Assembly: GCF_002995495.1 (NCBI RefSeq)
Contig: NZ_PVZV01000004.1
Location: forward strand, 248,001 to 312,000
Direction: 5' to 3'
DNA length: 64,000 nucleotides
From: Actinocorallia populi
Lineage (GTDB): Bacteria > Actinomycetota > Actinomycetes > Streptosporangiales > Streptosporangiaceae
The position numbers and the translations under genes are program-made. The notes beneath the pieces are model-generated. The model made no database searches, was not told the DNA's origin, and saw only the letters and a program-made list of their open reading frames with translations. Shown piece by piece: positions 1 to 64,000 of the stretch. How positions within the stretch are numbered: position 1 is the stretch's first letter; each line of letters starts with the position of its first letter.

Positions 1-625
1 CGCCACGGCCCCGTACGCGGTGTTCGAGAACGCCGGGCAGGACTGCTGCGCCCGCTCCCGGATCCTCGTGCAGGCGTCCGCCTACGAACGGTTCATGGAA
101 CTGCTGGAGCCGGCCGTCGAAGGCGTCGTCGTGGGCGACCCGTCCGCCGAGGAGACCGAGGTAGGACCGCTGATCAGCGCCGAGCACCGGGCGAAGGTCG
201 CCTCCTACGTCCCCGACGGCGCCCCCGTGGCCTTCCGCGGCACCGCGCCCGACGGGCCCGGCTTCTGGTACCCGCCGACCGTCCTGGCCGCGACCGACCC
301 CCGCGACCTCCCCGCCTGGCACGAAGAGGTCTTCGGACCCGTCGCCACCGTCGTGCCCTTCACCGACGAGGCCGACGCCGTCCGGATCGCCAACGACACC
401 GCCTACGGCCTGTCCGGCTCCATCTGGACCCGCGACCTCGGCCGCGCCCTGCGCACCGCCCGCGCCGTCGAAGCGGGCAACCTGTCGGTCAACTCCCACT
501 CCTCGGTGCGCTACTGGACGCCCTTCGGCGGCTTCAAACAGTCCGGGCTCGGCCGCGAACTCGGCCCCGACGCCCTCGACGCCTTCACCGAGACCAAGAA
601 CGTCTTCCTGGCCACAGAACCTTGA
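1..625 (+). CDS. Aldehyde dehydrogenase, C-terminal fragment
   Basis: NAD(P)-dependent aldehyde dehydrogenase whose first part lies before the window; the frame is open from base 2. The visible 207 residues hold the catalytic cysteine region (NAGQDCCARSR), then EEVFGPVATVVPF and the C-terminal FGGFKQSGLGRELG signature. These are hallmarks of the ALDH superfamily, which oxidises aldehydes to acids in the cytoplasm. The stop codon is followed closely by an SDR gene, so the two are probably co-transcribed for an alcohol/aldehyde oxidation route. Substrate cannot be told from this fragment; gamma-aminobutyraldehyde or betaine aldehyde dehydrogenases are among the possible relatives. Confidence 0.9.
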   Translation, partial: ATAPYAVFENAGQDCCARSRILVQASAYERFMELLEPAVEGVVVGDPSAEETEVGPLISAEHRAKVASYVPDGAPVAFRGTAPDGPGFWYPPTVLAATDPRDLPAWHEEVFGPVATVVPFTDEADAVRIANDTAYGLSGSIWTRDLGRALRTARAVEAGNLSVNSHSSVRYWTPFGGFKQSGLGRELGPDALDAFTETKNVFLATEP

Positions 626-639
626 ACGGAGCCACCGGC

Positions 640-1407
640 ATGCAACGACTCGCGGGCAGGATCGCCGTCGTCACCGGAGCCCTCGGCGGGATCGGCCTCG
701 CCACCGCCCGGCGCCTCACCGCCGAAGGGGCCACCGTCGTCCTGGCCGACCTCGCCGAACCCGAAGAGGGCCGCAGGTACGCCGACGAACTCGACGGCCT
801 CTACCTCAAGGCGGACGTGACCGACGAAGAAACGGTGGAAGCGCTCTTCCGCACCGCCCACGACACCTACGGCACCGTCGACATCGCCTTCAACAACGCC
901 GGAATCTCCCCACCTGAAGACGACTCCATCCTCCAAACCGGACTCGACACCTGGAAACGCGTTCAAGAGACCAACCTCACCAGCGTCTACCTCTGCTGCA
1001 AACACGTCATCCCGTACATGCGCGCCCAGGAAAAAGGCTCCATCATCAACACCGCGTCCTTCGTCGCGCGCATGGGCGCCGCCACCTCCCAGATCTCCTA
1101 CACCGCCTCCAAAGGAGGCGTCCTCGCCATGACCCGCGAACTCGGCGTGCAATTCGCCCGCGAAGGCATCCGCGTCAACGCCCTCTCCCCGGGCCCCGTC
1201 AACACCCCCCTCCTGCGCGAACTCTTCGCCGAAGACCCCGAACGCGCAGCCCGCCGCCTCGTCCACGCCCCCATGGGCCGCTTCGCCGAAGCCGACGAGA
1301 TCGCCGCCGCCGTCGCCTTCCTCGCCTCGGACGACGCCTCCTACATCACCGCCGCGGAGTTCCTCGTCGACGGCGGCATCACCGGCGCCTACGTCACACC
1401 CCTGTGA
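640..1407 (+). CDS. SDR family NAD(P)-dependent oxidoreductase
   Basis: Classical short-chain dehydrogenase/reductase of 255 aa. Visible motifs are the cofactor loop TGALGGIG (residues 12-19), NNAG at 85-88, the catalytic Ser in NTAS (140), and YTASK (Tyr154, Lys158). I chose the ATG preceded by GGAG; an in-frame TTG 18 bases upstream overlaps the dehydrogenase stop and would add only six residues. Its 15-base distance from the aldehyde dehydrogenase suggests translational coupling and a shared pathway, for example alcohol then aldehyde oxidation. The C-terminal pattern FLVDGGITGAY is typical of SDRs acting on small polar substrates or acyl chains. Substrate unknown. Confidence 0.9.
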   Translation: MQRLAGRIAVVTGALGGIGLATARRLTAEGATVVLADLAEPEEGRRYADELDGLYLKADVTDEETVEALFRTAHDTYGTVDIAFNNAGISPPEDDSILQTGLDTWKRVQETNLTSVYLCCKHVIPYMRAQEKGSIINTASFVARMGAATSQISYTASKGGVLAMTRELGVQFAREGIRVNALSPGPVNTPLLRELFAEDPERAARRLVHAPMGRFAEADEIAAAVAFLASDDASYITAAEFLVDGGITGAYVTPL

Positions 1408-1426
1408 CCAGGCACGGAACCCCGGT

Positions 1427-1455
1427 TTGCGTAAGCACGCCAGGCCCCATAACCT
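1427..1455 (+). promoter_or_regulatory. Promoter of first initiator tRNA
   Basis: TTGCGT (-35), a 17-base spacer and TAACCT (-10), ending 13 bases before the tRNA 5' end. The same arrangement with TAGCCT recurs before the second tRNA copy, which supports it. Confidence 0.6.
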
Positions 1456-1468
1456 TTGAACACAACGA

Positions 1469-1542
1469 CGCGGGGTGGAGCAGTTCGGTAGCTCGCTGGG
1501 CTCATAACCCAGAGGTCGCAGGTTCAAATCCTGTCCCCGCTA
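1469..1542 (+). tRNA. tRNA-fMet (initiator), anticodon CAU, copy 1
   Basis: 74-nt tRNA without encoded CCA. The acceptor stem CGCGGGG/CCCCGCT leaves position 1 unpaired with 72 (C:U), and the anticodon stem CTGGG-CTCATAA-CCCAG has three consecutive G:C pairs next to the loop. Both are hallmarks of initiator rather than elongator tRNA-Met. The T-arm GCAGG-TTCAAAT-CCTGT is intact. It has its own promoter and a downstream hairpin. Confidence 0.95.
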
Positions 1543-1564
1543 CGAGAATGAGGCCTCCGTGGTC

Positions 1565-1606
1565 GCGAACCTTCGGTTCGCTTCCGCGGGGGTCTCTTCG
1601 CTTTTT
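1565..1606 (+). terminator. Hairpin after tRNA copy 1
   Basis: Perfect 7-bp stem GCGAACC-TTC-GGTTCGC, with a short T-run (CTTTTT) about 20 bases later. Weaker than the copy-2 terminator; the T-run is displaced. Confidence 0.4.
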
Positions 1607-1748
1607 CCGGGGGGCGACCCCCGGAGCCCCCGATGTGGGGGCAGGCCCCCACGCCCCCTCCTGTGGTGCTGCTTTCTCGTGGTGCTGTGGAAAGGGGCGG
1701 GGTTTTGGTGGGGCTTGGGTTTGGGTTTCGAGGGGGTGGGGCTCTGGT

Positions 1749-1777
1749 TTGCGTAAGCACGCCAGGGGTCATAGCCT
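1749..1777 (+). promoter_or_regulatory. Promoter of second initiator tRNA
   Basis: TTGCGT, 17-base spacer, TAGCCT; the same geometry relative to the tRNA as in copy 1. Confidence 0.6.
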
Positions 1778-1790
1778 TTGAACACAACGA

Positions 1791-1864
1791 CGCGGGGTGG
1801 AGCAGTTCGGTAGCTCGCTGGGCTCATAACCCAGAGGTCGCAGGTTCAAATCCTGTCCCCGCTA
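1791..1864 (+). tRNA. tRNA-fMet (initiator), anticodon CAU, copy 2
   Basis: Identical in sequence to the first copy 322 bases upstream, with the C1:U72 mismatch and GGG/CCC anticodon stem of initiator tRNA, no encoded CCA. Own promoter and a strong terminator. Confidence 0.95.
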
Positions 1865-1885
1865 CGAGAATGGGCCTTCGTGGTC

Positions 1886-1935
1886 GCGAATCTTTGGTTC
1901 GCTTCCGCGGGGGTCCTTTTTTTGTTGTTTTTTGG
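1886..1935 (+). terminator. Terminator of tRNA copy 2
   Basis: Stem GCGAATC-TTT-GGTTCGC followed by a long T-rich run (TTTTTTTGTTGTTTTTT) at about 1917-1933. Confidence 0.65.
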
Positions 1936-2005
1936 GAGAGGTTCTTGTGGTTCGGCCTTGGGTGGGGGGTGTGGGGGAGGGCTTTCTGGGGGGAAGGATG
2001 GGGGT

Positions 2006-2299
2006 ATGGCGCAGACGTGTGGGCATCTGGACCAGGTGGACGTGGGGGCGGGGCCCTCGGGGGAGGGGTGCGAGGAGTGCTCGCGGAGCGGGGGGCGGTG
2101 GGTGCATCTGCGGATGTGCCGGACGTGTGGGCATGTGGGGTGTTGTGATTCGTCGCCGAACCGGCATGCGACGGCGCACCGGGCGGCCACGGGGCATCCG
2201 GTGGTGTCCTCCTTCGAGCCGGGGGAGGACTGGTGGTGGTGTTACGAGGACCAGGTGATGTTCGGGGTCGAGGGGGCTCCGGATTATGCGCATTCGTGA
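2006..2299 (+). CDS. UBP-type zinc finger protein
   Basis: 97-aa protein that is almost entirely a UBP (ubiquitin-hydrolase type) zinc finger: CGHLDQV near the N-terminus, CEEC, the CRTCGHVGCCDSS core, HATAHRAATGHP and an aromatic WWWCYED tail. The Cys/His spacing fits the zf-UBP family, which in eukaryotes binds ubiquitin C-termini; the role in actinobacteria is not established. The ATG follows a purine-rich stretch (GGGAAGGATGGGGG). The next gene starts about 20 bases after the stop, so it is probably co-transcribed with the flavoprotein and kinase downstream. Inference: a small binding or regulatory subunit of that module. Confidence 0.8.
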   Translation: MAQTCGHLDQVDVGAGPSGEGCEECSRSGGRWVHLRMCRTCGHVGCCDSSPNRHATAHRAATGHPVVSSFEPGEDWWWCYEDQVMFGVEGAPDYAHS

Positions 2300-2319
2300 G
2301 ATTCGTGTTGCATGGGCGC

Positions 2320-4044
2320 ATGATCCAGGTGGATGAGGGCGCCGAGCGGGGCGCCGGGCGGGCCGGGGCGGCTGAGCAGGGGGAGCAGGAGCGCAAGGCG
2401 GTCCTGCTGACCGTCGACGATGATCCGGCGGTGTCCCGGGCGGTGGCGCGGGACCTGCGGAAGCGGTACGGGCGGGAGTTGCGGGTCGTGCGGGCCGGGT
2501 CGGGGGGCGAGGGGCTCGAGGTGCTCCGGGAGCTCAAACTCCGGGGGCAGCGGGTGGCGGTGGTGCTGGCCGACTACCGGATGCCGGAGATGAGCGGTAT
2601 CGAGTTCCTCGAGGCGGCGATGGACCTCTTCCCGCGGGCGCGGCGGGCGCTGCTGACGGCCTACGCCGACACGGACGCGGCCATCGCGGCGATCAACGTG
2701 GTGGACGTGGACCACTACCTGCTCAAGCCCTGGGACCCGCCGGAGGAGAAGCTCTACCCGGTGGTGGACGCGATGCTGGAGGCCTACCGGCGGGAGCCCG
2801 ACGCGCCCGTCGCGGAGACCAAGGTGATCGGGAACCGGTGGTCGCGCCCGTCGTACGAGGTCCGCGACTTCCTGGCGCGCAACGCGGTGCCCTACCGCTG
2901 GCTCTCGGACTCCTCGCCCGAGGCGGTGCGCCTGCTCAAGGCGGCCGAGGTGGAGGGCGGCGAGCTTCCGGTCGTGATCACTTCCGAGGGGACGGCGCTG
3001 GTCGCCCCCTCCGGCGCGGAGCTCGCCGACGCGGTGGGGCTGTCCACCACCCCGGCCACCGACTTCTACGACCTGATCGTCGTGGGGGGCGGGCCGGCGG
3101 GGCTGGGGGCGGCCGTCTACGGGGCCTCCGAGGGGCTGCGGACGCTGCTGGTGGAGCGGCAGGCCACCGGAGGCCAGGCCGGGCAGTCGTCGCGGATCGA
3201 GAACTACCTGGGCTTCCCCGACGGGGTGTCGGGGGCGCAGCTCACCGACCGGGCGCGGCGGCAGGCCGTCAAGTTCGGCACCGAGATCCTCACCTCCTGC
3301 GACGTCGTCGGGCTGCGGGCCGAGGGGCCGGCGCGGGTGCTCACCTTCGGCGACGGGCGGGAGATCTCCGCGCACTCCGTGATCATCGCGACCGGGGTGT
3401 CCTACCGGGAGCTGGAGGCGCCCGGGGTCGCGGACCTCACCGGCCGCGGCGTCTTCTACGGCTCGGCGATGACCGAGGCCGCCCACTGCACGGACGAGGA
3501 CGTCTACCTCGTGGGCGGCGCCAACTCCGCGGGCCAGGCGGCTGTCTACTTCGCCAGGTACGCGCCCTCGGTCACCCTGCTGGTGCGGGGCGAGTCCCTG
3601 GAGGCGAGCATGTCCCACTACCTGATCGAGCAGCTGCGCGGCCTGGACAACGTGCACGTCCGGCTGCGGACCCAGGTCACCGGGGCGTTCGGCGACCAGG
3701 GCCTGGAGCGGTTGTGCCTGACCGGCCCCGAGGGCGGCGGCGAGGAGGTGCCCGCGGGCCACCTCTTCGTCTTCATCGGCGCCCGCCCGCACACCGACTG
3801 GCTCGAGGGCGTGGTGGAACGCGACGAACGCGGCTTCATCCGGACCGGCACCGACCTGGTGGTGGACGGGCGGCGGCCGGCCGACTGGCTGCCCGACCGC
3901 GATCCGTGGCTGCTGGAGTCCAGCATGCCGGGCGTGTTCGTGGCCGGCGACGTGCGGTCGGACTCGGTCAAGCGGGTCGCCTCCGCCGTCGGCGAGGGTG
4001 CGATGGCGGTGACGCTCGTCCACCGCTACCTGGGCGCGTCATGA
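2320..4044 (+). CDS. REC / glutaredoxin-like / thioredoxin reductase-like fusion flavoprotein
   Basis: 574-aa three-part protein. Residues ~26-150 are a response-regulator receiver: DDD at 33-35, phospho-acceptor Asp85 in VLADYRMP, Lys136 in LLKPW. Residues ~165-245 resemble a glutaredoxin-like fold, but the CxxC position reads WSRPS. Residues ~250-574 are a thioredoxin-reductase-like FAD/NAD(P)H enzyme: GGGPAGLG at 257-264, GGQAGQSSRIENYLGFP, and GGANSAGQAA. The redox CxxC of true thioredoxin reductase is absent; that segment reads YGSAMTEAAHC. So this is not a classical thioredoxin reductase. A GTG farther upstream is possible; I chose the ATG nearest the receiver domain. Its stop overlaps the kinase start (ATGA). 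Likely a phosphorylation-controlled flavin oxidoreductase; substrate unknown. Confidence 0.85.
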   Translation: MIQVDEGAERGAGRAGAAEQGEQERKAVLLTVDDDPAVSRAVARDLRKRYGRELRVVRAGSGGEGLEVLRELKLRGQRVAVVLADYRMPEMSGIEFLEAAMDLFPRARRALLTAYADTDAAIAAINVVDVDHYLLKPWDPPEEKLYPVVDAMLEAYRREPDAPVAETKVIGNRWSRPSYEVRDFLARNAVPYRWLSDSSPEAVRLLKAAEVEGGELPVVITSEGTALVAPSGAELADAVGLSTTPATDFYDLIVVGGGPAGLGAAVYGASEGLRTLLVERQATGGQAGQSSRIENYLGFPDGVSGAQLTDRARRQAVKFGTEILTSCDVVGLRAEGPARVLTFGDGREISAHSVIIATGVSYRELEAPGVADLTGRGVFYGSAMTEAAHCTDEDVYLVGGANSAGQAAVYFARYAPSVTLLVRGESLEASMSHYLIEQLRGLDNVHVRLRTQVTGAFGDQGLERLCLTGPEGGGEEVPAGHLFVFIGARPHTDWLEGVVERDERGFIRTGTDLVVDGRRPADWLPDRDPWLLESSMPGVFVAGDVRSDSVKRVASAVGEGAMAVTLVHRYLGAS

Positions 4045-5504
4045 CCGGGCGCCTGGGCCCGGCGGAGCTGCGCGAACTGTTCCTGTTCGAGCACCTCGAC
4101 GACACGCAGCTCGACTGGCTGGCCGGGCACGGCTGGGTGGAGGACGCCGAGGCCGGCACCGCGGTGCTGGCCGAGGGCGCGCCCGCCGAACGGCTGGCGG
4201 TGCTGCTGTCCGGCACGCTCCGGCTGTGCCAGCGGGTCGGCAGGGACGAGGTCGAGGTCGTCCGCACCGACCAGGCGGGCGTCTACGCCGGAGCCACCCG
4301 CGCCTACCTGCCCGAGGGCGACACGCAGTACACCGCCACGGTCTGGGCGGTCACCGGCTGCCGGTTCTGGTTCCTGAGCAGCGCCGACTTCTCGGAGTTC
4401 ATGCACCGCTGGTTCCCCATGGCCATCCACCTGCTGGAGGGCCTGTTCCTGGGGATGCGCGCCAACCAGGCGGTCGTCGCCCAGCGCCAGCAGCTGCTCG
4501 CGCTGGGCGCGCTGTCGGCGGGGCTGACCCACGAGCTCAACAACCCGGCGGCCGCCGCCGTCAGGGCCGCCGACGCGCTGCGCGGGCGGGTCGCCGGGAC
4601 GCGGCGCAAGCTGGCGATGCTCGCGCACGACCAGATCGACCCGCGGCTGCTGATGCTGCTCGTCGACGTGCAGGAGGAGGCGGTCCAGCGGATCGCGGCG
4701 GCGCCGAAGCTGAGCGCGGTGGCCGAGGCCGAACGCGAGGACGAGCTGACCGACTGGCTGGAGGACCACGAGGTGGGGGAGGCCTGGGAGCTGGCGCCGA
4801 TCTTCACCGGGGCGGGCACCACCACGGACTTCCTGGACCGGCTGGCGGAGTCCGCGCCCCCGGGGCTGCTGGAGGGCGCGGTCCGCTGGCTGGCCTACAC
4901 CCTGGAGGCCGAGCTGCTGCTGGGCGAGATCACCGAGTCGGTCACCCGGATCTCCAGCCTGGTCGGCGCCGCCCGGCAGTACTCCCATCTGGACCGGACC
5001 CCCTACGAGCGGGTGGACGTCCACGAGGGCCTGGAGAGCACCCTGGTCATGCTGGGGGCCAAGCTGGAGGGCGTGCGGGTGGTCACCGAGTTCGACCGGT
5101 CGCTGCCGCCCGTGCCGGTGTTCGCCGGGGAGCTCCACCAGGTGTGGACGAACCTGATCGACAACGCGGTGCAGGCCATGGGCGGCTCCGGCACCCTGAC
5201 CCTGCGCACCGCCCCGGACGGCGACCACGCGCGCATCGAGGTCCGCGACACCGGCCCCGGCGTGCCCCCGGAGCTCAGGGGCCGCATCTTCGAGCCGTTC
5301 TTCACCACCAAGCCGGTCGGGCAGGGCACCGGCCTGGGCCTGGACATCTCCTACCGGATCGTGGTCGGCCGCCACGGCGGCGACCTGAACGTCGAGTCCG
5401 AGCCCGGCGACACCCGGTTCATCGTGCGGCTTCCCCTGAGAGATCGGCCTTCGTCGGAGGGCGCTGCGGAGGATCGGGGAGAAGCGGCCGGATCCGCACC
5501 CTGA
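4041..5504 (+). CDS. Sensor histidine kinase with cyclic-nucleotide-binding-like domain
   Basis: 487 aa, no membrane segment. Residues ~1-140 form a cNMP-binding (Crp-like) beta-barrel (LFEHLDDTQLDWLA ... VLLSGTLRL). The phospho-acceptor His164 lies in SAGLTHELNNPA, a PhoQ/NtrB-like H-box. The C-terminal ATPase shows NLIDNAVQAM (N-box), DTGPGVP (G1) and FFTTKPVGQGTGLGL (F/G2). It overlaps the preceding flavoprotein gene by four bases, so it is the obvious phosphodonor for the receiver fused to that enzyme. It should be a cytoplasmic sensor of a nucleotide or redox ligand. Its last 86 bases overlap the 3' end of a convergent gene. Confidence 0.9.
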   Translation: MTGRLGPAELRELFLFEHLDDTQLDWLAGHGWVEDAEAGTAVLAEGAPAERLAVLLSGTLRLCQRVGRDEVEVVRTDQAGVYAGATRAYLPEGDTQYTATVWAVTGCRFWFLSSADFSEFMHRWFPMAIHLLEGLFLGMRANQAVVAQRQQLLALGALSAGLTHELNNPAAAAVRAADALRGRVAGTRRKLAMLAHDQIDPRLLMLLVDVQEEAVQRIAAAPKLSAVAEAEREDELTDWLEDHEVGEAWELAPIFTGAGTTTDFLDRLAESAPPGLLEGAVRWLAYTLEAELLLGEITESVTRISSLVGAARQYSHLDRTPYERVDVHEGLESTLVMLGAKLEGVRVVTEFDRSLPPVPVFAGELHQVWTNLIDNAVQAMGGSGTLTLRTAPDGDHARIEVRDTGPGVPPELRGRIFEPFFTTKPVGQGTGLGLDISYRIVVGRHGGDLNVESEPGDTRFIVRLPLRDRPSSEGAAEDRGEAAGSAP

Positions 5505-6051
5505 AGGCGGCGCGGTTGTCCTCCTCCGTCAGTTCCGGGGTCTGCGAGTCCACCTGGAGGGCGATCCGGGGCCTGGCCGACGCGGCGTCGGACTCGCGCA
5601 GCCGCGCGGCCTTCAGCTCCAGCGGCACCAGCCGGTGCCCGGCGGAGCCGATCCGCTTCCACCGGCAGGTGATCGTGGTGACGCCCTCGGGGGAGAGGCT
5701 GGAGGCCGCCCGGCGGCAGCCGGAGGTGTCGGTCGCCGTCAGCTCCTTGGGCAGGGTCACGGTGAGCACGGGCCGGACGGCTTCGGCGGGGCCGCCGTTG
5801 GCGACGTTGACGAACGCCGTCCCCGTCCGTCCCGGCCGCAGCGACCACAGGTCCCCGGCGACGGTCAGGTCGGCGGAGGAGGGGTCGAGCCGGGCCGGGT
5901 CGAGCCAGGCCGGGTCGGCGGTCGCGAACGCGTCGCGCGCCGGCACGGGCGGCACCGTTTCGGGCAGGGCCGCGGGCAGGGCCGCCGCCGTCCCCGGCAG
6001 GGCCAGGGCCGCGGCGGACCAGAGGGCAGTCCAGATCGTCCATCCGCTCAC
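5419..6051 (-). CDS. Secreted hypothetical protein
   Basis: 210 aa starting at GTG with a signal peptide (SGWTIWTALWSAAALALPG). The mature part is beta-rich with FVNVANGGPAE, VLTVTLPKELT and two cysteines that could form a disulfide (SGCRRAA ... TITCRW), like DUF11/CARDB-type extracellular beta-sandwich domains. The frame choice rests on the signal peptide and the coherent beta-strand pattern. No good ribosome site is visible. It converges on, and overlaps, the histidine kinase gene. Function unknown; possibly a cell-surface adhesion or wall-binding protein. Confidence 0.6.
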   Translation of the reverse strand: MSGWTIWTALWSAAALALPGTAAALPAALPETVPPVPARDAFATADPAWLDPARLDPSSADLTVAGDLWSLRPGRTGTAFVNVANGGPAEAVRPVLTVTLPKELTATDTSGCRRAASSLSPEGVTTITCRWKRIGSAGHRLVPLELKAARLRESDAASARPRIALQVDSQTPELTEEDNRAAFRVRIRPLLPDPPQRPPTKADLSGEAAR

Positions 6052-6161
6052 GGCATCGAGTGGTAGCAGGACACCGCGGCCGCGGCCTCCCGCCGCTCCG
6101 GAGGCGGCGGGAAGAGCACGCGTTCTTGGGCGGGGCGTGAAGAACCGGCCGGCCGGACCGG

Positions 6162-7247
6162 CTACTTGTACCGGGGCGCGGACCGGAAGGCGCGCCCGGC
6201 CGGGGTGGGGGAGCCGTCCGGGTCGTACAGGCCGGTGCCGCTGCGGTCCGTGGGCAGCGCGAACCAGGCGTAGCGCTTGACGTAGGGCTCGCCGCGGAGC
6301 ATCTTCGCGGCCTGGCGGAGGAACGCGGCCTGCTGCTTCTGCGACGGGTAGCGGGGCGCGCCCCGGGTGAAGTCGGTCAGCGCGAACTCCGTCAGCCAGA
6401 TCGGCTTCTTGTAGCGCTTGTGGACCTTGCGCAGGTAGCTCCGCAGCTGAAGGGCCGCGGGCTTGGCGCGGAAGTCCGCGCCGTACCAGTGCAGGGTGAT
6501 GAAGTCGACGCGCAGCTTGCGCTTCTTGGCGCCCTTCATGAACCGGTCGAGCCAGCCGCCGGGCAGCTCGCCGCCGGTGGCGACGGACGGGCTGCCCAGG
6601 ATCAGGCCGGTCCGCACCAGCCGCGGCCACAGGTCCAGCGCCTGCTCGACCGACATGTTCGCCTGGTCGCCGAGGTCGGGCTCGTTGAAGCCGAGCAGGT
6701 AGCGGTAGCCGCGGCCCTTGACCTTGGCCACGTCGTCGATGGTGGCCGCACGGTGGATCATCGGGACGAACTCCACGCCCGCGGGCGCGGCGATGCCCGC
6801 CCGGTCGGGGCCCCAGCCGTAGAACCAGCACGCGCGGGAGTTCTTGATCGAGGCCTTCGACTTCGGGTAGGCCCAGGTCGCCACGCCCTTGAAGCAGGGC
6901 TTTTTGCGTTCGGCCCGGTCGCCGGCGGCGCGCTTGTCGAGCATCGGCGGGACCTGCTGCCCGGCCAGGGGGGCGCGGTCCGAGCCGGTGGCGCCGACGA
7001 CGTCCCGGGGTTCGGCGGCCGCGTGCACCCGCGGCTCCTGCCGCGCGCCCTCCTTGGGCCGGGCCTCGGGCACCTGCTCCTCCTGCGCGCCCGGGGCGAC
7101 CGGCTGCGGGCTGACCCAGCCCACCGGGCGCGGGTCGCGCTGGTCGGTGATGACGTATCCGGCCAGCCCGGTGAGGGACGCGGCGAACAGGCCGACGGCC
7201 GCGGCCTCCAGGGAGCGGCGTTTCGTGCGGGCGGAGGGCACGCGCAT
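6162..7247 (-). CDS. GH128-like glycosyl hydrolase (Asl1 catalytic domain)
   Basis: 361-aa secreted or membrane-anchored enzyme. A basic N-terminus and hydrophobic segment (AAAVGLFAASLTGLAGYVI, ~16-34) precede a low-complexity linker, then a TIM-barrel from ~115. Catalytic candidates are Glu189 in LLGFNEPD (acid/base) and Glu287 in WLTEFAL (nucleophile), with LHWYG between them, the pattern of Asl1/GH128 beta-1,3-glucanases. The 3' end carries the usual SPTPAGRAF tail. Probably hydrolyses fungal or plant beta-1,3-glucan outside the cell. Divergent from the gene to the right. Confidence 0.85.
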   Translation of the reverse strand: MRVPSARTKRRSLEAAAVGLFAASLTGLAGYVITDQRDPRPVGWVSPQPVAPGAQEEQVPEARPKEGARQEPRVHAAAEPRDVVGATGSDRAPLAGQQVPPMLDKRAAGDRAERKKPCFKGVATWAYPKSKASIKNSRACWFYGWGPDRAGIAAPAGVEFVPMIHRAATIDDVAKVKGRGYRYLLGFNEPDLGDQANMSVEQALDLWPRLVRTGLILGSPSVATGGELPGGWLDRFMKGAKKRKLRVDFITLHWYGADFRAKPAALQLRSYLRKVHKRYKKPIWLTEFALTDFTRGAPRYPSQKQQAAFLRQAAKMLRGEPYVKRYAWFALPTDRSGTGLYDPDGSPTPAGRAFRSAPRYK

Positions 7248-7376
7248 GATGGCTTTCGACTCCGGGGGATCGGGTATCCGGGGACTGCAACTGTCTCATA
7301 GATCATTAAGTTCCGTCCGCTTCCATCCGAAAGGGTGCCGTGTAAGTTGACTGTCCGATGCGGAAAGGGGAACCGG

Positions 7377-8471
7377 ATGCGGGTCTGGGTGCCGGGTGCC
7401 ATCGGTGTTGCCGCCTTGCTCACCCTCTCCGTGGACCTCGCCGTCATCGCCGCCCAGCAGGACGAGGACGCCGCGCTGGACGAGCTCCAGGTCTCGCACG
7501 AGGTGGCGCACACCCCGGGCCAGGAGACCCGCACCATCACGGTCGCGCCGCTGCGCCACCGCCACACCCCCCACCTGCTGGCCGCGGGCACCGCCACGCT
7601 CCCCGCCGACGTGGTGGCCGAGGTCAAGAAGCTCAAGGGGGTCGAGGCGGTCGAGGTGGTGGACGGGGCGCGCACCCAGGTCGCCGGGCGGCAGATCGGC
7701 CTGCTGGGCGTGGACCCCTCGACGTTCCGCAACCTCGCCCCCAAGCAGACGGCCAAGCTGGACGGGCTGTGGCGCAACGTCGCGGGCGGGGACGCGGTCA
7801 TCTCCTTCCAGGGCGCGAAGCTGGGCACCGTGGTCGCGGCGGGCGCCACCGGCAGGGGCGCGAGCGTGCGGATCGGCGCGGTCGCCCCGATCGGCATCCC
7901 GGGCGTGGAGGCCGTGGTCTCCCGCGAGCAGGCCCAGCGGCTCGGCCTGGCCAGCGGCAACGCGATCGTGGTGAGCGCGCCGAAGACGGACCTGAAGAAG
8001 CTGCGCGGCAGGCTGGCGAAGCTGCTGCCCGCCAAGACGAAGGTCACGGTCCTGCCCCGGCAAACGACGGGTTCGGTGCAGGTGGCGGGCACAGCGCGGT
8101 CCCCGCTGAGCGGGACGGCGGGCTGCTCGGCGCACATGCAGGCGGTCCGCAACGAGGTGGACGCGCTGATCGGCCCGTTCCTGGCGATCGGCTGCGCGCG
8201 GCCCGGCGACCCCCAGGACCACGGCACCGGCAACGCCTCGGACTTCATGCTGAGCTCGGGCGGCCGGATGCCGGGCGAGGCGTGGATGGCCGTGGGCGAC
8301 CGCACCGTGAACTACCTGATCGCCAACTACGGCAGGCTGGGGATCAAGTACATCATCTGGCGCCAGCACATCTGGAACGAGCGGGTGTGCAAGTGCTGGC
8401 GGCTGATGGAGAACCGGGGCAGCATCACCCAGAACCACTTCGACCACGTGCACGTCTCGGTCGGCCGTTAG
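7377..8471 (+). CDS. Exported protein with ARB_07466-type C-terminal domain
   Basis: 364 aa. One N-terminal transmembrane or signal segment (WVPGAIGVAALLTLSVDLAV), then ~40-235 resembling the periplasmic domain of MacB/FtsX-type proteins (LKKLKGVEAVEVVDG, GVDPSTFRNL). From ~245 to the end it matches the ARB_07466 domain: His282 and Asp289 in DHGTGNASDF, WRQHIWN, and HFDHVHVS. Those His/Asp residues resemble Zn-peptidase (DD-carboxypeptidase-like) ligands, so a wall-related hydrolase or binding role is likely. ATG chosen with AAAGGGG upstream. Exact function unknown. Confidence 0.75.
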   Translation: MRVWVPGAIGVAALLTLSVDLAVIAAQQDEDAALDELQVSHEVAHTPGQETRTITVAPLRHRHTPHLLAAGTATLPADVVAEVKKLKGVEAVEVVDGARTQVAGRQIGLLGVDPSTFRNLAPKQTAKLDGLWRNVAGGDAVISFQGAKLGTVVAAGATGRGASVRIGAVAPIGIPGVEAVVSREQAQRLGLASGNAIVVSAPKTDLKKLRGRLAKLLPAKTKVTVLPRQTTGSVQVAGTARSPLSGTAGCSAHMQAVRNEVDALIGPFLAIGCARPGDPQDHGTGNASDFMLSSGGRMPGEAWMAVGDRTVNYLIANYGRLGIKYIIWRQHIWNERVCKCWRLMENRGSITQNHFDHVHVSVGR

Positions 8472-8501
8472 CCGCCCACCTGGCCGGGTAAGGGGCGGAA
8501 C

Positions 8502-8693
8502 ATGACCGTTCCGCCGATTCCCGAGAGGCCGGCCCCGCCGCCTCCGCCCAGCCCGATGCCCGATCCGGTGCCGGAGCCGAATCCGGTACCGCCCGCGCCG
8601 CAGCCCGCGCCGCCTCCGCCGGCCGAGCCGCAGCCGGTGCCGCCGGAACCCGGCCCGGGGCCGTCCCCGGAGCCCGACCCCCGGCCGGTATGA
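8502..8693 (+). CDS. Small proline-rich protein (hypothetical)
   Basis: 63 codons, about half proline, mostly PxP/PEP repeats with acidic residues and no hydrophobic segment. A good ribosome site (AAGGGGCGG) precedes the ATG and it follows the preceding gene by 30 bases. Low complexity means codon bias alone could create this frame, so it is only a candidate. No function can be assigned. Confidence 0.35.
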   Translation: MTVPPIPERPAPPPPPSPMPDPVPEPNPVPPAPQPAPPPPAEPQPVPPEPGPGPSPEPDPRPV

Positions 8694-8720
8694 GCCGCCG
8701 GTTCTGTCGGTGGCCGCTCC

Positions 8721-8726
8721 TATGCT
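8721..8726 (+). promoter_or_regulatory. -10 box TATGCT, leaderless start
   Basis: TATGCT lies six bases before the ATG of the YcaQ-like gene, placing the transcription start at or next to the start codon. Confidence 0.5.
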
Positions 8727-8732
8727 GCCGGC

Positions 8733-9953
8733 ATGAGCCTGGATTCCGCCCTGCACGAAACGACGCCCGCCGAGCAGAACGTCCCGCCCGCGCGGCTGGA
8801 GCTGTCGGCCGACGAGGCGCGGCGGATCGCGCTGCGGGCCCAGGGCCTGCTCGGCGCGCCCGACCGGCGGGCGGGGGTGCGCGGGGTGCTGCGCGCGCTG
8901 GGCGCGGTGCAGCTCGACACGATCTCGGTGCTGGCCCGTTCGCACGAGCTGATCCCCTACGCCCGGCTGGGGGCGGTGGGCAGGGCCGCGGTGGAGGAGG
9001 CCTACTGGGGGCGGGGCACGTCCTTCGAGTACTGGTCGCACGCCGCGTGCGTCCTGCCGATCGAGGAGTGGCCGCTGTTCGCCTTCCGGCGCCGGGAGTA
9101 CGCGCGGCGCGGTCACCGCTGGCACCGGATGGAGGACAGGGAGCGCTCCTGCGCGGCGGTGGCGCGGCGGTTGCGCGAGGAGGGCCCGCTGACGGCGTCG
9201 GACCTGGGCGCGAGCAGCGTGCCCGGCGGCACCTGGTGGGACTGGTCCGAGTCGAAGATCGCGATCGAGTGGCTGCTGGACGTCGGCGAGGTGGTCTGCG
9301 TGGAGCGGCGCGGCTGGAAGCGGGTGTACGACCTGGCCGAGCGGGCGGTCCCGGCCGCCCTGCGCGAGAACGAGCCGGACGACGAGACCTGCCTGACCGC
9401 CCTGGTGGCGCAGGCGGGCCGGGCGCTGGGCGTCGCCACGCGGGCCGACCTGGCCGACTACCACCGGCTGCGCGCCGCGCAGGTCGACCGGGTGGTCGAG
9501 GCGGCGGGGCTGGTGCCGGTGCGCGTCGCGGGCTGGGGGCGTCCCGCCTGGGCCGACCCGGCGGCCCTGGAGTCCCCGCCGCGCGGCAGGCACCGCACCA
9601 CGCTGCTGTCGCCGTTCGACTCGCTGGTCTGGGACCGGCCGCGCACCGAGCGGATCTTCGGCTTCACCCACCGGCTGGAGGCCTACGTGCCCAAGGCCAG
9701 GCGCGTGCACGGCTACTTCGCGATGCCGCTGCTGGCCGGCGGGCGGCTGGTGGGCCGGGTGGATCCGGCGCGGGAGGGGTCCACGCTGGTCGCACGGCAG
9801 ATCTCGCTGGACGGGCCCCGGTGCGTGGAGCCCGCCGCGCGGGCGCTGCAGGAGGCCGCCCGCTGGGTGGGATGCGACTCCGTCGCCGTGGAGAGGGTCC
9901 TGCCCGCGCAGCTCGCCCCCGCGCTGGGTTCGGCGTTGCGTTCCTTGTCATAG
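8733..9953 (+). CDS. YcaQ-family winged-helix DNA glycosylase-like protein
   Basis: 406 aa of the HTH_42/YcaQ (AlkX) family, which removes alkylated bases and unhooks interstrand crosslinks. The catalytic QxD motif is seen as AVQLDTISVLARSHE near residue 60, followed by YWGRGTSFEYWSHAA. Later blocks include LLSPFDSLVWDR and FGFTHRLEAYVPKARRVHGYFAMPLL, standard for the family. Length is normal. No SD is seen; a -10 box six bases before the ATG suggests leaderless translation. It stands alone, not in an obvious operon, consistent with a DNA-repair or toxin-self-resistance role. Confidence 0.85.
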   Translation: MSLDSALHETTPAEQNVPPARLELSADEARRIALRAQGLLGAPDRRAGVRGVLRALGAVQLDTISVLARSHELIPYARLGAVGRAAVEEAYWGRGTSFEYWSHAACVLPIEEWPLFAFRRREYARRGHRWHRMEDRERSCAAVARRLREEGPLTASDLGASSVPGGTWWDWSESKIAIEWLLDVGEVVCVERRGWKRVYDLAERAVPAALRENEPDDETCLTALVAQAGRALGVATRADLADYHRLRAAQVDRVVEAAGLVPVRVAGWGRPAWADPAALESPPRGRHRTTLLSPFDSLVWDRPRTERIFGFTHRLEAYVPKARRVHGYFAMPLLAGGRLVGRVDPAREGSTLVARQISLDGPRCVEPAARALQEAARWVGCDSVAVERVLPAQLAPALGSALRSLS

Positions 9954-10015
9954 CCGGACGAAAAGCGCTCTGGGCAACTACCTCCCCCGTGAGTAACATC
10001 GGCCCGGTCCGCATC

Positions 10016-10036
10016 GTTACCCTACGGTTCGGTAAC
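10016..10036 (+). promoter_or_regulatory. Inverted repeat upstream of the acyl-AMP ligase
   Basis: GTTACC-N9-GGTAAC, about 63 bases before the ligase start. Resembles a TetR-type operator; no regulator gene is adjacent. Confidence 0.45.
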
Positions 10037-10098
10037 CCCGTCGGTGCCGCTGCGGCAGCGGTCGCGCACACATCCTTTTGGCGTTGGAAGGACCTTCG

Positions 10099-11748
10099 AT
10101 GACCTCGTGGCTCCGAGACTGGTTGGACAGGCCGAACCCGGAACGGGGGGTGCACCTGGCCGACGAGGAGGGCGGTTGGGAGTACCGGAGCTACGACCGG
10201 ATCGCGTCCTCGGCCAAGCGGGTCGCCGCGGCGCTGGCCGAGGAGGGCGTGGGGACCGGCGACGTCGTCTGCGCGATCATCCCCACCGACCACGACCTGA
10301 TCTCGACGTACTTCGGCGTGTGGGCGTCCGGCGGCGTGATCTGCCTGATCACCCCGCCGCTGTTCCAGACCGGCGAGGAGTACGTCGACCACGTCGCGGC
10401 GATCCTGCGCCAGGCGAAGCCGAAGCTGACCGTCGCCAGCACCGATCTGAAGGAGCTCACCGCCCGGTGCATGGAACGTGCCGGGCTGGAGGGCGAGCCG
10501 TGGGTGCCGCGGGAGGCCGCGGTCGAGGCCCCGCTCCAGCCCGCGTCCGAGCTGGCGCTGATGCAGTTCACCTCCGGCTCCAGCGGTGAGCCGCGCGGCG
10601 TGCGGGTCACCTGGGAGAACCTCGAGGCCAACTCCGAGCTCATCATCCGCGCGACCGGCTACCGGGAGGGCGACGAGGTCAACTCCTGGCTGCCGCTCTA
10701 CCACGACATGGGGCTGATCGGCGCGTTCCTCACCCCGGTCACCCGGCAGGGGACCCTGCACCTGATGCGGCCCGACCAGTGGATCCGCGACCCCAAGCGC
10801 TGGCTGGAACGCTTCACCGTCGCCCAGTTCTCGGCCTGCCCGCCGTTCGCCTTCTCCTACATGGCGCGGCGGCTCAAGCGCGAGCAGGTCGCGGACCTGG
10901 ACCTCTCGGGCTGGCGCAGCGTGATCGTGGGCGCCGAGCCGGTCGACCCGTCCGGCCTCGAGGCGTTCGCCCAGCTGCTGGAGGGCACCGGCTTCGAGCG
11001 CACGGTCTTCCGCCCCGCCTACGGAATGGCCGAGACGACGCTGTGCGTGACGATGTTCGACGGCAGCTCCTCGCCGCTGGCCGTCCGGGTCGAGACCGAC
11101 TCGCTGAACTTCGGCGAGCCGGTGCGCATCGCCGAGGAGCGGCTGGTCGGTCCGGAGTCGCTGAACGACAAGGCCGGCTGGATGGTCGGCTGCGGCACGC
11201 CCGACCCGGAGCTTCCCGTCCGCATCTGCGGCGAGGACGGCAAGGAGGTGCCCGAGGGCTGCCTGGGCGAGGTCGTGGCCGGGGGCGTGTCGGTCTGCGA
11301 CGGCTACCACGCCGGGGCCGAGGGCAAGTCCACCCGCTTCATCGACGGCGAGGTCTGGACGGGCGACGCGGGCTTCTTCCACCGGGGCCAGCTGTTCGTG
11401 CTGGGCCGGATGGGCGACAGCCTCAAGGTCCGCGGCCGCTCGGTCTACGTCGAGGACCTGGAGACCAAGCTCTCGGAGGTCACCGGGCTGCACAAGGGCA
11501 GGCTGACGGTCGTGGCGGTGCCGGGCGTGGGCAGCCGCGGCGTGGCGCTGTTCGTCGAGGCCGACGAGGGCGCGTGGACGGCCGAGGCCCGGCGCTTTCT
11601 GGCCCGCCGGCTGGACGACGCCGAGCTGACGATCGTCACGGGCCCGCGGGGTCTGATCGAGCGCACCTCCTCGGGCAAGCCGCGCCGCCGCTACATGTAC
11701 GAGCAGCTGCAGGCGGGCGCGCTGGAGAACATCCAGGTCCTGGCCTGA
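10099..11748 (+). CDS. Fatty acyl-AMP ligase (FAAL)-like enzyme
   Basis: 549-aa member of the ANL (adenylate-forming) superfamily. The core motifs are LMQFTSGSSGEPRG (A3/P-loop), YHDMGLIG (A4), YGMAETTL (A5), GDAGFF (A7) and ISSGKPRRR-like (SSGKPRRR) at the end. The wording of A4 and the overall order match FadD32-type fatty acyl-AMP ligases, which hand acyl-adenylates to acyl carrier proteins rather than CoA. No ACP, PKS or NRPS gene is adjacent, so the acceptor must be elsewhere. AAGGAC precedes the chosen ATG, and a strong terminator follows, so it is a single-gene transcript. Confidence 0.85.
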   Translation: MTSWLRDWLDRPNPERGVHLADEEGGWEYRSYDRIASSAKRVAAALAEEGVGTGDVVCAIIPTDHDLISTYFGVWASGGVICLITPPLFQTGEEYVDHVAAILRQAKPKLTVASTDLKELTARCMERAGLEGEPWVPREAAVEAPLQPASELALMQFTSGSSGEPRGVRVTWENLEANSELIIRATGYREGDEVNSWLPLYHDMGLIGAFLTPVTRQGTLHLMRPDQWIRDPKRWLERFTVAQFSACPPFAFSYMARRLKREQVADLDLSGWRSVIVGAEPVDPSGLEAFAQLLEGTGFERTVFRPAYGMAETTLCVTMFDGSSSPLAVRVETDSLNFGEPVRIAEERLVGPESLNDKAGWMVGCGTPDPELPVRICGEDGKEVPEGCLGEVVAGGVSVCDGYHAGAEGKSTRFIDGEVWTGDAGFFHRGQLFVLGRMGDSLKVRGRSVYVEDLETKLSEVTGLHKGRLTVVAVPGVGSRGVALFVEADEGAWTAEARRFLARRLDDAELTIVTGPRGLIERTSSGKPRRRYMYEQLQAGALENIQVLA

Positions 11749-11769
11749 CGGCCGCGGAAGGCGAGACGG

Positions 11770-11800
11770 CCGGGTGGGAGACCACCCGGTCATTTTTCTT
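11770..11800 (+). terminator. Rho-independent terminator of the acyl-AMP ligase gene
   Basis: Perfect 8-bp stem CCGGGTGG-GAGA-CCACCCGG followed by TCATTTTTCTT. Confidence 0.85.
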
Positions 11801-11827
11801 GCCGCCGCCCCTTGACCGGGCACCGCT

Positions 11828-11843
11828 GTAAGTATTGACTTAC
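11828..11843 (+). promoter_or_regulatory. 16-bp palindrome before the SDR gene
   Basis: GTAAGT-ATTG-ACTTAC, perfectly symmetrical arms, ~82 bases upstream of the SDR start. Operator-like (TetR or MarR class); its regulator is not identified. Confidence 0.5.
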
Positions 11844-11924
11844 CCTCCGGGAGGGGCATGTGCCGGACATGACCACTCCGCCCGTCCGCGAGGGCGGGCT
11901 TCCCGTCACCCTGGAGCGTGTCAA

Positions 11925-12710
11925 GTGAGAGTCGCCATCACCGGAGCAGCCCGCGGCATCGGCCTCGCCACCGCCAAGGCGCTGAAGGCCAAGGGCGCGG
12001 CCGTCGTCATCGGTGACATCGACGAGGAAGCGGTGCGGTCCGCCGCCGGGGAGCTCGGCGTGACGGGGTTGGGGCTGGACGTCACCGACCGCGCTTCCTT
12101 CCGGGATTTCCTGGCCGGATCCGGCGATTACGACGTGCTCATCAACAATGCGGGGATCATGCCCATCGGGCCGGTTCTGGAGGAGACGGAGGCCGACGCC
12201 CGGCGCTGCTTCGACATCAACGTCCACGGTGTGATGACCGGTACCAAACTCGCGCTCGAGAAGTTCATTCCCGCGGGCAGGGGACATGTCGTCAACGTCG
12301 CCTCGGTGGCGGGCGTGCTGCCCACCCCGGGCCTGGCCCTCTACAACGGGAGCAAGGCGGCCGTGGTCGCCTTCACCGAGGCCGTCCGGCTGGAGGTGAG
12401 GCGGCACGGTGTGCACGTCAGCGCCGTCCTGCCCTCCTTCACCAACACCGAGCTGGTGGCCGGCACCCGGAGCCCCCGGGGGCAGAAGAACTGCGAGCCG
12501 GAGGACATCGCCGCCGCGGTCGTCTCCCTCCTGGCCAGGCCGCGTCCGCAGGTCGTCGTCCCGGCCGCGCTGGGGCCGCAGATCAGGTCGATGCCGCTCG
12601 TTCCGCAACGGGTGAAAGACCTGCTCAGCAGGCGTTTGGGACTCGACACCATCTTTCTCGAGTTCGACCACGGTGCACGTAAGTCCTACGATGAGCGCAT
12701 CCGCTCGTGA
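11925..12710 (+). CDS. SDR family oxidoreductase
   Basis: 261-aa short-chain dehydrogenase with TGAARGIG at the N-terminus, NNAGIM mid-protein, and YNGSK as the Tyr/Lys active site. The C-terminus (RVKDLLSRRLGLDTIFLEFD) is extended and basic, like membrane-associated or retinol-type SDRs. I chose GTG with GGAG eight bases upstream; the start agrees with the N-terminal beta strand of the family. A 16-bp palindrome lies upstream. A strong terminator separates it from the acyl-AMP ligase, so it is independently transcribed. Substrate unknown; a lipid is plausible. Confidence 0.85.
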   Translation: MRVAITGAARGIGLATAKALKAKGAAVVIGDIDEEAVRSAAGELGVTGLGLDVTDRASFRDFLAGSGDYDVLINNAGIMPIGPVLEETEADARRCFDINVHGVMTGTKLALEKFIPAGRGHVVNVASVAGVLPTPGLALYNGSKAAVVAFTEAVRLEVRRHGVHVSAVLPSFTNTELVAGTRSPRGQKNCEPEDIAAAVVSLLARPRPQVVVPAALGPQIRSMPLVPQRVKDLLSRRLGLDTIFLEFDHGARKSYDERIRS

Positions 12711-12732
12711 AGTATCACGTTTCGGCGGCTCG

Positions 12733-12748
12733 CGTCGCATTTGCGACG
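12733..12748 (+). promoter_or_regulatory. Palindrome overlapping the promoter of the polysaccharide operon
   Basis: CGTCGCA-TT-TGCGACG, a perfect 7-bp inverted repeat with a two-base centre, ending ten bases before the -10 box. Its position over the spacer/-35 region suits repression. Confidence 0.45.
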
Positions 12749-12757
12749 TGAGCAGCC

Positions 12758-12763
12758 TAAACT
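12758..12763 (+). promoter_or_regulatory. -10 box TAAACT, leaderless start
   Basis: TAAACT lies seven bases before the GTG start of the membrane partner gene; no SD is present. Confidence 0.5.
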
Positions 12764-12770
12764 CTCCCGC

Positions 12771-13292
12771 GTGACTGACGAGCAGCCGGTTTTTGTAGAC
12801 GGCACCGGCAAACGCCGCAAGCTCTTCCAGGTCGCGGGGGTTATCTCGGGGGTCGTCATCGCGGGATATGCAATCGCACTCGGGGTGAGTTTGGGGACGG
12901 GGACAGAGGTACCGCTCACTACATGGGTGGTGCCCGAAAAGAAGACGCGGTCGGCCGAGAACGCGAAGCTCCGGCGCAAGACCGTGGTGCCCTCCGCCGT
13001 GCCGCAACCATCCGTTCCCGTCTATGTCCCCCCGGTGGTGTCCCCTTCGGCTAGCGTCACTCCGACGGAGACCCCGACCCAGACCCAGGCTCCGCGTCCG
13101 ACGAAGACGGCCACCTCCCGGCCGACCGTCATCACCAAGAGCCCCAAACCCACCCCGTCCACCCCGACTGAGACAGCGTCGCCGTCTCCGAGCGCCACCC
13201 CCACGGCGACGCCCCAGCCGCCCGGCGAGACCGATCCGGGCGTTCCGCCCGCCGAACCGCCGGTCCAGGAGAAGAAGACCGCCGAGGAATGA
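12771..13292 (+). CDS. Membrane-anchored Pro/Thr-rich protein, partner of deacetylase/glycosyltransferase
   Basis: 173 aa: short cytoplasmic N-terminus, one transmembrane segment (residues ~23-42, VAGVISGVVIAGYAIALGVSL), then a long extracellular Pro/Thr/Ser-rich stalk that may be glycosylated or wall-spanning. Its stop overlaps the start of the deacetylase/glycosyltransferase gene (ATGA), so the two are translationally coupled. By position it may be the counterpart of MatA in the streptomycete matAB locus, but sequence gives no family assignment. GTG start chosen from the -10 box seven bases upstream. Confidence 0.7.
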   Translation: MTDEQPVFVDGTGKRRKLFQVAGVISGVVIAGYAIALGVSLGTGTEVPLTTWVVPEKKTRSAENAKLRRKTVVPSAVPQPSVPVYVPPVVSPSASVTPTETPTQTQAPRPTKTATSRPTVITKSPKPTPSTPTETASPSPSATPTATPQPPGETDPGVPPAEPPVQEKKTAEE

Positions 13293-15451
13293 AACAACGC
13301 GATCCCCGCGCGCACTGGTTCCTGCTCGCCTTCGGGTGCTTCCTGCTGAGCTGCATCCTGCTGATGAACGGTTACGTCAGCGGGGCGGTCGGCGAGGTGC
13401 CGCGCAAGCCGGTGGACGAGTCCGGCCAGGCCCCACCCGAGGTGACCCAGGGCGGGCCGGTGGTCAACACCCAGGACGGCGACCTCCGCTCCGTCCACAT
13501 GCCGCGCAAGACCATCGCCCTCACCTTCGACGACGGGCCGGACCCGCGGTGGACGCCGCAGATCCTGGACGTCCTGAAGAAGCACAACGCGCGAGGCAGT
13601 TTCTTCATGGTCGGCGGCAACGTCGCCAAGCACCCGGAACTGGTGCAGCGGGTGCTGGCCGAGGGCCATGAGATCGGCAACCACACCTACACGCACGCCG
13701 ACCTGGCCGACGCGCCCGAGTGGCGGATCAAGCTGGAGCTGAACCTCACCCAGCGCGCGCTGGCCGGGGCCGCGGGCGTCAAGACCACGCTGATGCGCCT
13801 GCCCTACTCCGGCAGCCCGCTGGGCACGACCGGCGCGCAGTGGAAGGCCGCCCAGGTCGTGGGCGACTCCGGCTACCTGGTCGTCTTCACCGACGGCGAC
13901 ACCAAGGACTGGCAGCACCCCGGCGTCGACACGATGGTCGCCTCGGCCGTCGACTCCGCCAAGGGCGGCCGCGGCGCGATCATCATGCTGCACGACGCGG
14001 GCGGCGACCGCGCGGACGTGGTCAAGGCCGTCGACAAGATCATCACCACGCTGCAGCCGAAGGGCTACCAGTTCACCACGCTCGCCGAGGCGCTGAAGCT
14101 GCCCAGGTCCGAGGTCGCGGCCTCCGACCAGGACCAGATGATCGGCAAGACGCTGGTCTTCACCCAGAACTTCGCGGGCTGGCTGGTCAACGCGCTGGCC
14201 GTGCTGTTCGGCGTCGCCGGCGTGGCGTGCGTGCTGCGGCTGGTGGTCCTCATCGGCTTCGCGCACGTGCACGTGCGCCGCGTCAGGGAGCGCAAGAAGG
14301 ACGACCTCCCGGAGATCAGCCCCTCGCTGACGGTCATCGTCCCGGCCTACAACGAGGAGGTGGGCATCGCCGCCACCCTCCGCTCGCTCCAGGACAACGA
14401 CTATCCGGGCGAGCTCGAGATCATCGTGGTGAACGACGGCTCCGACGACCGCACGTCCGAGATCGTGGGGGAGATGACGGGGCCGGGCCTGCGGCTGATC
14501 GACAAGGAGAACGGCGGCAAGCCGTCGGCGCTCAACGCCGGCATCGCCGCGGCGCGGGGCGACGTCATCGTCATGATGGACGGCGACACCGTCTTCCAGC
14601 GCGACACCCTGCGCAAGCTCGTGCAGCCGTTCACCGACCCCAAGGTCGGCGCGATCAGCGGCAACGCCAAGGTCGCCAACCGGGACGGCATCTGGGGCCG
14701 CTGGCAGCACATCGAGTACGTGATCGGGTTCAACCTCGACCGGCGCATGTTCGACCTGATGCAGTGCATGCCGACCATCCCCGGCGCGATCGGCGCGTTC
14801 CGCAAGGAGGTCCTGGACGCCGTCGGCGGGCTCAGCGACGACACCCTCGCCGAGGACACCGACCTCACCATGTCCATCAGCCGGTCCGGCTGGCACGTGG
14901 TCTACGAGGAGACCGCCATCGCCTGGACCGAGGCGCCGTCCTCGCTCCAGCAGTTGTGGCGGCAGCGGTACCGCTGGTGCTACGGCACCATCCAGGCGAT
15001 GTGGAAGCACCGCTCCTCGCTGCGCGAGTCGTTCGGCCGGCGCTGCCTGAGCTACCTGGTGGGCTTCCAGGTGCTCCTGCCGCTGATCGCGCCCGCCGTG
15101 GACATCTACACCCTCTACGGCGTGCTGTTCGGCGACCCGGTCAAGTCGCTGGTGACCTGGCTGGTGTTCGTGCTGCTCCAGGCGGTGGCCGGCGCCTACG
15201 CCCTGCACCTGGACCGCGAGCGCGTGCACCCGCTGTGGGCGCTGCCGCTGCAGCAGTTCGTCTACCGGCAGCTGATGTACCTCGTGGTCATCCAGTCGCT
15301 GGTCACCGCGGTCATGGGCAACCGCCTGGCCTGGCAGACCATCCGCCGTACCGGCACCTTCGCCGACCCCGACTCGGCGGTCGGCAGGCATATGGCCGCG
15401 GAGCGGCGGGACGACGCGAAACGAGAGGACAAGACGACCACGCACGCGTAG
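13289..15451 (+). CDS. Bifunctional polysaccharide deacetylase / GT2 glycosyltransferase
   Basis: 720 aa. N-terminal membrane segment (~10-30), a NodB deacetylase domain (~73-270: LTFDDGP with Asp81/Asp82, metal His132 and His136 in NHTYTH), a membrane segment (~298-326) and a processive GT2 domain (~345-600: AYNEE, DGD at 431-433, EDTD at 522-525, QRYRW at 559-563), then C-terminal membrane helices. The fusion joins chitin-synthase-like polymerisation to N-deacetylation, as in MatB, which makes a poly-GlcNAc-type adhesive sheath in Streptomyces. It should build and deacetylate a beta-linked amino-sugar polymer at the membrane. Coupled to its upstream membrane partner. Confidence 0.9.
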   Translation: MKQRDPRAHWFLLAFGCFLLSCILLMNGYVSGAVGEVPRKPVDESGQAPPEVTQGGPVVNTQDGDLRSVHMPRKTIALTFDDGPDPRWTPQILDVLKKHNARGSFFMVGGNVAKHPELVQRVLAEGHEIGNHTYTHADLADAPEWRIKLELNLTQRALAGAAGVKTTLMRLPYSGSPLGTTGAQWKAAQVVGDSGYLVVFTDGDTKDWQHPGVDTMVASAVDSAKGGRGAIIMLHDAGGDRADVVKAVDKIITTLQPKGYQFTTLAEALKLPRSEVAASDQDQMIGKTLVFTQNFAGWLVNALAVLFGVAGVACVLRLVVLIGFAHVHVRRVRERKKDDLPEISPSLTVIVPAYNEEVGIAATLRSLQDNDYPGELEIIVVNDGSDDRTSEIVGEMTGPGLRLIDKENGGKPSALNAGIAAARGDVIVMMDGDTVFQRDTLRKLVQPFTDPKVGAISGNAKVANRDGIWGRWQHIEYVIGFNLDRRMFDLMQCMPTIPGAIGAFRKEVLDAVGGLSDDTLAEDTDLTMSISRSGWHVVYEETAIAWTEAPSSLQQLWRQRYRWCYGTIQAMWKHRSSLRESFGRRCLSYLVGFQVLLPLIAPAVDIYTLYGVLFGDPVKSLVTWLVFVLLQAVAGAYALHLDRERVHPLWALPLQQFVYRQLMYLVVIQSLVTAVMGNRLAWQTIRRTGTFADPDSAVGRHMAAERRDDAKREDKTTTHA

Positions 15452-15484
15452 CCGTCCGGCACCGCCGAGGTCGCCGGCCGGGGT

Positions 15485-16252
15485 TCAGTGGTGCTCCTGC
15501 ACCCCGGAGATCACCGCGAACTCGGCGTGCCAGGGATCGTGGACCACGGAGAGGCGGCCGGCCGGGCTGTCGATGAACGGGCTCATCTGGCCGCCGCCGA
15601 GCTCCTTGACCTTGGCGACGGCCTGCTCGACGTCGTCCACGGCGAAGTAGACCACCCAGTGCGGCGGGACCTCGGCGGGAACGTCGACGGGCATGGGCAG
15701 CATGCCCCCGACGGCCTTCTCGTCGACCTGCCAGCGGGTGTAGTAGGCGTCGCCTCCGGGGGTCCAGCCGAACACCGCGGAGTAGAACTCGTGCGCCGCG
15801 GCGGGGTCGCGGGTGAGCAGTTCGCTCCAGGTGAACGCGCCAGGCTCGTTGACCAGCTCGCATCCCTGGTGCTGCTCGGCCTGCCACAGCGGGAGGAAGG
15901 CGTTCTCCCTGTCGCGCAGCCCCGCCATCCGCCCGGCGTGCATGACCTGGGTCTGCGGGAGCGCGACGCGCCCGCCGGCCGAGGCCGCCTTCTGGAGCGC
16001 CTCGCCGAGGTCGGCGACCGCGACGTAGCTGTGCCAGCCCGCTGGAAGGTCCTCGTGGAACACCGGGCCGATCCCGGCGACCTTCTTGCCGCGCAGGTGG
16101 AACAGCCCGTACCCGTGCGCCTCGGGTTCGGCCTCGAAACCGGCGCGCCAGCCGAACAGCGCGCCGTAGAACCCGGCGGCGCCCTGGGTGTCCGGGGCGG
16201 ACAGGTCGACCCAGCAGGGCACGCCCGGCGGGTAGCTTCGTCGTTCGGACAT
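15485..16252 (-). CDS. VOC family protein (two glyoxalase-like domains)
   Basis: 255 aa with two tandem vicinal-oxygen-chelate domains: the first begins PCWVDLSAPD...AAGFYGALFGW, the second ELLTRDPAAAHEFYSAVFGW. The family covers glyoxalases, fosfomycin/bleomycin resistance and extradiol dioxygenases. Paired domains of this type (27 kDa antigen CFP30B-like) are common in actinomycetes and have no firm substrate. Start ATG follows GGATGGAGGC. Transcribed alone, converging on the glycosyltransferase gene. Confidence 0.85.
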   Translation of the reverse strand: MSERRSYPPGVPCWVDLSAPDTQGAAGFYGALFGWRAGFEAEPEAHGYGLFHLRGKKVAGIGPVFHEDLPAGWHSYVAVADLGEALQKAASAGGRVALPQTQVMHAGRMAGLRDRENAFLPLWQAEQHQGCELVNEPGAFTWSELLTRDPAAAHEFYSAVFGWTPGGDAYYTRWQVDEKAVGGMLPMPVDVPAEVPPHWVVYFAVDDVEQAVAKVKELGGGQMSPFIDSPAGRLSVVHDPWHAEFAVISGVQEHH

Positions 16253-16371
16253 GCCTCCATCCTCACCGGAGGCCGTCCCGACGAATCGGGGTTTGTGGCA
16301 AGCTTTACCGGTTTTACCGGAAGTGTCAGTTCGCCGGGCCGGTCACCCGGCGCCCCCGCCGGGGCCCGGAC

Positions 16372-16563
16372 TCAGGGGCCCAGGCGTTTCCTGCCCTGGG
16401 CCCGCACCCGGCTCCGCTGGGACGGGTCGAGCAGGAGGTAGGCGGCGACCGGGACGGCGATCAGCCCCAGGATGACCAGGGTGGCGAGCAGGTTCGGCAG
16501 GATCAGCCACAGGACCACGGCCGCGGCCCCACCGGCGAGTACGATCTTGGTGCGCGGGGACAT
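16372..16563 (-). CDS. Small membrane protein (hypothetical)
   Basis: 63 aa with one or two hydrophobic stretches (residues ~6-42: IVLAGGAAAVVLWLILPNLLATLVILGLIAV region) and a basic tail (RSRVRAQGRKRLGP). AAAGGTGG precedes the ATG. No family recognised. The region between it and hisN (about 110 bases) holds no obvious feature. Confidence 0.55.
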   Translation of the reverse strand: MSPRTKIVLAGGAAAVVLWLILPNLLATLVILGLIAVPVAAYLLLDPSQRSRVRAQGRKRLGP

Positions 16564-16677
16564 GGGTCCACCTTTCCTCGACGCTGCCTGAGCAACGTGC
16601 ACGCCGCGCCGCCGGTTCCCGGCCGTTCGTCCGGCGCGAGCCGCCGTGCGCCGCCGGGCGTGCGCCTCCGCCGCGGA

Positions 16678-17463
16678 TCAGGGGGCGAGCAGGCGCAGCA
16701 CCTCGTCGTGCAGGAGCCCGTTGGTGCACACGACGCTGCCGCCCTCGGGCGTGGCCTCCCCCGACAGGGAGGTGAAGCGCCCGCCGGCCTCCTCGACGAT
16801 CACCTGCAGGGCCGCCAGGTCCCACAGGCTGACCTCGGGTTCGGCCGAGATGTCCACCAGGCCCTCGGCGACCATCATGTGCGACCAGAAGTCGCCGAAC
16901 GCCCGGGTGCGCCAGCAGGCACGGGTGAGGTCGAGGAAGGGCTCGAGGCGGCCGCCCTCCTCCCAGCCGCTGAGGCTGGAGTAGGAGAAGGAGGCGTCGG
17001 CCAGCCCGGAGACCCGGGAGACCCGCATGCGCTGGGCCCGGGCCAGGCTGCTCCCGGTCCAGGCGCCGCCGTCGCGCGCCGCCCACCAGCGTTTGCCCAG
17101 GGCGGGCGCGGAGACCAGGCCGACCACGACCCGGTCGTCCTCCATCAGCGCGATCAGGGTGGCCCAGGCGGGCACGCCCCGGACGAAGTTCTTGGTGGCG
17201 TCGATCGGGTCGACCACCCAGCAGCGCCGCCCGTCCCCGCTCCTGCCGTACTCCTCGCCGACCACCGCGTCGCGGGGCCGCGCCCGCTCCAGGGCGCCGC
17301 GGATGTGCTCCTCCACGGCGCGGTCGGCGTCGCTCACCGGGGTGAGGTCGGGTTTGGTCTCCACCCGCAGGTCCAGTGCACGGAACCGCCGGGTGGTCAG
17401 GTCGTCGGCCGCGTCCGCCAGGACGTGGGCGAGACGGAGATCATCAGAGTATCCATCGGCCAC
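16678..17463 (-). CDS. hisN: Histidinol-phosphatase, inositol-monophosphatase family
   Basis: 261-aa Mg-dependent phosphatase. Metal-binding motifs are VVGEEYG and WVVDPIDATKNFVRG, with the third Asp in SLWDLAALQVIVEEAGG. The wording DPIDATKNFVRGVPAWATLIALM is typical of the actinobacterial HisN group, which removes phosphate from L-histidinol phosphate in histidine synthesis. An inositol monophosphatase activity cannot be excluded. A TAGATT box eight bases before the GTG suggests a leaderless start. It diverges from the helical protein gene to its right. Confidence 0.8.
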   Translation of the reverse strand: MADGYSDDLRLAHVLADAADDLTTRRFRALDLRVETKPDLTPVSDADRAVEEHIRGALERARPRDAVVGEEYGRSGDGRRCWVVDPIDATKNFVRGVPAWATLIALMEDDRVVVGLVSAPALGKRWWAARDGGAWTGSSLARAQRMRVSRVSGLADASFSYSSLSGWEEGGRLEPFLDLTRACWRTRAFGDFWSHMMVAEGLVDISAEPEVSLWDLAALQVIVEEAGGRFTSLSGEATPEGGSVVCTNGLLHDEVLRLLAP

Positions 17464-17471
17464 GACGTGGA

Positions 17472-17477
17472 AATCTA
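17472..17477 (-). promoter_or_regulatory. -10 box TAGATT, probable leaderless start of hisN
   Basis: TAGATT lies eight bases before the GTG start; no SD is visible. Confidence 0.35.
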
Positions 17478-17546
17478 CTGTATCCGGCCGGTCCCGTCAC
17501 CGGCGTGGAGCCTCCGGCGCGGGCGGCGGAGTGGGAGCATGAGGAG

Positions 17547-18359
17547 ATGCCCTACCTCTTGCCGGACTGGGTGGCGGAGCTGACCGACCCGCGCCGTGCC
17601 GAGACGATGGAGGAGCTGGCCGACCGGCTCGTCCCGCTCGCCGAGCAGGCCATCGACGTGTCCAAGCGCCTGCGCGAGCAGCTCGCGCTGCTGAACGCGC
17701 CGTTCCAGGCCGAGGCGCTGCACGGCCTGATCGAGGAGCTGAACGCCCGCGCCGCCCAGGCGTTCACCGAGGTCGAAACCGAGATCGAGGACACGGTCGG
17801 GGACCGCCTCGCCCGCATCCTCGAGCACGCGGCGGGCCGTCCCCTGCTGCGCGAGCGGCTGGCCGCCGAGCTGCTGCCGGTGCTGGAGCGCCAGCGGCGG
17901 TTGTTCGGCGAGCGGGTCGGCGCGCGCACGGCGGGCGCGGTGCAGAGCGCGGCCGGGACCCTGCTGGACCGGGCGGGGGAGTTGTCGGAGGCGGCGGGCG
18001 CGATGGTGCAGCAGGTGCTGCCCGCCGTCCAGGAGGGGCTGGTCCTGGCCGAGCGCGCCTTCCGGCTGGCGAGCCGGGTGCGCAGGGCGGGCCGGGGCCC
18101 GGTCCCCGAGGGGCCGGCGCTGGAGGCGGGGGAGCTGGCCGGGGTCTGCGAGGAGACACTGGCGCGGCTGGAGCTGGAGTGGTCGGTGATCGGGGCCCGG
18201 TCCCGGGCGGTGCGGGCCGCGCTGCGCGGGGTGGAGGAGAGCGCGTTCAGCGAGGTCACCCAGGCGATCGCCGAGTGCGTGGCGGAGCTGGCGCCCGAGC
18301 ACGCCAGAGTGCTGGACGAGGCGGAGGAGCGGGCGCTGGAGCTGCTCGGCAAGAGTTAG
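17547..18359 (+). CDS. Conserved helical protein of unknown function
   Basis: 270 aa, almost all alpha-helical and rich in Ala, Leu, Glu and Arg (QAIDVSKRLREQLALL, EEERALELLGKS-like end), with long amphipathic stretches likely to form coiled coils. No signal peptide, membrane segment or catalytic motif. ATG chosen after GGGAG...GAGGAG. It may be a cytoplasmic structural or scaffold protein; no family recognised. Confidence 0.65.
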   Translation: MPYLLPDWVAELTDPRRAETMEELADRLVPLAEQAIDVSKRLREQLALLNAPFQAEALHGLIEELNARAAQAFTEVETEIEDTVGDRLARILEHAAGRPLLRERLAAELLPVLERQRRLFGERVGARTAGAVQSAAGTLLDRAGELSEAAGAMVQQVLPAVQEGLVLAERAFRLASRVRRAGRGPVPEGPALEAGELAGVCEETLARLELEWSVIGARSRAVRAALRGVEESAFSEVTQAIAECVAELAPEHARVLDEAEERALELLGKS

Positions 18360-18428
18360 ATAACACCCTCTACCGGAAAATCGGTCAATACGGGACCATG
18401 GTGAGGTTTCCGAACAAGAGGATCTTTC

Positions 18429-19211
18429 ATGTCCCCCGACTTCGAGGTGCACCACTTCACCTACGGTCCGCTCACCCCGGTGCTGGCCTACGGGTTGTCG
18501 GTGCTGGGCTCCCTGCTGGGGCTGCACTTCACCACCCGGGCGCTGGCCGCGACGGAGCACAAGGAGCGGATCTGGTGGCTGACCGGCGGATCCGTGGCCC
18601 TGGGCGGCACGGCGATCTGGGTCATGCACTTCGTCGGGATGCTCGGCTTCAGCGTCTCCGGCACGTCCCTCGCCTACGAGGTGCCGCTCACCCTGTTCAG
18701 CGCGGTGCTGGCGGTGGTCTTCGTGGGAGCGGGGCTCTTCCTCGTCGGCTTCGGCATGCCCGTGCCGCTCGGCGGGCTCCTGGCCGGGACGGGCGTGGTC
18801 GCCATGCACTACACCGGCATGGCGGCGATGAACGTGGGAGCCGAGACCTCCTACGATCCGGTGCTCGTCGTGGCGTCCGTGGTGATCGCCGTCGTGGCCG
18901 CGACCGCCTCCCTGTTCTTCGGCACCCGGGTCAGGGGCTGGCTGTCCACGCTGGGGGCCGCCCTGGTGATGGGCGTGGCGGTCAGCGGCATGCACTACAC
19001 CGGGATGTTCGCGCTGAACGTCCACTCGGCGGTGCCGGGCCCGGTGGAGGGCGCCGACCCGGTCCACCTGCTGGTGCCGCTGACCGGCGTCGTCAGCGTG
19101 GTCACGGCGGTCCTGTGCGCCTTCGTCGGCGGTTCGGCCAGCCCGAAGGAGCGCCGCAAGGAGGCCGAGTTCGTGGCGGGACTCGAACGCGAGCTGGGCA
19201 CCGGCTACTGA
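18429..19211 (+). CDS. MHYT-domain integral membrane sensor
   Basis: 260 aa with about seven membrane helices and three MHYT-type motifs: MHFVGM, MHYTGM and MHYTGM. The family is proposed to bind copper and sense O2, CO or NO, and is usually fused to GGDEF/EAL or kinase domains. Here no cytoplasmic output domain is present; the C-terminus is only a short charged tail (SPKERRKEAEFVAGLEREL). AAGAGGA precedes the ATG. Convergent with rsgA, whose end overlaps by a few bases. Confidence 0.85.
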   Translation: MSPDFEVHHFTYGPLTPVLAYGLSVLGSLLGLHFTTRALAATEHKERIWWLTGGSVALGGTAIWVMHFVGMLGFSVSGTSLAYEVPLTLFSAVLAVVFVGAGLFLVGFGMPVPLGGLLAGTGVVAMHYTGMAAMNVGAETSYDPVLVVASVVIAVVAATASLFFGTRVRGWLSTLGAALVMGVAVSGMHYTGMFALNVHSAVPGPVEGADPVHLLVPLTGVVSVVTAVLCAFVGGSASPKERRKEAEFVAGLERELGTGY

Positions 19212-20164
19212 TCGGCCGTCTCGTCGCGGCTGGTCAGGAGCCGGCGGAGGGACTCCAGGCGCAGCGGTGAGGCGTGGCCTCCGGCGACCCAGGCGTCCAG
19301 GGCGCAGCCCTCCTCCAGATGGGAGCACAGGGGCGGGCAGCCTGCGGCGCCCTCGGCCAGCTCGGGGAAGCCCAGGACCAGCTCCTGCGGCGGGATGTGG
19401 GCGAGACCGAAGCTGCGCACCCCCGGGGTGTCGATGATCCAGCCGCCGTCGGGCAGCTCCAGGGCGAGCGCCGAGGAGGAGGTGTGCCGGCCGCGGCCGG
19501 TGACCGCGTTGACGTGCCCGACGGCGCGGTCGGCCCGCGGGACCAGCGCGTTGACCAGGGTGGACTTGCCGACCCCCGAGTGGCCGACCAGGACGCTCAT
19601 CCGGTCCTTCAGCAGCGCGCGCAGCGCGTCCGGGTCCTCGCCGCGCCGGGTCACGGTGTACGGGACGCCGATCGGCTCGTAGATCTCCAGCAGCTTGGCC
19701 GGATCCGCCAGGTCGGCCTTGGTCAGGCAGAGCAGCGCGTCCATGCCGGCGTCGCGGGCGGCGACCAGGCAGCGGTCGATCATCCCGACCCGCGGCTCCG
19801 GGTCGGCCAGCGCGGTGACCACCACCAGCCGCCCGGCGTTGGCGACGATGACGCGCTCCACGTCGTCGGTGTCGTCGGCGGTGCGGCGAAGGATGGACGT
19901 GCGGGGCTCGACCCTGACCACCCGGGCGAGCGCGTCGGGCCGTCCGGAGACGTCGCCGACCAGCGCCACGGTGTCGCCGACCACCACGCCCTTGCGGCCC
20001 AGCTCGCGGGCGCGCATGGCGGTGACCGCCACCTGCCTGCGGCGGCTCTGGCGCACCAGGCAGCGGTAGCGGCCGCGGTCGACGGCGACGACCAGCGCGT
20101 TGACGGCGTCCTCGTGCGCGGGCCGCTGGCGGGTGCGCGGCCGGGAGCCGCGTCCCGGCCGCAC
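19205..20164 (-). CDS. rsgA: Ribosome small-subunit-dependent GTPase A
   Basis: 319 aa from GTG. A circularly permuted GTPase that matures 30S subunits: OB-fold N-terminus, G4 TKAD, G1 GHSGVGKST, G3 DTPGVRSFG, and a C-terminal zinc site CPPLCSHLEEGC. The start is doubtful: the in-frame 14 codons just upstream encode IARDWKHLDEDDVR, which reads as a continuation of the conserved N-terminus, but no ATG, GTG or TTG lies in that frame. An ATA at 20206, preceded by GGAG and lying just after the aroA stop, is a possible non-standard start. It would be coupled to aroA, its upstream neighbour. Confidence 0.9.
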   Translation of the reverse strand: MRPGRGSRPRTRQRPAHEDAVNALVVAVDRGRYRCLVRQSRRRQVAVTAMRARELGRKGVVVGDTVALVGDVSGRPDALARVVRVEPRTSILRRTADDTDDVERVIVANAGRLVVVTALADPEPRVGMIDRCLVAARDAGMDALLCLTKADLADPAKLLEIYEPIGVPYTVTRRGEDPDALRALLKDRMSVLVGHSGVGKSTLVNALVPRADRAVGHVNAVTGRGRHTSSSALALELPDGGWIIDTPGVRSFGLAHIPPQELVLGFPELAEGAAGCPPLCSHLEEGCALDAWVAGGHASPLRLESLRRLLTSRDETADQ

Positions 20165-20207
20165 CCGGACGTCGTCCTCATCGAGGTGTTTCCAGTCGCG
20201 TGCTATG

Positions 20208-21470
20208 TCACTGCTCCAGCATGTTCGTCCAGAGGTCGAGGAACTCCGGGAGGGTCTTGCCCACCGTGCCGGGGTTTTCCACCTCGATGCCGGGCACGGC
20301 CAGCCCCAGGGTGGCGGCGGCCATCACCATCCGGTGGTCGTCGTAGGTGCGGAAGACCCCGCCGTGCAGCGGCCGTGGGCGGATCACCAGCCCGTCGGGC
20401 AGCTCCTCGGCGTCGCCGCCGAGCCGGGTGATCTCGGCGACCAGCGCGGCGAGGCGGTCGGTCTCGTGCCCGCGGATGTGGGCGATGCCGGTGAACCGGG
20501 ACGGGCCGTCGGCCAGCGCCGCCACCATCGCCAGCACCTGCGCCACCTCGGGGGCGTCGGACAGGTCGGCGTCGATGCCGCGGATGCGGCCGGTGCCGCG
20601 CACGGTCAGGTCGCCGCCGGACAGGACGGCCTCGCCGCCCATGCGGGGCAGCAGCTCGCGCAGCCGGTCGCCGGGCTGGGTCGTGGCCGAGGGCCAGCCG
20701 CGCACCGTCACCGAACCCCCGGTGACCACGGCGGCGGCCAGGAACTGCGCGGCGTTCGACAGGTCCGGCTCGATCACGTACTCGCCGCCGCGCAGCGGGC
20801 CCGGAGCGACACGCCAGACGTCGTGCCCGGTCTCGACCTCCGCGCCGGCCTCGCGCAGCATCCGCACCGTCATCTCCAGGTGCGGGGCGGACGGCACGGG
20901 CGGGCCCTCGTGCCGGACCTCGATGCCCCGGACGTAGCTCGGAGCGTTCAGCAGCAGGCCCGACACCAGCTGGGAGGAGCCGGACGCGTCGATCGTCACG
21001 CGGCCGCCCTCGACCGCGCCGGTGCCGGCGAGCGTGAAGGGCAGCAGCCCGCGCCCGGCGTCCTCGACGGCGACGCCGAGGGCGCGCAGCGCCTCCAGCA
21101 GCGGCCCCATCGGCCGGACGCGGGCGTGCGGGTCGCCGTCGAAGGAGACCGGCCCGGCGGCGCGGGCGGCCAGCGGCGGCACGAAGCGCATGACGTTGCC
21201 CGACAGGCCGCAGTCGACCGAGGCGGGGGCGGCGGGCGGGGCGGGGGTCACCCGCCAGTCGGTGCCTTCGTCGTCCACCCCGACGCCCAGAGACCGCAGC
21301 GCGGCGGCCATGAGCAGGGTGTCGCGGCTGCGCAGCGCGCCCCGCAGCACGCTCGGCTCCTCGGCCTGCGCGGCGAGGACCAGCGCGCGGTTGGTCATCG
21401 ACTTGGAGCCGGGCAGCTCCACCACGGCCTTGAGCGGCCCCGACGCCACGGGGGCGTTCCACCTCGTCAT
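20208..21470 (-). CDS. aroA: 3-phosphoshikimate 1-carboxyvinyltransferase (EPSP synthase)
   Basis: 420 aa, cytoplasmic. Joins phosphoenolpyruvate to shikimate-3-phosphate, the sixth step of the shikimate pathway. Conserved motifs: PGSKSMTNRALVLAA at 20-34, LSGNVMRFVPPLAA, DGDPHARVRPMGPLLEAL, and the C-terminal YDDHRMVMAAATLGL. Length is normal. TAGGCT six bases before the ATG indicates a leaderless start. It is followed in the same direction by rsgA with virtually no gap, an arrangement common in actinomycetes. Confidence 0.97.
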   Translation of the reverse strand: MTRWNAPVASGPLKAVVELPGSKSMTNRALVLAAQAEEPSVLRGALRSRDTLLMAAALRSLGVGVDDEGTDWRVTPAPPAAPASVDCGLSGNVMRFVPPLAARAAGPVSFDGDPHARVRPMGPLLEALRALGVAVEDAGRGLLPFTLAGTGAVEGGRVTIDASGSSQLVSGLLLNAPSYVRGIEVRHEGPPVPSAPHLEMTVRMLREAGAEVETGHDVWRVAPGPLRGGEYVIEPDLSNAAQFLAAAVVTGGSVTVRGWPSATTQPGDRLRELLPRMGGEAVLSGGDLTVRGTGRIRGIDADLSDAPEVAQVLAMVAALADGPSRFTGIAHIRGHETDRLAALVAEITRLGGDAEELPDGLVIRPRPLHGGVFRTYDDHRMVMAAATLGLAVPGIEVENPGTVGKTLPEFLDLWTNMLEQ

Positions 21471-21476
21471 GGGACC

Positions 21477-21482
21477 AGCCTA
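21477..21482 (-). promoter_or_regulatory. -10 box TAGGCT, leaderless start of aroA
   Basis: TAGGCT lies six bases before the aroA ATG. Confidence 0.55.
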
Positions 21483-21563
21483 TCGGGCGGGCCGCAGGCC
21501 CCTCTCCCGCGGTGTGAGGGCCGTTACAGGGGGTGGTGCGAGGGTCCGCGAAACGGGGGTTAC

Positions 21564-21588
21564 TGTTCGAGCGAAAGCTGGTCGAACA
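21564..21588 (+). promoter_or_regulatory. Inverted repeat upstream of cydA
   Basis: TGTTCGA-N11-TCGAACA, 28 bases before the cydA start and upstream of GAGGAGGATGA. Suitable for a dimeric redox or oxygen regulator, though it does not match the Rex consensus. Confidence 0.4.
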
Positions 21589-21615
21589 ACTTTTGTCCCC
21601 TCCTGAGGAGGATGA

Positions 21616-23013
21616 GTGGACGAGCTGTTGCTCGCGCGCCTGCAGTTCGGCGTGACGACGGTTTATCATTTCCTGTTCGTCCCGGTCACCATCGGGCTCT
21701 CCCTGCTGGTAGCGGTGCTGCAGACGGCCTGGCACCGCACGGGGAAGGAGCGCTACAAAAAGGCCGCGAAGTTCTGGGGAAAACTCTTCACCATTAACTT
21801 CGCGCTCGGCCTTGTCACGGGAATCGTGCAGGAATTCCAGTTCGGCATGAACTGGAGCGACTATTCGCGCTTCGTGGGCGACGTCTTCGGCGCTCCGCTG
21901 GCGATCGAGGCGCTGCTGGCCTTCTTCCTGGAGTCCACCTTCCTCGGCCTGTGGATCTTCGGCTGGGACCGGATCCCCAGGCGGCTGCACCTGCTGAGCA
22001 TCTGGCTCGTGGCGATCGGCACCATGCTCTCGGCCTACTTCATCCTGGCCGCCAACTCCTGGATGCAGAACCCGGTCGGCTACACCTACAACGCCGAGGC
22101 CGGCCGCGCCGAGCTGGAGAGCTTCACCGCCGTCCTCACCAACGACGTGCTCAAGTGGACGTTCCCGCACACGATCTTCGGCTGCTGGGTCACCGGAGGC
22201 CTGCTCATGGTCGCGGTCTCGGCCTGGCACCTGTCGCGCCGCCGCAACAAGGACGTCATGGCCGCCTCGCTGCGGCTCGGCCTGGTCACCACGCTCATCG
22301 GCGCGGTCGGCTTCTTCGTCTCCGGCGACATGCTCGGCAAGGTCATGACCGAGACCCAGCCGATGAAGATGGCGGCGGCCGAGGCGCTGTACGAGACCTC
22401 CGCGCCCGCCTCGTTCTCCCTGTTCACCATCGGCACCCTCGACGGCCGGGAGCCGGTCTTCTCCTTCGAGGTGCCCTACGTGCTGTCCTTCCTGGGCACC
22501 GGCACCCTCGACGGGGAGGTCCAGGGCATCAACGACCTCCAGGCCGAGTACGAGGAGAAGTACGGACCCGGCGACTACCGCCCCTACATCCCGATCACCT
22601 ACTGGGGATTCCGGATCATGGTCGGCGCCGGCGCGGCGATGGCGCTGATCTCGGTCCTCGGCCTCTGGCTGACCCGCAGGGGCAGGCTGCCCGACAGGCC
22701 GTGGATCTGGAAGCTCGCCATCTGGTCGGCGGTGCTGCCCTTCGTCGCCAACTCCGCAGGCTGGATCTTCACCGAGATGGGCCGCCAGCCCTGGCTGGTG
22801 TTCGGGCTGCTGAAGACCGAGGCGGGCGTCTCCCCCGAGGTGCCCGGCGGCACCGTCCTGACGTCGCTGCTGGTCTTCACCGCCCTGTACGGGATCCTCG
22901 CGGTCGTCGAACTCGGCCTGATGCTCAAGTTCGCCAAGAAGGACCCGCCCGAGGACCCGGAGCCCTCGGACGAGGAGCCCGCGGACGAACCCCAGCTCAC
23001 CTTCGCGTACTGA
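21616..23013 (+). CDS. cydA: Cytochrome bd ubiquinol/menaquinol oxidase subunit I
   Basis: 465 aa, about nine membrane helices, catalytic subunit of the bd terminal oxidase that reduces O2 to water with quinol. His18 in TVYHFLFVP is the expected heme b595 ligand; LGLVTGIVQEFQFGMNW and the GWIFTEMGRQPW signature near the end are family-specific. GTG start behind a strong GAGGAGG. The first gene of a cydABDC operon. Bd oxidases support growth at low oxygen and under NO stress. Confidence 0.97.
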   Translation: MDELLLARLQFGVTTVYHFLFVPVTIGLSLLVAVLQTAWHRTGKERYKKAAKFWGKLFTINFALGLVTGIVQEFQFGMNWSDYSRFVGDVFGAPLAIEALLAFFLESTFLGLWIFGWDRIPRRLHLLSIWLVAIGTMLSAYFILAANSWMQNPVGYTYNAEAGRAELESFTAVLTNDVLKWTFPHTIFGCWVTGGLLMVAVSAWHLSRRRNKDVMAASLRLGLVTTLIGAVGFFVSGDMLGKVMTETQPMKMAAAEALYETSAPASFSLFTIGTLDGREPVFSFEVPYVLSFLGTGTLDGEVQGINDLQAEYEEKYGPGDYRPYIPITYWGFRIMVGAGAAMALISVLGLWLTRRGRLPDRPWIWKLAIWSAVLPFVANSAGWIFTEMGRQPWLVFGLLKTEAGVSPEVPGGTVLTSLLVFTALYGILAVVELGLMLKFAKKDPPEDPEPSDEEPADEPQLTFAY

Positions 23014-23026
23014 CGGGACGGCTCCG

Positions 23027-24028
23027 ATGCACCTCTACGACCTCTGGTTCGTCGCCATCGCGGTCCTCTGGACCGGCTACTTCTTCCTGGAGGGCTTCGA
23101 CTTCGGCGTCGGCATCCTCTCCCGCCTCCTGGCCCGGAACGAGACCGAGCGGCGGGTGACGATCAACACGATCGGGCCCGTCTGGGACGGCAACGAGGTG
23201 TGGCTGCTCACCGCGGGCGGCGCCACCTTCGCGGCGTTCCCCGAGTGGTACGCCACCCTGTTCAGCGGCTTCTACCTGCCGCTGCTGGTCATCCTGCTCG
23301 CGCTGATCCTGCGGGCCGTGGCGTTCGACTACCGCGGCAAGGGCGAGACGGACCGCTGGCGGCGCAACTGGGACCACTGCATCTTCTGGGGATCGCTCAT
23401 CCCGGCGTTCCTGTGGGGCGTGGCGTTCGGCAACATCGTCCAGGGCGTGAAGCTCGACGAGGGCCACCACTACGTGGGCACCGTCTTCGACCTGCTCAAC
23501 CCGTACGCGCTGCTCGCGGGCCTGGTGACGCTGTCGCTCTTCACCTTCCACGGCGCGGTGTTCCTGGCGCTGAAGACCACCGGCGAGATCCGGACGCGCG
23601 CCAACAGGCTGTCGATCCGGCTCGGCGCCCTCGCGGCGGTCCTCGCGGTGGCCTTCCTGACCTGGACCTACACCGAGCGGGGCACGGGCTGGACGCTCGC
23701 CACGTCCGTGCTGGCCGCCCTCTTCCTCGTCGGGGCGATCGCCGTGTCGTTCCGCGGCCGCGAGGGCTGGGCGTTCACCCTGTCCGGGCTGACGATCATC
23801 GCGGCCGTCGCGACGCTCTTCATCGGCCTGCACCCGGACGTCATGCCGTCCACGATCGCGCCGGAGAACAGCCTGACCGTGCAGAACGCGGCGGCCACGC
23901 CCAAGACCCTGGGCATCATGACCTGGGTCGCGGTGATCTTCCTGCCGCTGATCCTGCTCTACCAGAGCTGGACGTACTGGGTCTTCCGCAAGCGCATCGG
24001 CGTCGAGCACATCCCGGCGGCACCGTGA
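23027..24028 (+). CDS. cydB: Cytochrome bd oxidase subunit II
   Basis: 333 aa with about eight to nine membrane helices. It begins LWFVAIAVLWTGYFFLEGFDFGVGIL and carries GPVWDGNEVWLLTAGGATFAAFPEWYATLFSGFYLP-type conserved wording. Structural partner of CydA. Thirteen bases separate it from cydA, and its stop overlaps the cydD start (GTGA). Confidence 0.97.
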   Translation: MHLYDLWFVAIAVLWTGYFFLEGFDFGVGILSRLLARNETERRVTINTIGPVWDGNEVWLLTAGGATFAAFPEWYATLFSGFYLPLLVILLALILRAVAFDYRGKGETDRWRRNWDHCIFWGSLIPAFLWGVAFGNIVQGVKLDEGHHYVGTVFDLLNPYALLAGLVTLSLFTFHGAVFLALKTTGEIRTRANRLSIRLGALAAVLAVAFLTWTYTERGTGWTLATSVLAALFLVGAIAVSFRGREGWAFTLSGLTIIAAVATLFIGLHPDVMPSTIAPENSLTVQNAAATPKTLGIMTWVAVIFLPLILLYQSWTYWVFRKRIGVEHIPAAP

Positions 24029-25632
24029 GGCCCTTCGACCCGAGACTGGCCCGGCACGCCCGCTCCACGGGCCCCTACCTGGCCGTCTGCGTCCTGCTCG
24101 GCGCCCTCGGCGCGGCCTGCGTGATCGCCCAGTCCTGGCTGCTGGCCCACGCGGTCGCCACGCTGAGCGTCCCGCTGGCGCTCGTGGGGGTCTTCGCGCT
24201 GCGCGCGCTGCTCGCCTGGGCGCAGGAGATCGCCGCCCACCGCGCCTCCGCCGGGGTGAAGGCCGAACTGCGGGAGACCGTCCTGAGATCGGTGATCGGC
24301 GGCGAGACGCCCCCGCGTTCCGGCTCGCTCGCCACCCTGGTGACCCGCGGCGTGGACGCGCTGGACCCCTACTTCTCGCGCTACCTGCCCCAGCTGGTCC
24401 TGGCCGTGATCGTGCCGGTCTCGGTCCTGGTCGTGTTGTTTCGCACCGACCCCGGAACGGCGGCGATCGTCGCCGTGACGCTGCCGCTGATCCCGGTCTT
24501 CGGCGCGCTGATCGGCACGTACACCGAGGCCAGGACCAGGCGCCAGTGGCGCACGCTGGAGGTGCTGGCGGGCCACTTCGCCGACGTCGTGTCCGGCCTG
24601 ACGACGCTGAAGGTCTTCCGGCGCGCCGGATTCCAGATCAAGGAGATCGAACGGGTCTCGGGCGAGCACCGCAAGGCGACGCTGAAGTCCCTGCGGATCG
24701 CCTTCCTGTCCTCCCTGGCCCTGGAGCTCGCCGCGACCCTGTCGGTGGCGGTCGTGGCGGTGTCGGTCGGGTTGCGCCTCGTGCACGGCGGCATGGCCTT
24801 CGAGGCAGCCCTGTTCGTCCTGATCCTCGCGCCCGAGGCCTACCTGCCGCTGCGCCAGGTCGGCACCCACTTCCACGCCGCCCAGGAGGGCCTGGCCGCG
24901 GCCGAGGAGATCTTCTCGGCGCTCGAGGCCGAGCGCCCCGCCCCCACCGCTCCGGCGCCCCGGGGCTCCGGAGCGCCCCGGGTGGAGTTCGACGCGCTGG
25001 TCGCCCGTGACGGGCTCGCCCCGGTGGCCCTCACCCTGGAGCCGGGCGCGACCACCGCTCTGGTCGGGCCGTCCGGAGCCGGGAAGTCCAGCCTGGTCGC
25101 GGCCCTGATGGGCTTCGCACGGCCGGTCTCGGGACGGATCGGCGTGGACGGCGCCGACCTCGTGCCGGAGACGGACTGGGCCGCCTGGCGCGAACAGGTC
25201 GCCTGGATGCCGCAGAACCCCTACCTCATGCCCGGGACCGTCGCCGAGAACATCGCGATCGCCGTCCCCGGAGCCGCCGAGAAGGAGGTGCGCGCCGCCG
25301 CGGCGGCCACCGGGGTCCTCGGCTACACCACCCTGGACGCGCCGATCGGCGAGGAGGGCCGGGGCCTGTCCGCCGGACAGGCCCAGCGCATCGCCCTGGC
25401 CCGCGTGCACCTGCGCTGCGCGCTCCTGGACGTGCGCCTGGTCCTGCTCGACGAACCCACCGCCCACCTGGACCCGGTCACCGAACTGCAGATCGCGGAG
25501 GCGCTCGAACCCGTGACCCGAGACCGCACCACCCTGCTGATCACCCACCGCCGCGCCCTCGCCGTGCACGCCGACACCGTCGTGACGTGTCCCGGCGGGC
25601 GGCGCCTCGCCGCCGCGGGAGCCGCGCCGTGA
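24025..25632 (+). CDS. cydD: Thiol reductant ABC exporter subunit CydD
   Basis: 535-aa half-transporter: six membrane helices (~20-300), then an ATPase with Walker A GPSGAGKSS, signature LSAGQAQRIALARV, Walker B LVLLDEPTAHLD, and switch His in LLITHRRAL. CydDC exports cysteine/glutathione-type thiols (in actinomycetes presumably cysteine) and is needed to assemble cytochrome bd. GTG start overlaps the cydB stop, and its stop overlaps cydC. Confidence 0.93.
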   Translation: MRPFDPRLARHARSTGPYLAVCVLLGALGAACVIAQSWLLAHAVATLSVPLALVGVFALRALLAWAQEIAAHRASAGVKAELRETVLRSVIGGETPPRSGSLATLVTRGVDALDPYFSRYLPQLVLAVIVPVSVLVVLFRTDPGTAAIVAVTLPLIPVFGALIGTYTEARTRRQWRTLEVLAGHFADVVSGLTTLKVFRRAGFQIKEIERVSGEHRKATLKSLRIAFLSSLALELAATLSVAVVAVSVGLRLVHGGMAFEAALFVLILAPEAYLPLRQVGTHFHAAQEGLAAAEEIFSALEAERPAPTAPAPRGSGAPRVEFDALVARDGLAPVALTLEPGATTALVGPSGAGKSSLVAALMGFARPVSGRIGVDGADLVPETDWAAWREQVAWMPQNPYLMPGTVAENIAIAVPGAAEKEVRAAAAATGVLGYTTLDAPIGEEGRGLSAGQAQRIALARVHLRCALLDVRLVLLDEPTAHLDPVTELQIAEALEPVTRDRTTLLITHRRALAVHADTVVTCPGGRRLAAAGAAP

Positions 25633-27260
25633 AAGGGAACGGGACCAGGCTGGCGCTCGGCGCCCTGCTGGGAGCCGCCACGCTGGTCTGCGGGATCGGC
25701 CTGATGGCCTCCTCCGGGTGGCTGATCTCCCGCGCGGCCCAGCAGCCGCCGGTGCTGTACCTGATGGTGGCGATCGTCTCGGTGCGCGCGTTCGGGCTCG
25801 GCCGGGCGGCGCTGCGCTACGCCGAGCGGCTCGTCTCCCACGACGCCGCGCTGCGGCTGCTGGCACGGACCCGCGTGCGGGTGTTCGAGAGGCTCACCGA
25901 CCTCGCCCCCGGACGGCTCGGCGCGTCCGAGACCCTCGGCCTCATCGTCTCCGGCGTCGACGGCACCGCCGACCGGTGGCTGCGCGGCCGGCTGCCCATG
26001 ATCGGCGCCGCCCTCGCCGGGCTGGCCGCAGTCGCCCTGCAGTTGTGGCTGCTGCCCCCGGCGGGCCTGGTCCTGCTCGCCGGGCTCCTCGTCGGCGGCG
26101 TCGCCGCCCCCTGGCTGGCGGCGCGGGCGGCACGGCGCGCGGCGGTCCGCGAGGCCCGCGCCCGCGACGAGGTCTCGGCGCTGACCGCCCAGACCCTGCG
26201 CGGGCTGCCCGAACTGCTCGCCTACGGCGCGGCGCCCGGCAGGCTCGCCGCGATCAGGCGCGCCGACGAGGAGCTGAACCGCGCGGCGGGCCGCTCGGCC
26301 TGGTCCCTCGGCCTGGCCACGGCCCTGACCACCCTGGCCTGCTGCGCCTCCGTCTTCGGCTCGCTGGCCCTGGCCGTCCCCGCGGCACGGGCCGGGGAGC
26401 TCGACGTCCTGCTCGTGGCCGTCCTGGTGCTCGTCCCGCTCGCCGCGTTCGAGGCCGTCACCGCGCTCTCGGCCGGCGCCCAGCAGCTGCTGCGCTCCCG
26501 TGCCGAAGACGAGCTGCTCGACCGGGTACTGCGGGCCGAACCGCCCGTCCGGGAGCCCGAGACGCCCCGGGACGAGGGGCTCGCGGGCACCGCGATCACC
26601 ATCCGCGACCTGGCCGTCCGCTGGCCCGACGCCGCCGGGGACGCGCTGGGCGGCTTCGACCTCGACCTCCCGCCCGGCCGCAAGGTCGCAGTCTTCGGGG
26701 CCAGCGGCTCGGGCAAGTCCACCCTGGCCGCCGCCCTCCTGCGCTTCGTGGAGTACCGGGGGAGCGTCACCCTGGGCGGAGTGGAACTGCGGGACCTGCC
26801 CGCCGACCGGGTCCGCGGGCTGGTCGGCCTGTGCGCCCAGGACGCCCACGTCTTCGACACCACCGTCGCCGAGAACGTCCGCCTGGCCCGCCCCGGCTCC
26901 TCCGACGCGGAGGTCGCCGCGGTCCTGCGCCGCGCCGGCCTGGCCGACCTGCCCCTCGACCGCCGCGTGGGCGAACACGGCGCGTCCGTCTCCGGCGGAG
27001 AGCGCCAGCGCATCGCCCTGGCCCGCGCCCTCCTCGCCGACTTCCCGATCCTGATCCTGGACGAGCCCGACGCCCACCTGGACGCCGGCACCGCCGACCG
27101 CGTCCTGGCCGACCTGCTCGTGGCGGCCGGGGACCGCACCGTCCTGCTGATCACCCACCGCCCCGGCGTCCCCGGCGCCGACCCCGTCCTCGGCCTCATG
27201 GACGAGGTCCTCACCCTGGTCCCGCGGGACCCACCGGAAAATGTCGTCACCGCCGCATAA
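25629..27260 (+). CDS. cydC: Thiol reductant ABC exporter subunit CydC
   Basis: 543 aa; partner half-transporter with membrane region ~10-290 and ATPase showing Walker A GASGSGKST, signature VSGGERQRIALARALL, Walker B LILDEPDAHLD, and LLITHRPG. The GTG start overlaps the cydD stop. CydDC together complete the bd oxidase operon. The gene ends ten bases before the SRAP gene, which has its own promoter. Confidence 0.92.
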   Translation: MKGNGTRLALGALLGAATLVCGIGLMASSGWLISRAAQQPPVLYLMVAIVSVRAFGLGRAALRYAERLVSHDAALRLLARTRVRVFERLTDLAPGRLGASETLGLIVSGVDGTADRWLRGRLPMIGAALAGLAAVALQLWLLPPAGLVLLAGLLVGGVAAPWLAARAARRAAVREARARDEVSALTAQTLRGLPELLAYGAAPGRLAAIRRADEELNRAAGRSAWSLGLATALTTLACCASVFGSLALAVPAARAGELDVLLVAVLVLVPLAAFEAVTALSAGAQQLLRSRAEDELLDRVLRAEPPVREPETPRDEGLAGTAITIRDLAVRWPDAAGDALGGFDLDLPPGRKVAVFGASGSGKSTLAAALLRFVEYRGSVTLGGVELRDLPADRVRGLVGLCAQDAHVFDTTVAENVRLARPGSSDAEVAAVLRRAGLADLPLDRRVGEHGASVSGGERQRIALARALLADFPILILDEPDAHLDAGTADRVLADLLVAAGDRTVLLITHRPGVPGADPVLGLMDEVLTLVPRDPPENVVTAA

Positions 27261-27263
27261 CCT
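27258..27263 (+). promoter_or_regulatory. -10 box TAACCT, leaderless start of SRAP gene
   Basis: TAACCT lies six bases before the ATG, partly overlapping the end of cydC. Confidence 0.5.
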
Positions 27264-27269
27264 GAGGGC

Positions 27270-28013
27270 ATGTGCGGGCGTTACGCGACGGCGCGATCAC
27301 GTCAGGAGCTCCTCGACGCCTTCGGCGTCCAGGTCGACGAGACCTGGGGCGGGGACGGCGAGGACCTGCTGCGGGCGGACTACAACGCCGCCCCCACCAA
27401 ATCGCTCCCGGCGATCCTGGACCGGGCGGACCCGACGGCCGAGGAGGCCGTCCCCGTCCGCCGGCTGAAGATGCTCCGCTGGGGCCTGGTCCCGTCCTGG
27501 GCCAAGGACCCCGCCATCGGCAACCGGATGATCAACGCCCGCGTCGAGACCGTCGCCGAGAAGCCGTCCTTCCGCCGCGCCTTCGCCAAGCGCCGCTGCC
27601 TGCTGCCCGCCGACGGCTACTACGAGTGGTACACCAGCAAGGACGAGAAGACGGGGAAGACGAAGAAGCAGCCCTTCTTCATCGCCCCGAAAAATCACGA
27701 CATCCTGTCCCTGGCCGGCCTCTACGAGCTGTGGAAGCCGGAGGACGGTGACTGGCTCTGGACGTTCACGATCTTGACCACCCAGGCCGTCGACGCCGTC
27801 GGCCACATCCACGACCGCATGCCCATGACCGTCACCGACGAGGACGCCTGGCTGGACCCCGCCACCCAGGACCCGGGCTCCCTCCGGGTCCCGGCCATGT
27901 CAGGCGAGCTGGAGGCCGTTCCCGTCTCCAAGGCCGTGGGAAACGTGCGCAACAACGGCCCGTCCCTCATCGAACCCCTGAAAGCCGAAGGCGGTGAGGA
28001 AACCCTGTTCTGA
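27270..28013 (+). CDS. SOS response-associated peptidase (SRAP, YedK/HMCES-like)
   Basis: 247 aa. Cys2 in MCGRYA is the catalytic residue that forms a thiazolidine crosslink with abasic sites in single-stranded DNA. Other family motifs: MLRWGLVPSWAKD, NARVETVAEKPSFR, CLLPADGYYEW, and HDRMPM, supplying the Asn, Glu and His of the active site. Cytoplasmic DNA-damage shield. Length normal. A decayed repeat array begins 30 bases after its stop. Confidence 0.93.
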   Translation: MCGRYATARSRQELLDAFGVQVDETWGGDGEDLLRADYNAAPTKSLPAILDRADPTAEEAVPVRRLKMLRWGLVPSWAKDPAIGNRMINARVETVAEKPSFRRAFAKRRCLLPADGYYEWYTSKDEKTGKTKKQPFFIAPKNHDILSLAGLYELWKPEDGDWLWTFTILTTQAVDAVGHIHDRMPMTVTDEDAWLDPATQDPGSLRVPAMSGELEAVPVSKAVGNVRNNGPSLIEPLKAEGGEETLF

Positions 28014-28042
28014 CCGAACAGGGCTCCCTGCCGGATCGCGGA

Positions 28043-28312
28043 GAAGCACCCCCGCGCGTGCGGGGCCGAGGAGAGACCGGCCAGGGGCAGGATCCCGTGA
28101 TCCGGATCATCCCCGCATATGCGGGCCGATAGTCCGCCATGCAACGCTGCGCACCTGTCGCGCGGGCCGCCCCCGCCTGTGCGGGGTGAGCAGGGCCGCA
28201 TCAGAGCCGCCCTCGAAGGCCCCCGAGCCGTCCCCGCGTGTGCGGGGAGATCCCGCGTCCGGGGTGCGGCCGACGTTGATGCTGGAGCCGTCCCCGCGTG
28301 TGCGGGGCCGGT
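28043..28312. CRISPR. Degenerate CRISPR-like repeat array, five units, no cas genes
   Basis: Five ~28-nt units start at 28043, 28104, 28164, 28225 and 28285: spacings of 61, 60, 61 and 60, the period of type I-E arrays. The core is CCCCGCGTGTGCGGGG (6-bp stem, four-base loop). The last two units share 23 identical bases including that core; the first three carry substitutions in it (GCGCGTGC, GCATATGC, GCCTGTGC). Intervening 32-33-nt segments are unlike each other. No cas gene is in the window. This explains the ~350-base gap between SRAP and the next gene; a remnant or orphan array is the best reading, though palindromic intergenic repeats are an alternative. Confidence 0.65.
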
Positions 28313-28366
28313 GCCTGCTGAGCCGGGGCTTCGGCAGGTGGACGGCTGGTTCTCGGTTCGTCGGGT

Positions 28367-29017
28367 TCAGTGGCGGGCGCAGCGGGGGTCGTCGGGGTTG
28401 TGGTCGTCGAGCCCGGGGCCGAGGCCGCGGTCGTAGGGGTTCGGGGTGCGGCAGACGGGGGTGACGGTGTGCGTGCCGCGGGGGCCGGACGTGGTCGGGC
28501 GGGGGGACGAGGGCAGCGGGCGGGGCTTCAGGTCGGTGAAGTGACTGGAGCACCAGGCGTCCAGGCGGGACACGATCTCCTTCGTCCGGAGCTTCTTCAG
28601 GTCCCGCAGGGCGGGGACGGTGGAGGCGAGGGCCGCCTCTTCGGCGGCCTTGGCCTGGACGGCGGCCTCGGCGCGGCGGCCGGCCTCGCGCAGGGCGGCG
28701 GCCTGGGCGCGGGCGCCGCACGCGGCCTGGGCGGCGCCGTCGGTCCCGGCCGGCAGGGAGGCGGCCGCGGAGGCGCGCCTGCTCCGGTCGCGCCGTGCGG
28801 GCGTCTCGTTCGACGCGCCGGACGGGGTGACGGTCACGGTGACCGTCGCGGGGGGCGGGGCGGCGACCGGGTCGGGCGGGCGCGGCGGGGTCTGGGGGAG
28901 GGTGAAGGACTTCAGCCAGGCGCCCAAGGTGAGCAGCAGGAGGACGACGGTCAGGGCGAGGCAGCCCAGGAGGAGCCTGCGGGTGAAGGTGCGGGCGGCG
29001 TCGTGGGACTGGTGCAT
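28367..29017 (-). CDS. Membrane-anchored hypothetical protein
   Basis: 216 aa: short N-terminus, one membrane segment (~14-33: LLLGCLALTVVLLLLTLGAWL), a Pro-rich linker, an Ala/Glu/Lys-rich helical stretch (RAQAAALREAGRRAEAAVQAKAAEE) probably coiled-coil, and a Cys-containing C-terminus (WCSSHF, VCRTPNPYDRGLGP). CCAGGGAGC precedes the ATG. It ends about 55 bases from the repeat array. No family recognised. Confidence 0.6.
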   Translation of the reverse strand: MHQSHDAARTFTRRLLLGCLALTVVLLLLTLGAWLKSFTLPQTPPRPPDPVAAPPPATVTVTVTPSGASNETPARRDRSRRASAAASLPAGTDGAAQAACGARAQAAALREAGRRAEAAVQAKAAEEAALASTVPALRDLKKLRTKEIVSRLDAWCSSHFTDLKPRPLPSSPRPTTSGPRGTHTVTPVCRTPNPYDRGLGPGLDDHNPDDPRCARH

Positions 29018-29155
29018 GGTTCGCTCCCTGGGGGGCACGACCACGTCGGTGCGGGCCGGTCGTCCGTCGAGCTGATGACAGAAGATTACCCAGGGTGATA
29101 AATCGTCACACACCGGAGAGGCCGGGGGAGTGAGATTCTCCCGGGGCGGCCGCGG

Positions 29156-30454
29156 TCACCAGCGGTAGGTGCGGCGCTCCAGGACGGTGCCCAGCGACTC
29201 CACCACGGTGGGGTCGTACTCGGAGGCGGAGTCCAGGCGCAGCCGGTCCAGGACGGCGGCGGCGCGGTCCCGGTCGGTGGAGTCGCCGACCAGGTCGTCG
29301 TAGGCGTTGGCCACCCTGATGATGCGGCTGGCCAGCGGGGGGGCGGGTGAGGCGGAGTAGGGGGCGGACTGGCAGCGCACGATGTGGGCGACCCTGTCCA
29401 GCACGCCGGTCTGCTCGATGACGTTGGCGCCCAGCTCGGCGATCCGGCGCTGCTCGGCGGGGGAGGCCAGCACGGTCGCCCCGCCCGGGATGGGGTCGGG
29501 CAGCGACAGCTGGCCGATGTCGTGCATGAGCGCCGCGTACTCCAGCTCCAGCGACTGCGCCTCGGTCATGCCCAGCTCGCGGCCCATCGCCACGGCCAGC
29601 CTGCTGACCCGGCGCGAGTGCCCCGTCTCGACGTACCCGCCCACCTCGGTGACCCGGGAGAGCGCGCGGACCGTCTGCAGGTAGGTGATGCGCACGGCCG
29701 CGTAGCGGCGGAAGGCGAACTGGGTGGTGAGGATCGGCGCGGTGAACAGCAGCAGCGCCGCCAGCCCCATCACGGACGTGGCGACCGCGATGAGCATGCC
29801 CGTCGCGGTCTTGGCCGCGCACAGCAGCACGCCCGCGCGGACCTCGTCGAGGAAGGCGATGCCGAACCGCACCCGCACGGCCTCCGCCCGGATCGCCCCG
29901 GCGACCACCATGTCGGAGCAGCCCGCCGTGCACGAGATGAGCGCCATCAGGCCCAGCGCCGTCCACCACTCGCCGAGCGACAGCCGCTCGTCGAACAGCA
30001 CGCCCGTCAGCGGGCGGAACAGGAACGCCACCACCGCGGCCACGACCAGCCTGCGGGCCATCGCGTCGAGCTGCGGCAGGCGGCCGACCGCGATGTGCGG
30101 CAGGGTGCCGGCGAACATCCCGGCCGCGGTCACGGCCACCACCTGCAGCGCCGAGTAGGTGACCGGCTCGCCGCCGACGCTCAGCAGCATCCCGTAGCCG
30201 AGCGCCCCGGCGGTGCTGATCGGCGCGACCTCGCGCCCGCCCGGCATGTTCATCCGGAAGAGCTCGCCCAGCGCGATGAGCGCGCCGAAGATGATCGCCG
30301 GCTTGGGCTCGTCCACCGTGCCCGCCGCGGCCAGCGAGACGGCCGCCGCGACGGTCAGCGCCGCGGCCGCGCCCAGCAGCACCAGCTGCGCGGAGTCCAG
30401 GTGCTGCCAGGCGGGTCTCTCGCGCGCCACCTGCAGGCGGCTGCCCGTCACCAT
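29156..30454 (-). CDS. Membrane HD-domain protein, degenerate HD-GYP
   Basis: 432 aa: six or so membrane helices (~24-255), then an HD metal-phosphohydrolase domain with ETGHSRRVSRLAVAMGRELG and HDIGQLSLPDP. The HHExxxGxGYP motif that defines HD-GYP phosphodiesterases is missing; the equivalent place reads CQSAPYSASPAPPLASRI before VANAYDDL. Cyclic-di-GMP hydrolysis is thus unlikely, and a regulatory or altered-substrate role is possible. Its start overlaps by seven bases the end of a longer HD-GYP gene, so the two are co-translated. Confidence 0.75.
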   Translation of the reverse strand: MVTGSRLQVARERPAWQHLDSAQLVLLGAAAALTVAAAVSLAAAGTVDEPKPAIIFGALIALGELFRMNMPGGREVAPISTAGALGYGMLLSVGGEPVTYSALQVVAVTAAGMFAGTLPHIAVGRLPQLDAMARRLVVAAVVAFLFRPLTGVLFDERLSLGEWWTALGLMALISCTAGCSDMVVAGAIRAEAVRVRFGIAFLDEVRAGVLLCAAKTATGMLIAVATSVMGLAALLLFTAPILTTQFAFRRYAAVRITYLQTVRALSRVTEVGGYVETGHSRRVSRLAVAMGRELGMTEAQSLELEYAALMHDIGQLSLPDPIPGGATVLASPAEQRRIAELGANVIEQTGVLDRVAHIVRCQSAPYSASPAPPLASRIIRVANAYDDLVGDSTDRDRAAAVLDRLRLDSASEYDPTVVESLGTVLERRTYRW

Positions 30455-31797
30455 GGCCCCTCGCCCATCACCTTGATCGGCGTGCTCGGGTCGTCGTGGT
30501 CCTGCCGGGTGGTCTGGACGTGCTCGCCCTCGGGCACCACGACCTGCCGCGGCGGATCCCACTCGGTCTTCTCCAGCGCGCGCAGGAACGCCTCGACCAT
30601 CTGCGGGTCGAAGTCGGTGCCGCTGCACTTGCGCAGCTCGGCGACGCCCTCGGCGACCGAGCGGGCCGGCCGGTAGGAGCGGGTGGAGGTCATCGCGTCG
30701 AACGCGTCGGCCACGCCGATGATGCGGGCGAACTCCGGGATCTCCTCCCCGGCCAGCCCCATGGGGTAGCCGCGCCCGTTGAGCTTCTCGTGGTGGTGCA
30801 TGATCCCGGTGAGCGCCTCGTCCAGGAAGCCGATCTCCCGGATGATCTCGAGCCCGCGCATCGGGTGGAGCTGGATCGCCGCGAACTCCGCCTCCGACAG
30901 CGGCCCGTCCTTCTGCAGCACCTTGGTGGGGACGCCGAGCTTGCCGACGTCGTGCAGCATGCCGGCGAACCGGATGGCCTCCAGCCGGGCGGGGCTCATG
31001 CCGATCTCCTCGGCGATCATCACCGCGCCGCGCGAGACCCGCTCGCTGTGCCCGCGGGTGTAGTAGTCCTTGGTCTCCACCGCCTGGCACAGCGCGGCGA
31101 GCGTGGCCTCGTGGGCGCGCTGCTGGGCGCGGGTCTGGGCGAAGGCCCAGCGCGCCACGAACAGAGGCAGCAGCACCAGCACCGGGGCGAACAGGCCGAC
31201 GGCCTGGTAGACCCCGGCGATGAGCAGCCCGAACGACCCGTAGCCCAGCAGTCCCGGGGTGAGCAGCCGGATCTCGTCGATGAGCGCGCGCACGGTGGCC
31301 TGCCTGCTCAGCAGCAGGATGCCGCCGACCATCATCAGGTTGCAGGCGACGTAGGCGAAGAGCGCGCCGGCGAACGGCAGCAGTTCCAGGTCGACGGCAG
31401 GCCGCCAGCGGGCGTGCGGGCCCACCGGCCGGAGCAGCTCGTGGACGGTGCCCGCGATGTACCCGCACAGCGCGAACTGCGCGGCGTTGTACACCCGCTT
31501 GACCAGGGCGACGCGCTGGAAGGCGGCGAGGGCGCACGCGCCGACGAGCGCGGCGCCCTCGGGATCGAGCAGGACGACCGAGGCCAGGCAGGCCGAGAAG
31601 CTGAGAGACACCCGCGCCCGCTCCAGGTTGAGCAGGGCGGGCGTGGAGTCGCAGATGAGGAACAGCGCGGCCAGGACGACGAAGGTCTGCGGCTTGAAGC
31701 CCTCGTAGGAGGCCGTGGCGAGCACGAAGACCGCGCCGGCGACCACCGCGGCGACATAGCTCCAGGCGACGGGGGGAAGGCCGGGACGTTCACGCAT
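30448..31797 (-). CDS. Membrane HD-GYP domain protein, probable c-di-GMP phosphodiesterase
   Basis: 449 aa: membrane sensor region (about eight helices, ~12-225) and a complete HD-GYP output with TRGHSERVSR, HDVGKLGVP, and HHEKLNGRGYPMGL, then VADAFDAMTSTRSYR. HD-GYP enzymes hydrolyse c-di-GMP to GMP. It overlaps the downstream degenerate paralog by seven bases and follows a short membrane ORF by 24 bases. Paired intact and decayed HD domains suggest a heteromeric membrane sensor. No GGDEF protein is present in the window. Confidence 0.85.
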   Translation of the reverse strand: MRERPGLPPVAWSYVAAVVAGAVFVLATASYEGFKPQTFVVLAALFLICDSTPALLNLERARVSLSFSACLASVVLLDPEGAALVGACALAAFQRVALVKRVYNAAQFALCGYIAGTVHELLRPVGPHARWRPAVDLELLPFAGALFAYVACNLMMVGGILLLSRQATVRALIDEIRLLTPGLLGYGSFGLLIAGVYQAVGLFAPVLVLLPLFVARWAFAQTRAQQRAHEATLAALCQAVETKDYYTRGHSERVSRGAVMIAEEIGMSPARLEAIRFAGMLHDVGKLGVPTKVLQKDGPLSEAEFAAIQLHPMRGLEIIREIGFLDEALTGIMHHHEKLNGRGYPMGLAGEEIPEFARIIGVADAFDAMTSTRSYRPARSVAEGVAELRKCSGTDFDPQMVEAFLRALEKTEWDPPRQVVVPEGEHVQTTRQDHDDPSTPIKVMGEGPW

Positions 31798-31821
31798 GCC
31801 GCCGCCTCTCGGGACTCGCTC

Positions 31822-31911
31822 TCAGACCCAGGAAACACCCATGGGCTCGGTCAGTAGCACCACGGCGACCGCCGCCGCTTGGAGCACGACGAACGTCACG
31901 TACCTGAGCAT
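31822..31911 (-). CDS. 29-aa membrane peptide upstream of HD-GYP gene
   Basis: Too short for most gene callers. From ATG it encodes MLRYVTFVVLQAAA and continues with a single hydrophobic helix ending GVSWV before TGA. GGGGGGAGA lies five bases upstream, a good ribosome site, and the HD-GYP start follows 24 bases after its stop, so it is very likely translated as the first member of the operon. It could be a small subunit, a stability factor or a leader peptide. Function unknown. Confidence 0.55.
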   Translation of the reverse strand: MLRYVTFVVLQAAAVAVVLLTEPMGVSWV

Positions 31912-31929
31912 GGTTTTTCTCCCCCCGAA

Positions 31930-31960
31930 GAAATCCGGGGAATTCCCCCGGATCTGGTAC
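31930..31960 (-). promoter_or_regulatory. Strong hairpin in the leader of the HD-GYP operon
   Basis: ATCCGGGG with CCCCGGAT around a short A/T-rich loop, just upstream of the micropeptide ribosome site. A second perfect hairpin, GTTGCT-N5-AGCAAC, lies at 32009-32025. Together they suggest a structured 5' leader; no known riboswitch class could be assigned by eye. Confidence 0.4.
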
Positions 31961-32077
31961 CTTGCTCCCCGCCACTGGCCGGTTCAGCCCAAGACTAACC
32001 AACGTGACGTTGCTCCCACAGCAACACGGAAAATCGAGAGCAAAGCGTGAACAGAACGTCACGCAATGTTGGACGAC

Positions 32078-32992
32078 CTACCGGCCGCGCGCCCAGGCGA
32101 CGGTGGCGGCCAGCCCTTCCTCCAGGGAGGTGCGGGGCTTCCAGCCGAGTCCGGCCAGCGCGGGGGCGGGGTCGAGCGCCATCGCGGGCAGGTCGCCGAG
32201 CCGGAACGGCGCGGTGCCCGGCTCGTCCGGGGCGCCCGCGGCCTCGGCGACGAGGGCGTGCAGCCGCCGGTCGGTGGTCTGCACCCCGGTGCCGATGTTG
32301 AAGCGCTCGCCCGAGCCCGTCTCCAGCGCCTTGGCGTAGGCGTCGACCACGTCGGCGACGTACACGTAGTCGCGGGTGTTGCCGCCGTCGCCGTACACGA
32401 TGGTGGGTCGGCCCTCCAGCAGCGCGGCGGTGAAGATGGAGATGACGCCGGCCTCGCCCTCGGGGGTCTGGCGGGGGCCGTACACGTTGGCCAGCGCCAG
32501 CGTCGTGTAGTCCAGGCCGTGCAGCTCGCGGTAGGCCCGCATGTAGATCTCGCCGGTCGTCTTGGACGCGGCGTAGGGGGACTTGGGGCGCAGTTCGGCG
32601 TCCGCGCCGACGGGCAGCGTGTCGGGCACGCCGTACACCGCGCAGCTGGAGGTGAACACCGTCTTGCGGGCGCCCGCGGCCCGGGCGGCCTCCAGCACGT
32701 TGATGGTGCCCATGACGTTGGTGCGGGCGTCCAGCAGCGGGTCGGAGACGCTGAGGCGGACGCTCACCTGGGCCGCCAGATGGCAGACGACCTCGGGGGA
32801 GCGGGCGGCGGCCAGTTCGGTCAGTGCCGGATCGGCGATGTCGAGGTCGTGGAACTCCGCGTCGCCGCCGAGGTTGTCCCTGCGCCCGGAGGCGAGGTTG
32901 TCGACCGCGATGACGTCGTGTCCGTCGGACAGGAGCCTGTCCACGAGATGCGAGCCGATGAACCCGGCCGCGCCGGTGACGAGGATGCGCAC
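32078..32992 (-). CDS. NAD-dependent epimerase, UDP-glucose 4-epimerase-like
   Basis: 304-aa extended SDR: TGAAGFIGSHL at 6-16 binds NAD, SSCAVYG and YAASK give the catalytic Ser/Tyr/Lys (S...Y-x-x-x-K), and NVYGPRQ follows. The overall pattern fits GalE-type UDP-sugar epimerases interconverting UDP-glucose and UDP-galactose (or GlcNAc forms) for surface glycans. The exact substrate is not visible. GTG start with TAGGCT seven bases upstream, so leaderless. Confidence 0.85.
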   Translation of the reverse strand: MRILVTGAAGFIGSHLVDRLLSDGHDVIAVDNLASGRRDNLGGDAEFHDLDIADPALTELAAARSPEVVCHLAAQVSVRLSVSDPLLDARTNVMGTINVLEAARAAGARKTVFTSSCAVYGVPDTLPVGADAELRPKSPYAASKTTGEIYMRAYRELHGLDYTTLALANVYGPRQTPEGEAGVISIFTAALLEGRPTIVYGDGGNTRDYVYVADVVDAYAKALETGSGERFNIGTGVQTTDRRLHALVAEAAGAPDEPGTAPFRLGDLPAMALDPAPALAGLGWKPRTSLEEGLAATVAWARGR

Positions 32993-32999
32993 CCGCGCA

Positions 33000-33005
33000 A
33001 GCCTA
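33000..33005 (-). promoter_or_regulatory. -10 box TAGGCT, leaderless start of the epimerase
   Basis: TAGGCT lies seven bases before the GTG, overlapping the stop region of rsrA. Confidence 0.5.
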
Positions 33006-33284
33006 CTGGTCGGCCTCGGCCTGCGGGGGTGAGGCCAGCAGCTGTTCTATCCGGCCGAGCACCTTGGACTTCAGGTCGGTGGGCACGGGATCGCAGCCGC
33101 AGGCCTTGCCGACCAGCTTCTTCACCGACTCCTCCAGCCCGTACTCGCGCAGGCAGGGGCCGCATTCGTCGAGGTGCTGCTGGATCTCGGCGCAGCCCAC
33201 GTCCTCGAGCTCGCCGTCGATGTAGGTGTAGACCCGGGCGAGTACCTCGCTGCAGGGCGTGTCGTGCTCGTTTCCGCAGCTCAT
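33003..33284 (-). CDS. rsrA: Redox-sensing anti-sigma factor RsrA
   Basis: 93-aa zinc anti-sigma factor. Cys11, His37, Cys41 and Cys44 (in [10 protein letters not shown]) reproduce the ligand set of Streptomyces RsrA, where disulfide stress forms a bond, releases zinc and frees SigR. The gene begins four bases inside the sigR stop region, so sigma and anti-sigma are translated together. Family knowledge: restores the mycothiol and thioredoxin response to ground state after reduction. Confidence 0.96.
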
Positions 33285-33973
33285 TGTGAACCCTCCCGAG
33301 TGAGGCCTCGTTCCACGGCGTAGTCCTCCAGCATGGAGCGCAGCTGCCGTCTGCCCCGGTGCAGCCGCGACATCACCGTACCGATGGGGGTGTTCATGAT
33401 GTCGGCTATCTCCTTGTAGGAGAAACCCTCGACGTCGGCGAGGTAGACGGCGATGCGGAAGTCCTCGGGAAGGTCCTGCAGCGCCTTCTTGACATCGGAG
33501 TCGGGCAGGTGGTCCAGCGCCTCGGTCTCCGCGGACTTCAACCCCGTCGAGGTGTGCGACTCGGCGCGGGCCAGCTGCCAGTCCTCGATGTTCTCGGTGC
33601 CGGTGTTCTTCGGCTCCCGCTGTTTCTTGCGGTAGCTGTTGATGAACGTGTTGGTGAGGATCCGGTAGAGCCAGGCCTTGAGGTTGGTGCCCTCCTTGAA
33701 CTGGTGGAAGGAGGCGAAGGCCTTGGCGAAGGTCTCCTGGACGAGGTCTTCGGCGTCCGCGGGGTTGCGGGTCATCCGCAGCGCGGCCGGATAGAGCTGG
33801 TCGAGGAAGGGCAGCACATCGCGCTGGAAACGCTCGCTGCGCTGGGCCATCGTCTCGGTGGAGCCCGGTACTGTACCCACCCCCTGGGAAGGAACCGATG
33901 CACGATCTTGCACATACGACAATAGCCGTACGTCCTGACCACCACCGTCACGGACCCCTGCTAGGACCGGCAT
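33281..33973 (-). CDS. sigR: RNA polymerase sigma factor SigR
   Basis: 230-aa ECF sigma factor: region 2 [36 protein letters not shown], region 4 [33 protein letters not shown]. It controls thiol-oxidative stress genes and is held by RsrA. The chosen ATG follows GAGGGGTGG and lies downstream of a SigR-type promoter. A second in-frame ATG (MAQRSERF) at 33850 would give a 189-aa protein. In Streptomyces, a long, unstable SigR' isoform is made from the upstream start after stress, and this arrangement looks alike. Confidence 0.95.
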
Positions 33974-34005
33974 GGACCACCCCTCACACGTTGTACCTTC
34001 GAGGC

Positions 34006-34032
34006 AACATCGGAAGGCAGGTGCTCATTCCC
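34006..34032 (-). promoter_or_regulatory. SigR-dependent autoregulatory promoter of sigR
   Basis: GGGAAT, exactly 18 bases, GTT: the SigR/SigH consensus. It ends 32 bases before the first sigR ATG, leaving room for the leader and ribosome site. Confidence 0.85.
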
Positions 34033-34123
34033 GGTAAGACAACCCTTCCCTCCGGCGCCGAGGGGTGACGTGACGGCCGGTACGGGGAAGGATGACCCGT
34101 ACACGTAGACAGGAGTCCCCCTT

Positions 34124-34891
34124 TTGCTGCCGCTACCGGGCAGATCCCCCGCGCTCAATCAGGATCACGACAACGACGAGCTGTCGGGCTACTGGAGGTT
34201 CTACCACGCCGTGGCCGCCGCCCAGCTGGCGCGCTGGCTGCCCCGGCGCAGTTCGGTGGTCCTGGACGTCTCGGGTGGGGAGAGCCGGTCCGCCCGGCAG
34301 GCCGCGGCGGCGGGGCACCACGTGCTGGAGGTGGTCGCGGGGCCCGGTGACGGGCCGGACGCCGCCGCGGACGGCCGGCAGCGGATCGTGGCGGACCCGT
34401 CCACCCTGGACTTCCTGGTCGACGGCAGCATGGACGCGGTGATCGCCGAGGACGGGGTGCTCTCGCGCTGCCTGGCCACCGAGGAGACGGTCCAGGAGAT
34501 CGCCCGGGTGCTGCGGCCCGGCGGCCGGGTGCTGCTGTGCGTGGACTCCCTCACCCTGGGCCTGGCGGTGCTGGCCGAGCAGAACCTGTGGCCGCACCTG
34601 TCGGACGTGCCGCGCGCCGAGGTCGTCCTGGTGCCCTGGCCGGACGGGACGATCACCCGCTGCTTCTGGTCGGCCCAGGTGCGGGAGTTCCTGGCCGAGG
34701 CGGGCCTGGAGACGGAGTGGATCAGGCCGCGCACCGTGGTGTCGCCCTCCACCGCCGAGCACCTGCTCGGCCAGGACCCCCGGGCCCTGGACCAGCTGGT
34801 GCGCACCGAGCTGCAGACCCCCTACGACTGCCGGGTCGAGGACGAGTCGGTCGGCATCCACCTCCTGGCGAGCGCGATCAAGTCCTGGTGA
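34124..34891 (+). CDS. Class I SAM-dependent methyltransferase
   Basis: 255 aa with VVLDVSGGESRSARQAAAAGHHVLEVV as the SAM-binding region (atypical: the usual DxGxGxG is DVSGGES), followed by a REIARVLRPGGRVLLCVDSL-like helix-strand. An N-terminal ELSGYWRFYHAVAAAQLARWLP is distinctive. Start is TTG with AGGAG nine bases upstream; no alternative is better. Divergent from sigR with about 150 bases between. Substrate unknown; the altered motif I may weaken SAM binding. Confidence 0.75.
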   Translation: MLPLPGRSPALNQDHDNDELSGYWRFYHAVAAAQLARWLPRRSSVVLDVSGGESRSARQAAAAGHHVLEVVAGPGDGPDAAADGRQRIVADPSTLDFLVDGSMDAVIAEDGVLSRCLATEETVQEIARVLRPGGRVLLCVDSLTLGLAVLAEQNLWPHLSDVPRAEVVLVPWPDGTITRCFWSAQVREFLAEAGLETEWIRPRTVVSPSTAEHLLGQDPRALDQLVRTELQTPYDCRVEDESVGIHLLASAIKSW

Positions 34892-35048
34892 CGCGGAGTG
34901 ACGCCCGCCACAAATTTCGCGGGCGCCGTTTGTCGGTTCGACCGCCACCCGCGGCGCGCCCGCCTGGGTAGGTTCGGGGAATCCGTGGATCGCGGACGGG
35001 CCGCCGGCGCCGCGGGCAGGCCGGGGGTGCTGAGCGAAGGGAGCCGTC

Positions 35049-35261
35049 GTGGCCGAGGTCCGTGCGGAACTGGTCTCCAACGTCTGGAAGGTCCTGGTCC
35101 CCCAGGGGACGGCGGTGGCCGAGGGCGACGCCCTGGTCATCCTGGAGTCGATGAAGATGGAGATCCCGGTGCTGGCCGAGGAGGGCGGCACCGTCACCCG
35201 GGTGGCGGTCGCGGAGGGCGACGTCATCCAGGAGGGTGATCTCATCGCGGTGATCGAGTAG
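35049..35261 (+). CDS. Biotinyl/lipoyl-attachment carrier protein (TB7.3-like)
   Basis: 70-aa single-domain carrier with ESMKME, the biotinylated lysine motif (lysine in MKM). Size and wording match mycobacterial TB7.3 (Rv3221c), an acetyl/propionyl-CoA carboxylase-type biotin carrier. GTG start follows GAAGGGAGCC. Its location next to SigR and biotin-synthesis genes matches the mycobacterial order and suggests biotin supply and use are clustered. Role in a specific carboxylase is not shown. Confidence 0.85.
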   Translation: MAEVRAELVSNVWKVLVPQGTAVAEGDALVILESMKMEIPVLAEEGGTVTRVAVAEGDVIQEGDLIAVIE

Positions 35262-35269
35262 CAGTCCAG

Positions 35270-35275
35270 TAGGTT
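35270..35275 (+). promoter_or_regulatory. -10 box TAGGTT before BsaP-like gene
   Basis: TAGGTT lies eight bases before the ATG; no SD is visible. Confidence 0.4.
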
Positions 35276-35283
35276 GTGCGCCC

Positions 35284-35460
35284 ATGGAGAAGTACTGCGA
35301 ACACTGCGGCGAGGCCGGGGAGCACGCCGCCTGCCTGCGCGCCCTGCGGCTGGAGCCGCCCCGCTTCTGCGCCCGCTGCCGCCGCCGCATGGTGGTGCAG
35401 GTCACCCCGCGGGGCTGGACCGCCCGCTGCGCGGAGCACGGCACCCTGACCTCGGCCTGA
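35284..35460 (+). CDS. bsaP: Biotin synthase auxiliary protein BsaP-like
   Basis: 58-aa protein in a frame overlooked by longer overlapping frames. Two CxxC pairs (CEHC near residue 5, CARC near 33) plus later Cys/His (ARCAEHG) suit a small iron-sulfur or zinc protein. The wording LEPPRFCARCRRRMVVQVTPRGWTARC matches, as recalled, BsaP, reported to support BioB by helping to rebuild its cluster. It lies directly upstream of bioD and bioB, consistent with that role. ATG with a TAGGTT box eight bases before. Confidence 0.75.
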   Translation: MEKYCEHCGEAGEHAACLRALRLEPPRFCARCRRRMVVQVTPRGWTARCAEHGTLTSA

Positions 35461-35529
35461 ACGCCCCGGTACAAGCCGGGACCCGGTTTTCTGTGGGATC
35501 CCGCGAGGAGGGCGGCGGGGCCCGGGGTC

Positions 35530-35535
35530 TAGGGT
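35530..35535 (+). promoter_or_regulatory. -10 box TAGGGT, leaderless start of bioD
   Basis: TAGGGT lies seven bases before the bioD GTG. Confidence 0.5.
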
Positions 35536-35542
35536 CGGGGCC

Positions 35543-36271
35543 GTGAGTGTGCTGATCGTCACCGGCACCGACACCGGTGTCGGCAAGACCGTGGTGACGG
35601 CCGCGCTGGCCGCTTTGGCGGCGGCCCGCGGGTCGTCCGTCGCGGTGGTGAAGCCGGCCCAGACCGGAGTAGGCCCGGACGAACCGGGCGACGTGCAAGA
35701 TATCGGACGCCTGGCCGGGGTGGTCGACCTCCACGAGGGCGCCCGCTTCCCCGACCCGCTGTCGCCCGCCGCCGCGGCGCGGGTCAGCGGCCTGCCCCCG
35801 GTGCAGCTGCCCAGGACGGCGGGCCTGGTGGGCGAGCTCGCCCACGGCCGCGACCTCGTGCTGGTCGAGGGCGCCGGAGGGCTGCTGGTGCGCTTCGACG
35901 AGGAGGGCAACACCATCGCCGACCTGGCGCGCTGGCTGGGCGCGGCGGTGGTGGTCGTCGCCCGGGCGGACCTGGGCACCCTCAACCACACCGCGCTGAC
36001 CCTGGAGGCGCTGGCGCACCGCGGCGTGCAGCTCGCGGGCGTGGTCGTCGGGTCCTGGCCAGACGAGCCCGACCTGGCGCAGCGCTGCAACCTCCGCGAC
36101 CTGGAGACCCTGGCCGCCCGGCCGCTGGCGGGCGCGCTGCCGGCGGGGGCGGGCGCCCTGACGGCGCCCGAGTTCCTGCTCGCCGCCCGCGCCGGGTTGT
36201 CCCCGGCCTTCGGCGGGATCTTCGACGCTGGTACTTTCCGTGAGACCCACCAGAAAGGCACAACCCCGTGA
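35543..36271 (+). CDS. bioD: Dethiobiotin synthetase
   Basis: 242 aa, ATP-dependent formation of the ureido ring from 7,8-diaminopelargonate and CO2. P-loop GTDTGVGKT at 8-16, VVKPAQTG, and [22 protein letters not shown]. Normal length. GTG start behind a -10 box without SD. Four-base overlap with bioB indicates co-translation. Confidence 0.95.
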
Positions 36272-37263
36272 CTGACATCCTGACGATCGCCAGGCAGCAG
36301 GTGCTGGAGGAGGGCCGGGGACTCGACCAGGCGCAGGCCCTGGAGTGTCTCTCGCTCCCCGACGAGCGGCTGGAGGAGCTGCTCGCCCTGGCCCACGAGG
36401 TGCGCATGCGCTGGTGCGGCCCTGAGGTCGAGGTCGAGGGCATCATCTCGGTCAAGACCGGCGGCTGCCCCGAGGACTGCCACTTCTGCTCGCAGTCCGG
36501 GCAGTTCTCCTCCCCGGTGCGGGCCGCCTGGCTGGACATCCCCTCGCTGGTCGAGGCGGCCAGGGAGACGGCCAAGACCGGCGCCACCGAGTTCTGCATC
36601 GTGGCCGCGGTGCGCGGGCCCGACCAGCGGCTGATGGACCAGGTGAAGAAGGGCATCGAGGCGATCAACGCCGAGGTGGAGATCCAGATCGCCTGCTCGC
36701 TGGGCATGCTCACCCAGGAGCAGGTCGACGCGCTGTCCTCCTGGGGCGTGCACCGCTACAACCACAACCTGGAGACCGCCAGGTCGCACTTCCCCAAGGT
36801 GGTCACCACCCACACCTGGGAGGAGCGCTGGGACACCCTCCAGATGGTGCGCGAGGCCGGCATGGAGGTCTGCTGCGGCGGCCTCATCGGCATGGGCGAG
36901 ACCCTGGAGCAGCGCGCCGAGTTCGCCGCCCAGCTCGCCGAGCTCGACCCGCACGAGGTGCCGCTGAACTTCCTCAACCCCCGTCCGGGCACCCCCTTCG
37001 AGGAGTTCCCGCTGGTGGAGGGCGCCGAGGCGCTGAAGACCATCGCCACCTTCCGGCTGACGCTGCCGCGCACCATCCTGCGCTACGCCGGCGGCCGCGA
37101 GCTGACCCTGGGCGACCTGGGCACCAAGGACGGCCTGCTCGGCGGCATCAACGCCATGATCGTCGGCAACTACCTGACGACCCTGGGCCGCAACGCCGAC
37201 AAGGACCTGGACCTGCTCACCGAGCTCCAGATGCCGATCAAGGCCCTCAGCCAGACCCTGTAG
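36268..37263 (+). CDS. bioB: Biotin synthase
   Basis: 331-aa radical SAM enzyme that inserts sulfur into dethiobiotin. The radical-SAM cluster motif is Cys67-x3-Cys71-x2-Cys74 (CPEDCHFC), followed by [10 protein letters not shown]-like ([15 protein letters not shown]), [10 protein letters not shown], and [13 protein letters not shown]. Last gene of the bsaP-bioD-bioB group, closed by a strong terminator. BsaP-like protein upstream may maintain its auxiliary cluster. Confidence 0.97.
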
Positions 37264-37269
37264 GGCCCC

Positions 37270-37299
37270 GGGCGGCCCCCCAGGGGCCGCCCCCTTTTT
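37270..37299 (+). terminator. Terminator after bioB
   Basis: Stem GGGCGGCC/GGCCGCCC with a seven-base loop followed by CCTTTTT. Confidence 0.85.
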
Positions 37300-37396
37300 C
37301 CTCGAAAGCCCGCCAGGGCGACCCACGGCCCCAGGTCGGACGACCGCAGCGAAGCGAGGATCGGTTGCCGCCTCCCGGGGGTCGCCCCCCGGGCGG

Positions 37397-38194
37397 TCAC
37401 GCGCCGGGGCGGCGCAGCCGGGTGACGAACTTGTAGCGGTCGCCCCGGTAGAACGACTGGGCCCATTCGACGGGCTCGCCCGCGGTGTCGAAGGACTGCC
37501 GCGAGATCAGCATCAGCGGCAGCCCGACGTCGACGCCGAGCACCTGCGCGTCGTACGGGGTGGCCAGCACCGTCTCGATCGTCTCCTCGGCCTCGGCCAG
37601 GTGCACGTCGTAGGCGGCGGCGAGCGTCTCGTACAGCGACAGGTTGCGGGACAGCTCCTTGCGCAGGCCGGGGAAGCGGCGCGCGGGCAGGTGCGTGTAG
37701 TCGATCGACATCGGGTCGCCGTCGGCCAGCCGCAGCCGGTGGATGCGCAGCACCCGGCCGCCGGGCCGGATGCCCAGCAGCGTGGCGAGCCGTTCGTCGG
37801 CGGTCAGGTACGCCACGTCCAGGATCTTGGTCTCCGGGCGGAGGCCGTGGTGGCGCATGTCCTCGGTGTAGCCGACCAGCTGGAGCTGGTGGGGCACCTT
37901 GGGCTTGGCCACGAAGGTGCCCTTGCCCTGGATGCGCTGCAGCCGCCCCTCGACCACCAGCTCGGCCAGCGCCTGGCGCACCGTGGTGCGCGAGGTGCCG
38001 TACCGTTCGGCCAGGGTGCGCTCGGGCGGCAGCGGGCTGCCCGGCGGCAGCGAGGTGATCAGCTCGATGAGCAGTTCCTTGAGGCGGTAGTACTTGGGGA
38101 CCCGCGGCGCGCTCGCCAGAGGCGAGCCCGGGCTCTGCGGCCTGCCCGCGAGCGGGCCGAGCCCGAAATCACCAAGGGCGTGTTCGGCTGTCAA
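37397..38194 (-). CDS. dasR: GntR/HutC-family regulator, DasR-like
   Basis: 265 aa: N-terminal wHTH ([16 protein letters not shown]...[44 protein letters not shown]) and UTRA ligand domain. The wording, including [16 protein letters not shown] and [19 protein letters not shown], closely follows Streptomyces DasR, which represses N-acetylglucosamine uptake and chitin genes and responds to GlcN-6-P. TTG start chosen for its AAGGAGA at five bases; a GTG 27 bases upstream is an alternative. It separates bioB from bioF, so it may not be functionally linked to either. Confidence 0.85.
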
Positions 38195-38252
38195 CGAGTC
38201 TCCTTGTTTCCCCTTGTTCACCGCCGGTTCGGCTCGATGCTACGCGAGCAGA

Positions 38253-39401
38253 TTACGGTGCCACCGACCGGGCGACGGCGCGCAGTCCCAGCTCGAGGGC
38301 TGTGAGTTCCGCCTCGTCGAGGCTGGCCCTCGCCGTGATCCTCAGGCACGCGCGGCCCGCCGGCACCGAGGGTGGCCGGAAGCAGCCAACCTTCAGGCCG
38401 TTCTCCAGGCAGGTCTCGGCGCCGCGCAGCGCCGCCCGCGCCCGGCCGAGGAAGACCGGGACGACCGCCGCGTCGGGCGTCGAGCTCTCCAGCCCGGCCG
38501 ACTCGGCGATCTTGACGATGGCGCGGGCGTTGGCGCGGGCCCGCGCCGGCAGCTCCGGCGCCGACTCGATGACGTCCAGCGCGGCCAGCGCCGCCCCCAG
38601 CGCCGCCGGGTTCAGCCCGGTGTCGAAGATCATCGTCCGGCCGGTGTCGACCAGGGTCTCGATCACCTCGGGGGCGCCCAGGACCGCCCCGCCCTGGGAG
38701 GCGAGCGACTTGGACAGGGTCAGGGTCAGCACCACGTCGGGCTCGCCGGCCAGCCCGGCCGCGCGGGCCGCGCCCCTGCCGTACTCGCCGACGACGCCCA
38801 GGGCGTGCGCCTCGTCGACCACCAGCAGCGCGCCGTACCGGCGGGCCAGCCGGTGCAGCTCGGCCAGCGGGGCCAGGTCGCCGTCCACCGAGAAGACCGC
38901 GTCGGTGACGACCAGCGCGTGCTCCTCGGAGCGGTCCCGCAGGGCGGCCTCGACGGCGGCGGTGTCGCGGTGGGGGGAGATGTGCACCCGGGCGCGCGAC
39001 AACCGGCAGGCGTCCACGATCGAGGCGTGGTTGACCTGGTCGGACACCACCAGCGAGCCCGGCCCGGAGAGCGCCGCCACGGCCCCCAGATTGGCCAGGT
39101 AACCCGAGGAGAAGGTCAGCCCCGCCGCGGCCCCGCAGAAGGCGGCCAGGCGCTCGTCGAGCTCGGCGTGCAGGCGCGTGGTGCCGGTGACCAGGCGCGA
39201 TCCGGTGGAGCCGGTGCCGTACTCGCGCACGGCGCGCACGGCGCCCTCGATCAGCCGCGGGTCGCGGGACAACCCGAGGTAGTCGTTGGAGGCGAGGTCG
39301 ATCAGCCCGTCGTGGTCGGCGGTACGCGGCCGCAGCCGCCGCCGCAGTCCGGCCGCCTCCCGCCGCTCGGTGGCCTCGCGCAGTCTGTCCAAGGGGTTCA
39401 C
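38253..39401 (-). CDS. bioF: 8-amino-7-oxononanoate synthase
   Basis: 382-aa PLP enzyme joining pimeloyl-ACP/CoA and alanine in biotin synthesis. PLP lysine Lys231 in LTLSKSLASQGG, Asp196 in VVDEAHALG, and SNDYLGL near the N-terminus are standard. GTG start after GGAGG. It runs opposite to bsaP-bioD-bioB and is separated from them by dasR; bioA, bioC and bioH are not in the window. Divergent from the histidine kinase with only 41 bases between. Confidence 0.93.
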   Translation of the reverse strand: MNPLDRLREATERREAAGLRRRLRPRTADHDGLIDLASNDYLGLSRDPRLIEGAVRAVREYGTGSTGSRLVTGTTRLHAELDERLAAFCGAAAGLTFSSGYLANLGAVAALSGPGSLVVSDQVNHASIVDACRLSRARVHISPHRDTAAVEAALRDRSEEHALVVTDAVFSVDGDLAPLAELHRLARRYGALLVVDEAHALGVVGEYGRGAARAAGLAGEPDVVLTLTLSKSLASQGGAVLGAPEVIETLVDTGRTMIFDTGLNPAALGAALAALDVIESAPELPARARANARAIVKIAESAGLESSTPDAAVVPVFLGRARAALRGAETCLENGLKVGCFRPPSVPAGRACLRITARASLDEAELTALELGLRAVARSVAP

Positions 39402-39445
39402 CTGCCCATCCTCCCAGGCGCCCCTGCTGCGATGATGGGCAGGTG
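39399..39445. promoter_or_regulatory. Mirrored start regions between bioF and kinase
   Basis: GATGGGCAGGTG occurs in both orientations (39434-39445 on plus, 39399-39410 on minus), each ending in the GTG start codon. The 23-base interval between the arms is all the room two promoters have. Confidence 0.45.
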
Positions 39446-40981
39446 CCTACCCTGTCCGATCTCGTCCGCGGCCAGACCGACCTCGACCAGCGGGACCTGG
39501 AGTGGCTGCACTCGCTGGTCTCGGACTGGCAGCTGCTGGCGGACCTGTCCTTCGCCGACCTCGTGCTGTGGGTGCCGCAGCGCGACCCGAGCCGTCCCGC
39601 GGGGCCCGGCGAGTGGCCGCCCCGCTCGGTGGAGGGCTGGGTGTGCGTGGCGCAGATGCGGCCCACCACCGGCCCGACCGCCTACCCGGACGACCTCGTC
39701 GGCAAGATCGTGCGGACGGGCAGGCGCGGGCTCATCGACGTGGCCTGGCGGGAGCGCCGCATCGTGCGGGAGGGCGACCCGGAGTGGGGCAGCGGCATCC
39801 CGGTGCGGGAGGAGTCGATCCCGATCCTGGCCCGCAGGCAGGACGGCAGCAAGATGATCGGGGTGATCCAGCGCAGCACCAACCTCAGCTCCGCGCGCAC
39901 CCCCTCCCGGCTGGAGCTGACCTACCTGCAGAGCGCCAGCGACCTGGCCCAGATGATCTCCGAGGGCCGGTTCCCGGTGCCCGACGCCGAGCCCAACCTC
40001 ATCCGCTCGCCGCGGGTCGGCGACGGGCTGCTGCGGGTGGACCTGGCCGGCCGGGTCGGCTACGCCAGCCCCAACGCGCTGTCGGCGTTCCGCCGGCTCG
40101 GCCTGGCCACCGACCTGGTCGGCGTGCACCTGGGGGAGACCGCGGCCCGCCTGGCCGACGACGGCGCGCCGGTGGACGAGTCGCTGGTCGGCGTGCTCAG
40201 CGGCAAGGCCGACCGCGAGGTCGAGATCGAGGCCAACGGCTCGGTGGTGCAGCTGCGGGTGATCCCGATCATCATCTCGGACGAGCGCATCGGCTCGATC
40301 GCGCTCATGCGCGACGTCACCGAGCTGCGCTGGCGCGACCGCGAGCTGATGAGCAAGGACGCCACCATCCGGGAGATCCACCACCGGGTGAAGAACAACC
40401 TGCAGACGGTCGCGGCGCTGCTGCGGCTGCAGGCGCGGCGGCTGCGCATCCCCGAGGGCAGGGCGGCGCTGGAGGAGGCGGTGCGCCGGGTCGGCTCGAT
40501 CGCCATCGTGCACGAGACCCTCTCGCACACCCCCGACGAGCTGATCGACTTCGACGACATCGCCGACCGGGTGATCGCCATGTCGGGGGAGGTGATGGCG
40601 GTGGAGACCCGGGTGCACCCCAAGCGGCGCGGCAACTTCGGGGTGCTGCCCGCGGCCATCGCCAGCCCGATCGCGATGATCCTCACCGAGCTGCTGCAGA
40701 ACGCGCTGGAGCACGGCCTGGCGCGGCGGGGCGGCGTCCTGGAGGTGCTGGCGACCCGGACCGAGGGCCGGTTGCGGCTGGTGGTCTCCGACGACGGGGT
40801 GGGCCTGCCGCCGGACTTCGACCCGGAGAACGCCGACAGCCTCGGCCTGCAGATCGTCCGGACGCTCACCGAGAGCGAGCTGGGCGGCAGCCTGGAGTTC
40901 GGCGAGCGGCCCGGCGGCGGCACCGAGGTCGCCCTCGACCTGCCGCTCGCGGGGCTCCCCCAGGCCCGGGAGAACCCCTGA
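39443..40981 (+). CDS. pdtaS: PdtaS-like sensor histidine kinase
   Basis: 512-aa soluble HWE/HisKA_2-type kinase: GAF domain (~20-170), PAS domain (~195-300), the phospho-site EIHHRVKNNLQTVAALLRLQ (His313/314), then HATPase_c with LTELLQNALEHG and GVGLPPDFDPENADSLGLQIV. The family (PdtaS of mycobacteria) pairs with an RNA-binding ANTAR regulator, PdtaR, not found here. It sits next to whiB, as in mycobacteria. GTG start, with GATGAT six bases upstream. Confidence 0.85.
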   Translation: MPTLSDLVRGQTDLDQRDLEWLHSLVSDWQLLADLSFADLVLWVPQRDPSRPAGPGEWPPRSVEGWVCVAQMRPTTGPTAYPDDLVGKIVRTGRRGLIDVAWRERRIVREGDPEWGSGIPVREESIPILARRQDGSKMIGVIQRSTNLSSARTPSRLELTYLQSASDLAQMISEGRFPVPDAEPNLIRSPRVGDGLLRVDLAGRVGYASPNALSAFRRLGLATDLVGVHLGETAARLADDGAPVDESLVGVLSGKADREVEIEANGSVVQLRVIPIIISDERIGSIALMRDVTELRWRDRELMSKDATIREIHHRVKNNLQTVAALLRLQARRLRIPEGRAALEEAVRRVGSIAIVHETLSHTPDELIDFDDIADRVIAMSGEVMAVETRVHPKRRGNFGVLPAAIASPIAMILTELLQNALEHGLARRGGVLEVLATRTEGRLRLVVSDDGVGLPPDFDPENADSLGLQIVRTLTESELGGSLEFGERPGGGTEVALDLPLAGLPQARENP

Positions 40982-41177
40982 CAGCCCGAACGCGCCCGGG
41001 GCCGTGACCCTGCGGACGCGTCGACCATCACTCCTCGCCCGGGGCGGCCCCGGAATCCGCGGGCGGGGTACCGGAGGTTCCAGGCCCCTTAAGGAAATCC
41101 CGCGAAAGAAGTGCGGAGAGGTGAACCGGAATGGCACCGGATACGTCCTACTCCACGAAAAGCAGTTCTGCCTGAAG

Positions 41178-41444
41178 CTAGACGGAGGCGTTCATGTTGG
41201 CACGGGCGCGGGCCCGGGCGGCGCGGCGCTTGAGGGCGCGGCGCTCGTCCTCGCTCAGGCCGCCCCACACGCCGGCGTCCTGGCCGGACTCCAGCGCCCA
41301 GCGCAGGCAGGCCTCGGACTCGTCGCACTTACGGCAGACCTGCTTGGCCTCCTCGATCTGCAGCAGGGCCGGGCCGGTGTTTCCGATGGGGAAGAACAGC
41401 TCGGGGTCCACGTCACGGCAGGCTGCGCGGTGGCGCCAGTCCAT
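41178..41444 (-). CDS. whiB1: WhiB-family iron-sulfur transcription factor (WhiB1/WblE type)
   Basis: 88-aa protein with the four [4Fe-4S] ligands Cys9, Cys37, Cys40 and Cys46, the GVWGG turn (DAGVWGGLSEDERRALKRR) and a basic tail. The opening DWRHRAACRDVDPELFFP is typical of the WhiB1/WblE subgroup, which senses NO and interacts with the principal sigma factor. The upstream intergenic region carries a Crp-like site and an 18-bp palindrome. SD GAAGGAG lies upstream of the ATG. Confidence 0.93.
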   Translation of the reverse strand: MDWRHRAACRDVDPELFFPIGNTGPALLQIEEAKQVCRKCDESEACLRWALESGQDAGVWGGLSEDERRALKRRAARARARANMNASV

Positions 41445-41493
41445 GCGTCCACTCCTTCTCGAAATGAAACTCGGTGCGTTTCACGATGCGGGA

Positions 41494-41509
41494 TGTGATC
41501 CGAGCCACA
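41494..41509 (-). promoter_or_regulatory. Crp-like binding site upstream of whiB
   Basis: TGTGA-TCCGAG-CCACA matches the Crp consensus TGTGA-N6-TCACA at nine of ten positions, 50-65 bases from the whiB start. Crp control of whiB1 is known in mycobacteria. Confidence 0.6.
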
Positions 41510-41607
41510 AGATGGCCTCGGGATACGCCGGTCACAGCTCAGATCAACTGCCCTGTCTGATGGCGCACTTTGAGCGTGTCAGGGGGGCAATGGACGGCGC
41601 AAGTACT

Positions 41608-41625
41608 TTGAGAAACGTTTCTCAA
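41608..41625. promoter_or_regulatory. Perfect 18-bp palindrome between lipid kinase and whiB
   Basis: TTGAGAAACGTTTCTCAA, with a central CG as in LacI-family operators. It lies about 165 bases from the whiB start and 110 bases downstream of the lipid kinase stop. The remaining intergenic sequence holds repeated GTG/CAC words. Confidence 0.5.
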
Positions 41626-41732
41626 GGTATGGATGTCGTATGTGTCACACCGCTGGAACGTGGTTGTCACATTAGTCGGGCAGGTGGTTGTGCAGGCACG
41701 TCGACGCAGATAAGGGTAATGAGAGTTTCATC

Positions 41733-42671
41733 TCAGATGACCACTCGTATTGCTTTGGGCACGCTGCGGAACACCAAATGATCACGTAGCCCCAGGTAAT
41801 CCCCGTCTACCTGCAAAGCCATGGGCCGGTCGGCCTTGATCGTCAGTTCCGGCACGTCGTGCAATTCCACCACGTGCCTCCCCCGGGGACCGCCGGTCGC
41901 CGGGACCATCATCTGCGCCAGCGCGGACAGCACCGGCAGGACGCCCAGGCTGCGCATGCCGAACAGGTCGAGGCCGGTGCCGAACCCCGCCCGCGGGCTC
42001 GGGACGACCGGGCGCGGCCCCAGGTACGTCCACGGCGAGGCGTTGGAGACGAAGGCCAGGTAGAGGCCGCGCGCCACCCGCCCCCGGTCGTCGCGCACCT
42101 CCAGCGCGGGACGCCGCCGGTCGGTGCCGGAGAAGAACTGCTGCAGGCCGCCCCGCACGTACATCGCGTTCGAGGCCTTGCCGCCGCCCCGCAGCCCCTC
42201 GACCGCCCGCACCACCTCGGCGTCCAGGCCGAGCCCGGTGGTGAAGGTGAAGTAGCGGTCCTCCACGCCGGTGGAGACGTGCCCCAGCCCGATCGTGCGG
42301 GTGCGGCCGGTGCGCAGCGCGTCCAGAATCGCCGCGATCGAGCGCAGCGGGTCGTTGGGCAGCCCCAGCGCGCGGGCCAGCACGTTGGCGTTGCCGCCGG
42401 GCAGGATGGCCAGGGCGGGCAGGTCACCGGCCTCCCGGCCGCAGGCCATCAGCCCGTTGACCGTCTCGTTGACGGTGCCGTCGCCGCCGAGGGCGATGAC
42501 GAAGTCGTACCCCTTGGCGGCGGCCAGAGCACCCAGCTCCGTCGCGTGGCCGCGATGGCGGGTCTCTGCGGTCTCCACCTCCAGGTCGCCGGCGAACGCC
42601 CGGGTGAGCAGTTCCCGGGCCCGCAGCGTGGTGGAGGTGGCCTTCGGATTGGCGATGAGCATGGCGCGCAC
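41733..42671 (-). CDS. Diacylglycerol-kinase family lipid kinase
   Basis: 312 aa with GGDGTVNETVNG (the glycine-rich ATP site GGDGT), LPGGNANVLARALGLP and the C-terminal MALQVDGDYLG, hallmarks of DgkB/YegS-type lipid kinases. Probably phosphorylates a diacylglycerol-like lipid at the membrane. GTG start selected because TACCCT lies six bases upstream and the protein then begins MRAMLIANP as in relatives. Divergent from the small membrane protein. Confidence 0.8.
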   Translation of the reverse strand: MRAMLIANPKATSTTLRARELLTRAFAGDLEVETAETRHRGHATELGALAAAKGYDFVIALGGDGTVNETVNGLMACGREAGDLPALAILPGGNANVLARALGLPNDPLRSIAAILDALRTGRTRTIGLGHVSTGVEDRYFTFTTGLGLDAEVVRAVEGLRGGGKASNAMYVRGGLQQFFSGTDRRRPALEVRDDRGRVARGLYLAFVSNASPWTYLGPRPVVPSPRAGFGTGLDLFGMRSLGVLPVLSALAQMMVPATGGPRGRHVVELHDVPELTIKADRPMALQVDGDYLGLRDHLVFRSVPKAIRVVI

Positions 42672-42677
42672 GGCGCC

Positions 42678-42683
42678 AGGGTA
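42678..42683 (-). promoter_or_regulatory. -10 box TACCCT, leaderless start of lipid kinase
   Basis: TACCCT lies six bases before the GTG and supports that start. Confidence 0.45.
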
Positions 42684-42702
42684 TTTCACGCGGGCCCGGC
42701 GG

Positions 42703-42708
42703 TAGGCT
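42703..42708 (+). promoter_or_regulatory. -10 box TAGGCT, leaderless start
   Basis: TAGGCT lies seven bases before the GTG of the small membrane protein; 19 bases separate it from the opposing TACCCT box. Confidence 0.5.
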
Positions 42709-42715
42709 GGCGGGC

Positions 42716-43123
42716 GTGCCGAACCGTCCACCTTTCACCCTGTTGCTGGCGGCCGCCCTGGAAGGCCTCGTGGGCCTGATCGCCGTCGGGGGCGGGCTCT
42801 TCACCGCCGTCGAGACCGTGGTGGGGGATCCGCGGAACACCACGACCGCGCTGGCGGTGGCGGCGATGGCGATCGGCGGCGGCGCCCTGATCCTCAAGGT
42901 CGCGCACGGGCTGTACGGGGCGGCGAGCTGGAGCCGCTCGCCCGCGGTGCTGACGCAGCTGTTCCTGCTGCCGGTGGCCGTGACGCTGGTGCAGAGCGAC
43001 CGGCCGCAGCTGGGCTACCCGCTGGTGGTCCTCGCCGTGTGCGCGCTCGTCGCGCTGTTCAGCAGGCCGACCGGGCTCGCCCTGTACGGGTCGCCCGAAA
43101 AGGAGGAGGAGCGGCCGGACTGA
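42716..43123 (+). CDS. Small integral membrane protein
   Basis: 135 aa with about four membrane helices (starting LLLAAALEGLVGLIAVGGGLF, TALAVAAMAIGGGALIL, LFLLPVAVTLV, PLVVLAVCALVALF) and an acidic C-terminus (SPEKEEERPD). No catalytic motif. Leaderless GTG start. Terminates in a hairpin shared with the convergent sigma factor gene. No family recognised. Confidence 0.65.
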   Translation: MPNRPPFTLLLAAALEGLVGLIAVGGGLFTAVETVVGDPRNTTTALAVAAMAIGGGALILKVAHGLYGAASWSRSPAVLTQLFLLPVAVTLVQSDRPQLGYPLVVLAVCALVALFSRPTGLALYGSPEKEEERPD

Positions 43124-43140
43124 TCCGGTTCCGCTCCTCC
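43105..43140. terminator. Bidirectional hairpin between convergent genes
   Basis: GGAGGAGCGG/CCGCTCCTCC stem with an inner CCGGA/TCCGG pair; it overlaps the end of the membrane protein gene and lies before the sigma factor stop. Confidence 0.6.
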
Positions 43141-43151
43141 GCCCGGTGTGC

Positions 43152-43994
43152 TCAGTCCTCGGCGGTCAGCCCCTCGCGCAGCTGAGCCAGGGTCCTGGCC
43201 AGCAGGCGGGAGACGTGCATCTGACTGATGCCCAGCTCGGTGGCGATCTGGGACTGGGTCATGTTGCCGAAGAAGCGCAGCAGCAGGATCTTCTTCTCGC
43301 GGGGCGGGAGCTTCTCCAGCAGCGGCTTGAGCGACTCGCGGTACTCCACGCCCTCGAGCGACTCGTCGATCATGCCGAGCGAGTCGGCGACCGCGGGCGC
43401 GTCCTCGTCCCCGGAGTCGGGGGCGTCCAGCGAGACCGTGGAATAGGCGTTGGCGGACTCCAGGCCCTCCAGCACCTCCTCCTCGGTCATCTGCAGGTGG
43501 GCCGCCAGCTCCGCGACGGTGGGCGCGCGGCCCTCCTTCTGGGCCAGCTCGCTGATCGCCTTGGTCAGGCTGAGCTTGAGCTCCTGCAGCCGGCGCGGCA
43601 CGCGCACGGCCCAGCCCTTGTCACGGAAGTGGCGCTTGATCTCGCCGACGATGGTCGGGGTGGCGTAGGTGGAGAACTCCACGCCCCGCTCCAGGTCGAA
43701 GCGGTCGATCGACTTGATCAGCCCGATGGTGGCCACCTGGACCAGGTCGTCCAGCCACTCGCCGCGGTTGCGGAAGCGGCGGGCCAGGTACTCCACCAGC
43801 GGGAGGTGCATCTCCACCAGCTGGTCCCTGATGCGCTGCCGTTCGGGGTCGCCCTCGGGCAGGTTCTGCATCCGGTGGAACAGTTCCTTGGCCCGGGACC
43901 GGTCCGGAACTGCTGTGGCACGCTGCGGCTCGGGCACCACGGCCTCCTCGGCCAGGACGCCCTCTCCCTCGGAAGTGCGCTCGGGGGACGTCAC
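43152..43994 (-). CDS. SigB/SigF-family RNA polymerase sigma factor
   Basis: 280-aa sigma factor of group 3: region 2 HLPLVEYLARRFRNRGEWLDDLVQVATIGLIKSIDRFD, region 3 (APTVAELAAHLQMTEEEV) and region 4 LPPREKKILLLRFFGNMTQSQIATELGISQMHVSR. Such sigma factors serve stress and development and are gated by RsbW-type kinases. GTG start overlaps the anti-sigma stop (GTGA), so the upstream gene is its likely partner. May correspond to streptomycete sigH or a related member; symbol withheld. Confidence 0.9.
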   Translation of the reverse strand: MTSPERTSEGEGVLAEEAVVPEPQRATAVPDRSRAKELFHRMQNLPEGDPERQRIRDQLVEMHLPLVEYLARRFRNRGEWLDDLVQVATIGLIKSIDRFDLERGVEFSTYATPTIVGEIKRHFRDKGWAVRVPRRLQELKLSLTKAISELAQKEGRAPTVAELAAHLQMTEEEVLEGLESANAYSTVSLDAPDSGDEDAPAVADSLGMIDESLEGVEYRESLKPLLEKLPPREKKILLLRFFGNMTQSQIATELGISQMHVSRLLARTLAQLREGLTAED

Positions 43995-44419
43995 GGAGCT
44001 CCACCCGCGCCCCGCCGCTTCTGCAGCGTGACGGTCACCCGGTCGTCCGGCCCGGCGGTGGCGTCCACCTCGCCCGCGAGCGAGGACAGCACGGTCCAGG
44101 CGAAGGTGTCGCGGCTGGGCGTGCGCCCGTCCACGGTGAGCACCGTCACGGCGATGCGCATCGTGTCCCCGGCCAGCTCGAACTCGCAGACCAGGTCCGT
44201 TCCCGGGACGGCCTGGGCGAGCAGCATCGCGCACGCCTCGTCGACGGCGATCCGCAGATCCTCGATCTCGTCGATGGTGAAGTCGAGCCTGACCGCGAGC
44301 CCGGCCGTCGCGGTGCGCAGCACCGACAGATAGGCACTCGCAGCAGGCAGCTTCACGGTCACCACGTCGCGCGTGGTGAGTCTGGTACCTGCCGTCATGG
44401 CGGCGGTTTCCTCAGTCAC
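43991..44419 (-). CDS. RsbW-like anti-sigma factor (GHKL kinase)
   Basis: 142 aa with VDEACAMLLAQAV (N-box) and a beta-rich C-terminus (DTFAWTVLSSLAGEVDATAGPDDRVTVTLQKRR) of the serine-kinase anti-sigma family. It binds the downstream sigma factor, whose start it overlaps. GTG start behind GAGGGAGA. Position upstream of sigma matches the prsH-sigH arrangement of Streptomyces. No anti-anti-sigma gene is adjacent. Confidence 0.85.
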   Translation of the reverse strand: MTEETAAMTAGTRLTTRDVVTVKLPAASAYLSVLRTATAGLAVRLDFTIDEIEDLRIAVDEACAMLLAQAVPGTDLVCEFELAGDTMRIAVTVLTVDGRTPSRDTFAWTVLSSLAGEVDATAGPDDRVTVTLQKRRGAGGAP

Positions 44420-44492
44420 GTATCTCCCTCTTCGGGGTTGTCCCGCTCCCTTGAAACTACCCTGCCCCGCGCACTCCCGGGTGAAGCCACGC

Positions 44493-44963
44493 TCACCTGG
44501 TGATCGCCTGGAGGGCGCGGCCGCTGAGCCGGTAGCCCGTCCATGCGGTCATGGCCTCGGCGCCGAGGGACTTGTAGAACCGGATGGACGGTTCGTTCCA
44601 GTCCAGGCAGGCCCATTCGTAACGGGCGTACCCCCGTTCCACGGCGATGCGGGCGAGCTCGGCCAGCAGGGCCTTGCCGTACCCGCCGCCGCGGGCCTCG
44701 GGTGTGACGTAGAGGTCCTCCAGGTAGATGCCGTGCCGCCCGGTCCAGGTGGAGAAGTTGAGGAACCACAGGGCGAAGCCGACCGGCTCGCCCTCCTCGT
44801 CCTCGGCGATGTGGGCGAAAACGGCGGGAGAGGGCCCGAAGAGGGCCCGCTTCAGGTCTTCCTCCGTCGCCTCGACCTGGTCCAGTTCGCGCTCGTACTC
44901 GGCGAGTTCGCGGACGAAGCGCAGGACGGTCGTGACGTCTTCGGGAACGGCGGGGCGGATCAT
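44493..44963 (-). CDS. GNAT-family N-acetyltransferase
   Basis: 156 aa, acetyl-CoA-dependent. Motif A VTPEARGGGYGKALLAELARIA, plus GFALWFLNFSTWTGRHGIYLEDLYV, characteristic of the SAT (spermidine/thialysine-type) subgroup. Substrate might be a small amine. Leaderless ATG: TAGGCT six bases upstream. Not obviously linked to neighbours. Confidence 0.85.
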   Translation of the reverse strand: MIRPAVPEDVTTVLRFVRELAEYERELDQVEATEEDLKRALFGPSPAVFAHIAEDEEGEPVGFALWFLNFSTWTGRHGIYLEDLYVTPEARGGGYGKALLAELARIAVERGYARYEWACLDWNEPSIRFYKSLGAEAMTAWTGYRLSGRALQAITR

Positions 44964-44969
44964 GCTTCC

Positions 44970-44975
44970 AGCCTA
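44970..44975 (-). promoter_or_regulatory. -10 box TAGGCT, leaderless start of GNAT gene
   Basis: TAGGCT lies six bases before the ATG. Confidence 0.5.
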
Positions 44976-45006
44976 ACCAGCGATCCGCACCCGCCGGACC
45001 GGCCGG

Positions 45007-46197
45007 TCAGTCCCGGCCGAGCCACAGGTCGGGGCCGAAGACCTCGTAGTGCACCTTGCGGGCGGGGACGCCGAGCCCCAGCAGGTCGCCGCGCACCGCC
45101 CGCATGAAGGGCAGGGAGCCGCACAGGTAGGCGGTGGCGCCCTCGGGCAGGCTCAGGACGCCCAGGTCGGCCCGGCCCACCCGGGCCTCGGGCGCGCCGG
45201 CCTCCTCGTACCACAGGTGCAGCTCGCCGTTCGGCAGCGCCTCCACCAGGGAGCGCAGCTCGTCCCGGTGGGCGTGGGCGGCGGCGGAGCGGTCGGCGTG
45301 GACCACGACGACCCGGCGGGTGGCGCCGGTGGCGGCCAGGTGGTCGAGCATGGACAGCATGGGGGTGCCGCCGATGCCGGCCGAGACCAGCAGCAGCGGC
45401 CCGTCGCCCTCGGGCAGGGACAGGTCGCCGAAGGGCGTCGAGACCCGCAGCCGGTCGCCGGGCAGGGCGTGCTCGTGCAGCCGGGAGGAGACCTCGCCCT
45501 CGGGGGCGCCGGCGGCCCGCACCCGCTTGACGGTGATCCGCCACTCGGGGCGGCCGGGCGCGCTGGACAGGCTGTACTGGCGGATCTGCCGCGCGCCGTC
45601 GGGCAGCTCGACCTGGACGCTCACGTACTGCCCGGGGCGGAAGTCCGGCAGCGGGGAGCCGTCGGGGGAGCGCAGCAGGAAGGCGGCGACGTCGGGAGCC
45701 ACCTCGTGCCGGTCGGCGATCTCCAGCTCCCGCCAGACGGCTCCGCCGGGGACGCCCGCCTTCTGGTAGAGCTCGGCCTCGGCGGCGATCAGGGCGCCCG
45801 CCATGAGCCAGTAGACCTCGTCCCAGGCGGCGGCGACCTCGGGGGTGACCGCCTCGCCCAGCACGTCGGCGATCGCGGCGAAGAGGTGCTCGTGCACGAT
45901 CGTGTACTGGTCGGAGGTGATGCCGAGCGAGGCGTGCTTGTGGGCGATGCGGCCGAGCAGCGCGTCGGGCCGCTCGTCGGGGCGCTCCAGCAGCATGGTG
46001 GCGAAGGCGGCGATCGACCCGGCCAGCGCCCGCTGCTGCTCCCCGATGGCCTGGTTGCCGCGGTTGAACAGGTCCCGCAGCAGTTCGGGGCGGGCGGCGA
46101 ACATCTTCTTGTAGAAGAGCGGGGTGATGTCCCCGATGGCGCCGCCGACGGCGGGGAGGGTGGCGCGGACGACGGGGACCGACTTCTCGGACAGCAT
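45007..46197 (-). CDS. hmp: Flavohemoprotein, nitric oxide dioxygenase
   Basis: 396 aa: globin domain (~1-140, LFNRGNQAIGEQQRALAGSIAAFA, proximal His in GRIAHKHASLGI), FAD-binding beta barrel (RQIRQYSLSSAP), and NAD-binding region (LLLVSAGIGGTPMLSML). Oxidises NO to nitrate with O2 and NADH. ATG after AAGGAG. It lies downstream of the Rrf2 regulator gene in the same orientation, and should be controlled by it as NsrR-Hmp pairs are. Confidence 0.95.
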   Translation of the reverse strand: MLSEKSVPVVRATLPAVGGAIGDITPLFYKKMFAARPELLRDLFNRGNQAIGEQQRALAGSIAAFATMLLERPDERPDALLGRIAHKHASLGITSDQYTIVHEHLFAAIADVLGEAVTPEVAAAWDEVYWLMAGALIAAEAELYQKAGVPGGAVWRELEIADRHEVAPDVAAFLLRSPDGSPLPDFRPGQYVSVQVELPDGARQIRQYSLSSAPGRPEWRITVKRVRAAGAPEGEVSSRLHEHALPGDRLRVSTPFGDLSLPEGDGPLLLVSAGIGGTPMLSMLDHLAATGATRRVVVVHADRSAAAHAHRDELRSLVEALPNGELHLWYEEAGAPEARVGRADLGVLSLPEGATAYLCGSLPFMRAVRGDLLGLGVPARKVHYEVFGPDLWLGRD

Positions 46198-46235
46198 GGG
46201 GACTCCTTAATTGGTAAATGATCTTCGTATTCAGG

Positions 46236-46252
46236 CATGGGGGTACCCCATG
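46236..46252. terminator. Palindrome between nsrR and hmp
   Basis: CATGGGG-GTA-CCCCATG, a perfect 7-bp stem and three-base loop, between the regulator stop and hmp start. Could be a terminator or operator; no T-run. Confidence 0.4.
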
Positions 46253-46286
46253 TCCGGCTGCGCAAAGATCTCGAGGAGGGTCGGGT

Positions 46287-46730
46287 TCAGCCGGGCGGTC
46301 GGACGGACAGCCCCACCGGCACCGGGCCGCGGGGGGAGGCGACCAGGTCGGCCACGGTCAGCCGGTCGAGCGAGGCGTAGAAGGCGTCCTGCGCGTCGCG
46401 CAGCGCCCGCCGCAGCCGGCAGTCCCCCCGCAGGGGGCACGGAGCGTCGCCCTCACAGGCCACCACCTCGCCTTCGCCTTCCAGTTCCCGCACCAGCCAG
46501 CCCACGGAGGCGCGCCGGCCGAGCACGGTCAGCCCGAGCCCGCCGCCGCGGCCCCGCCGGGCCTCCAGTACCCCGAGGTGCTGGAGGCGGCTGACCGCCT
46601 TGGCCATGTGCGCGTAGGGGACGTCCACCGCCTCGGCCACCTGGCGGGTGGTCATGGGCTCTCCCTCGGTCGCGACCGCCAGGTGCATCACGGCCCGCAG
46701 GGCCAGGTCGGTGAACTTCGTCAGGCGCAC
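46287..46730 (-). CDS. nsrR: Rrf2-family NO-sensing repressor, NsrR-like
   Basis: 147 aa. Winged helix VRLTKFTDLALRAVMHLAVA...TTRQVAEAVDVPYAHMAKAVSRLQHLGVLEARRGRGGG and three conserved Cys (ACEGDAPCPLRGDC) as iron-sulfur ligands. NsrR loses DNA binding when its cluster reacts with NO. GTG start is supported by TACCTT six bases upstream. A 25-bp operator immediately upstream suggests autoregulation. Adjacent to hmp. Confidence 0.9.
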   Translation of the reverse strand: MRLTKFTDLALRAVMHLAVATEGEPMTTRQVAEAVDVPYAHMAKAVSRLQHLGVLEARRGRGGGLGLTVLGRRASVGWLVRELEGEGEVVACEGDAPCPLRGDCRLRRALRDAQDAFYASLDRLTVADLVASPRGPVPVGLSVRPPG

Positions 46731-46736
46731 ACCCTG

Positions 46737-46742
46737 AAGGTA
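46737..46742 (-). promoter_or_regulatory. -10 box TACCTT, leaderless start of nsrR
   Basis: TACCTT lies six bases before the GTG, right beside the operator. Confidence 0.5.
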
Positions 46743-46744
46743 GC

Positions 46745-46769
46745 AAATACGCATCAAGAATGCGTATTT
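46745..46769. promoter_or_regulatory. NsrR-type operator
   Basis: AAATACGCAT-N5-ATGCGTATTT, perfect ten-base arms. It sits over the -35/spacer of the nsrR promoter. Similar in style to known Rrf2/NsrR boxes. Confidence 0.75.
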
Positions 46770-46822
46770 AGCTCCGCCCAGGTCATGTGGGATATCTCAC
46801 CGGTCGCGCGGGGCTGCGGAAA

Positions 46823-46858
46823 CGAGGATGCCCGGTCCCAGGGGACCGGGCATCCTCG
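46823..46858. terminator. Terminator after sodN
   Basis: Perfect 16-bp stem CGAGGATGCCCGGTCC with its complement around a four-base loop, just beyond the sodN stop and facing nsrR upstream DNA. Confidence 0.75.
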
Positions 46859-46877
46859 GTTGTGCGGGAGGCGAGGC

Positions 46878-47273
46878 TCAGGCCTTCTTGGTCTCCCAGA
46901 AGATCGTGTCGATCTCCGCGATCTTCTCCAGCAGCCGGTCGGCCACCTTCACGTCGAAGGTGCCCTTGGTGCCACCGGCGCCGGCGAGCTTGGTCGCCTC
47001 GTTGAACAGCTCGTGGAGCTGCGGGTACTTCTCGAAGTGCGGCGGCTTGAAGTAGTCGGTCCACAGCACCCACAGGTGGTGCTTGACCAGGTCGGACCGC
47101 TCTTCCTTGATGAGGACGGCCCGGGCGCGGAACGCCGGGTCCTCGTTGGCCGCGTACTTCTCCATGACGGCCTTGACGGACTCGGCCTCGATGCGCGCCT
47201 GAGCGGGGTCGTAGACGCCGCAGGGCAGGTCGCAGTGCGCGGAGACGACCGTGTTCGGTCGAAGAAGGCTCAC
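46878..47273 (-). CDS. sodN: Nickel superoxide dismutase
   Basis: 131-aa precursor. A 12-aa leader precedes HCDLPCGVYDPAQARIEAESVKA, whose mature His1, Cys2 and Cys6 form the Ni hook after cleavage. The C-terminus AEIDTIFWETKKA is family-specific. GTG start chosen with GAAGGGA upstream; it gives a leader similar in length to the 14 residues of Streptomyces. Converts superoxide to peroxide and oxygen. Its maturase gene is divergently placed. Confidence 0.95.
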   Translation of the reverse strand: MSLLRPNTVVSAHCDLPCGVYDPAQARIEAESVKAVMEKYAANEDPAFRARAVLIKEERSDLVKHHLWVLWTDYFKPPHFEKYPQLHELFNEATKLAGAGGTKGTFDVKVADRLLEKIAEIDTIFWETKKA

Positions 47274-47372
47274 CGTTGTGGTTCCCTTCGTGAGAGGGCG
47301 GACTCGGATCATGCTGTGGATCAGACATTACTCCGAGGACGGGGCTTGCAGGCGCGAGAGGGGGCGGATGGC

Positions 47373-47684
47373 GTGCGCTGGCGGGTGGTCCGGGTGGTGG
47401 GGGAGTCGATGGCGCCGACCCTGGGCCCCGGCGACCGGCTCCTGGTGCGCGAGGGCCCGGTGCGCGAGGGCGACGTCGTGGTGGCGCGCCGCGGGGAGCT
47501 GATGCTCGTCAAGCGGGCGGTCTTCCGCCAGGACGGCGGCTGGTGGCTGGAGAGCGACAACCAGCGCGCCCCGGGACGGCGGGACAGCTGGGATTTCGGC
47601 GCCGTTCCCGACGCCGACGTCCTGGGCCGGGTGGTGTTGCGCTATTGGCCGCCGTCCCGTTTGGCGCAACGGCCGGAACAATGA
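47373..47684 (+). CDS. sodX: Ni-SOD maturation protease (SodX, S24/S26-like)
   Basis: 103-aa signal-peptidase-like enzyme with Ser12 in GESMAPTL and Lys47 in MLVKRAV as the Ser/Lys dyad, plus ESDNQRAPGRRDSWDFG. It removes the SodN leader. GTG start after GAGGGGG. Divergent from sodN with a 99-base shared regulatory region; the 3' end overlaps the convergent CGNR gene by 43 bases. Confidence 0.9.
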   Translation: MRWRVVRVVGESMAPTLGPGDRLLVREGPVREGDVVVARRGELMLVKRAVFRQDGGWWLESDNQRAPGRRDSWDFGAVPDADVLGRVVLRYWPPSRLAQRPEQ

Positions 47685-48148
47685 CGCTGACTCCTGTCGG
47701 AACCCTTGTGGAAAAAGATGTTCCGGCAGTCCGGTGCGGCGCACAGGGCCAATGCCGCCAGCCCTTTCTCGCCGATGAGCACGGCCAGTCCCATCGCCGC
47801 GCCGGCGGCGTAGCGGTCGGGGACCGAGCCGTCCTCGGCCAGGTGCAGATGCCAGGGGTGGCCGTCGTGGTCGGACAGCGCGGGCCGCACCGGATGGCGG
47901 ATCAGCAGCGCGTTGAGCCCCTCGGCGGCACGGTCGCCCTCGCCCGTGACGGCGGCCTCGACGATGGCGCGCAGCTCCTGGCGCAGCTCGCGCATCGCCT
48001 CCAGGTCACGGTAGGTGAGCCGGCCCAGCAGGTGGGGGCGCGGCGTCAGCAGCGCCCGCAGGGAGTCCAGATCGTGCAGCGCGTCTTCGGCGGGATCCTG
48101 GGTGTTGACCAGTTCGACCACCAGATCCGCGTATGAAACGAGGTCCAC
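47642..48148 (-). CDS. CGNR zinc finger protein
   Basis: 168 aa. The C-terminus CAAPDCRNIFFHKGSDRSQRHCSGRC is a CGNR-type zinc finger (here CRN variant) with four Cys, preceded by a helical regulatory domain. Members are putative transcription regulators. GTG start behind GAGGAGCGG. The gene before it is the zinc-binding dehydrogenase. Confidence 0.8.
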   Translation of the reverse strand: MDLVSYADLVVELVNTQDPAEDALHDLDSLRALLTPRPHLLGRLTYRDLEAMRELRQELRAIVEAAVTGEGDRAAEGLNALLIRHPVRPALSDHDGHPWHLHLAEDGSVPDRYAAGAAMGLAVLIGEKGLAALALCAAPDCRNIFFHKGSDRSQRHCSGRCAKRDGGQ

Positions 48149-48242
48149 TTCCGCTCCTCGCCGGTGAGGACCGATGGAAGGATATGCGGTTTCCCTGCGG
48201 GGAGTATGACACGCGATCCGGTGGTCGAATCTGCTTTCGACT

Positions 48243-49211
48243 TCAGATGGTGAAAACAATCTTGCCGAACACTTCGCCCTCCGCCATGGCGGCGAACCCC
48301 TCACGGGCGCGGGCCAGCGGCAGCACCCGGTCGACGGGCGGGCGCAGCCCGGTGGTCTCCAGGAAGGACGCCAGCCGGACCAGCTGCTCGCGGGTGCCCA
48401 TGGTGGACCCCACCACCTGCAGCTGCAGGAAGAACACCCGGGTCAGCTCCGCCGGGGGCATCGGCCCGCTGGTGGCGCCGGAGACGACGATGCGCCCGCC
48501 GGGGCGCAGCGACTTCACCGAGTGCGCCCAGGTGGCCTGGCCGACGGTCTCCATGACCGCGTCGACCCGGGCCGGCAGCCGGGCCCCGCTCTCGAAGACC
48601 GCGTCCGCGCCCAGCTCCAGCGCCCGCTTGCGCTTGGCCTCGCTGCGGCTGGTGGCCCACACGCGGTAGCCCGCGGCGGCGCCGAGCGCGATCAGCGCGG
48701 TGGCCACCCCGCCGCCCGCTCCCTGCACCAGGACGGTGGACCCCGGCTGGACCCCGGACTTGTCGAACAGCATCCGGTAGGCGGTCAGCCAGGCCGTGGG
48801 CAGGCAGGCGGCCTCCTCGAAGGACAGGGCCGGGGGCTTGGGGACGAGGTTGCGCCGGGGCACGGCGACCCGCTCGGCGAGGGTGCCGTCGTGCACCTCC
48901 GACAGCAGCGAGCGCCGGGGGTCGAGGGTCTCGTCGCCCTGCCCGCGGGCGGGGTCGCCGATGACGGAGTGGACGATGACCTCGTTGCCGTCCTCGTCCA
49001 CCCCGGCGGCGTCGCAGCCCAGCACGAGGGGCAGCTGCTCGGGGCGGATCCCCACCCCGCGCAGCGTCCACAGGTCGTGGTGGTTGAGCGCCGCGGCCCT
49101 GACGGTGACGGTGGTCCAGCCCTCGGGGGCCACGGGGTCGGGGCGCTCGCCCAGCTCCAGCCCGTTCAACGGTTGCTCGGCGTCGATACGCGCCGCGGTG
49201 ACAGCGAACAT
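48243..49211 (-). CDS. Zinc-binding/quinone-type MDR alcohol dehydrogenase
   Basis: 322-aa medium-chain dehydrogenase/reductase: ALNHHDLWTLRG, LGCDAAGV, and the NADP fold VLVQGAGGGVATALIALGAAAGYRVWATS. Structural-zinc cysteines are absent, so it may be a quinone oxidoreductase or zinc-free reductase. TAGGGT seven bases before the ATG marks a leaderless start. Substrate unknown. Confidence 0.85.
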   Translation of the reverse strand: MFAVTAARIDAEQPLNGLELGERPDPVAPEGWTTVTVRAAALNHHDLWTLRGVGIRPEQLPLVLGCDAAGVDEDGNEVIVHSVIGDPARGQGDETLDPRRSLLSEVHDGTLAERVAVPRRNLVPKPPALSFEEAACLPTAWLTAYRMLFDKSGVQPGSTVLVQGAGGGVATALIALGAAAGYRVWATSRSEAKRKRALELGADAVFESGARLPARVDAVMETVGQATWAHSVKSLRPGGRIVVSGATSGPMPPAELTRVFFLQLQVVGSTMGTREQLVRLASFLETTGLRPPVDRVLPLARAREGFAAMAEGEVFGKIVFTI

Positions 49212-49218
49212 GCCCCCG

Positions 49219-49224
49219 ACCCTA
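49219..49224 (-). promoter_or_regulatory. -10 box TAGGGT, leaderless start
   Basis: TAGGGT lies seven bases before the ATG of the MDR gene; no SD is present. Confidence 0.5.
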
Positions 49225-49238
49225 GCCGCAGCCCCTCG

Positions 49239-50315
49239 CTAGCGGCCGAAGTACCCCTTCTTCAGGCCGGTCTTGAAGGCGTTGATCCCGGCCTTGCTCC
49301 GCTCCACCCGGTAGTCGCCGTTGGGCCCCTCGTTCTTGCTCTGGTCCTTGTTGAACCAGATGAAGCCGATGACGTTGCGGTCGGCCGCGACGTTCTTCAG
49401 GAAGTCCCTGATCTGGCGCGGGCGGCTCTTGCCGGGCAGGGTGCTGACCTCGCCGATGATGATCGGCTTCTTGGTGAACTTGCGCAGCTGCTTGACGCTG
49501 GGCGTGAAGACCTTCGCGTAGGTGCTGGAGGTGCTGCGGTAGTAGCCGATCAGCCCGATCCAGTCGACATAGGCGTTGCCGGGGTAGAACTGCTTGAGCC
49601 CGACCTCGGCGCGGGGGCCGGTCTCGTTGGGCGACCACATCCAGATGGCGTTGGTCGCGCCCGCCTTGGTGAAGATGCCGTGCATGCGCTTCCAGGCCTT
49701 CTTGAAGTCGGAAGGCTTGTTCTTGTACTTGCACGCGGTGGCGGGCTGGGCGTTGTTCGGCCGGCTGCAGTAGCCCCACTCGTACCAGTCGCCGTTGAAC
49801 TCGTGGGCGAAGCTGATGGCCACCGGCATCTTGGCTGCCCGTACGTCCTTGGCCAGCTGCCTGATGTAGGCGTCCGCGCCCCCGTTGGCGATCTTCTTGA
49901 TGGTGATCTCGCCGTTCCAGTCGACCGGGTGGGCCTCCAGTTCCCACTGCGGGATGGCGCCGGCCTTCCAGATGCTCTGGGCCCATGCCTTGTCGAAGGG
50001 CGCGCCCCAGTTGGCGAACCCCTTGATGACGTTGGGCTTCTTCTTGCCGACCAGGCCGCCGAAGTACCTGGCTCCGGCGACGGGGGTCCGGTTGTCGTAC
50101 TGCGTGAACACGCCGACGTAGTCGCGGCGCGGGTAGAGGTACTTGTTCACGTTGACGACGCCCTTGGCGTTCTTCCGCTTGAAGCCCTTCGGCGCCTTGG
50201 CGTTGTGCTTGGCGGTCTTGTCGACCGCCGCGGAGACGCTTTGCGCGGGTAGGACACCGGCGGCGAGGGCCAGCGGAAGGGACAGGACGGCGAGACGGTG
50301 CAGGGCCTTCTTCAT
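49239..50315 (-). CDS. Secreted GH26-like glycoside hydrolase
   Basis: 358 aa. Signal peptide (LAVLSLPLALAAGVLPAQSVSA, cut near 30), then a TIM-barrel with Glu172 in SFAHEFNGDWYEWG (acid/base) and Glu289 in IIIGEVSTLPG (nucleophile), and WMWSPNETGP. The pattern fits clan A family 26 (beta-mannanase or mixed-linkage beta-glucanase type). Also related in style to the GH128-like gene elsewhere in this window. SD is weak. Probably degrades plant or microbial polysaccharide. Confidence 0.8.
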   Translation of the reverse strand: MKKALHRLAVLSLPLALAAGVLPAQSVSAAVDKTAKHNAKAPKGFKRKNAKGVVNVNKYLYPRRDYVGVFTQYDNRTPVAGARYFGGLVGKKKPNVIKGFANWGAPFDKAWAQSIWKAGAIPQWELEAHPVDWNGEITIKKIANGGADAYIRQLAKDVRAAKMPVAISFAHEFNGDWYEWGYCSRPNNAQPATACKYKNKPSDFKKAWKRMHGIFTKAGATNAIWMWSPNETGPRAEVGLKQFYPGNAYVDWIGLIGYYRSTSSTYAKVFTPSVKQLRKFTKKPIIIGEVSTLPGKSRPRQIRDFLKNVAADRNVIGFIWFNKDQSKNEGPNGDYRVERSKAGINAFKTGLKKGYFGR

Positions 50316-50472
50316 ACGCTGAGTCGCTCCAGACGGAGTGAGGGCTTATGGGGAGGTTCGGCACGCTACCAGCGCAAAAGAAACTCGATCTTGTTTAGGG
50401 GGGTCTGTTATCTTAACGTGACCAAATTCGATGCAACGTTAAAGATCCAGATGTGTCTGGTGAGACCCTGTG

Positions 50473-50526
50473 AAAAAACATCGGTGCCGTGCCCGTCCGG
50501 GGCGACGGACGGGCACGGCACCGATG
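50473..50526 (-). terminator. Terminator of malic enzyme gene
   Basis: Perfect 20-bp stem (CATCGGTGCCGTGCCCGTCC and its complement) around eight bases, followed on the minus strand by TTTTTT. Confidence 0.9.
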
Positions 50527-50544
50527 ATCGGCGGCACGGAGCGG

Positions 50545-51723
50545 TCAGATCCGGTTGACGCCCTCCGCACGGGCCTGGGCGGACACCGCGGCCACGACGG
50601 CCGGGGCGACCCGCGGGTCGAACGGGCTGGGGATGATGTAGTCGGCGGCCAGCTCCCCGTCGGTCACGACGGCGGCCAGCGCCTCGGCCGCGGCGACCTT
50701 CATGCCCTCGGTGATCGAGTGGGCGCGGACGTCGAAGGCGCCCTTGAAGATGCCGGGGAAGGCGAGCACGTTGTTGATCTGGTTGGGGTGGTCGCTGCGG
50801 CCGGTGGCCACGACCCTGGCGTACTTGGCAGCCACGTCGGGCTCGACCTCGGGGGTCGGGTTCGACAGGGCGAAGACGATCGCGTCCTGGGCCATCGTGG
50901 CGATGGCGGACTCGGCGACGGTGGATCCGGACAGCCCGATGAAGAAGTCGGCTCCGCGCAGGGCCTCCTCGGTCGAGCCGGTCAGGCCCGCCTTGTTGGT
51001 GTCCTCCGCCAGGGCGCTCTTGACGCTGTTGAGTCCGTCGCGTCCCTGGTAGATCAGGCCCTTGCTGTCGGAGACGGCGATGTCGCCGACCCCGGCGTTG
51101 AGCAGGATGCGGCAGACCGCGACACCGGACGCGCCCGCGCCGGCGATCACGCCGCGCATCTGCGACAGCGGCTTGCCGATCAGCCGGGAGGCGTTCTTCA
51201 ACGCGGCCAGCGACACGATCGCGGTGCCGTGCTGGTCGTCGTGGAAGACCGGGATGTCCAGGGCGGCGCGCAGCCGGTCCTCGATCTCGAAGCAGCGCGG
51301 AGCGCTGATGTCCTCGAGGTTGATGCCGCCGAAGGACGGCGCCATGCGGATGACGGTGTCGACGATCTCGTCGACGTCGGTGGTGGCCAGCGCGATGGGC
51401 ACCGAGTCGACGCCGGCGAACTCCTTGAACAATAGGGACTTGCCCTCCATGACCGGCATGGAGGCGGCGGGCCCGATGTCGCCCAGGCCCAGGACGGCGG
51501 TGCCGTCGGTCACGACGGCGACGACCTTGGAGGTCCAGGTGTACTCGTGGGCCAGCTCGGGGTGGTCCGCGATCGCCGTGCAGACGCGGGCCACGCCGGG
51601 GGTGTAGGCAAGGGAGAGATCGTCCTTGTCCCGGACCGGGATGGTGGAGCGGACCTCGAGCTTGCCGCCGACGTGGATGGCGAAGGCCGGATCATTGGAG
51701 TAATCGGGAAGGTCAGTAGCCAC
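50545..51723 (-). CDS. NAD(P)-dependent malic enzyme
   Basis: 392-aa cytoplasmic enzyme that decarboxylates malate to pyruvate. Motifs: [64 protein letters not shown], and [14 protein letters not shown] for cofactor. Short bacterial type lacking the phosphotransacetylase domain. GTG start fits family N-terminus (MATDLPDY). Links TCA intermediates to pyruvate, near kgd. Confidence 0.93.
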
Positions 51724-51962
51724 AGCGACCCCACTCAGACAAAGTTTCGGAAGTTCGGGCGGGTACCGGACAGACACCCGGCCACGCGGTGTGTGGGGGG
51801 TGTGTGGGCGCTCGCCTCTCGACGTACACGGGGGTCACCCGTCAAGCGATTGTGGCACACGGCCGCGTGAGTTCAAACTTTGGGGGGCGGGTGTGGAATA
51901 TGTCACGTCTGTCCGGTTCGGTTGTGAGGTTTTCGTGACCTGCGAGGGTGACCGTCTCCCGT

Positions 51963-51968
51963 TAAGCT
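51963..51968 (+). promoter_or_regulatory. -10 box TAAGCT before sulfotransferase gene
   Basis: TAAGCT lies eight bases before the ATG; no SD. Confidence 0.4.
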
Positions 51969-51976
51969 GCCGCAGC

Positions 51977-53026
51977 ATGGAGAAATATTCGTCACATGAT
52001 GCAACCCAGCCGGGGGCTGATGTGTCCGGCTCCAGCGACGGCTCGGGACCCCCGGTCATCGTCGGCGGTTGCCCTCGTTCGGGGACGACATTGCTCCGGA
52101 GCATGCTCAACAGCCATCCCCATCTGGCGGTGCCGCACGAGACGGCCTTCATCGTTCCGCTGTACCGCAAGCGGGATTCGTTCGGTGATCTTGCGGACCC
52201 CGACAACCGCCGCAAGGTCGCCGAATGGATCGTGAAGGACAAGAAGTCCCGGAACGAGCGGCTCAAGGCGACGCCCGAGGAGCTCGTCGAGGCGGCCCTG
52301 CAGTCGCCTCCGACACTCGGTTCCATCCTTGCCGCCTGCTTCGCGTTGAACGCCCGCAACCACGGCAAGCCCCGCTGGGGGGACAAGCGGCCCTCGCACG
52401 CCTGGAACCTCAACGCGATATTCGACCTCTTCCCCGACGCGCAGTACGTCAACGTGATCCGCGACCCGCGCGCCTGCGCGGCCTCCATGAACCGGGTCGG
52501 CTGGAGCTGGGGCGGGGTGGAGTCGGCGACCGAGATGTGGCAGCGGGCGATCGTCTCGGCGGAGGCATGGCGCCGCAAGCTGCCCCGGGAGCAGTACCTC
52601 GACGTCTACTACGAGGAGCTGGTGCGCGACCCGCGGACGGTCCTGGGCCGGGTCTGCGCCTTCCTGGGCCTGGACCCCGCCGGGATCGACTCCATGCTGG
52701 AGTACCACCAGGACCCCGAGCGCCCCACCGGCACCCCCTTCAAGGAGATCTCCAAGCCGGTCACCACCGAGTCCATGCACTCCTGGGAGTCCCAGCTGTC
52801 CGGCACCGACGTGGCGCTGATCGAGGAGGTGGTGGGCGAGGAGATGCGCCGGCACGGCTACGAGCCGACCGGCACGCGCGTCCCGGTCCCCAAGGAGCGG
52901 ATGAAGGCGTTCCGGCGGATCCGCTCCAGCCGCAGCAAGCAGGTGCGCAAGCGCCAGCTGGTCGAGGTCAAGCGCATGGTCACCTACCGGCGGCCGTCCG
53001 CCGACCAGACCCGCGGCGGATCCTGA
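51977..53026 (+). CDS. PAPS-dependent sulfotransferase
   Basis: 349 aa. The 5'-phosphosulfate loop is GGCPRSGTTLL at 30-40; the 3'-phosphate site is VIRDPRACAASMNRVGW; the C-terminus is basic (KQVRKRQLVEVKR). Transfers sulfate from PAPS to a carbohydrate, lipid or protein hydroxyl. Substrate unknown; possibly a surface glycolipid or cell-wall polymer. Probably leaderless. Confidence 0.85.
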   Translation: MEKYSSHDATQPGADVSGSSDGSGPPVIVGGCPRSGTTLLRSMLNSHPHLAVPHETAFIVPLYRKRDSFGDLADPDNRRKVAEWIVKDKKSRNERLKATPEELVEAALQSPPTLGSILAACFALNARNHGKPRWGDKRPSHAWNLNAIFDLFPDAQYVNVIRDPRACAASMNRVGWSWGGVESATEMWQRAIVSAEAWRRKLPREQYLDVYYEELVRDPRTVLGRVCAFLGLDPAGIDSMLEYHQDPERPTGTPFKEISKPVTTESMHSWESQLSGTDVALIEEVVGEEMRRHGYEPTGTRVPVPKERMKAFRRIRSSRSKQVRKRQLVEVKRMVTYRRPSADQTRGGS

Positions 53027-53112
53027 ACGTCCCGCGAAGCGCTGAGGCCGGTGCCGGGGCCCCGACGACCCCCGCACCGGCCTCTCGCCGTTCTGCGGCG
53101 TTTCGCGGCGGC

Positions 53113-53301
53113 TCAGCCGTCCCCGTCGTCGTCATCGTCGTCGAGCCGGGCCAGCCAGGTGGCCAGCCGCTCGACCGGGATCTCGAAATCCGGGTTGAGG
53201 TCGACGAACTCGCGGAGCCGCTCGGCGACCCAGGCCAGGGAGACCTCCTCCTCGCCGCGTCGGGCCGCCAGCTCCTCGATGCCGCGGTCGGTGAAGTACA
53301 C
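53113..53301 (-). CDS. Small DUF6104-like protein
   Basis: 62 aa: YFTDRGIEELAARRGEEEVSLAWVAERLREFVDLNPDFE and an Asp-rich tail. Recognised by wording as a conserved actinobacterial family usually found next to kgd. GTG start behind GGAAGGAGGAAG. Function unknown; perhaps regulatory for Kgd by association only. Confidence 0.75.
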   Translation of the reverse strand: MYFTDRGIEELAARRGEEEVSLAWVAERLREFVDLNPDFEIPVERLATWLARLDDDDDDGDG

Positions 53302-53345
53302 GGTGCTTCCTCCTTCCGGCCGCGTCCGCCAGGACGCGGTGAGAG

Positions 53346-53378
53346 CCAGAAGGCCCCGGCGGAGCCGGGGCCTTCTGG
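53346..53378. terminator. Terminator of kgd
   Basis: 15-bp perfect stem CCAGAAGGCCCCGGC and complement, three-base loop, placed between kgd stop and the small protein start. Confidence 0.8.
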
Positions 53379-53390
53379 TGTGTGCACGGG

Positions 53391-56300
53391 TCAGTCGCCG
53401 GGGAACAGGCGCGCGAGCATCGCCTCCTGCTCGGCCTGGTGCCGCTTCGCCGAGCCCACCGCGGGGGAGGACGAGGCGGGGCGGGAGACCAGGTTCAGCT
53501 TCCGGCCGTCCAGGTAGTTCCACAGGACCAGGGCGAAGAAGGGCCAGGCGCCCATGTTCTTCGGCTCGTCCTGGACGTAGGTGATCTCCACGTCCTGCGG
53601 GTACTTGGCCAGCTCGGCCTTGATCTCGTCGATCGGCGACGGGTAGAGCCGCTCGATCCGGATCACCGCGGTGTCGTCGGCGCCCTTCTTGTCGCGGGCG
53701 GCGACCACGTCGTAGTAGATCTTGCCGGTGGTGAACAGCACCCGCCTGACCTTGGCCGGGTCGGCCTTGGGGTCGCTGATGACCGGCTGGAACGCGCCGC
53801 CGGTGAACTCCTCGACCGGCGAGGACGCCGCCTTGGAGCGCAGGAGCGACTTGGGCGTGAAGACGATCAGCGGCTTGTTGCGGCCCGACAGCGCGTGCCA
53901 GCGCAGCATGTGGAAGTAGTTCGCCGACGAGGTCGGGTAGACGACCGTCATGTTGTCCTGGGCGCACAGCTGCAGGTACCGCTCGATGCGGGCGGAGCTG
54001 TGGTCCGGGCCCTGGCCCTCGTAACCGTGCGGCAGCAGCAGGGTCACCGAGGAGCGCTGGCCCCACTTCTGCTCGCCGGAGGAGATGAACTCGTCCACGA
54101 TCGACTGGGCGCCGTTGGCGAAGTCGCCGAACTGGGCCTCCCACAGCACCAGGGCGTCCGGCCGCTGCAGCGAGTAGCCGTACTCGAAGCCCATCGCCGC
54201 GAACTCGCTGAGCAGCGAGTCGTGCACGTAGAACTTCGTGGTGCCCTGGAAGAACTTCGACAGCGGGACGTGGGTCTCGCCGGTCTTGCGGTCGACCAGC
54301 ACGGAGTGGCGCTGGCCGAAGGTGCCGCGCTGGACGTCCTGGCCCACCAGGCGCACCGGGTGGCCGTCCATCAGCAGGGAGCCGAAGGCCAGCAGCTCGC
54401 CGGTGGCCCAGTCGACGGCGTTGTCGTCGATCATCTTGACCCGGCGGTCCAGGATCGGCTGGAGCCGCGGGTGCACGGTGAAGCCCTCGGGCAGCTCCAC
54501 CTGGGTGTTGATGATCTCCTTGACCGTCTCCAGCGGGATCGCCGAGCCGACCGCCCCGTGGTCGATCGGGATGCGGTCCTCGTCCGGCGGGCGCACCACC
54601 GAGCCGGGCACGTTGGGCTGGCCGGTGGCCTCGCGCACCTCGGCGAAGGCGCGCTCGAGCTGCTGCTGGTAGTCCTGCAGCGCCTGCTCGGCCTCCTCGA
54701 CGGTGATGTCGCCGCGGCCGATGAGCGCCTCGGTGTAGAGCTTGCGCACCGAGCGCTTGGCGTCGATCAGGTCGTACATCAGCGGCTGGGTGAACGAGGG
54801 GTTGTCCGACTCGTTGTGGCCACGGCGCCGGTAGCAGATCATGTCGATGACGACGTCCTTCTTGAACGCCTGCCGGTACTCGAAGGCCAGCCTGGCGACC
54901 CGGGCGCAGGCCTCGGGGTCGTCGCCGTTGACATGGAAGATCGGCGCCTGGATCATCCGCGCCACGTCGGTGGAGTACACCGAGGAGCGGGAGTACTCGG
55001 GCGCGGTGGTGAAGCCGACCTGGTTGTTGACCACGATGTGCACGGTGCCGCCGGTGCGGTAGCCGCGCAGCTGGGACAGGTTGAGGGTCTCGGCGACCAC
55101 GCCCTGCCCGGCGAACGCTGCGTCGCCGTGGATGAGGATCGGCAGCACCGAGAAGCCGGCCTCGCCGGTGTCGATGACGTCCTGCTTGGCGCGCACGACG
55201 CCCTCCAGGACCGGGTCGACCGCCTCCAGGTGGGAGGGGTTGGCCACCAGCGAGGTCTGGATGTCGTGCCCGTCCCAGGAGTGGAACTCCCCGGCCGCGC
55301 CCAGGTGGTACTTCACGTCGCCGGAGCCCTGCGCCGAGCGCGGGTCGAGGTTGCCCTCGAACTCGCCGAAGATCTGCGAGTAGGACTTGCCGACGATGTT
55401 GGCCAGCACGTTGAGGCGGCCGCGGTGGGCCATGCCGATGACGGCCTCTTCCAGGCGGGCCTTGGCCGCCGCCGAGATCACCGCGTCCAGCAGCGGGATC
55501 AGCGACTCGCCGCCCTCCAGCGAGAAGCGCTTCTGGCCGACGAACTTGGTCTGCAGGAAGGTCTCGAACGCCTCGGCGGAGTTGAGCCGCCGCAGGATGT
55601 GCAGCTGCTCCTCGCGGGTGGGCGGGTCGAAGGGGACCTCGACGCGCTCCTGGATCCAGGCGCGCTCCTCCGGGTCCTGGATGTGCATGTACTCGATGCC
55701 GATGGTGCGGCAGTAGGAGTCGCGCACCACGCCCAGGATGTCGCGCAGCTTCATGGTGGGCCTGCCGCCGAAGCCGCCGGTGGCGAACTCCCGCTCCAGG
55801 TCCCACAGGGTCAGCCCGTGCTGGAGGATGTCCAGGTCGGGGTGGCGGCGCTGGCGGTACTCCAGCGGGTCGGTGTCGGCCATGAGGTGGCCGCGGACCC
55901 GGTAGGCGTGGATCAGCTCGTGGACCCGCGCGACCTTCGCGATGTCGTTCTCGTGGCTCGCGGAGATGTCCTGGACCCAGCGGACCGGCTCGTAGGGGAT
56001 CCGCAGCGACTCGAAGATCTCGTCGTAGAAGCCGTCCTCGCCCAGCAGCAGCTGGTGGATGCGGCGCAGGAAGTCGCCCGACTGCGCACCCTGGATGATG
56101 CGGTGGTCGTAGGTCGACGTGATCGTCATGATCTTGCTGATCGCGGCGCGCGCCAGGGTCTCCACCGAGGAGCCGGAGAACTCCGCCGGGTACTCCATGG
56201 CGCCGATGCCGATGATCGTGCCCTGTCCCGGCATGAGGCGCGGCACCGAGTGCACGGTGCCGATGGTGCCGGGGTTGGTCAGGCTGATCGTGGTGCCCTG

Positions 56301-57056
56301 GAAGTCCTCCAGGGTGAGCTTGTTGGCCCGCGCCTTGCGGACGATCTCCTCGTAGGCGGCCCAGAACTGGCGGAAGTCCAGCGTCTCGGCCGACTTGACC
56401 GAGGGCACCACCAGCTGGCGCTGGCCGTCGGACTTCTTCAGGTCGATCGCCAGGCCGAAGTTCACGTGCTCCGGCCGCACCAGGGTGGGCTTGCCGTCCA
56501 CCTCGGTGTAGTAGGAGTTCATCTCGGGCATCGACTTGAGCGCCTGGACGACCGCGTAGCCGATCAAGTGGGTGAAGGAGATCTTGCCGCCGCGCCCGCG
56601 CTTCAGGTGGTTGTTGATCACAATGCGGTTGTCGATCAGCAGCTTGGCCGGGACGGCGCGCACACTCGTGGCGGTGGGGACCGCCAGGCTGTTCTCCATG
56701 TTGGTCACGGTCCGCGCCGCGACCCCGCGCAGTTTCACCTCCTCGGCGCCTACCGCCACCGGGGCGGGGGGCTGCGCCGCCTTGGGCGCGGCCGGTGCGG
56801 GGGCCTGGGGGGCGGCGGCCTTGGGGGCCGCCGGGGCCTGGGCGGCCTTCTGGGGGGCCTGGGACGGCGCCGCTGGCGTGGCGCCGTTCACGGGTACGTT
56901 GGGCTTTGAGCCCGGTTGGTAGTCCGCGAAGAAGCTCCACCAGGCCTTGTCAACCTTCTCAGGGTCTTCCAAGTACTTCTGGTAGAGCTCATCGACCAAC
57001 CACTCGTTGGCGCCGAAATCACTAAGACCGGCAGGGGTGTGCGACTCGCTCGACAC
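53391..57056 (-). CDS. kgd: Multifunctional 2-oxoglutarate decarboxylase/dehydrogenase E1 with E2-type domain
   Basis: 1221-aa Kgd/SucA of actinobacteria. N-terminal [27 protein letters not shown] segment, Pro/Ala linker, E2-like acyltransferase core (~125-340; [23 protein letters not shown]), then E1 (from ~385): [108 protein letters not shown]. Decarboxylates 2-oxoglutarate and feeds succinyl groups with GarA control by known precedent. No E2 or E3 partner genes nearby. GTG start. Confidence 0.96.
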
Positions 57057-57264
57057 GGCGGAGATCGCCCTCTTCCGCAGCTCGCAGGTGGGTTCTAAAC
57101 GTTCATAAGGCTACTCGCCTCAACGAGCGTGTGCGGCGTCGTTTCCACTGCGCAGGGGAATACGGACATCCCTCCGGGCGAGAGAAGGCGGATAAAACGC
57201 GCGTCGAAGCGATCACGACGGGACTTCTCCCGCGAGCGGGGGCGTGACGGAGGACACCTTCAAC

Positions 57265-58326
57265 CTACCCGCGATTTCGGATGCCCCCGCCGAACCGTCC
57301 GGGGAGCAGGGGCAGGTCGAGCAGGGTGCGGACGCCGGGAGGGGCGGCGCACACCGCGGCGATGGAGTTCAGCGCGTGGCCGGCCGCGGCCGTGACGCCG
57401 TTGCCGATCCAGTCCTCGCCCAGGGTCAGGGACATCGAGGGGGTGCCCTGGACGCGCAGCGCGTAACCCGGCTCGTACCAGTCGCCGATGCGGCGGGCGT
57501 CGGCCTTGCGGGCGATCTCCAGGGTGATCAGCGGGAACCCGCCCGCCCGGCCGGTGAGGGTCCAGCGGTCGGCGGCGACGGTGCCGCGGGGGACGGGGCC
57601 GGCGGCGACGGCGAAGTCCTCGCGGGCGTGCAGGTACTCGTGGTCGAGGTCGACGTCGTCCAGCTCCACCCCCAGCGCGGCGGCCAGCAGGTGCAGGCTC
57701 TCGGTGTACAGGCCGCGCATCAGGCTCCTGCCCTGGGGGAGGGCGGCGGTGTACTCCTCCTCGGTCTTGCCGAACCCGCTCAGCTCGTGGACGATCCGGC
57801 GGGAGGGGTGCCCGGCGAGGTCGTAGCAGTCGCGGACGTAGAGGTGGTCCACCCGGCGGGCCAGCCCGCTCAGCACCAGCGGGAGCTTCTCGCCGGTGAA
57901 GCCGGGGTTGATGCCGGTGCCGTGGACGGACGTGCGGCCCTTGGCGCAGGCGTCCTCCAGGGCGCCCGTGAACTCGGGGCCGCGGGCGGGCGGGTAGACG
58001 AAACCGGTCAGCGAGACCACGTTCTTGCCCGACGCGAGCAGCCGGCAGACCGTGTCGAGGTCGTCGCCCCCGTAGAGGCGGCCGGGCAGGGGCGCGTAGA
58101 CCACGCAGTCCGCGTCCAGGGCGAGGATCTCGTCCGGGTCGTCGGTGGCGAGGACGCCCGCCGGAGCACGGCCGACCAGCGTCCCGGCGTCCGCGCCCCG
58201 CTTGGCGGGGTCGTAGACCCGCAGGCCCGCGAGGCGGAACTCCGGGCGGTCGAGCAGGCCGCGCAGGACGCTGCGGCCGATGGCGCCGCTGCCCCACTGC
58301 ACGACCCGCAGCGGTGCTGCTTCCAT
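57265..58326 (-). CDS. NAD(P)-dependent amine dehydrogenase-like oxidoreductase (DapB-type fold)
   Basis: 353 aa with WGSGAIGRSVLRGLLDR (Rossmann) and DCVVYAPLPGR, HGTGINPGFTGEKLPLVLS, resembling dihydrodipicolinate reductase N-terminal and 2,4-diaminopentanoate dehydrogenase-type proteins. Actual substrate unknown. ATG behind AGGAGAAACACC. Divergent from the SDR gene with 240 bases between, which hold an operator-like inverted repeat. Confidence 0.75.
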   Translation of the reverse strand: MEAAPLRVVQWGSGAIGRSVLRGLLDRPEFRLAGLRVYDPAKRGADAGTLVGRAPAGVLATDDPDEILALDADCVVYAPLPGRLYGGDDLDTVCRLLASGKNVVSLTGFVYPPARGPEFTGALEDACAKGRTSVHGTGINPGFTGEKLPLVLSGLARRVDHLYVRDCYDLAGHPSRRIVHELSGFGKTEEEYTAALPQGRSLMRGLYTESLHLLAAALGVELDDVDLDHEYLHAREDFAVAAGPVPRGTVAADRWTLTGRAGGFPLITLEIARKADARRIGDWYEPGYALRVQGTPSMSLTLGEDWIGNGVTAAAGHALNSIAAVCAAPPGVRTLLDLPLLPGRFGGGIRNRG

Positions 58327-58386
58327 GGAAGGTGTTTCTCCTGGGGTGGGGGAGGTCTCGGACCTTATCCCAAGAGATCCAAAGTT

Positions 58387-58403
58387 GTCTCAACATGAGA
58401 GAC
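58387..58403 (+). promoter_or_regulatory. Inverted repeat in the divergent SDR region
   Basis: GTCTC-N7-GAGAC between the oxidoreductase and SDR genes, TetR-operator-like. It is 60 bases from the oxidoreductase start and 165 from the SDR start. Confidence 0.45.
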
Positions 58404-58567
58404 GGAAAGGACCTTGGACCCGAACCGGGCACTTTCCTTCGGGGCCGCATTAGAGCAGGATTCGGTTTGCTGCTACCAATGGGTATTCCCGGGTGGTCGA
58501 CCGGCAGCGAACGAGTCCACCCCACCAGTTTGATCGGCCCAATGGCCCGGACATCAGGAGCGCACTC

Positions 58568-59467
58568 ATGAGTGAACTGCGGTACGACGGCAAGGTCGCC
58601 ATCATCACGGGCGCCGGGCACGGCCTCGGCCGCCAGCACGCACTGGAACTGGCCGCGCGCGGCGCCAAGGTCGTCGTGAACGACCTCGGCGGCGACCTCC
58701 ACGGCGACGGATCCTCCGCGGGCCCGGCCCAGGAGGTCGTGAACGAGATCGTCAAGAACGGCGGCGAGGCGGTCGCCAACGGCGGCAACGTCGCCACCGA
58801 GGAGGGCGCGGCCTCCATCGTCCAGACCGCGATCGACACGTTCGGACGCGTCGACATCCTCATCAACAACGCGGGCATCCTGCGCGACAAGTCCTTCAAG
58901 AACATGACCGTCGCCGAGTGGGACGCGGTCATCGCCGTGCACCTGCGCGGCGCCTACCTGGTCACCAAGGCCGCCTGGCCGCACCTGGTGGAGTCCGGCG
59001 CGGGCCGGATCGTCAACACCTCCTCCCCGGCCGGCCTGTTCGGCAACTTCGGCCAGGCCAACTACTCCACCGCCAAGATGGGCCTGGTGGGCTTCACCAA
59101 GACCATGGCGGCCGAGGGCGCCAAGAAGGGCGTCAGGGCCAACGCGATCGCCCCGGTGGCCTACACCCGGATGACCGCGGACCTGTTCCCGGCGGAGTTC
59201 GCCGACAAGCTCGGCGTCGAGCTGGTCACCCCGCTGGTGGCCTACCTGGCGCACGAGAGCGTGGCGGACAGCGGCCAGGTCTTCACCGTCGGCGGCGGCC
59301 GCATCGCGAAGATCTTCGTGGGCGAGGGCCCCGGCTTCACCAAGAAGGACGGCCTCTCCGTCGAGGACATCCGCGACAACTGGGAGGAGATCTCCGCGCA
59401 GGACCCGATGGCGGTGTTCGCCGGCATCCACGAGCAGACCGCGGCCACCTTCCAGGCCCTGCAGTAG
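58568..59467 (+). CDS. SDR oxidoreductase, peroxisomal multifunctional-type
   Basis: 299 aa with TGAGHGLG, NNAGILRDKSF and YSTAK as the cofactor and catalytic sites. The text NNAGILRDKSFKNMT and NDLGGDLHG resembles the 3-hydroxyacyl-CoA dehydrogenase domain of bacterial/peroxisomal MFE-2 proteins, so fatty-acyl or steroid beta-oxidation is likely. AGGAGC precedes the ATG. Next gene is enoyl-CoA hydratase two bases on, so an operon. Confidence 0.85.
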   Translation: MSELRYDGKVAIITGAGHGLGRQHALELAARGAKVVVNDLGGDLHGDGSSAGPAQEVVNEIVKNGGEAVANGGNVATEEGAASIVQTAIDTFGRVDILINNAGILRDKSFKNMTVAEWDAVIAVHLRGAYLVTKAAWPHLVESGAGRIVNTSSPAGLFGNFGQANYSTAKMGLVGFTKTMAAEGAKKGVRANAIAPVAYTRMTADLFPAEFADKLGVELVTPLVAYLAHESVADSGQVFTVGGGRIAKIFVGEGPGFTKKDGLSVEDIRDNWEEISAQDPMAVFAGIHEQTAATFQALQ

Positions 59468-59469
59468 GG

Positions 59470-60252
59470 ATGGTCCTCTTCGACAGGCGGGACGGGGTGG
59501 CGACGATCACCCTGTCCCGGCCGGAGCGCCTCAACGCCGTCACCTACGCCGACACCGTGGACCTGCTCCGGATCCTCACCGAGCTCAAGGACGACACCGC
59601 GACCAGGGTCGTCGTCCTGACCGGGGAGGGCCGGGCGTTCTGCGCCGGCATGGACATCCAGCAGGGCGACGAGGAGCAGACCGACGAGGGCCGCGTCCAG
59701 CGGATCTACCGCAACATGGTCCGGGCCGGGGAGCTGGTGCTGGGCCTGCGGGAGATCCCGCAGCCGGTCGTCGCGGCGCTGCACGGGCCGGTGGTCGGCA
59801 TGGCCTTCTCCATGGCGCTCGCCTGCGACCTGCGGGTGGCCTCGCCGACGGCGAAGTTCGTCTCGCCGTTCCTGAAGCTGGGCTTCTCGGCGGGCGACCT
59901 CGGCCTGTCCTGGATGCTGCCGAGGCTGATCGGCACCGCCCGGGCGGGGGAGATCTTCTACCGGGCCCAGACGGTCGGCGCCGAGCGCGCCCTGGAGCTG
60001 GGGCTGGTCACCGAGATCGCCGAGGACGACCTGGCGGGCGCCCAGGCCCTGGCGGCGGAGCTGATGACGCGCTCGCCGTTCGGGCTGCGGCACACCAAGG
60101 AGCTGCTCAACCTGGCGATGGACGCGCCGGGGCTGCGCACGCACCTGGCCACGGAGAACCGCACGCAGACCATGGCGTTCCTCACCGAGGACCTCAAGGA
60201 GGGCTTCGCGGCGACCATGGAGAAGCGGGAGCCGCGGTTCCGCAACCGCTGA
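59470..60252 (+). CDS. Enoyl-CoA hydratase/isomerase family protein
   Basis: 260-aa crotonase: RPERLNAVTY, GRAFCAGMDIQ (oxyanion hole), ALHGPVVGMAFSMALACDLRVAS and FLKLGFSAGDLGLSWMLPRLIG. Asp/Glu positions in the second loop are not the classic Glu pair, so reaction may be isomerisation or hydration. It starts two bases after the SDR stop and is closed by a strong terminator. Together they suggest beta-oxidation of an unidentified acyl-CoA. Confidence 0.87.
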   Translation: MVLFDRRDGVATITLSRPERLNAVTYADTVDLLRILTELKDDTATRVVVLTGEGRAFCAGMDIQQGDEEQTDEGRVQRIYRNMVRAGELVLGLREIPQPVVAALHGPVVGMAFSMALACDLRVASPTAKFVSPFLKLGFSAGDLGLSWMLPRLIGTARAGEIFYRAQTVGAERALELGLVTEIAEDDLAGAQALAAELMTRSPFGLRHTKELLNLAMDAPGLRTHLATENRTQTMAFLTEDLKEGFAATMEKREPRFRNR

Positions 60253-60282
60253 GGACCCGCGGAGCGCAGGAGCGCGAACGAA

Positions 60283-60308
60283 AGGGGCGCCCCCGCGGGG
60301 GCGCCCCT
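60283..60308. terminator. Bidirectional terminator between hydratase and ferredoxin genes
   Basis: Perfect 12-bp stem AGGGGCGCCCCC with its complement and a two-base apex. Serves both convergent genes. Confidence 0.75.
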
Positions 60309-60317
60309 GTCACGTCG

Positions 60318-60509
60318 TCACTCGGTGACGGACAGAGCGGCCTTGGGGCAGGAGCGCACGGCGTGCCGGACCTTGTCCTGCTGGTCGGCGGGGACGTCCG
60401 GGAGCAGGACGTGAAGGTTGTCCTCGTCGTCCAGGTCGAAGACGTCGGGGGCGAGCCCCACGCAGACGGCGTTGGCCTCGCAGACGAGGTAGTCGACGAT
60501 CACCTTCAT
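60318..60509 (-). CDS. [3Fe-4S] ferredoxin
   Basis: 63 aa with three Cys ligands, Cys10, Cys16 and Cys54 (CEANAVC, CPKAAL), and no fourth ligand, giving a [3Fe-4S] centre. Such ferredoxins commonly reduce cytochromes P450 or Rieske-type oxygenases. No P450 gene is in the window. ATG after CGAAAGGA. Two palindromes lie upstream. The convergent operon encodes acyl-chain enzymes. Confidence 0.88.
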   Translation of the reverse strand: MKVIVDYLVCEANAVCVGLAPDVFDLDDEDNLHVLLPDVPADQQDKVRHAVRSCPKAALSVTE

Positions 60510-60566
60510 GGGCGCGTTCCTTTCGGATCGGTGTCCGGCCGCGATGGGGCGGCCGCGGCCAACAAG

Positions 60567-60581
60567 CCGAATCATATTCGG
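60567..60581 (-). promoter_or_regulatory. Palindrome before the ferredoxin gene
   Basis: CCGAAT-CAT-ATTCGG flanked by AACAA and TTGTT, 58 bases upstream of the ferredoxin start; operator-like. Confidence 0.5.
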
Positions 60582-60651
60582 TTTTGTTGCGGGGCCCGGG
60601 GCGGCCCCCTGCTCCGGCGGTGGCCGCCGGCGTCCTCCCCCGAGCCTAACG

Positions 60652-60663
60652 AGAACACGTTCT
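60652..60663. promoter_or_regulatory. KstR-like motif
   Basis: AGAAC-AC-GTTCT, resembling the TNNAACNNGTTNNA KstR box of cholesterol-catabolism regulators with one mismatch. It lies between the ferredoxin and methyltransferase genes. Confidence 0.4.
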
Positions 60664-60757
60664 ACATGCCATATACCGGCGGGTCCGGGCATCCGGGAGG
60701 GGACGTACATGGACGTTCAGCGACGGAACGGTACAGTTCCCGGCGGAGGTTGATCAG

Positions 60758-61426
60758 ATGACCGGAACACCGCCCCCCATGTCCCCCGAGCTGGTCCGCG
60801 CGGCCGAGGCGGCCAAGGGCTTCATGCCCCCCGCCGAGGGCGCCGCCCTGTACGAGACCGCGCTGGACTACGGCCGGATCGGACCGCTGCTGGAGGTGGG
60901 CACCTACTGCGGCAAGTCGGCGATCTACTTCGGCGCCGCCGCCCGCGAGGCCGGCACCGTGCTGGTGACCGTCGACCACCACCACGGCTCGGAGGAGAAC
61001 CAGGCCGGCTGGGAGCACCACGACCCGACGCTGGTCGACCCCCTGACGGGCCGCATGGACACCCTGCCGACCTTCCGCAGGAACATCGAGCGGGCGGGCC
61101 TGGAGGACGTGGTCGTCGCCGTCATCGGCACCTCCGACACCGTCTCGAGGTTGTGGAGCACCGAGCTGGGCCTGCTGTTCATCGACGGCGGCCACAGCGA
61201 GCACTTCGCCAACGCCGACTACGAGAACTGGGCCGCCAAGATCAAGGTCGGCGGGGCCCTGGCGATCCACGACGTCTTCCCCGACCCCGCGGACGGCGGC
61301 CAGGCCCCCTACCGGGTCTACCTCCGCGCCCTGGCCTCCGGCGCCTTCGAGGAGCGCCGCGTGGAGGGCTCCCTGCGCGTCCTGGAGCGCACCTCCGGCA
61401 CCGACCCGCTGACCGCCGCGGGCTAG
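60758..61426 (+). CDS. Class I SAM-dependent methyltransferase
   Basis: 222 aa. SAM site LLEVGTYCGKSAIYFG, acidic loop VDHHHGS, LLFIDGGHSEHFANADYENWAAKIKVGGALAIHDVF, like O-methyltransferases of the Methyltransf_24 group. ATG after GGCGGAGG. The TAG stop lies inside the six-base target duplication of an insertion sequence and so is preserved. Substrate unknown. Confidence 0.85.
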   Translation: MTGTPPPMSPELVRAAEAAKGFMPPAEGAALYETALDYGRIGPLLEVGTYCGKSAIYFGAAAREAGTVLVTVDHHHGSEENQAGWEHHDPTLVDPLTGRMDTLPTFRRNIERAGLEDVVVAVIGTSDTVSRLWSTELGLLFIDGGHSEHFANADYENWAAKIKVGGALAIHDVFPDPADGGQAPYRVYLRALASGAFEERRVEGSLRVLERTSGTDPLTAAG

Positions 61427-61427
61427 C
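61422..61427 (+). repeat. Target-site duplication GCTAGC, left
   Basis: GCTAGC immediately before the left inverted repeat, matched by an identical copy after the right end. Confidence 0.85.
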
Positions 61428-62379
61428 TGTATTGACCTGCAGGGTTGTTGACGCGGGTGATGGGTGCCGCGCCGCCGAGGGCGGTGTGGCATCGGTGGTG
61501 GTTGTAGGTGTGCAGGAAGTCGGCTAGGGCTGCGGTTCGTTCGTTGTTGCTGGCATAGGGGCGGATGTAGGCCCATTCGTCCAGGAGGGTGCGGTTGAAG
61601 CGTTCGACTTTGCCGTTGGTCTGGGGGCGGTAGGGGCGGGTGCGTTTGCCGGTGGCGCCCAGGTCGGCCAGGGCGTGCTGCCAGGCGGTGGATTTGCGGT
61701 AGGTCCAGGCGTTGTCGGTCAGGACCCGCTCGATGCGGGTGATGCCCAGGTCGGCGAAGTGGGCGGCGGCCCGGTGCAGGAAGGCGGCGCAGGTGGCGGC
61801 CTTCTCGTCGGGGTGGATCTCGCTGTAGGCGATGCGGGTGTGGTCGTCGACGGCCGAGTGGACGTAGTCGAAGCCGGTGGTGCGTCTGCGGTCGGGGCAG
61901 GCGGCGCGGCCCAGGACGCGCCAGCCGCCGCCGTCGGGGATGCGGCCGAGTTTCTTGACGTCCACGTGCACCAGCTCGCCGGGCCGCCGGCGTTCGTAGC
62001 GGCGGATCACCTGGCCGGTGGGCCGGTCCAGGAAGGATAGGCGGTTGAGGCCGTGGCGGCACAGGATCCGGTGGACGGTCGAGGCGGGCAGGCCCAGGAT
62101 CGGGCCGATGCGGGCAGGGCCGAGCTTGCGGCCGGTGCGCAGGCGACAGACCTGCTCTTCCACCCCGGCCGGGGTGCGGTGCGGCACCCGGTGTGGCCGG
62201 CTGGGGCGGTCGTGCAGGCCTGAGGGTCCCTCGGTGCGCCAGCGGGCCACCCATTTGTGGGCGGTCTGGCGGGAGACGCCCATCTCCGCGGCCACATGGG
62301 CCACCGGGCGGCCCGAGGCGACACGCTCGACGAGCAGACGCCGCCCGTGGACTGTCAGCCTGGCGTTACGGTGGGACAC
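61423..62379 (-). CDS. IS481-family transposase
   Basis: 318 aa. N-terminal helix-turn-helix (VAAEMGVSRQTAHKWVARW) and rve-type catalytic core with Asp140 in VHVDVKKLG, Asp222 in LTDNAW and Glu259 in KVERFN (36 residues between the last two). GTG start after GGAGG. The reading frame runs through the left repeat and ends at a TAG formed by the host target GCTAGC, so the stop codon is not inside the element. It appears intact, thus possibly active. Confidence 0.93.
   Translation of the reverse strand: MSHRNARLTVHGRRLLVERVASGRPVAHVAAEMGVSRQTAHKWVARWRTEGPSGLHDRPSRPHRVPHRTPAGVEEQVCRLRTGRKLGPARIGPILGLPASTVHRILCRHGLNRLSFLDRPTGQVIRRYERRRPGELVHVDVKKLGRIPDGGGWRVLGRAACPDRRRTTGFDYVHSAVDDHTRIAYSEIHPDEKAATCAAFLHRAAAHFADLGITRIERVLTDNAWTYRKSTAWQHALADLGATGKRTRPYRPQTNGKVERFNRTLLDEWAYIRPYASNNERTAALADFLHTYNHHRCHTALGGAAPITRVNNPAGQYS
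61428..61457 (+). repeat. Left terminal inverted repeat of IS481-type element
   Basis: About 30 bases; matches the right end at the outer TGTA and the inner GTTGTTGAC block. Confidence 0.75.
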
Positions 62380-62455
62380 GAAGACCTCCGAGGTGGTGTG
62401 GACCTAGACAGCTCCACCACATCGGGGGTCTTCACTGTTGATCAAGCACCCTCAG

Positions 62456-62485
62456 CCCGTGTCAACAACGTTCGTGATCATTACA
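62456..62485 (-). repeat. Right terminal inverted repeat of IS481-type element
   Basis: About 30 bases ending ...TTACA at the outer edge on the plus strand; it shares the GTTGTTGAC block with the left end. Confidence 0.75.
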
Positions 62486-62491
62486 GCTAGC
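62486..62491 (+). repeat. Target-site duplication GCTAGC, right
   Basis: Identical to the left copy. It contains the stop codon of the response regulator gene. Confidence 0.85.
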
Positions 62492-63152
62492 CCCCGTCGC
62501 CCGGCGAGACGAGCCCGTGCTCGTAGGCGAGGATGACGAGCTGGACCCGGTCGCGCACCCCGAGCTTGGCGATCGCCCGCGTCACGTGCGTCTTGGCGGT
62601 GAGCGGGCTGATCACCAGCTCGGCGGCGATCTCCTGGTTCGACAGGCCGCGTGCGACCAGGCGGACCACCTCGTTCTCCCGCGCGGTCAGCGCCGCCAGC
62701 GGCGCCGGCCTCGCCGGGGGCCGGGAGGCCGCCCCGGCGAAGCGGGCGACGACCCGGCGCGTGACTCCGGGGGACAGCAGCGCCTCCCCGGCCGCCGCGA
62801 CCGCCACCGCCCGGCGCAGCTCGGCGGGTTCGACCTCCTTGGTGAGGAAGCCGCTCGCCCCGGCCGCGAGCGCCTCGAAGACGTGCTCGTCGGTGTCGAA
62901 GGTGGTCAGCACCACGACCCTGGTCGACGGGCGGGCGGCGAGGATCCTGCGGGTCGCCTCGATGCCGTCGACACCGGGCATCCGGATGTCCATGAGCACG
63001 ACGTCCGGGGCGAGGCGCTCGGCCAGCGCGACGGCCTCGGTCCCGGAGGCGGCCTCGCCGACGACCGAGAGGTCCCTGGCACGGGAGAGGAGGCTGCGGA
63101 AGCCCGCGCGCACGAGCGCCTGGTCGTCGGCGAGCAGCACGGTGACGGTCAC
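62487..63152 (-). CDS. NarL/LuxR-family response regulator
   Basis: 221 aa: receiver (LLADDQALVRAGF, phospho-Asp in VVLMDIRMPGVDG, Lys in FLTKEVEP) and LuxR-type HTH (LTARENEVVRLVARGLSNQEIAAELVISPLTAKTHV). GTG start overlaps the kinase stop. The TAG stop falls in the right target duplication of the adjacent insertion sequence, so the gene is intact. Target genes unknown. Confidence 0.93.
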   Translation of the reverse strand: MTVTVLLADDQALVRAGFRSLLSRARDLSVVGEAASGTEAVALAERLAPDVVLMDIRMPGVDGIEATRRILAARPSTRVVVLTTFDTDEHVFEALAAGASGFLTKEVEPAELRRAVAVAAAGEALLSPGVTRRVVARFAGAASRPPARPAPLAALTARENEVVRLVARGLSNQEIAAELVISPLTAKTHVTRAIAKLGVRDRVQLVILAYEHGLVSPGDGG

Positions 63153-64000
63153 GCCGCAGACCCTCCCACACTCCGGGGCAGCACCGCGCGGACGGTGAAC
63201 CCGTCGCCCGACTCCCAGTCCACCGAGCCGCCGAGCGCGGTCACCCGCTCCCGCATCCCGACCAGCCCGTGCCCCGGGACGACGGGCGAGGGCGCGCCGC
63301 CGTCGTCGCGGATCTCGACGCGCAGATCCCCGGCGCCGGCGGCCAGGCGGACGGAGAGGCGGGACGCCCCCGAATGCCTGAGCGTGTTGGTGACGGCCTC
63401 GCGGACGACCTGGTAGGCCGCGATGCTCTGCGCGGCCGGAACGCCCGCCAGATCCCCCGCCCGGTCCGTTTCGACCTTCAGGCCGGCCGTGCGGGCGGTG
63501 TCCAGGAGCGACTCGATCTCGGGGATCCCGGCCTGGGGTGTGCCCCGCAGGTCGCCGACGAAGGCCTTCAGATCGGTCATGGCCGCGTGGCGCGCCTCCC
63601 GAGCGGTCAGCAGGGCCGCGCGCGCCGCGTCGAGGTCGACGCCCGGACCGTCCGGGTCGTCGGCCAGGGCGTCCGCCGCGACGCTGAGGTGGACGCCGAC
63701 GACGGCGAGGGTGTGCGCGACGACGTCGTGCACCTCGCGAGCGATCTCCAGCCGGTGTTCGGCCGCCCGGGTCTGCTCCTCCTGCGCCAGGCGGGCCGCC
63801 CTCTCGGCCAGCCCTTCGGCGCGCTGCCGCCGGATGACGGCGATCCCCAGCGGGAGGCTGAGCCACAGCGCCTCGCCGCCGAGCCGCGAGAACGCCTCGA
63901 ACACCCCGACGTGGGAGAGGACGACCTCGACGAAGACGCCATAGGAGAGGGCGCCGAGAGACGTGAAGGCCACGGCCCCGTGGCGACGCGCCGAGAAGGC
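63149..64000 (-). CDS. NarL-partner sensor histidine kinase, N-terminally cut by window edge
   Basis: HisKA_3-type kinase. Visible: membrane helices (VFVEVVLSHVGVFEAF, GEALWLSLPLGIAVI), the phospho-site EIAREVHDVVAHTLAVVGVHL, and HATPase_c with VVREAVTNTLRHSGAS, DDGGAPSP and GHGLVGMRERV. The frame remains open to the right edge, so the start is outside. A GTG at 63973 might be mistaken for the start. It donates phosphate to the adjoining regulator, which it overlaps by four bases. Confidence 0.9.
   Translation of the reverse strand, partial: AFSARRHGAVAFTSLGALSYGVFVEVVLSHVGVFEAFSRLGGEALWLSLPLGIAVIRRQRAEGLAERAARLAQEEQTRAAEHRLEIAREVHDVVAHTLAVVGVHLSVAADALADDPDGPGVDLDAARAALLTAREARHAAMTDLKAFVGDLRGTPQAGIPEIESLLDTARTAGLKVETDRAGDLAGVPAAQSIAAYQVVREAVTNTLRHSGASRLSVRLAAGAGDLRVEIRDDGGAPSPVVPGHGLVGMRERVTALGGSVDWESGDGFTVRAVLPRSVGGSAA

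Follow-up and report, generated by a model that had tools for sequence, protein, structure and literature searches.

CheB and PleD exemplify two-component systems in which the receiver controls an enzyme, and in alkyl hydroperoxide reductase F (AhpF) an N-terminal thioredoxin-fold part, comprising two folds, is fused to a thioredoxin reductase (TrxR)-like flavoprotein that works by two CxxC pairs. Enzymes of the 8c16 type, which share the TrxR-like fold, to our knowledge have no CxxC, no receiver and no kinase. For FFTR and DDOR, cyanobacterial relatives of TrxR, a description in PMC9025218 has the CxxC kept and the NADPH motif lost. No published study was found of gene sets that combine the kinase, flavoprotein and zinc finger described here.

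The three genes lie within a window of 64,000 nucleotides, the whole stretch of DNA that was analysed (Table 1). As an earlier note on the sequence had claimed, they follow each other in tight order, with 20 bases between the zinc finger and flavoprotein genes and then an ATGA overlap, and the domains that it assigned, apart from the glutaredoxin-like one, are matched by Pfam zf-UBP, Response_reg, Pyr_redox_2, cNMP_binding and HATPase_c. A longer frame for the flavoprotein, starting from GTG 2233, is not favoured and would overlap the zinc finger gene. Annotation names found in the analysis ('thioredoxin-disulfide reductase', 'FAD-dependent oxidoreductase' and 'ATP-binding protein') mask a conserved system.

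Table 1. Positions of the genes, domains and key residues in the window.
Feature	Position	Strand	Evidence
UBP-type zinc finger protein, 97 aa	2006..2299	+	Pfam zf-UBP 1.2e-12
Receiver / glutaredoxin-like / TrxR-like flavoprotein, 574 aa	2320..4044	+	Pfam; AlphaFold2 model pLDDT 86.5
Receiver domain, residues 28-144	2401..2751	+	Response_reg 1.5e-12; AlphaFold2 model
Asp85, predicted phospho-acceptor	2572..2574	+	Invariant in 32-row alignment
Glutaredoxin/mycoredoxin-like domain, residues 167-238, active site without cysteines	2818..3033	+	Model; profile match 2lqo
WSRPS replacing WCxxC, W174-S178	2839..2853	+	Sequence, alignment
TrxR-like FAD/NAD(P)H domain, residues 249-573	3064..4038	+	Pyr_redox_2 6.6e-34; structural match
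YGSAMTEA replacing TrxR CxxC loop, Y380-A387	3457..3480	+	Sequence, alignment
ATGA start/stop overlap, flavoprotein/kinase	4041..4044	+	ATG 4041 over TGA 4042-4044
Soluble histidine kinase, 487 aa	4041..5504	+	Pfam; H-box alignment; AlphaFold2 model pLDDT 87.2
Sensor domain of Crp-like (cNMP_binding) fold, residues 1-123, lacking cyclic-nucleotide Glu/Arg	4041..4409	+	cNMP_binding 2.1e-10; model
His164, predicted phospho-accepting histidine (AGLTHELNNP)	4530..4532	+	Invariant in 34 kinases
Extra helical block, residues 201-271, between both dimerisation helices	4641..4853	+	AlphaFold2 model
ATP-binding catalytic domain, residues 323-467	5007..5441	+	HATPase_c 3.2e-27

The kinase and the flavoprotein are strongly linked. 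With a receiver counted as intact when it has the acidic pair, the phospho-accepting aspartate, the Thr/Ser and the lysine, 79 of 161 flavoproteins have an intact receiver, and a kinase of this family is encoded in the fetched flank at 74 of these 79 loci as against none of the 82 others. Among 296 actinobacterial genomes the flavoprotein is present in all 36 that bear the kinase; 47 of the 53 kinase matches in these genomes are at most 5.5 kb from a flavoprotein and six are without an adjoining listed flavoprotein. In cyanobacteria the full-length kinase and flavoprotein occur in the identical six of 146 genomes (p 8e-11, one of the six being the centre of the draw), on separate contigs in two of the six. 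The co-occurrence is thus far above chance, and adjacency is kept across phyla, beyond the actinomycetes, with the exact gene order varying. On the tree the intact receiver changes four times and kinase adjacency five times, so that the correlation between them rests on few evolutionary events, related loci not being independent. Adjacency of the zinc finger changes 21 times. Its gene is found at 43 of the 161 loci and is associated at the level of genomes (odds ratio 24, p 6e-23), but it is a looser companion than the earlier note implied, being present at 28 and missing from the flank at 51 of the 79 loci with an intact receiver, compared with 74 for the kinase.

All of the residues expected for phosphotransfer to the receiver are present, with Asp33, Asp34, Asp85, Thr113 and Lys136 invariant in a 32-row alignment, and the retention of Asp85 and Lys136 was thus read correctly at the outset. 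The kinase gives only a weak HisKA match in Pfam (0.013), the H-box histidine nonetheless being invariant in 34 aligned kinases, as are Asn375, Asp403, Gly405, Gly407, Gly429, Gly431 and Gly433 of the N and G boxes. Of the loci with an intact receiver and no kinase in the flank, three are at contig edges, one has a cut-off kinase and one has kinases on other contigs. Three further kinase-less loci (L112, L114 and L122) keep the Asp, Thr and Lys, a Cys within the acidic pair being their one departure from the rule for an intact receiver.

The sensor domain of the kinase has the cNMP_binding fold, but the name 'cNMP-kinase' given to the protein earlier is doubtful, because only two of the 34 aligned kinases (L165 and L168) have both of the residues, Glu and Arg, that mark a cyclic-nucleotide pocket; here Ala85 and Tyr97 take their places in the phosphate-binding cassette. 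In a sister group (including L130, L135, L139, L140 and L141) a Crp-like domain is fused directly to the flavoprotein, and none of 33 Crp-fused flavoproteins matches a simple pattern for the cyclic-nucleotide motif. Since the Crp-like domain also occurs in this fused form, it could presumably work either with or without a phosphorelay. Another relative, L089, has the kinase fused to a zf-UBP domain.

The TrxR-like domain superposes closely on the L. lactis TrxR (5mh4; Z 35.7, rmsd 1.8 over 301 residues). The middle domain is modelled with a beta-alpha-beta-alpha-beta-beta-alpha secondary structure, and the best match of its 29-row profile in PDB sequences is the M. tuberculosis glutaredoxin 2lqo (3.2e-8). 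Pro217, at the cis-Pro position, is invariant in the aligned rows, and together these features point to a glutaredoxin fold. Pfam calls no glutaredoxin-like domain on this flavoprotein; PF00462 matches at E < 1 in seven of ten middle domains tested, two of which (L158 and L204) are above the cut-off. Instead of the CxxC or CxxS active site of glutaredoxins and mycoredoxins the domain has WSxxS, with Ser175 found in 72 of 78 intact-receiver rows. The replacement of both CxxC sites, by WSRPS and YGSAMTEA, is not peculiar to this protein: none of 161 relatives has a CxxC at either site, a count that for the middle domain includes L214, where the domain is absent from the part read. The glycines of the Rossmann folds for FAD and NAD(P)H (Gly256, Gly258, Gly261 and Gly399) are invariant in 32 rows, with Gly399 found in 159 of 160 proteins, as is the family-specific Tyr380; Arg552, also family-specific, is found in all 160. 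The cofactor motifs had been described as kept, which holds for these glycines but not for the NADPH 2'-phosphate motif HRRxxxR, which is half lost, leaving Arg423 alone and making the electron donor uncertain.

We consider that the genes encode a two-component system that acts not through a DNA-binding domain but through an NAD(P)H flavin oxidoreductase operating other than by dithiol exchange, a reading to which we give an even chance of being right. The Crp-like domain of the soluble kinase would sense a ligand or state, and the kinase would autophosphorylate on His164 and pass the phosphate to Asp85 of the receiver, which in turn would switch the FAD/NAD(P)H module. As both the TrxR-like and the mycoredoxin-like CxxC have been lost, electrons most likely pass from NAD(P)H to FAD and directly on to a non-dithiol acceptor, while the cysteine-free middle domain most likely persists as a binding or docking module. 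With the CxxC absent throughout and the adjacency conserved, the original idea of a flavoenzyme switched by phosphorylation and reducing something other than thioredoxin is the best reading of the sequences, which support it in part.

The missing thiols and the half-lost NADPH phosphate motif could also mean that the flavoprotein does not turn over and is instead a sensor or scaffold, its FAD and NAD(P)H reporting the redox state via the receiver, kinase or zinc finger; an adaptor-like zinc finger and sensor domains swapped between Crp-like and receiver would suit such a signalling hub. This seems rather unlikely, as the near invariance of the cofactor-site and family-specific residues across phyla suggests that a reaction site has been retained, and the flavin core is conserved even where the receiver is degenerate. 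It is also improbable that the protein is a disulfide or low-molecular-weight thiol reductase using thiols in trans, with Cys390, a separate thioredoxin or bound mycothiol or glutathione standing in for the CxxC. Of 78 flavoproteins with an intact receiver 65 carry Cys390, and so do 29 of 33 Crp-fused ones, but the other 13 of the 78 lack it, 33 of 43 with a degenerate receiver have Met or Leu there instead, and a lone cysteine cannot make the usual intramolecular dithiol. The best match of the middle domain to a glutaredoxin, with WSxxS, would suit this reading, as would the Crp-fused form and zinc finger following the thioredoxin gene of a dnaJ-clpB-trxA run in L139, L228 and L229, but matches to this thioredoxin are found at just four of 168 loci, the fourth (L199) being weak. 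An ordinary thioredoxin reductase with neighbours by chance, as the overall fold and the PGAP name thioredoxin-disulfide reductase on some Crp-fused relatives might suggest, is very improbable given the co-occurrence, the absent CxxC, a TIGR01292 score of 204.5 bits against a cut-off of 343.45 and a separate canonical trxB with CATC in the same genome.

The zinc finger would most likely act as a peptide-reading adaptor, bringing a target to the pair of kinase and flavoprotein. A search of the 8.25 Mb genome found no second zf-UBP. The finger scores 48.3 versus 22.7 bits in Pfam and has the zinc-ligand pattern; ten Cys/His columns are invariant in 18 aligned fingers, with Cys5 and His7 (numbering of this protein) missing in seven. 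HDAC6, USP5 and USP20/33 fingers share the Pfam family, but the HDAC6 and USP chains match only weakly here, the closest solved chain being bacterial 2ida (2.5e-32), deposited as a hypothetical protein. In HDAC6 the segment CGRY contains an Arg with a role in ubiquitin binding. This Arg aligns to Ser49, beside Asp48, and none of the 18 aligned fingers has an Arg there, so this residue of the pocket for the ubiquitin C-terminal tail is not preserved. Binding of non-ubiquitin peptides by USP20/33 fingers is mentioned in PMC13376213.

More tentatively, these genes may represent an undescribed signalling system, in about nine bacterial phyla, in which a phosphorelay or, in the sister branch, a fused Crp-like sensor switches a flavoenzyme made up of a dead mycoredoxin and a TrxR fold free of cysteines. 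The UBP finger would then read motifs as an adaptor unconnected with ubiquitin, and the flavoenzyme would use NAD(P)H for a new redox reaction of non-dithiol type in the stress response. If so, a redox enzyme would be gated directly by phosphorylation, a well-known fold would have been turned to a reaction needing none of its defining cysteines, and the bacterial UBP fingers would gain a testable partner set.

Among known systems AhpF (4xvg/1hyu) is the first Foldseek row by E-value (1.4e-32 over 595 columns), but the two structures superpose badly (TM 0.38, rmsd 21.8), VIA-align covers only residues 228-574, and the flavoprotein differs in having one glutaredoxin-like fold, no CxxC and an added receiver. 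With low-Mr TrxB the flavoprotein has the FAD/NAD(P)H fold in common, Z reaching 35.8, the CxxC and half of HRRxxxR being lost here, with GDVRSDSVKRVASAVGEG at the position where the trxB of this genome has GDVVDHVYRQAITAAASG. The protein that the middle-domain profile matches best, 2lqo, is named putative glutaredoxin Rv3198.1 in its PDB entry; we take it to be mycoredoxin-1, and it has WCxxC where the middle domain has WSxxS. The TrxR-like fold is also shared with 8c16 (Z 28.4, 302 aligned, rmsd 3.0), with a weaker sequence match than that to TrxR. FFTR and DDOR are likewise TrxR relatives that have departed from the standard electron path, with the pattern of CxxC and NADPH motif reversed here. 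The fusion of a receiver to an enzyme is held in common with CheB and PleD, the output in this case being a TrxR-type flavoprotein.

The three genes stand as the earlier note had them, tightly ordered and with the domains it described (table), with 20 bases between the zinc finger and flavoprotein genes and an ATGA overlap between the flavoprotein and kinase genes. A genome search finds a single zf-UBP copy in this organism, and the one second match to the flavoprotein at E <= 1e-10 is a canonical trxB, 35% identical, whose translation carries CATC. On the 5' side, two tRNA-Met (CAT) genes (1469-1543 and 1791-1865) lie inside a 134-nt direct repeat (1424-1557 and 1746-1879, 95% alike), followed by a second repeat of 43 nt (93%) that ends about 90 bases 5' of the zinc finger gene.

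The three genes of the set in the window, with strand and Pfam domains
Gene product	Position	Strand	Pfam
UBP zinc finger	2006-2299	+	zf-UBP
Receiver/glutaredoxin-like/TrxR-like fusion (flavoprotein)	2320-4044	+	Response_reg, Pyr_redox_2
Soluble kinase	4041-5504	+	cNMP_binding, HATPase_c

An AlphaFold2 model (pLDDT 86.5) divides the flavoprotein into the receiver at residues 28-144, a middle stretch at 167-238 and a thioredoxin reductase (TrxR) fold at 249-573. The middle stretch runs beta-alpha-beta-alpha-beta-beta-alpha, the order of a glutaredoxin, and a 29-sequence profile of it hits Rv3198.1 of M. tuberculosis (mycoredoxin-1, in the PDB as a putative glutaredoxin) at 3.2e-8, W-S-x-x-S standing opposite W-C-x-x-C. 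In the kinase model (pLDDT 87.2) a Crp-like domain is followed by a long helix with the predicted phosphohistidine His164, then an extra helical block (201-271), a second dimerisation helix and, last, the ATP-binding domain. Its Crp-like domain has neither the Glu nor the Arg of the cyclic-nucleotide pocket, which are both kept in only 2 of 34 aligned kinases (L165 and L168; 33 of 38 kinase references were aligned), and sensing of cAMP was rejected because this motif is lost.

The claim that CxxC had been lost holds as a trait of the whole family: none of 161 proteins (that of the window, 80 from an actinobacterial draw and 80 from named loci) has CxxC at either the TrxR or the glutaredoxin site, L214 showing no middle domain over the stretch read, and four have it elsewhere. 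The named loci are 80 of 128 relatives; the patterns used to pick them draw on the NSAGQ motif of this family, so that relatives with CxxC could be under-represented among them; the actinobacterial set, chosen by score only (E <= 1e-60), likewise contains none. This draw gave 99 rows besides the window, of which 80 were fetched; the other 19 are mostly partial or low-scoring, with one high-scoring match (G042:C253) cut by the contig start. Near-invariant in the family are Tyr380 and Ser432 (each 159/160) and Asn402, Tyr434 and Arg552 (each 160/160). The solitary Cys390 is common (65/78 intact-receiver rows, 29/33 rows of the Crp-fused form described below) and, since it is not universal, was rejected as the sole catalyst. 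The NADPH 2'-phosphate motif HRRxxxR is reduced to its first Arg (423).

The strongest association is between the kinase and a receiver in which the acidic pair, phospho-Asp, Thr/Ser and Lys (here D33, D34, D85, T113 and K136) are all kept (31 of 39 such references from the named loci were aligned, leaving out L148, L153, L157, L160, L168, L172, L177 and L180). Within the flanks retrieved (at most 8 kb on each side), a family kinase is found in 74 of the 79 intact-receiver loci against 0 of the 82 others; the gap to the nearest matched kinase stretch is at most 60 bases in 63 of the 74, and 85 of 86 kinase copies are on the same strand. Among the misses, the sequence ends 399, 539 and 0 bases downstream in L090, L096 and L182, L082 ends within a kinase that tblastn detects, and in L159 (Aliterella) two kinases are present but on other contigs. 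Of 296 actinobacterial genomes, counting that of the window, 36 have the kinase, and every one of these also has a flavoprotein match; 47 of the 53 kinase hits are no more than 5.5 kb away from a flavoprotein. Of 146 cyanobacterial genomes the same six have both full-length proteins (p 8e-11; adjacent in four), taking kinase E < 1e-150 and flavoprotein E < 1e-270, limits that were set after the gap in the tables had been seen, and counting Aliterella, the centre of the draw, where the flavoprotein was known beforehand. At 1e-60 the kinase profile reaches 33 of the 146; the other 27 match over the kinase part, with the Crp-like domain partial or absent.

On a FastTree tree of 160 rows, from which L182 was left out, the intact receiver accounts for four changes and kinase adjacency, counted without L082, L090 and L096, for five, so the association is numerically strong yet rests on few independent events. 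Mirror-tree correlations over 26 loci (kinase-receiver 0.89, kinase-TrxR 0.92, receiver-TrxR 0.89) were not used as evidence because co-evolution cannot be separated from shared descent. Control of the receiver by the kinase is judged likely. Eight loci have two or three kinase copies; in L075, L077, L079, L080, L081, L154 and L158 these are tandem paralogues after one flavoprotein, as if several sensors fed one output.

The earlier note had mentioned similar triads in other actinomycetes. Its core idea stands, and the range is far wider than it proposed, the receiver form occurring with the kinase in Actinomycetota, Cyanobacteriota (L158, L161, L164), Pseudomonadota (L163), Sphaerobacter (L165), Gemmatimonadota (L166), Bacteroidota (L167, L171, L173-L175, L178, L180), Acidobacteriota (L169, L184) and Verrucomicrobiota (L176). 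The kinase is downstream of the flavoprotein in 65 loci and upstream in 9, and three Bacteroidota (L173, L178, L180) have the order kinase, flavoprotein, zinc finger. That the set is kept while its order changes argues for a joint function. In L223, from a Deinococcus plasmid, the flavoprotein gene shares 4 bases with one annotated as an ATP-binding protein, and a kinase-cluster copy is in the same locus. On a Nostoc plasmid (L224, 9797-12091) flavoprotein and kinase are separated by genes for a transposase and a bestrophin-type channel, and the gap in L158 is of similar size.

Two further forms of the flavoprotein are seen. In 33 loci a Crp-like domain, recognised with a profile of the Crp-like region of the kinase and by Pfam in all five tested, takes the place of the receiver. 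Some of these Crp-fused proteins are named by PGAP 'cyclic nucleotide-binding domain-containing thioredoxin-disulfide reductase', a name that is unsupported because CxxC is missing. In another 43 loci the N-terminus resembles a receiver, in degenerate or unclear form, and no family kinase is near; in L112, L114 and L122 only the acidic pair departs from the intact pattern, and L102 is truncated by the start of its contig. Directly 3' of the degenerate-receiver form in L112, L114, L122 and L125 lies a gene of one cluster, the L112 copy of which is a calcineurin-like phosphoesterase by Pfam.

The zinc finger had been proposed as a partner of the other two proteins, and it does often adjoin them, in 43 of 161 loci (28/79 intact-receiver, 8/33 Crp-fused, 7/49 others). 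The zf-UBP background, 91 copies in 296 genomes or an estimated one per 10 Mb, predicts well under one in the 1.9 Mb of flank. The flavoprotein family is present in 48 of 68 actinobacterial genomes with zf-UBP against 21 of 228 without (p 6e-23), and in 4 of 5 against 4 of 141 cyanobacterial genomes (p 2e-5). The link is nevertheless weaker than proposed: adjacency changes 21 times on the tree, which makes the finger a neighbour that is often present but can be dispensed with. L089 has finger and kinase fused in one protein. On this evidence a functional link to the set is somewhat favoured. The solved bacterial finger 2ida is closer to a Mesorhizobium finger beside a Crp-fused flavoprotein (L222, 4.3e-55) than to that of the window (2.5e-32). 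The bacterial fingers (17 of 21 references aligned) do not conserve the HDAC6 pocket Arg, for which reason binding of ubiquitin-type tails was rejected. Human USP20/33 fingers bind non-ubiquitin peptides (PMC13376213), and these would be a model for an adaptor role of the bacterial finger.

Clustering of neighbouring genes over 169 loci, with ten representatives put to Pfam, gave no fourth conserved partner: the other listed clusters are scattered in distance and strand, confined to close relatives, or antisense to the kinase (13 loci). By Pfam the ten are an ABC transporter ATPase (18 loci), a second ABC transporter, MFS, a luciferase-like monooxygenase, GDP-mannose dehydratase, DUF924, S4, DUF4032, a calcineurin-like phosphoesterase and a zinc alcohol dehydrogenase; further clusters, of 14 and 10 loci, include the window's own upstream genes. 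A chaperone or heat-resistance role was considered from Rhodococcus and Streptomyces plasmids on which the Crp-fused form, with a zinc finger, ends a dnaK-grpE-dnaJ-cbpM-clpB-trxA run (L228, 2177-7233; L229, 2168-7296), and from L139, where a TrxR-like gene of the Crp-fused form, again without CxxC, stands with a UBP finger at the end of a dnaJ-clpB-trxA run. It was rejected as a general role because this context is found in only 3 of 168 loci; clpB alone is near L188 and L190. A mycothiol or formaldehyde role was likewise rejected, since the S-(hydroxymethyl)mycothiol dehydrogenase-fold cluster occurs in 5 loci and comes closest to the set in two from Tsukamurella. On one Tsukamurella plasmid (L227, 9656-12641) this dehydrogenase directly follows the flavoprotein-kinase-finger set.

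Beyond the observed architecture, conservation, co-occurrence and fusions, the kinase would pass its phosphoryl group to the receiver of the flavoprotein, which would bind FAD and NAD(P)H and deliver electrons to a non-dithiol acceptor, with the zinc finger as a possible adaptor. NAD(P)H-flavin redox activity is probable; for the kinase-controlled flavoenzyme with non-dithiol acceptor and zinc finger adaptor as a whole we would put the chances as even.

A profile search found no PDB chain that stands out as a member of the family, the best being ordinary thioredoxin reductases that match the TrxR part. Searches of the open-licence PMC literature gave, among the titles and abstract openings listed, none on the triad, the Crp-fused reductase or a bacterial UBP finger, which argues only weakly that there is none. 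For the flavoprotein model Foldseek puts AhpF first, with a poor whole-chain superposition (TM 0.38). The TrxR part (residues 246-574 compared) superposes well on flavin-reducing TrxR structures, with an rmsd of 1.8 to 5mh4 against 6.8 to the flavin-oxidising 5mjk for one unrelaxed AlphaFold2 model, which is only suggestive of a flavin-reducing-like conformation. Membership of TrxB fails, as the protein lacks CxxC and falls below the NCBIfam cut-off. DDOR and FFTR retain CxxC and have lost the NADPH motif (PMC9025218), and so are altered in the opposite half from the present family. For the kinase, the structure matches shown are histidine kinases or related sensors. The set is best read as a two-component system with an enzymatic output.
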